Shown piece by piece: positions 1 to 13,494 of a stretch of 13,494 nucleotides of DNA. The position numbers were made by a program, and so were the translations under genes. The notes below the pieces were generated by a model. The model was not told the origin of the DNA. It did no database searches and saw only the letters and a program-made list of their open reading frames with translations. Numbering within the stretch: position 1 is the first letter of the stretch; each line of letters opens with the position of its first letter. The stretch is from Chlorobiota bacterium (GTDB lineage: Bacteria; Bacteroidota; Ignavibacteria; Ignavibacteriales; Ignavibacteriaceae): the NCBI GenBank assembly GCA_008363265.1, contig RHKR01000043.1, positions 1 to 13,494 of the forward strand. Reading direction: 5' to 3'.

Positions 1-24
1 CCGGCAATTCCGGATATCAGATAC

Positions 25-1578
25 ATGGAAGACAGGATCAATTTTTCAAAGGTGCTCTCCGGGGCAACATTTGGTATAGACGCTTTTCTGGTGGAGATCG
101 AAACCCACCTTGAGAAGGCAATGCTCGCTTTTACTATCGTCGGCTTGCCCGACAACGCGGTGAAGGAGAGCCGCGAACGGGTAACTGCAGCAATAAAGAA
201 CTGCGGACTTAAGTTTCCGGGGAAGAAGATCACAATTAACATGGCCCCCGCAGACATGAAAAAAGAGGGGAGCTCGTTCGACCTACCGATAGCTGTCGGC
301 ATTCTCTCCGCAGATGGTCTCATACCCCAATCACAGCTTGAAAGCACGATTTTTCTCGGTGAACTCTCACTCGATGGTTCACTCCGTCCCGTTAAAGGGG
401 CCCTGCCGCTCGCCGTGGCTGCGAGACAGAAAGGGATAAGACGTGTCATCCTCCCTGAGGAATCGGTTAAGGAGGCATCGATAGTTGAAGGGGTGGATGT
501 TTACGGTTTCAGGAATTTCGCCGGCCTTTTTAAGTTTTTGACCGGTCAACTCGATCAGAGACCTGTTGTTACCGACACTTCAGAGCTCTTCGGATTTCTT
601 AACAAATACAACCTCGATTTCGCGGATGTCCGTGGTCAGGAGAATGTAAAGCGGGCCCTCGAAGTGGCGGCCGCGGGTGGGCATAACATCCTGATGATCG
701 GTCCTCCCGGTAGCGGTAAAACCATGCTCGCCAAAAGGCTGCCTTCGATTTTGCCTCCGCTGTCGTTCGATGAAGCGCTTGAGACCACAAAGATATACTC
801 GATCGCGGGGATACTTCCGCGGGGTACGGCGCTGATAACCGAGAGGCCGTTCAGGAGCCCGCACCACACGGTATCCGATGCAGCGATGGTCGGCGGAGGA
901 TCAGTCCCCCGGCCGGGTGAAGTGTCGTTTGCTCATTTCGGGGTGCTTTTCCTTGATGAATTCCCCGAATTCAGAAAGAATGTGATCGAAGTGTTGCGTC
1001 AACCGCTTGAAGATTCCGTGGTTACCGTGAGCCGCTCAAAAATGACTCTTTCTTTCCCTGCCAACTTCATGCTCGCCGCGGCGATGAACCCCTGTCCGTG
1101 CGGCTACTACACTGATCCCTCACGTGATTGCAGGTGCAATGGAAATCAGATACAGAAGTATATGAGCAAAATATCGGGCCCGCTGCTCGACAGGATCGAT
1201 ATCCACATCGAAGTGCCGGCCGTTAAATACAAAGACCTTTCATCATCCCACAGGGGTGAACCCTCAGAAGCGATCCGCGACAGGGTGATCCGTGCCCGTG
1301 AAGTTCAGCGGGAAAGGTTCAAAGACCATAAACATATCTGGAACAATGCCGACATGGGGAGCAAGGAGGTGCGCCACTACTGCCACCTCGACGATGCCGG
1401 TGCCTCACTTCTGAAAACCGCGATGACCCGGCTCGGACTCTCCGCACGTGCCTACGACCGTATTCTCAAGGTTTCAAGAACAATAGCCGATCTCGAAGGC
1501 GACGCTCACATTAACGCGGCGCATGTCTCCGAGGCGATACAATACAGAACGCTCGACAGGGAGTTGTGGAATGAGTAG
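25..1578 (+). CDS. comM: ComM/YifB-family Mg-chelatase-like AAA+ ATPase
   Basis: 517 aa, the full family length. The N-terminal part (about residues 1-175) is the Lon-protease-like S5 fold typical of YifB/ComM. The AAA+ core follows, with Walker A GPPGSGKT at 226-233 and Walker B VLFLDEFPEF at 307-316. A cysteine cluster (C357, C359, C369, C371) sits in NPCPCGYY...DCRC, and the C-terminal Mg-chelatase-type helical domain covers about 415-510. In Gram-negative bacteria ComM is a hexameric helicase that promotes branch migration during natural transformation. That is family knowledge; competence is not shown here. The ATG at 25 was chosen because family members start just before FSKV/FGIDA. The frame stays open to the window edge and no clear Shine-Dalgarno is visible, so a slightly longer N-terminus cannot be excluded. 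The gene converges on the YD-repeat operon with a gap of only 22 bases. Confidence 0.95.
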   Translation: MEDRINFSKVLSGATFGIDAFLVEIETHLEKAMLAFTIVGLPDNAVKESRERVTAAIKNCGLKFPGKKITINMAPADMKKEGSSFDLPIAVGILSADGLIPQSQLESTIFLGELSLDGSLRPVKGALPLAVAARQKGIRRVILPEESVKEASIVEGVDVYGFRNFAGLFKFLTGQLDQRPVVTDTSELFGFLNKYNLDFADVRGQENVKRALEVAAAGGHNILMIGPPGSGKTMLAKRLPSILPPLSFDEALETTKIYSIAGILPRGTALITERPFRSPHHTVSDAAMVGGGSVPRPGEVSFAHFGVLFLDEFPEFRKNVIEVLRQPLEDSVVTVSRSKMTLSFPANFMLAAAMNPCPCGYYTDPSRDCRCNGNQIQKYMSKISGPLLDRIDIHIEVPAVKYKDLSSSHRGEPSEAIRDRVIRAREVQRERFKDHKHIWNNADMGSKEVRHYCHLDDAGASLLKTAMTRLGLSARAYDRILKVSRTIADLEGDAHINAAHVSEAIQYRTLDRELWNE

Positions 1579-1600
1579 GGGGAACGGTTAAAGCGAAGTC

Positions 1601-2443
1601 TTACTTGTGAAAAGTAACTTCCCTTATCTCCGTGTGCCAGGTTTCCGAGCCTTTGGTACCGCGTTCAGACTTGGTTTTGATGAGGATCAGAATGCCGTCC
1701 TTGGTGTAGAGGTATTCGGTAACTGAATTATAGCCTTTCCCCGAGGTGGTGGCTTTAACCAGACGGCGGCTTGCGTCGTAAGTGTATTTTGTGGTGTTTC
1801 CGGGGGTTTTGCCCGCGAATTCCTTCATTTCGATGATATTTCCTGCCTGATCGTATTTGTATTCCACCCTTCTGTCCCCCTCTGAACGAAGAATCAGTCT
1901 TTCATTTTTATCGAATTGCCACGAGAGGGAATCCGTGGCTGAAGTGTCGGCTGAGAATATCCTGTTAATCGATGCAAGTTTACCGGCCTTGCTGTAAAAA
2001 TACCTGTACGCGTTTTTCACCGAAGCGGAGGCAATATCGTAAACCTGCGCTTCACCGGTCCGGCCGGCTGAGTCGCGTGAGAAGTAGAGGCGCTCCACCG
2101 GGGTTGACAGGGTATCGGAGAGGGGACGGAACCTGACTATTCTCTCGACACTTCCTGATCCCGAATAATAGAACGAGTCAACCGTGGTGCCCGTGGAGTC
2201 GGTTACAGTAACCGCTATCGGAAAACCCTTGGGAGAGTAGTTGACCAGGGTTTTCACCTTTGCCTTTCCGGAGGGAATACCGTCCTTGGCGGTTGAGTAA
2301 AAACCGGCTTTTTCGGTTTCGATCTTTTTTGAGGAGATGTACTTTACATGCCCAGGCTGAAGGAGTTCACCGTGTGGGATGAACTCCTGCGCCTGAAGCG
2401 AAATTGCAAATAAAATGATTAGGGATAAGGCTCTTGCTGTCAT
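1601..2443 (-). CDS. Secreted YD-repeat-like protein, paralogue 1 (last gene of the tandem operon)
   Basis: 280 aa. A Sec signal peptide is visible (MTARALSLIILFAISLQA, cleavage before QEFIP). The mature part is beta-rich with degenerate YD-type repeats such as YKYDQAGNI and YTYDASRRL, in the style of Rhs/wall-associated repeat proteins. The protein is far too short to be an Rhs toxin, and no toxin tip or core-associated domain is visible. It shares its signal peptide/QxxIP junction and overall plan with the next two genes, so the three are paralogues. Its ATG overlaps the stop of the upstream gene as TGATG, implying translational coupling. It is probably periplasmic or surface exposed. The precise function is unknown. 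Confidence 0.85.
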   Translation of the reverse strand: MTARALSLIILFAISLQAQEFIPHGELLQPGHVKYISSKKIETEKAGFYSTAKDGIPSGKAKVKTLVNYSPKGFPIAVTVTDSTGTTVDSFYYSGSGSVERIVRFRPLSDTLSTPVERLYFSRDSAGRTGEAQVYDIASASVKNAYRYFYSKAGKLASINRIFSADTSATDSLSWQFDKNERLILRSEGDRRVEYKYDQAGNIIEMKEFAGKTPGNTTKYTYDASRRLVKATTSGKGYNSVTEYLYTKDGILILIKTKSERGTKGSETWHTEIREVTFHK

Positions 2444-3297
2444 CAGAACCGTGTGTAAAAGTATTGATTAACTTCGTACTCAGGAGAGCCGCTTGGCTTT
2501 GGGTTGAATGTCCGCCTGGTTTTTGTGACAAGACCATTTTCGTCGATCTCGTTGAATTCTTCGAGTGCAAACGCGTCACCTTCCATCCGGGATGAGAGTG
2601 TATTAGCCATCCCGTCATACTCTTTGGTTGTCACGTAAGTGGAAGAGAGCATTTCCATGGTCTCCTTTACGGGCAGTCCAATTTTATCGTATTCGTAAAC
2701 TATCGTATAGTTGGGATGGGTTTTCCTGACCAGCAATCCAGCCTCATAGTGGTAATAAGCCGAGGGATTTGAATAGGCACCTGTTGAGATAACCGAATCA
2801 GTTACCATTGCAAGTTCGCCATCGGAATTGTATGAATAAAGGTACTTGTTTGTCACGGCTCCGCCCGGATTTTCATTCCCTTTTTCGAATCTGTCGATGA
2901 AGTTGATCCTGCCGTCTTTCCGGTTGATGAAAAGAGTAACGGAAGTGGTGCTGACATCATCGCCCGAACCGGTGGTTTCCGTTTCGAAGATATTCTGAAT
3001 TTCACCCGCGCTGTTGTAGGCATACTCGATCTTGCGGGTTAACTGCCATTCAGGATTGAATGAGGTTACTTTAAGAAGTTTACCCTCTTTGTTGAACTCA
3101 AAGGTCTCTTTCCAGATGTTCTCATTCGAGGCCGGTTCAAATGAATTATCAGCCTTGAAAGCTTCGATCGTAAGGTATTTAATGCCGTTCATTTTCATTT
3201 TCGCGGCAAAAGCGGGCTCCATTTCGTCAAAATAGGGAATAAAATCCTGGGCGAACAGGGATGTAGCGAATGCCAGTAGAATAAATAATCTCTTCAT
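2443..3297 (-). CDS. Secreted YD-repeat-like protein, paralogue 2
   Basis: 284 aa. The signal peptide is MKRLFILLAFATSLFA, followed by QDFIPYFDEMEP, matching the A/Q-x-x-I-P junction of its two neighbours. Degenerate YD-like units run through the mature part (KIEYAYNSAGEIQN, KYLYSYNSDGELAM, IVYEYDKIGLPV, TTKEYDGMANTL). It ends with an aromatic strand (NQYFYTRF), similar to the end of paralogue 3. Translation starts 10 bases after the upstream stop, with a strong AGAGGAG ribosome-binding site five bases before the ATG. The stop overlaps the next start (TGATG). It is the middle gene of a three-gene operon of secreted paralogues. I do not recognise a specific function. Confidence 0.85.
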   Translation of the reverse strand: MKRLFILLAFATSLFAQDFIPYFDEMEPAFAAKMKMNGIKYLTIEAFKADNSFEPASNENIWKETFEFNKEGKLLKVTSFNPEWQLTRKIEYAYNSAGEIQNIFETETTGSGDDVSTTSVTLFINRKDGRINFIDRFEKGNENPGGAVTNKYLYSYNSDGELAMVTDSVISTGAYSNPSAYYHYEAGLLVRKTHPNYTIVYEYDKIGLPVKETMEMLSSTYVTTKEYDGMANTLSSRMEGDAFALEEFNEIDENGLVTKTRRTFNPKPSGSPEYEVNQYFYTRF

Positions 3298-3307
3298 GGG
3301 GCTCCTC

Positions 3308-4162
3308 TTAGATTGTCATATAAGTGTAACTTACGAGAAAGTAGCTTGGGGATGCTTCATCCGCACCTTTATAAACAGTTTTCTCCTGCATTTTCAGGCC
3401 TGATTTGGAGTATTTGAAGTCAGTTTTCTGGTCACTGAAAGAAGATTTGTATTCCTCTTTACTGATATTTCCGCTTTTGTCATAAGTGTAGACCGAGGTT
3501 TCCTCCATCGCGGTGCTCAGTGTGTGTTTCTTTGTGAGATTTCCCTTTTTGTCGTAGACATACTGAACTTCACCGATCGCGGTGGTCTTCTTGAAAAGTT
3601 TTCCCTTTTTGTCGAAGTAGTAAACATCCTTGATGTCGTGAGGTTCTATCCCGGGTTCGGGCATCAGGGAATCGACGATCGTTACAAGTTTCCCTTTTTT
3701 GTCGTAGTTGTACTTGACGATCCAGCTGGTATAAACCCCGTTGGGAGTATGATCGATCCTTTCGATCTGGAGCGGGTTTCCTTTGGCATCGTAAGTGAAT
3801 CGGGATATCTGGTGAATCTCCGGATTTGGCGACAATTCGAGACCGGGGCTCTGTTTGTAGACAGATTCTGTCAGGAGGTCACCTTTATAAGTGTAGGTGT
3901 AAAGTTCATTCTCGCCGCCGGCGAAATTTTTATAGACTATTTTTGTAACCTTGCCATCGGAATCAAAATCGACAAGATACTCGTGGGAGTTTTTTTCCTC
4001 TTCGAACTTGCTGTTCGTCGCGAAATGCTTGATCAGCAACTGTTTGATCTTCTCTTTCTTGATCTTCGCGCGGTATTCCTTCGTCTGATACTCCGGGTGC
4101 GGGATAACATCCTGTGCGGAAAGGGTAAATACTGCCAGAAGCAGCATAAGAACTATACGCAT
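3308..4162 (-). CDS. Secreted YD-repeat-like protein, paralogue 3 (first gene of the tandem operon)
   Basis: 284 aa. The signal peptide is MRIVLMLLLAVFTLSA, followed by QDVIPHPEYQ. The YD repeats are clearest here: FTYDAKGN (123-130), YDKKGK (153-158), FDKKGK (183-188), YDKKGN (203-208) and YDKSGN (227-232), so each unit is a short beta-hairpin. The protein is lysine-rich compared with its two downstream paralogues. The start is supported by AAGGA six bases before the ATG. It is the promoter-proximal gene of the operon. A candidate promoter lies in the AT-rich 4200-4240 segment. The function is unknown; a structural or surface role is plausible. Confidence 0.85.
   Translation of the reverse strand: MRIVLMLLLAVFTLSAQDVIPHPEYQTKEYRAKIKKEKIKQLLIKHFATNSKFEEEKNSHEYLVDFDSDGKVTKIVYKNFAGGENELYTYTYKGDLLTESVYKQSPGLELSPNPEIHQISRFTYDAKGNPLQIERIDHTPNGVYTSWIVKYNYDKKGKLVTIVDSLMPEPGIEPHDIKDVYYFDKKGKLFKKTTAIGEVQYVYDKKGNLTKKHTLSTAMEETSVYTYDKSGNISKEEYKSSFSDQKTDFKYSKSGLKMQEKTVYKGADEASPSYFLVSYTYMTI
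3540..3707 (-). repeat. Three near-identical coding repeats within paralogue 3
   Basis: The + strand string TTTCCCTTTTTGTCG recurs at 3540, 3600 and (with one extra T) 3689. On the minus strand each copy encodes the [Y/F]DKKG[K/N] core of a YD unit. This suggests recent internal duplication of the repeat unit. Confidence 0.75.
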
Positions 4163-4207
4163 TCACATTCCTTATGATTAAATGTTTGATTGTTTGGAAT
4201 AATTCGA

Positions 4208-4240
4208 ATAAAGTATTATAAATTTACGAAAATTTTACAA
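4208..4240 (-). promoter_or_regulatory. Candidate promoter of the YD-repeat operon
   Basis: On the minus strand a TTG (4240-4238) is followed after 22 bases by TACTTTAT (4215-4208), close to the Bacteroidota TTG-N19-23-TAnnTTTG pattern. An overlapping TATAAT sits at 4220-4215. The implied start site is near 4201, giving a leader of roughly 40 bases before the ATG at 4162. The region is AT-rich, so chance matches are likely. Confidence 0.3.
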
Positions 4241-4284
4241 TTCAGTGTGTGAGTTTGTTCCGGGAAGGTACCGGATGGAAGCGG

Positions 4285-4312
4285 AAAAGAGGGGGAAGTG
4301 AGGGTCTTCCCC
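4285..4312 (-). terminator. Intrinsic terminator of the kinase/receiver-HEPN operon
   Basis: A perfect 7-bp inverted repeat, GGGGAAG (4292-4298) and CTTCCCC (4306-4312), encloses a 7-base loop. On the minus strand it is followed by CTCTTTT. It begins about 18 bases after the stop at 4330. The + strand side is also followed by TTTT, so it may act in both directions. It separates this operon from the YD-repeat operon. Confidence 0.65.
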
Positions 4313-4329
4313 TTTTGTTCAGAATATTA

Positions 4330-5397
4330 TCAACGTCTCGAGTAAAGCAGTTCGCGGAGGTCCCTGTTCCCTTTCCCCTCAGAATTTTTAGCAATCGCCT
4401 CGATCTCACCGGTTTTGATCCCATCCCATTTCCCTTTGTTCGCGTACAACGCCAGCGCGATGCTGCAGTAGAGAACATTGCTGAGGCCGACGTCGAAAAA
4501 TTCATTGGGATGGACTGAGCTGTTTCTGTAGAAGTTCACTTTGTAGCCTGCTTTGGCGTAATACTCCGGAGTAAAGGAAACAATTGTCGTCAAGGCTGTA
4601 ACCTTATTACCGATTTCCCAATTCTCCGATTTCCCAATTAATTTAGCGATTGCCGGTTGATTACGGTTTGAGGCTGATAGAATTTCCTGATCTGTCTTTA
4701 CCCCTCTGCAGAACAATTCGAGACACCTGTGATAAAGTTGTATTACGAGACGGTGAATGATTTTTTCTGCATCCAGATTCTCTGTTTTCTTGAGTAGATA
4801 AAGTATAGACTCCAGATTGGAAATAATCTCGTACTGAAAACCCATATTTTCAATAGGGTCCGATGAGAATTTGGCGTTCGCCACAGATTCTTTGAAAATA
4901 TTATGATTTGCCCAAATATCCCAAAGTACTTTTTCCTTTTCCAATCTGTTGAAGAGTTCCTCAAAATTTTTGTTGACCCACTCAATATCACCACCGTCAG
5001 TGTGTGATTTATCAAATGTCTTTATGACCAATCCCTTTGAGAGAAGTTCTTCATATCCCTCCCACAGGTCCGCGGCCTTGAATTGACCTGAATAGGTATA
5101 GATATGCGTCAGGTTTGAAATTTCAAAGGCTTTTCTTATCAGTTGAAAGCCGGAATCACGCTTACCACCCTTGCGGTCCTCGGTAAAATCAATATCGCAG
5201 AAAAAGACCTCATATGGATTATTGTTCTTCCTGTAATCTTCGAGAATCTGGTCCGCCTTAACAAATGATTCTGCCTTGGTGATGTCAAAGGTGTCGTTGT
5301 TGCCGTATTTTTCAAGTTCATAATCGCGAAGATTATCGGTGATTATGTCCCTGGCCTCTTTTGTGTCCTCAGCAACCAAAATTCTAATCTTTTTCAT
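4330..5397 (-). CDS. Receiver-domain protein with C-terminal HEPN-like domain
   Basis: 355 aa. Residues 3-130 look like a CheY-type receiver: acidic pair E10/D11 after a hydrophobic strand, likely phospho-acceptor D68 in VFFCDID (D70 is an alternative), T101/S103 in IYTYSG, and conserved Lys K126 in VIKTFDK. A 12-residue charged insertion follows D70. No HTH or known output domain is present. Residues about 140-355 are all-helical and end with YRNSSVHPNEFF followed by a long hydrophobic helix. R291-N292-x3-H296 fits the R[N/D/H]x3-4H signature of HEPN ribonucleases, placed as usual just before the last helix. The inferred role is a phosphorylation-controlled RNase or RNA-binding effector. The gene overlaps the kinase gene by 14 bases and has AAGGA six bases before its ATG. 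The receiver call is firm; the HEPN call rests on motif and position only. Confidence 0.8.
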   Translation of the reverse strand: MKKIRILVAEDTKEARDIITDNLRDYELEKYGNNDTFDITKAESFVKADQILEDYRKNNNPYEVFFCDIDFTEDRKGGKRDSGFQLIRKAFEISNLTHIYTYSGQFKAADLWEGYEELLSKGLVIKTFDKSHTDGGDIEWVNKNFEELFNRLEKEKVLWDIWANHNIFKESVANAKFSSDPIENMGFQYEIISNLESILYLLKKTENLDAEKIIHRLVIQLYHRCLELFCRGVKTDQEILSASNRNQPAIAKLIGKSENWEIGNKVTALTTIVSFTPEYYAKAGYKVNFYRNSSVHPNEFFDVGLSNVLYCSIALALYANKGKWDGIKTGEIEAIAKNSEGKGNRDLRELLYSRR

Positions 5398-6313
5398 ATT
5401 GTATCCTTTTGGCGAAATTCAATCTTACTTTGGTGGTGTCGGACTCCTCGTCCCTGAAGTATCGAGTCTCTATTTTTAACAGGTCGACCCACTTTTTCAC
5501 AACGCGCATACCTACCTTGGAAGATTTTGGCATGTTTTCCGGGTCATCCATTAAATTTTTGTTAAACCAGTCAGCCAGTTTCTCAGAGATTGCTCCATTG
5601 TTAAAGATTTCCATCTCAACGAAATTAGCAGTTTCGTTGATACTCACTTCCACTTTGGGGTCATCTTCCGAGGTGTGCTTCATTGCGTTGCGGATCAGAT
5701 CTTTAACTATCAGAGGAATTGCATCCACAAATTCCTTTGTGATGCTTATTGTGGATTCACCTGATTTTGAAACCGGGATTTTCATACTCATCACGAGGTC
5801 CTGGTGTTCATCAGAGGATAGCCTTAGAGTGGAGATTCCATCTTTTATCAGTTCGATCTGCTGTTGAACAACTTCTTGCAGATCAAGTTCAGCGAATTCG
5901 TTGCTGTATGTTACATCCTTTCTCCTGAGATACAACAACAGCAACTGGGTAAGGTCTCTGATTTGCTTTGTGTGGTAGCTGGCCTTTTTAATTTTCGGGT
6001 TGTCAAGGAATTTTGACATTGCAGAAACTGCGACATAGACATCGGTGTTAATTGAGTGGGCGAGTTCGTCAACAATACGCTCCCAGGATTCGGCCTGCGT
6101 CTGGAGTTCTTTTTCCCGAAGGAGAGAGCCAACATTAAACTGCTTGGCCTCACCTAGTTCGCGGATATAATTGTTGAGATTTTTTTCCTTTTCGATTTCT
6201 CTCAAGCGGGTATTTTGGAGCTCTATCTTAAGACGATTAATTTCACGCTCAAGATCGCTAATTCTCTGTTCCTTGTTCTCTTCCACTTTCATATTCCCTG
6301 ATTTTCTCTTCAA
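5384..6313 (-). CDS. Soluble histidine-kinase-like protein (DHp + HATPase_c)
   Basis: 309 aa with no signal peptide or membrane segment. Residues about 12-75 form a charged coiled coil. A DHp-like helix pair follows, with candidate phospho-His H86 in DELAHSINTDVY. A GHKL ATPase domain covers about 190-300: N-box KDLIRNAMKHT at 204-214, a G1-like NNGAIS at 238-243 (canonical D of DxGxG replaced by N), and G2-like KVGMRVVKKW at 266-275. With no sensor domain of its own, input probably comes from a partner, plausibly the 405-aa protein encoded just upstream. Its output is probably the adjacent receiver-HEPN protein. The start is ambiguous. TTG at 6313 has GAGGA four bases upstream; ATG at 6292 has AGGGA closer by. 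Either start overlaps the upstream gene, so translation is probably coupled. The weak G1 box leaves open reduced kinase activity. Confidence 0.8.
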   Translation of the reverse strand: MKRKSGNMKVEENKEQRISDLEREINRLKIELQNTRLREIEKEKNLNNYIRELGEAKQFNVGSLLREKELQTQAESWERIVDELAHSINTDVYVAVSAMSKFLDNPKIKKASYHTKQIRDLTQLLLLYLRRKDVTYSNEFAELDLQEVVQQQIELIKDGISTLRLSSDEHQDLVMSMKIPVSKSGESTISITKEFVDAIPLIVKDLIRNAMKHTSEDDPKVEVSINETANFVEMEIFNNGAISEKLADWFNKNLMDDPENMPKSSKVGMRVVKKWVDLLKIETRYFRDEESDTTKVRLNFAKRIQYEKD

Positions 6314-7475
6314 TTATTCCTCTAAAAAGGTTGCCTGGATTCCTGTCCAAATTAAATACGGGTGAATATTCCTGCATAAGGGAATCGAAATTGAGTTTGA
6401 GATAATCATAATCCTCAACTAAAAATGAAACCGCCAGATTCTCTTTCGCCCACTCCCAAACATCAATATCCCCCAAGAAGGCTTTAAGAATTTTTGTTAA
6501 TTCATATGATTCCTGAGTGAATATCTTGCCATAAACCTGCTTTAAGTCGGACACGGCCATAAAAATGATCTGACTCCGTAAAGAGACATAAGTTTTTGCC
6601 TCCTTAACTGGAAATTCATTCCCTACGAAAGAGAAAACAAGCAAACCGGAAAGATTTCCAGCCTGCAAAGGGAAATTGTCAATACTAGATTTGTTATTTA
6701 AACTTGAGGTGATTCTTTCGCTTATTGGTAAAATGTTGATTTGTGAACCATCGAATTTTAAGGTTTCAGGGAAGGCCGCAGAGATTTTCTCGATTGTATG
6801 AGAACTGTAGGGTTTCGTCATACCATAATCTTCTGAACTTAAGTTTAGTTTTAACAACAATTGCTTAGTATCTTCCGTTGAGTGTTTTCTGCTAAGTCTA
6901 ATTAAGTGATTAAGGAATCGCACTGGATTCATACTGTCTGATGCCGAGACTTCAATTGAAACGACAAGATCCATTTTGTTATCTATAGCAGATTTGGACT
7001 GAAGGACGAATTTCTCTGGGAAAGCGTCCACAATTGTGGTAATTATTTCAGGCGGGAATTGCTTAAACTCTCTATCTCCTAGTCCAAGATACACCTGAAG
7101 ATCGTGCCTTAATTGCCTCTCCAGAACACCGACAGTTAGGTTCTTCCTGTTTCGGGAATTGAATATTTCAATCAAGATATCAGACGCCAACTCGAGAAAA
7201 TAATCTTTTGAACAAAATATTAGTTGCGAAAACTGATTGTTACTTATTTGAAAATAATAAATTGGAGCACCATACACATAATCTATGTAAAAAAAGTGGT
7301 GGTGTCTCAGCATCAGATGGGTCTCGAAAGGAATAACCAGAAATTGTTTGACTTCATCCTGACTAAAAAATCTATCTTCAGATTTTAATAGATTGTACAA
7401 AGATTGAACGTATCTCTCAGAGCCGGGCTTTTTGTTAATAAGTGCCATTCCTTTGTAGAGCTCTTCGGTGGTCAT
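6258..7475 (-). CDS. Unrecognised 405-aa protein, first gene of the sigma-54-driven operon
   Basis: I do not recognise this family. The start is placed at ATG 7475 (MTTEELYKG), because GGAG lies six bases upstream. An in-frame TTG at 7487 would place the ribosome-binding site inside the gene. The protein is cytosolic with no signal peptide or membrane helix. An aromatic stretch (HHHFFYIDYVYGAPIYYF, about 58-75) precedes a helical region. Two similar segments, IVDAFPEKFVL (about 148-158) and ISAAFPETLKF (about 231-241), suggest an internally duplicated small domain. The C-terminal 100 residues are acidic and helical. The gene overlaps the kinase gene by 35-56 bases. As the first gene behind the sigma-54 promoter, before a kinase lacking a sensor, it may be the sensor or adaptor of the relay; this is inference. 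It is the most AT-rich gene in the window. Confidence 0.75.
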   Translation of the reverse strand: MTTEELYKGMALINKKPGSERYVQSLYNLLKSEDRFFSQDEVKQFLVIPFETHLMLRHHHFFYIDYVYGAPIYYFQISNNQFSQLIFCSKDYFLELASDILIEIFNSRNRKNLTVGVLERQLRHDLQVYLGLGDREFKQFPPEIITTIVDAFPEKFVLQSKSAIDNKMDLVVSIEVSASDSMNPVRFLNHLIRLSRKHSTEDTKQLLLKLNLSSEDYGMTKPYSSHTIEKISAAFPETLKFDGSQINILPISERITSSLNNKSSIDNFPLQAGNLSGLLVFSFVGNEFPVKEAKTYVSLRSQIIFMAVSDLKQVYGKIFTQESYELTKILKAFLGDIDVWEWAKENLAVSFLVEDYDYLKLNFDSLMQEYSPVFNLDRNPGNLFRGIIEEKIREYESGREQGTEN

Positions 7476-7560
7476 TTTCTTCTCCAAAATTCCAATAATT
7501 AATCAACTAAATTAAACACTTTCAAGTTAATCGGGGTATTCACTCCCGTGCATTAGTTGC

Positions 7561-7577
7561 TCCAATAACCGTGCCAA
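7561..7577 (-). promoter_or_regulatory. Sigma-54 (-24/-12) promoter of the minus-strand operon
   Basis: The minus strand reads TTGGCACGGTTATTGGA. Against the consensus YTGGCACGrN3TTGCW it differs only at the C of the -12 GC, which is G here. The GG to -12 G spacing is exactly 10 bases. The predicted start site is near 7550, giving a leader of about 75 bases before ATG 7475. It points away from a sigma-54 activator gene encoded next door, which strongly supports function. Confidence 0.8.
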
Positions 7578-7595
7578 AGCGAGAAAGGGCCTGAG

Positions 7596-7625
7596 TTGAG
7601 CAAATAGGGTGAACTCTTGCGCAAA
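7596..7625. promoter_or_regulatory. Candidate activator-binding boxes (paired TTGnGCAAA)
   Basis: TTGAGCAAA (7596-7604) and TTGCGCAAA (7617-7625) are identical except for one base. They lie 21 bp apart start to start, two helical turns, and each contains a full or near palindrome (TTGCGCAA). They lie about 19-48 bp upstream of the -24 element and overlap the possible -35 of the activator gene. They could therefore serve operon activation and autoregulation. Enhancer sites usually lie somewhat further upstream. Confidence 0.45.
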
Positions 7626-7645
7626 GAAGTAAAATATCTTACATT
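7617..7645 (+). promoter_or_regulatory. Candidate promoter of the CARF-like sigma-54 activator gene
   Basis: TTG (7617-7619) is followed after 20 bases by TACATT (7640-7645), which fits a TTG...TAnnTT layout and gives a start site near 7652. The ATG at 7667 has no Shine-Dalgarno but sits in an A/T-rich leader, common in Bacteroidota. The element overlaps the second TTGnGCAAA box. Confidence 0.3.
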
Positions 7646-7666
7646 AAAAATAAAAATATTTACTTT

Positions 7667-9139
7667 ATGCGAATCTTATTTACCTGGATAGGCCGGCAGG
7701 ATATAAACTCTGCCCTCAAGAATGAAGATGCTGCGATAGCCGTGGCAGTTAGAGAACTCAATCCTGAAAGGGTGGTTCTGCTTAATAATTTTGATGAGAA
7801 AGAGATCGAATCTGTATTGGATCACTTGGCAACGGTCTCAGAAGCCAAAACCGAAATTCATCAGGTAAATCTTTCTTCTCCCACCCGGCATGAAGAGATT
7901 TATCCGGCCGTTCTCAAGATCGTGAACGAAACTAAAGCCAAAGTTCCCGGTGCAGAGTGGTACTTTCATCTTAGTCCCGGTACGCCCGCGATGCACGCGG
8001 TTTGGCTATTGATTGCCAAAACCCGGATTAAAGCGGAACTCGTCGAGACCACCACTGAAAAGGGATTCAGGATCGTTCAGCTACCCTTCACACTTTCTCT
8101 GGATTTTTACAAACAGATCGATCCCACATTCGTTACCCATCGCCGTTTGTTGAGCGCAGAGGAGCTTAACCGTGATCCTGACCTGAGCAATATCATCTTC
8201 CGCTCCGATAAAATGACCGCACTGCTTAACGATGCGATCACTGTTGCCGCATATGATGTACCAGTACTGATCGAAGGGGAAACCGGAACAGGAAAAGAGG
8301 TTCTCGCCGGTCTGATCCACAGGAAAAGCGGAAGGGGGGACAAACCTTTCATCGCCATCAATTGTGGTGCCATACCGAAGGAGATAATTGAGTCGGAGCT
8401 TTTCGGTCACACCAAAGGGGCATTTACGGGCGCGGTCGCCGATAAAAAAGGATACTTCGAAGCGGCTGGGGATGGAACACTCTTTCTGGATGAGATCGGA
8501 GACCTGCCCCTTGAAGCACAGGTGAAGATATTAAGAATACTGAATGACGGCACATTTTCCAGGGTCGGGAGTACCACCCCGCTGAAAAGCAACGCCAGGA
8601 TCATTGCCGCCACACACAGGTCACTGTCTGTTTTAGTTACGGAACAAAGATTCAGGGAGGACCTTTTCTTCCGGCTGGCGGTTGTCAGGCTGTTCATTCC
8701 CCCGTTGCGGGAGCGCAGGGATGACCTTGTTCACCTGGCCCGGGCATTGTTCGCGAAGATGGCTGAATCGATGGGTCGCGGGGAACTCAATCTTTCTCCC
8801 GCCGCGGTTGAGGTGTTGCAGTTTCACGATTTCCCGGGGAACACAAGGGAACTGATCACCACACTTCAGAGAATGATAATCTTTTCAGGAAACGACGAAA
8901 TTGCAGCTGAGGATGCAGAAAAAGCCCTTCTGGAGCGCGCGTCAAGTGTCGACAGCCATGAACACCCAGTGGCGGACCTCAACATCAACAGCAATATTGA
9001 GGAGCTTTTCACCCGCCTGTACAACGAGGCACGCAAGAAAACGGGCAAGAAAAAAGAAATTGCAGCAATTCTTGGTTTCGACAACCATCAAACCCTCGAT
9101 AACTGGGTGAAAAAGTACTTCAAGCCGGAGAAGAATTGA
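7667..9139 (+). CDS. Sigma-54-dependent activator with N-terminal CARF-like sensor domain
   Basis: 490 aa. Residues 1-150 form an alpha/beta domain beginning with strand RILFTWIGRQD and containing HLSPGTPAMHAVWLL (101-115). A strand plus S/T-P/G-GT-x-M motif of this kind is the ligand-site signature of CARF/Rossmann-like sensors, as in RtcR and CRISPR CARF proteins. The sigma-54 AAA+ domain covers about 175-400: Walker A GETGTGKE (204-211), the sigma-54-contacting GAFTGA (251-256), Walker B TLFLDEIGDL (271-280), sensor I AATHR (314-318), the arginine-finger region FREDLFFRL (329-337) and sensor II GNTREL (391-396). A Fis-type HTH lies at about 461-485 (KKEIAAILGF...TLDNWVKKY). There is no receiver or GAF domain, so control is probably by a ligand binding the CARF-like domain. 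It is divergent from an operon with a sigma-54 promoter, its probable target. It is not RtcR itself, because no rtcA or rtcB is present. Confidence 0.92.
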   Translation: MRILFTWIGRQDINSALKNEDAAIAVAVRELNPERVVLLNNFDEKEIESVLDHLATVSEAKTEIHQVNLSSPTRHEEIYPAVLKIVNETKAKVPGAEWYFHLSPGTPAMHAVWLLIAKTRIKAELVETTTEKGFRIVQLPFTLSLDFYKQIDPTFVTHRRLLSAEELNRDPDLSNIIFRSDKMTALLNDAITVAAYDVPVLIEGETGTGKEVLAGLIHRKSGRGDKPFIAINCGAIPKEIIESELFGHTKGAFTGAVADKKGYFEAAGDGTLFLDEIGDLPLEAQVKILRILNDGTFSRVGSTTPLKSNARIIAATHRSLSVLVTEQRFREDLFFRLAVVRLFIPPLRERRDDLVHLARALFAKMAESMGRGELNLSPAAVEVLQFHDFPGNTRELITTLQRMIIFSGNDEIAAEDAEKALLERASSVDSHEHPVADLNINSNIEELFTRLYNEARKKTGKKKEIAAILGFDNHQTLDNWVKKYFKPEKN

Positions 9140-9167
9140 AAAATCTCCCGCGAATATCATATATTTC
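9136..9167 (+). promoter_or_regulatory. Candidate promoter of the SDR gene
   Basis: TTG (9136-9138) is followed after 21 bases by TATATTTC (9160-9167), one mismatch from TAnnTTTG. The spacing equals that of the promoter candidate at 11056. The predicted start site is near 9174, about 20 bases before the GTG. It overlaps the end of the activator gene. Confidence 0.35.
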
Positions 9168-9194
9168 TCACCCCAAATTTGAAAGGCTTGGCTT

Positions 9195-9839
9195 GTGAGA
9201 GCTGTGGTAACCGGCGCGACCGGATTGATCGGAAAAGAACTTGTGAAGCAATTGGCGCACAGCAGCGATTTTGAGCATGTCACCGTGATCGGCCGGAGAT
9301 ACCTTGATTATTCGCACCCGAAGGTTGGGCAGCACATCGCTGATCTTGGTAATCCGGCCGCCATCCGTCCGTACATGCGGGGGGATGTGATGTTCTGCGC
9401 GTTGGGCACAACGATAAAGAAAGCAGGCTCAAAAGAAAATTTCAGACTTGTGGATCACCATTACGTGGTAACTCCCGCAAAAGTGGCGTGTGAAGAGGGT
9501 GTAAAGCAGTTCTGCGTTGTGAGTTCGATCGGCGCGAAAGCCGGGAGCGGCAATTTCTACCTCCGGACAAAAGGGGAGATGGAAAGGGATGTGGCGGCAC
9601 TTCCTTTCGCATCGGTACACATTTTCAGACCTTCACTTCTTTTGGGATACCGGGATGAGATCCGCCCGGGAGAGATGATCGCGGAGACATTCTTCAAGGT
9701 GTTCGGATTCATTTTCAAGGGCAAACTGAAAAGATATGCCGCCGTTCATGCATCAACAGTCGCGAAAGCGATGATCAAAGCCGCGCTTGAAGGTAAACCT
9801 GGTGTGAACATCCACGAGTCGGAGATGATCAGTGGCTGA
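9195..9839 (+). CDS. NAD(P)-binding atypical SDR, TIP30/HTATIP2-like oxidoreductase
   Basis: 214 aa, usual length for the family. The N-terminal Rossmann motif TGATGLIG has the GxxGxxG glycines at 7, 10 and 13. CALGTTIKKAGSK (68-80), VVSSIGAKA (108-116) and the YxxxK pair Y122/K126 match HTATIP2/TIP30-like extended SDRs. FRPSLLLG (144-151) is also typical. It is a cytosolic oxidoreductase of unknown substrate. The start is GTG at 9195, with AAAGG about eight bases upstream. The stop overlaps the end of the convergent lhgO remnant by 11 bases. Confidence 0.88.
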   Translation: MRAVVTGATGLIGKELVKQLAHSSDFEHVTVIGRRYLDYSHPKVGQHIADLGNPAAIRPYMRGDVMFCALGTTIKKAGSKENFRLVDHHYVVTPAKVACEEGVKQFCVVSSIGAKAGSGNFYLRTKGEMERDVAALPFASVHIFRPSLLLGYRDEIRPGEMIAETFFKVFGFIFKGKLKRYAAVHASTVAKAMIKAALEGKPGVNIHESEMISG

Positions 9840-10978
9840 AAACCTCCGAGGCGATATACTCACCGATGCTCAGTGAAGCTGTTGCGGCCGGTGACGGAGC
9901 GTTAAGCACGTGGAGCATGTTGCGGGTGTGTTTGAGGTAAAAGTCATCAAGAAGTTTCCCACTCCGGTCGAGTGCCTGGGCTCTAACTCCTGCACCGCCT
10001 CTCACCAGATCGTTTTCCTGAATCTCCGGCAGTAACTTCTGCAGCGCCCGCGTGAATGCACCTTTGTTAAGTGAACGGTATATCTCTTTCAAACCCATCC
10101 CCGCGAACTTTGAACCCATCTTTATATACCCCGGGTATGTAAGAAACTCAACGGTGTCCTCGATGCTGAAGTCGCCCCAGCTGTAGCCCTCACGCTTGAA
10201 GGCAGGCACGGCGTTCGGACCGGCCTCAACTCCGCCCTTTGCCATGCGTGTGAAATGCACTCCAAGGAAAGGAAAAGCCGGATCTGGAACGGGATATATC
10301 AGGTTTTTAACGAGATACTCTTTTTCGGGAGCGAGTTTATAGTACTCCCCTCTGAAGGGGATTATTTTTATTTCAGGATCAACGCCGCATTTTTTGGCGA
10401 TCACATCAGAGTGGAGCCCCCCGCAGTTTACGAGGTATTTTGCCGTGATGTCGCCCTGCGTTGTGAGGGCGTGCAGCTCGTTGTCGCGTTCTTTAGGTGA
10501 TGAGTTCTCCCAGTTTTTCAACAACTTTTGTGAAATAAACTATGCCTGTCTGTGGAACGAACAGTCCCTCTATACCTGCGGCGTGGGGTTCATACTCGCG
10601 GAGTTCTTCAACAGTGAGGCGTTTGATGCCGGAGAGACCGTTCGCGCGTCCCCTCTCCTCGATATTGTTCAGGCGGGGGATCTCATCCTTCGATGTGGCG
10701 ACCACTATCTTGCCGCACTTCTCATGATAGATATCGTGCTCTTCGCAGAAACGGTACATCATCTCGCGGCCGGTGGTGCAGTTCTTCGCCTTAAGGGAGC
10801 CGGGTTTGTAGTACAGGCCCGAGTGTATAACACCGGAGTTGTTGCCCGTCTGGTGTTGGGAGAGGGCATTACCCTTCTCGATGAGGATAAGCTTGCTGCC
10901 GGGTTTTTTCTTTAGGATCGAGTAGGCCGTCGCGGCACCGGTAATTCCGCCACCGATTATCAAATAGTCGTAAGTCAC
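9829..10978 (-). pseudogene. lhgO: L-2-hydroxyglutarate dehydrogenase/oxidase, disrupted by a frame-shifting deletion
   Basis: The intact family (about 400 aa, FAD-dependent) oxidises L-2-hydroxyglutarate to 2-oxoglutarate. The 5' part (10978-10493, GTG start) encodes 161 aa, with FAD motif YLIIGGGITGAATA and the hallmark HQTGNNSGVIHSGLYYKPGSLKA region, then stops at TAA. The 3' part continues in another frame to 9829. It carries NCGGLHSD, IPFRGEYYKL, PDPAFPFLGVHFTRM, GPNAVPAFKREGY and the C-terminal NAPSPAATASLSIGEYI. Compared from memory with E. coli LhgO, about 16 residues that normally contain the GG-I-x4-V segment are missing at the junction (near 10495-10520), besides the frame change. 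The event is therefore a deletion of about 47-50 bases rather than a single-base error. Everything else is well conserved, so the lesion is recent or an assembly error. A TTG at 10524 could restart the 3' frame, but that product would lack the FAD-binding domain. Confidence 0.88.
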
Positions 10979-11009
10979 AATTTTACCGTAAAAATGGGAT
11001 TATCAAAAC

Positions 11010-11017
11010 CAAATTTA
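11010..11017 (-). promoter_or_regulatory. Candidate -10 element for the lhgO remnant
   Basis: The minus strand reads TAAATTTG, an exact TAnnTTTG match, about 32 bases before the GTG at 10978. No convincing TTG/TTTG lies at the expected upstream distance, so support is modest. Confidence 0.3.
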
Positions 11018-11055
11018 CCCAATTATGGTCGATTTTCCCCTGTTATCCGGAACTG

Positions 11056-11088
11056 TTTGTGCTCTCTTATGCCGGATCATTATATTTG
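11056..11088 (+). promoter_or_regulatory. Bacteroidota-type promoter of the CBM20-7TM-SpoIIE gene
   Basis: TTTG (11056-11059) and TATATTTG (11081-11088), an exact TAnnTTTG, are separated by 21 bases, the classical Bacteroidota arrangement. The implied start site is near 11095, 18 bases before ATG 11113. This also argues against the in-frame GTG at 11059, which would lie upstream of transcription. Confidence 0.5.
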
Positions 11089-11112
11089 CGGAAAGATTTA
11101 ATAAGAACCTCA

Positions 11113-13455
11113 ATGCGAATCATCATACCGGTAGTTCTGCTGCTTTTCTTCCTTTCAGGCTGTGGAGGTGGCGACACTTCGACAGTCACCTTCCGTGTCA
11201 CCGTGCCACCCGCGCTTACAGAAAATGGCGTTTTCATCACGGGCAATGACCCCGTGCTCGGTGATTGGGATCCCGGACGGATCAAACTGGAAAGGATCGA
11301 CGACACCACCTGGGCGCGATCTTTCTCACTCCCCAAGGGTAAGGAACTTGAGTTCAAGATCACAGGCGGCAACTGGTTGCGCGAAGCTGCCGACAGCGGA
11401 GGAAGGATCTCGGCAAATCTGAAGTATGAGGTTGCCGGCGATACCACTCTGAGTTTTTCTGTGCCCGCGTGGTTCAACAGCTACAGATCGGATACGTTGG
11501 TGATCACAGAAAAAAGGGTGGCTAAAGGCGCGCCTGAGCTCGATCTTTTTGGGGGATGGAGGTACGCTCCGGGAGATGACATCCGTTGGTCTGATCCGAA
11601 GACTGACGACAGCATGCTGAAAACGGTCAGTCCCCGGCTCCATTCCGACAGTTCAGCGACCCGAGAATGGCAGGGAACCGGCTGGTTCAGGATGCCGTTC
11701 ATTCTTGATTCCGCTTTGTGGGGCAAGGAGATCACGCTGATGGTTTGGGATCTTGGAGAGATCACGATCTGGTATAATGGTAAAAATATCTTTTCGGAGA
11801 CAGGGAGTGGAGACGAGCGAAAACCGTTTGTTTTCAATATGAGATTTGACACCGGAAGGGAGCACCTCCTAAGTGTCCGGTATGAAAACGGGGATATCCA
11901 CAAGTTTATCGACAGCCGGTTCAATACAGGTTTTGCGATCTCGATCATGAACACCGATTCGGCGTTCCTTGCGGTTGCCGAGAGCACCCGGTTCATGACC
12001 TTTAACAAGACACTCTTTTCAGTCGTGCCCGTCGTGCTGATAATGCTCCACATGTTCCTTTTCATATTCTACCCTGAGCAGAAGCACAATCTTTACTACG
12101 CGCTCTGTCTTACAGGATTCGCGGGGGTGGTCTGGTTCAATTACGGGCGCGCGACGGCCACCGGTACCGGGGATCTGCTCTTGGCTCATATTCTTGGCAA
12201 CATCGCGGTGCCTTTCGCCACAATGTTCGGCCAGCTGACAGCGTGGAGTCTGGTCAAGAGAACGATCCCAAAACGGTTGTGGTTCTACGTTGCCGGATTC
12301 GTGCTGATGATCATTCTGAATATTCTCACGACCTCGTGGTGGCTGGCGAGCCTGAACTACGTCTACTTCATTACAGCCATGAGTGATCTGGTGATATCGG
12401 TGTTAAGAACAGACAAAAAGGAGGCGCGGCACGGCGGCTGGCTTGCTCTCGCCGGGTTTGGACTTCTGATCTTCTTCGTGGTTTATCAGATTCTCCTCGA
12501 TTATGCCGTGATAGTCACTCCCTTTTTCGGTACCACTCAGGTTTACGTCTACGGACTGTTGGGTTTGGTGATATCCATGTCGCTTTACCTTTCCTATAAT
12601 TTTGCCTTTCTGAACAAAGACCTGAAGAAGCAGTTGCAAACCGTGAAGGAGCTTTCCGACAAGACACTCGAGCAGGAAAGAATTGCCGCCTCTCTTGAAA
12701 TGGAGAGAAGATTGGTGGAAGCGGAGAATGAGCGCCGGAAAGCCGAGCTTGAGGCAGCCCGCGATCTGCAACTTTCGCTTTTGCCAGCGAAACTTCCCGA
12801 TATACCTGGACTAGGACTGGCCTCACACATCGAGACAGCGACTGAAGTGGGTGGAGACTATTACGATTTCTTCAGGGGGGAAGATGGTTCACTCATGATC
12901 GCCGTGGGTGATGCCACTGGTCACGGTCTGAAGGCCGGAAACATGGTGATAGCCACAAAAGCACTGTTAAATTCGCTTTCGGGCAGTACCGTTCTGCCGG
13001 AGATACTGATGAGCGCAAACGGGTCGATCAAAAAAATGAACCTCAAGATGCTCACCATGTGTCTCGCGCTTGTTCGAATCAGAGGCGACGTCCTTGAATA
13101 TGCGTCGGCGGGGATGCCGCATCTGCTTATCCGCAGAGGTGATACGGGGATTGTTGAGCAACACCTCCTGAAGGCGATGCCTCTCGGTGCCTTCACCGGA
13201 TTCCCCTACGCAGGGTCTGAAATACCATTCCGGAAGGGTGACACTCTCGTTGTGATGAGCGACGGATTGACGGAGCTGTTCAATTCAAATGGAGAGACCG
13301 CCGGAATAGACCGTGTGGCGGAATGGCTGGCATCAGCGCCCGCGTCATCAGCCGGTGACGTACTGGCTTCAATCCGTTCGAATGCCGGAACATGGCGGGG
13401 CGATGAACCCCTCCGGGATGATCTTACGATCCTGGTCGTTCAAAAGAAAGATTGA
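11113..13455 (+). CDS. Membrane lipoprotein: CBM20-like domain, jelly roll, 7TM region, SpoIIE/PP2C phosphatase
   Basis: 780 aa from ATG 11113. This start is preferred because a lipoprotein signal (MRIIIPVVLLLFFLSGC, lipobox LSGC, C17) follows at once. Residues about 24-118 resemble a CBM20 starch-binding domain (FRVTVPPALTENGVFITGNDPVLGDWD..., then a W-containing strand and KELEFKITGGNW). Residues about 150-290 look like a galactose-binding jelly roll (GTGWFRMPF, ITIWYNGKNIF). Several hydrophobic helices cover about 301-500, like the 7TMR-DISM group. A coiled coil follows (about 500-560), then a SpoIIE/RsbU-type PP2C phosphatase with GGDYYDFF (580-587), VGDATGHGLKAG (598-609), MSDGLTEL (715-722) and DDLTILVV (769-776); the metal-binding aspartates are present. 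The likely role is to relay an extracytoplasmic, perhaps carbohydrate, signal to a cytosolic phosphoprotein such as an anti-sigma-factor antagonist. No anti-sigma partner lies in this window. Confidence 0.9.
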   Translation: MRIIIPVVLLLFFLSGCGGGDTSTVTFRVTVPPALTENGVFITGNDPVLGDWDPGRIKLERIDDTTWARSFSLPKGKELEFKITGGNWLREAADSGGRISANLKYEVAGDTTLSFSVPAWFNSYRSDTLVITEKRVAKGAPELDLFGGWRYAPGDDIRWSDPKTDDSMLKTVSPRLHSDSSATREWQGTGWFRMPFILDSALWGKEITLMVWDLGEITIWYNGKNIFSETGSGDERKPFVFNMRFDTGREHLLSVRYENGDIHKFIDSRFNTGFAISIMNTDSAFLAVAESTRFMTFNKTLFSVVPVVLIMLHMFLFIFYPEQKHNLYYALCLTGFAGVVWFNYGRATATGTGDLLLAHILGNIAVPFATMFGQLTAWSLVKRTIPKRLWFYVAGFVLMIILNILTTSWWLASLNYVYFITAMSDLVISVLRTDKKEARHGGWLALAGFGLLIFFVVYQILLDYAVIVTPFFGTTQVYVYGLLGLVISMSLYLSYNFAFLNKDLKKQLQTVKELSDKTLEQERIAASLEMERRLVEAENERRKAELEAARDLQLSLLPAKLPDIPGLGLASHIETATEVGGDYYDFFRGEDGSLMIAVGDATGHGLKAGNMVIATKALLNSLSGSTVLPEILMSANGSIKKMNLKMLTMCLALVRIRGDVLEYASAGMPHLLIRRGDTGIVEQHLLKAMPLGAFTGFPYAGSEIPFRKGDTLVVMSDGLTELFNSNGETAGIDRVAEWLASAPASSAGDVLASIRSNAGTWRGDEPLRDDLTILVVQKKD

Positions 13456-13494
13456 TCCCGGGCTATTCCTCCGGCTGAACATAATCAGGGTCCA

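Follow-up and report, generated by a model that had tools for sequence, protein, structure and literature searches.

The analysed stretch of 13,494 nucleotides (the window) makes up contig C97 in a 3.4 Mb genome that is split into 627 contigs and 82% complete. It carries a gene for a CARF-sigma-54 activator and, divergent from it, three overlapping genes encoding a 405-aa protein, a soluble histidine kinase and a receiver-HEPN-like protein (Table 1). This layout of a divergent activator and a three-gene operon, proposed in a preliminary description, was confirmed by domain profiles and coordinates. The 405-aa gene overlaps the kinase gene by 35 bp, and the kinase gene overlaps the receiver-HEPN gene by 14 bp. 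The other genes in a Pfam scan of eight window proteins encode a ComM-like Mg-chelatase, an RHS-repeat protein, a NAD-binding protein and a SpoIIE phosphatase. These neighbours are ordinary genes, and the defence genes for which a check had been suggested were not found among the eight proteins, nor was a defence island around the operon. Within the same set, neither rtcA nor rtcB was recognised, and a McrB-type GTPase or McrBC-type gene, the CoCoNuT criterion, was absent. Alignments of the receiver-HEPN protein and of a shorter CARF regulator from related loci had no match in viral contigs, the kinase query had none in phages and the receiver-HEPN query none in plasmids. Judged by these mobile-element queries, the operon seems chromosomal.

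Table 1. Features of the window and genes following the shorter CARF regulator at other loci.
Feature	Location	Strand	Basis or remark
Terminator-like stem-loop with T tract	4312-4292	-	18 bp past last stop codon
Receiver-HEPN-like protein, 355 aa, motif R291-N292-x3-H296	4330-5397	-	Receiver residues, RNxxxH
Soluble histidine kinase, 302 aa	5384-6292	-	HATPase_c, conserved H79/N202
405-aa protein (from ATG), winged-helix folds and C-terminal GIY-YIG-like domain	6258-7475	-	Structure model, Foldseek
Sigma-54 (-24/-12) site of operon, TGGCACGGTTATTGGA, TGGCACG-N4-TTGGA	7576-7561	-	Same place in 3/3 divergent loci
Candidate upstream activating sequence, AT-rich AAGTAA/TTACTT repeats	~7626-7666	.	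Beside activator start; recurs in L046, L047
CARF-sigma-54 AAA+-HTH activator, RtcR_PspF2 family, 490 aa	7667-9139	+	PADLOC and Pfam profiles
L102, L104: Type I restriction-modification genes	downstream of shorter regulator
L106: Type I restriction-modification, HsdR and PDC-S02 gene	downstream of shorter regulator
L105, L107: AAA_15 ATPases and small gene weakly like NsnC or BrxL	downstream of shorter regulator
L088: PDC-S02/PD-DExK	downstream of shorter regulator
L103: HATPase gene, GIY-YIG-like N-terminus (by eye)	downstream of shorter regulator
L101: genes without PADLOC match	downstream of shorter regulator

The activator matched the PADLOC family RtcR_PspF2 (PDLC01995, CARF_AAA_HTH) with 508.9 bits over residues 1-484 of 490 and profile positions 1-478 of 481. 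Its Pfam scores were above the cut-offs for RtcR (26.3 bits, cut-off 23.1) and for the sigma-54 AAA+ domain (Sigma54_activat, 222.4 bits), and the helix-turn-helix part was covered solely by the full-length RtcR_PspF2 match. Against the equivalog model of RtcR proper (NCBIfam NF038308), it scored 307.4 bits, below the cut-off of 650. A search with the PADLOC family in 196 genomes was dominated by other sigma-54 activators; among the matches listed, three begin at profile position 1. With hhalign, the CARF part of the activator aligned to the shorter CARF regulators with a probability of 98.6 and to Csm6 of related genomes with a probability of 60. The proposed CARF identity of the N-terminal domain was thus borne out by the Pfam, PADLOC and hhalign profiles.

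The strand-4 motif of the activator, SPGTPAM, lacks the basic residue of Csm6, and the absence of K/R matches what has been reported for RtcR. All 16 CARF regulators examined contained S[SP]GTP[AS]M, whereas Csm6 of the related genomes had YTSGTKAMS (three of four by eye, the fourth likewise by alignment). In RtcR-type domains the basic residue following strand 4 is mostly missing, and these domains may have other ligands (PMC4012209). The RtcR CARF domain binds 5' tRNA halves with 2',3'-cyclic phosphate ends (PMC7790460). Our first guess for the ligand would be an RNA end and our second a cyclic oligonucleotide; cyclic oligoadenylate was not placed first because the strand-4 motif lacks the basic residue of Csm6. 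A Cas10 palm model, which also matched in the E. coli control, matched in five of the eight genomes with the module, including the window's, and in none of the remaining three.

The near-consensus sigma-54 promoter of the preliminary description held up, with a site at the corresponding position in all three loci that have the sigma-54-type regulator. The window site has GG in place of the -12 GC; on our own weighting (maximum 22), the site is perfect in L046 and scores 19 in L047. Sites scoring at least 19 numbered 11 among 303,530 positions, including those of the window, L046 and L047. "Paired upstream boxes" had been named without coordinates, and the pair that most readily fits (7595-7605 and 7616-7625) lacks conservation, being absent in L046 and present as at most one altered copy in L047. 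The AAGTAA/TTACTT element gave P values against mononucleotide shuffles of 0.02 (window), 0.002 (L046) and 0.16 (L047), and was enriched in two of the three. As for the terminator claimed for the operon, a terminator-like stem lies 18 bp behind the last gene, but such stems by count did not exceed chance (5 found versus 4.9 expected).

The kinase scored 26.3 bits for HATPase_c, barely below the cut-off of 26.4. Eleven operon units were compared: the window, L046, L047, L048, L049 (two), L050, L005, L051, L052 and L053. H79 and N202 were invariant in all 11, and the D-box position was Asn, not Asp, in each. These kinases are about 300 aa long, and no added sensor domain was seen in the 11 units. 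A survey of 146 genomes gave 11 strong kinase matches, all within the eight genomes with a receiver-HEPN gene; ten adjoined that gene and one (G034:C388) ended at a contig border. One partial match (G014) came from a genome without receiver-HEPN.

The receiver fold is present in the receiver-HEPN-like protein, and the phosphotransfer residues (acidic pair, Asp, Thr/Ser, Lys) were invariant in 41 of 41 relatives. Phosphotransfer from the kinase to this receiver is predicted. The C-terminal domain is all-helical in the structure model. HEPN RNases carry an RX4-6H motif, usually RN...H. RNxxxH, which fits this pattern, is present in all 40 full-length homologues and all 11 units. Among PDB folds, the whole protein matched Csm6 best, although weakly (Foldseek E 5e-3, TM 0.18). 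Sequence profiles did not confirm HEPN: Pfam matched in 0 of 41 homologues, a PDB profile search gave no HEPN match, and hhalign against four Csm6 relatives returned a probability of 0.1. The HEPN-like domain claimed earlier is backed by its motif, weakly by its fold and not by profiles, and RNase activity of the protein is predicted.

The 405-aa protein was modelled with a pLDDT of 80 and a pTM of 0.56, and Foldseek returned winged-helix matches and UvrC GIY-YIG (probability 0.93, E 0.09). VIA-align was confined to the receiver portion of one model and the winged-helix portion of the other. Pfam GIY_YIG_2 was over its cut-off in some relatives only, and a PDB profile search with the family found nothing significant. 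The window protein has GLL and no YIG; the GIY and YIG tyrosines are lost in most aligned members, one relative (L005) retaining both. On the model, the domain looks like a degenerate GIY-YIG-like domain whose fold resemblance stands. Residues 1-265 are the fastest-evolving part, as expected of a sensor, and the protein is probably the sensor of the system.

Receiver-HEPN genes occurred in 8 of 80 genomes of the window's bacterial family, in 5 of 29 genera. A phylum sample of 395 genomes gave matches in 27; four were full-length, all in the window's family, and the remainder covered mainly the receiver part. The kinase and receiver-HEPN genes were adjacent in 11 of 11 units. L051, L052 and L053 end at contig borders, leaving seven loci with complete upstream sequence, and in all seven a CARF regulator precedes the operon. 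A 405-aa-type gene is likewise present in 7/7, with similarity at best weak in some; both L049 genes lacked a phmmer match to the window protein and were assigned by position and alignment. The conserved linkage anticipated for the four genes was therefore found. None of the three outcomes named beforehand as refuting the proposal (absence of linkage, an N-terminus unlike CARF, a C-terminus unlike HEPN) was obtained, and the earlier interpretation is supported in part. The divergent CARF-sigma-54 layout is confined to three loci of one genus (window, L046, L047), and the other four complete loci have the shorter regulator. A kinase and receiver-HEPN tree split the three sigma-54 loci from the rest (support 96), so that a single regulator change would suffice; the L053 regulator, which bears on this reading, is unseen.

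The shorter CARF regulator (322-327 aa; L048, L049, L050, L005) lies in the same direction as the operon, and its CARF part is RtcR-like, as is that of the activator. Its C-terminus is of the NE0113 type (Pfam Cas_NE0113; E ~4e-17, 4e-17 and 1e-5 in the three relatives tested) and is similar to OmpR winged helices (hhalign 48 across 35 columns; 0.2 for the reversed control). NE0113, a CARF family, is predicted to be a direct transcription regulator (PMC4012209). A PDB profile search with the shorter regulators yielded nothing significant. At the four loci, the interval separating regulator and operon showed no sigma-54 site that scored comparably. Instead, a palindrome around GCAACGTTGC lies there in L048, L049 and L050, with half of it in L005; L049 has two copies of the operon, and the second is preceded by a variant of the palindrome. 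Two regulator types thus accompany the operon, each with its own conserved DNA element.

Twelve of 79 genomes had shorter regulators of full or nearly full length, at 14 loci in total; 27 of the 79 had some match. Downstream genes were readable at 13 loci, L005 added; L108, L109, L111 and L112 had too little downstream sequence. Five of the 13 are of the kinase type (L005, L048, L049, L050 and L100, the last being cut off within the kinase), and PADLOC-recognised defence genes follow the regulator at six of the eight others. The 15-bp sequence TTGCNGYAAYRTTGC had nine copies in 325,658 bp of loci, each 2-7 bp behind the stop codon of a shorter regulator. These loci were chosen for their regulator and a genome-wide count is the fairer test: it gave 18 sites in 16 genomes, nine behind the regulator and nine inside long ORFs, versus two sites for the reversed pattern in the same genomes. 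L106 and L109 lacked an exact site, as did L101, where there is one mismatch, L088, where the site is degenerate, and L005, which has half of it. From its position and specificity, TTGCNGYAAYRTTGC is the candidate operator of the shorter regulator. Since the window locus lacks this regulator, the link to defence runs via a sister regulator. Of the stress or anti-phage role suggested earlier, defence is supported by the company of that sister regulator elsewhere and not by the window's own neighbours.

In Csm6 and Csx1, a CARF sensor and a HEPN RNase are fused in one protein. The present locus shares with them a CARF sensor and a predicted HEPN RNase in one pathway and the RN...H motif. It differs in having separate proteins, joined by transcription and probably by phosphotransfer, and in its CARF motif (SGTP, compared with SGTK in Csm6 of related genomes). 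The earlier claim that sensor and RNase are split here stands as far as separate, linked genes are concerned, and their connection by transcription and a phosphorelay remains a prediction. A small operon with a histidine kinase and a receiver-effector is shared with Detocs (11/11 units by domain content), and growth arrest or abortive infection would be expected in both. Detocs reportedly has a stand-alone receiver gene, a sensor fused to the kinase and, as its best-described effector, PNP. Here, the effector is HEPN-like rather than PNP, the putative sensor and the kinase are separate genes, none of the 11 operons contains a third, stand-alone receiver gene, and a CARF regulator stands in front. 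Because this Detocs gene set was not found, the locus was filed outside Detocs, as a variant of the defensive two-component kind with RtcR/CoCoNuT-like regulation. Detocs itself is a three-gene defensive two-component system (PMC11249213).

With RtcR and RtcR-like regulators, the locus has in common the activator architecture, the sigma-54 promoter of a neighbouring operon and a predicted link to HEPN or restriction genes (PMC4012209, PMC11090510). The target differs, being a kinase/receiver-HEPN operon, and no rtcA/rtcB or McrBC-type gene was recognised in the window. CARF-sigma-54 regulators have been predicted near restriction genes (Makarova 2014, PMC4012209) and before CoCoNuTs, for which RNA-end sensing and feedback by HEPN products were proposed, also as predictions (PMC11090510). 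Among NE0113/Csa3 CARF transcription factors, NE0113 proteins share the C-terminal domain of the shorter regulator, whose CARF part is nevertheless RtcR-like and which heads non-CRISPR defence operons. The module had been called undescribed. Its activator family is already in PADLOC, whereas a kinase/receiver-HEPN operon and an operator of this kind were not found described in the literature covered, which did not include the original Detocs and 2020 CARF classification papers. The parts are known kinds, and it is their combination that was not found. HATPase and REC are mentioned with little detail for predicted systems in PMC13092281, so an earlier sighting is possible.

The reading we lean towards is a two-layer defence module, a Detocs-like two-component system with a HEPN effector that is armed by a CARF regulator. 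The cluster probably represents a new type of antiviral alarm in bacteria. In the first, transcriptional layer, the CARF regulator would sense a nucleotide or RNA-end signal arising from infection or RNA damage and would then switch on the operon, in the window via sigma-54. In the second, the winged-helix/GIY-YIG-like protein would sense foreign or damaged nucleic acid and activate the soluble kinase. Phosphorylation of the receiver would free the HEPN RNase, which would cleave RNA and stop growth. Sensor role, ligand and defence function are predictions throughout. The two-layer reading is favoured by the kinase/receiver-HEPN adjacency, the invariant receiver residues and RNxxxH, and by the constant CARF regulator with its sigma-54 site or palindrome. 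It also draws on the defence genes headed by the shorter regulator with the same element behind its gene, on the L103 protein, in which HATPase and a GIY-YIG-like N-terminus are combined behind that regulator, and on the RtcR ligand (PMC7790460). It is weakened by the helical domain without a HEPN profile match, the weak Csm6 fold match, the D-box Asn, the ordinary neighbours, the lack of phage or plasmid carriage in our queries, the narrow distribution in one family, the three genomes without a Cas10 match and the indirect link to defence. If it holds, this would be a two-component immune system with its RNase under double control, by a CARF-driven promoter and by phosphorylation, in which sensor and HEPN RNase, fused in Csm6, work as separate parts.

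Ordinary neighbours and an apparently chromosomal operon would also suit a host stress response, in which broken tRNA would be the activator's signal, as it is for RtcR, and the relay from kinase to HEPN protein would reversibly slow translation. RtcR responds to tRNA fragments, and expression of its operon follows DNA damage (PMC7790460). We regard this as unlikely, given the patchy occurrence in the family (8/80 genomes), the fast-changing sensor part and the restriction-modification and other defence genes headed by the sister regulator. The GIY-YIG-like fold of the 405-aa family and the missing HEPN profile match could instead mean that the 405-aa protein is a nuclease effector and that the helical domain is no RNase, the receiver-HEPN-like protein merely regulating it. 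This is improbable, as most aligned members of that family no longer have the GIY/YIG tyrosines, whereas RNxxxH persists in all 40 full-length receiver-HEPN homologues. We give still less credence to a receiver that acts as a ligand-binding switch, not as a phosphoacceptor, and is not phosphorylated by the kinase-like protein. Cam2, a receiver-domain protein without a kinase partner, has been proposed to bind a cyclic nucleotide (PMC11229360), and the D-box is atypical, but the canonical phosphotransfer residues are invariant (41/41), as is the kinase His (11/11), and the kinase gene adjoins in every unit.

Evenly balanced, in our estimation, is a broader proposal in which CARF transcription factors serve these bacteria as an interchangeable arming switch. 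One signal, through an RtcR-like CARF domain, would turn on unrelated defence operons by way of the 15-bp operator or a sigma-54 promoter, including a phosphorelay with positive feedback through cut RNA ends. The phosphorelay of this proposal is of the type with a winged-helix/GIY-YIG-like sensor, a soluble kinase and a receiver-HEPN RNase. The 15-bp candidate operator would tie different defence operons to one regulator, so that ligands of RtcR-like CARF domains outside RNA repair become testable at a defined element.

The last 55 residues of the 405-aa family are near-constant and were considered as a transferable tag. A tail-only search gave 12 matches with one new protein and found no other protein kind, and the sampling favours shared words. 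Because Pfam GIY_YIG_2 aligns to this stretch, the tail more plausibly marks where that domain ends, perhaps together with a contact site for the kinase.

At the L049 locus of a related genome, a single CARF regulator was followed by two tandem copies of the unit encoding the 405-aa-type protein, the kinase and the receiver-HEPN protein, and each copy was preceded by the operator-like palindrome or a variant of it. At L103, in another relative, the first protein after the shorter CARF regulator was a HATPase protein (435 aa), the N-terminus of which contained GVY...YIG by eye. The protein encoded next (315 aa) was receiver-like by eye only and had no Pfam receiver match. This arrangement is perhaps a second, fused form of the sensor-kinase arm.

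Coordinates of the loci and genes described
Feature	Position	Contig
L049 double unit	8914-16670	G009:C31
L103 locus, downstream of shorter CARF regulator	8781-11019	G025:C98
Cas10 palm-domain match	1793-2203	G000:C339
Three RHS-repeat-like genes	1601-4162 (-)	window
Last of these three	3308-4162	window
Oxidoreductase-like gene	9829-10978 (-)	window
Its two frames	10493-10978, 9829-10524	window
CBM_20/phosphatase gene	11059-13455 (+)	window

Cas_NE0113 genes adjoined Csm6/Csx1-like genes of relatives at three loci (L142, L144 and L145). Since their C-terminal domain also occurred in the shorter CARF regulator, the CRISPR and non-CRISPR CARF regulators of this group have a predicted DNA-binding part in common. 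In relatives without the receiver-HEPN protein, frames of 507-540 aa (G014:C198, G032:C38 and G097:C1) matched the CARF part and are putative further CARF-sigma-54 activators. The window's own genome contained a Cas10 palm-domain match within an 808-aa frame, a possible source of cyclic oligonucleotides.

Elsewhere in the window, three adjacent genes (280-284 aa each) appeared to encode related secreted RHS-repeat proteins, of which the domain scan covered the last. The oxidoreductase-like gene was apparently split over two overlapping frames, as if broken or misassembled. One further protein combined a starch-binding-like domain (CBM_20), a probable membrane part and a SpoIIE-type phosphatase.
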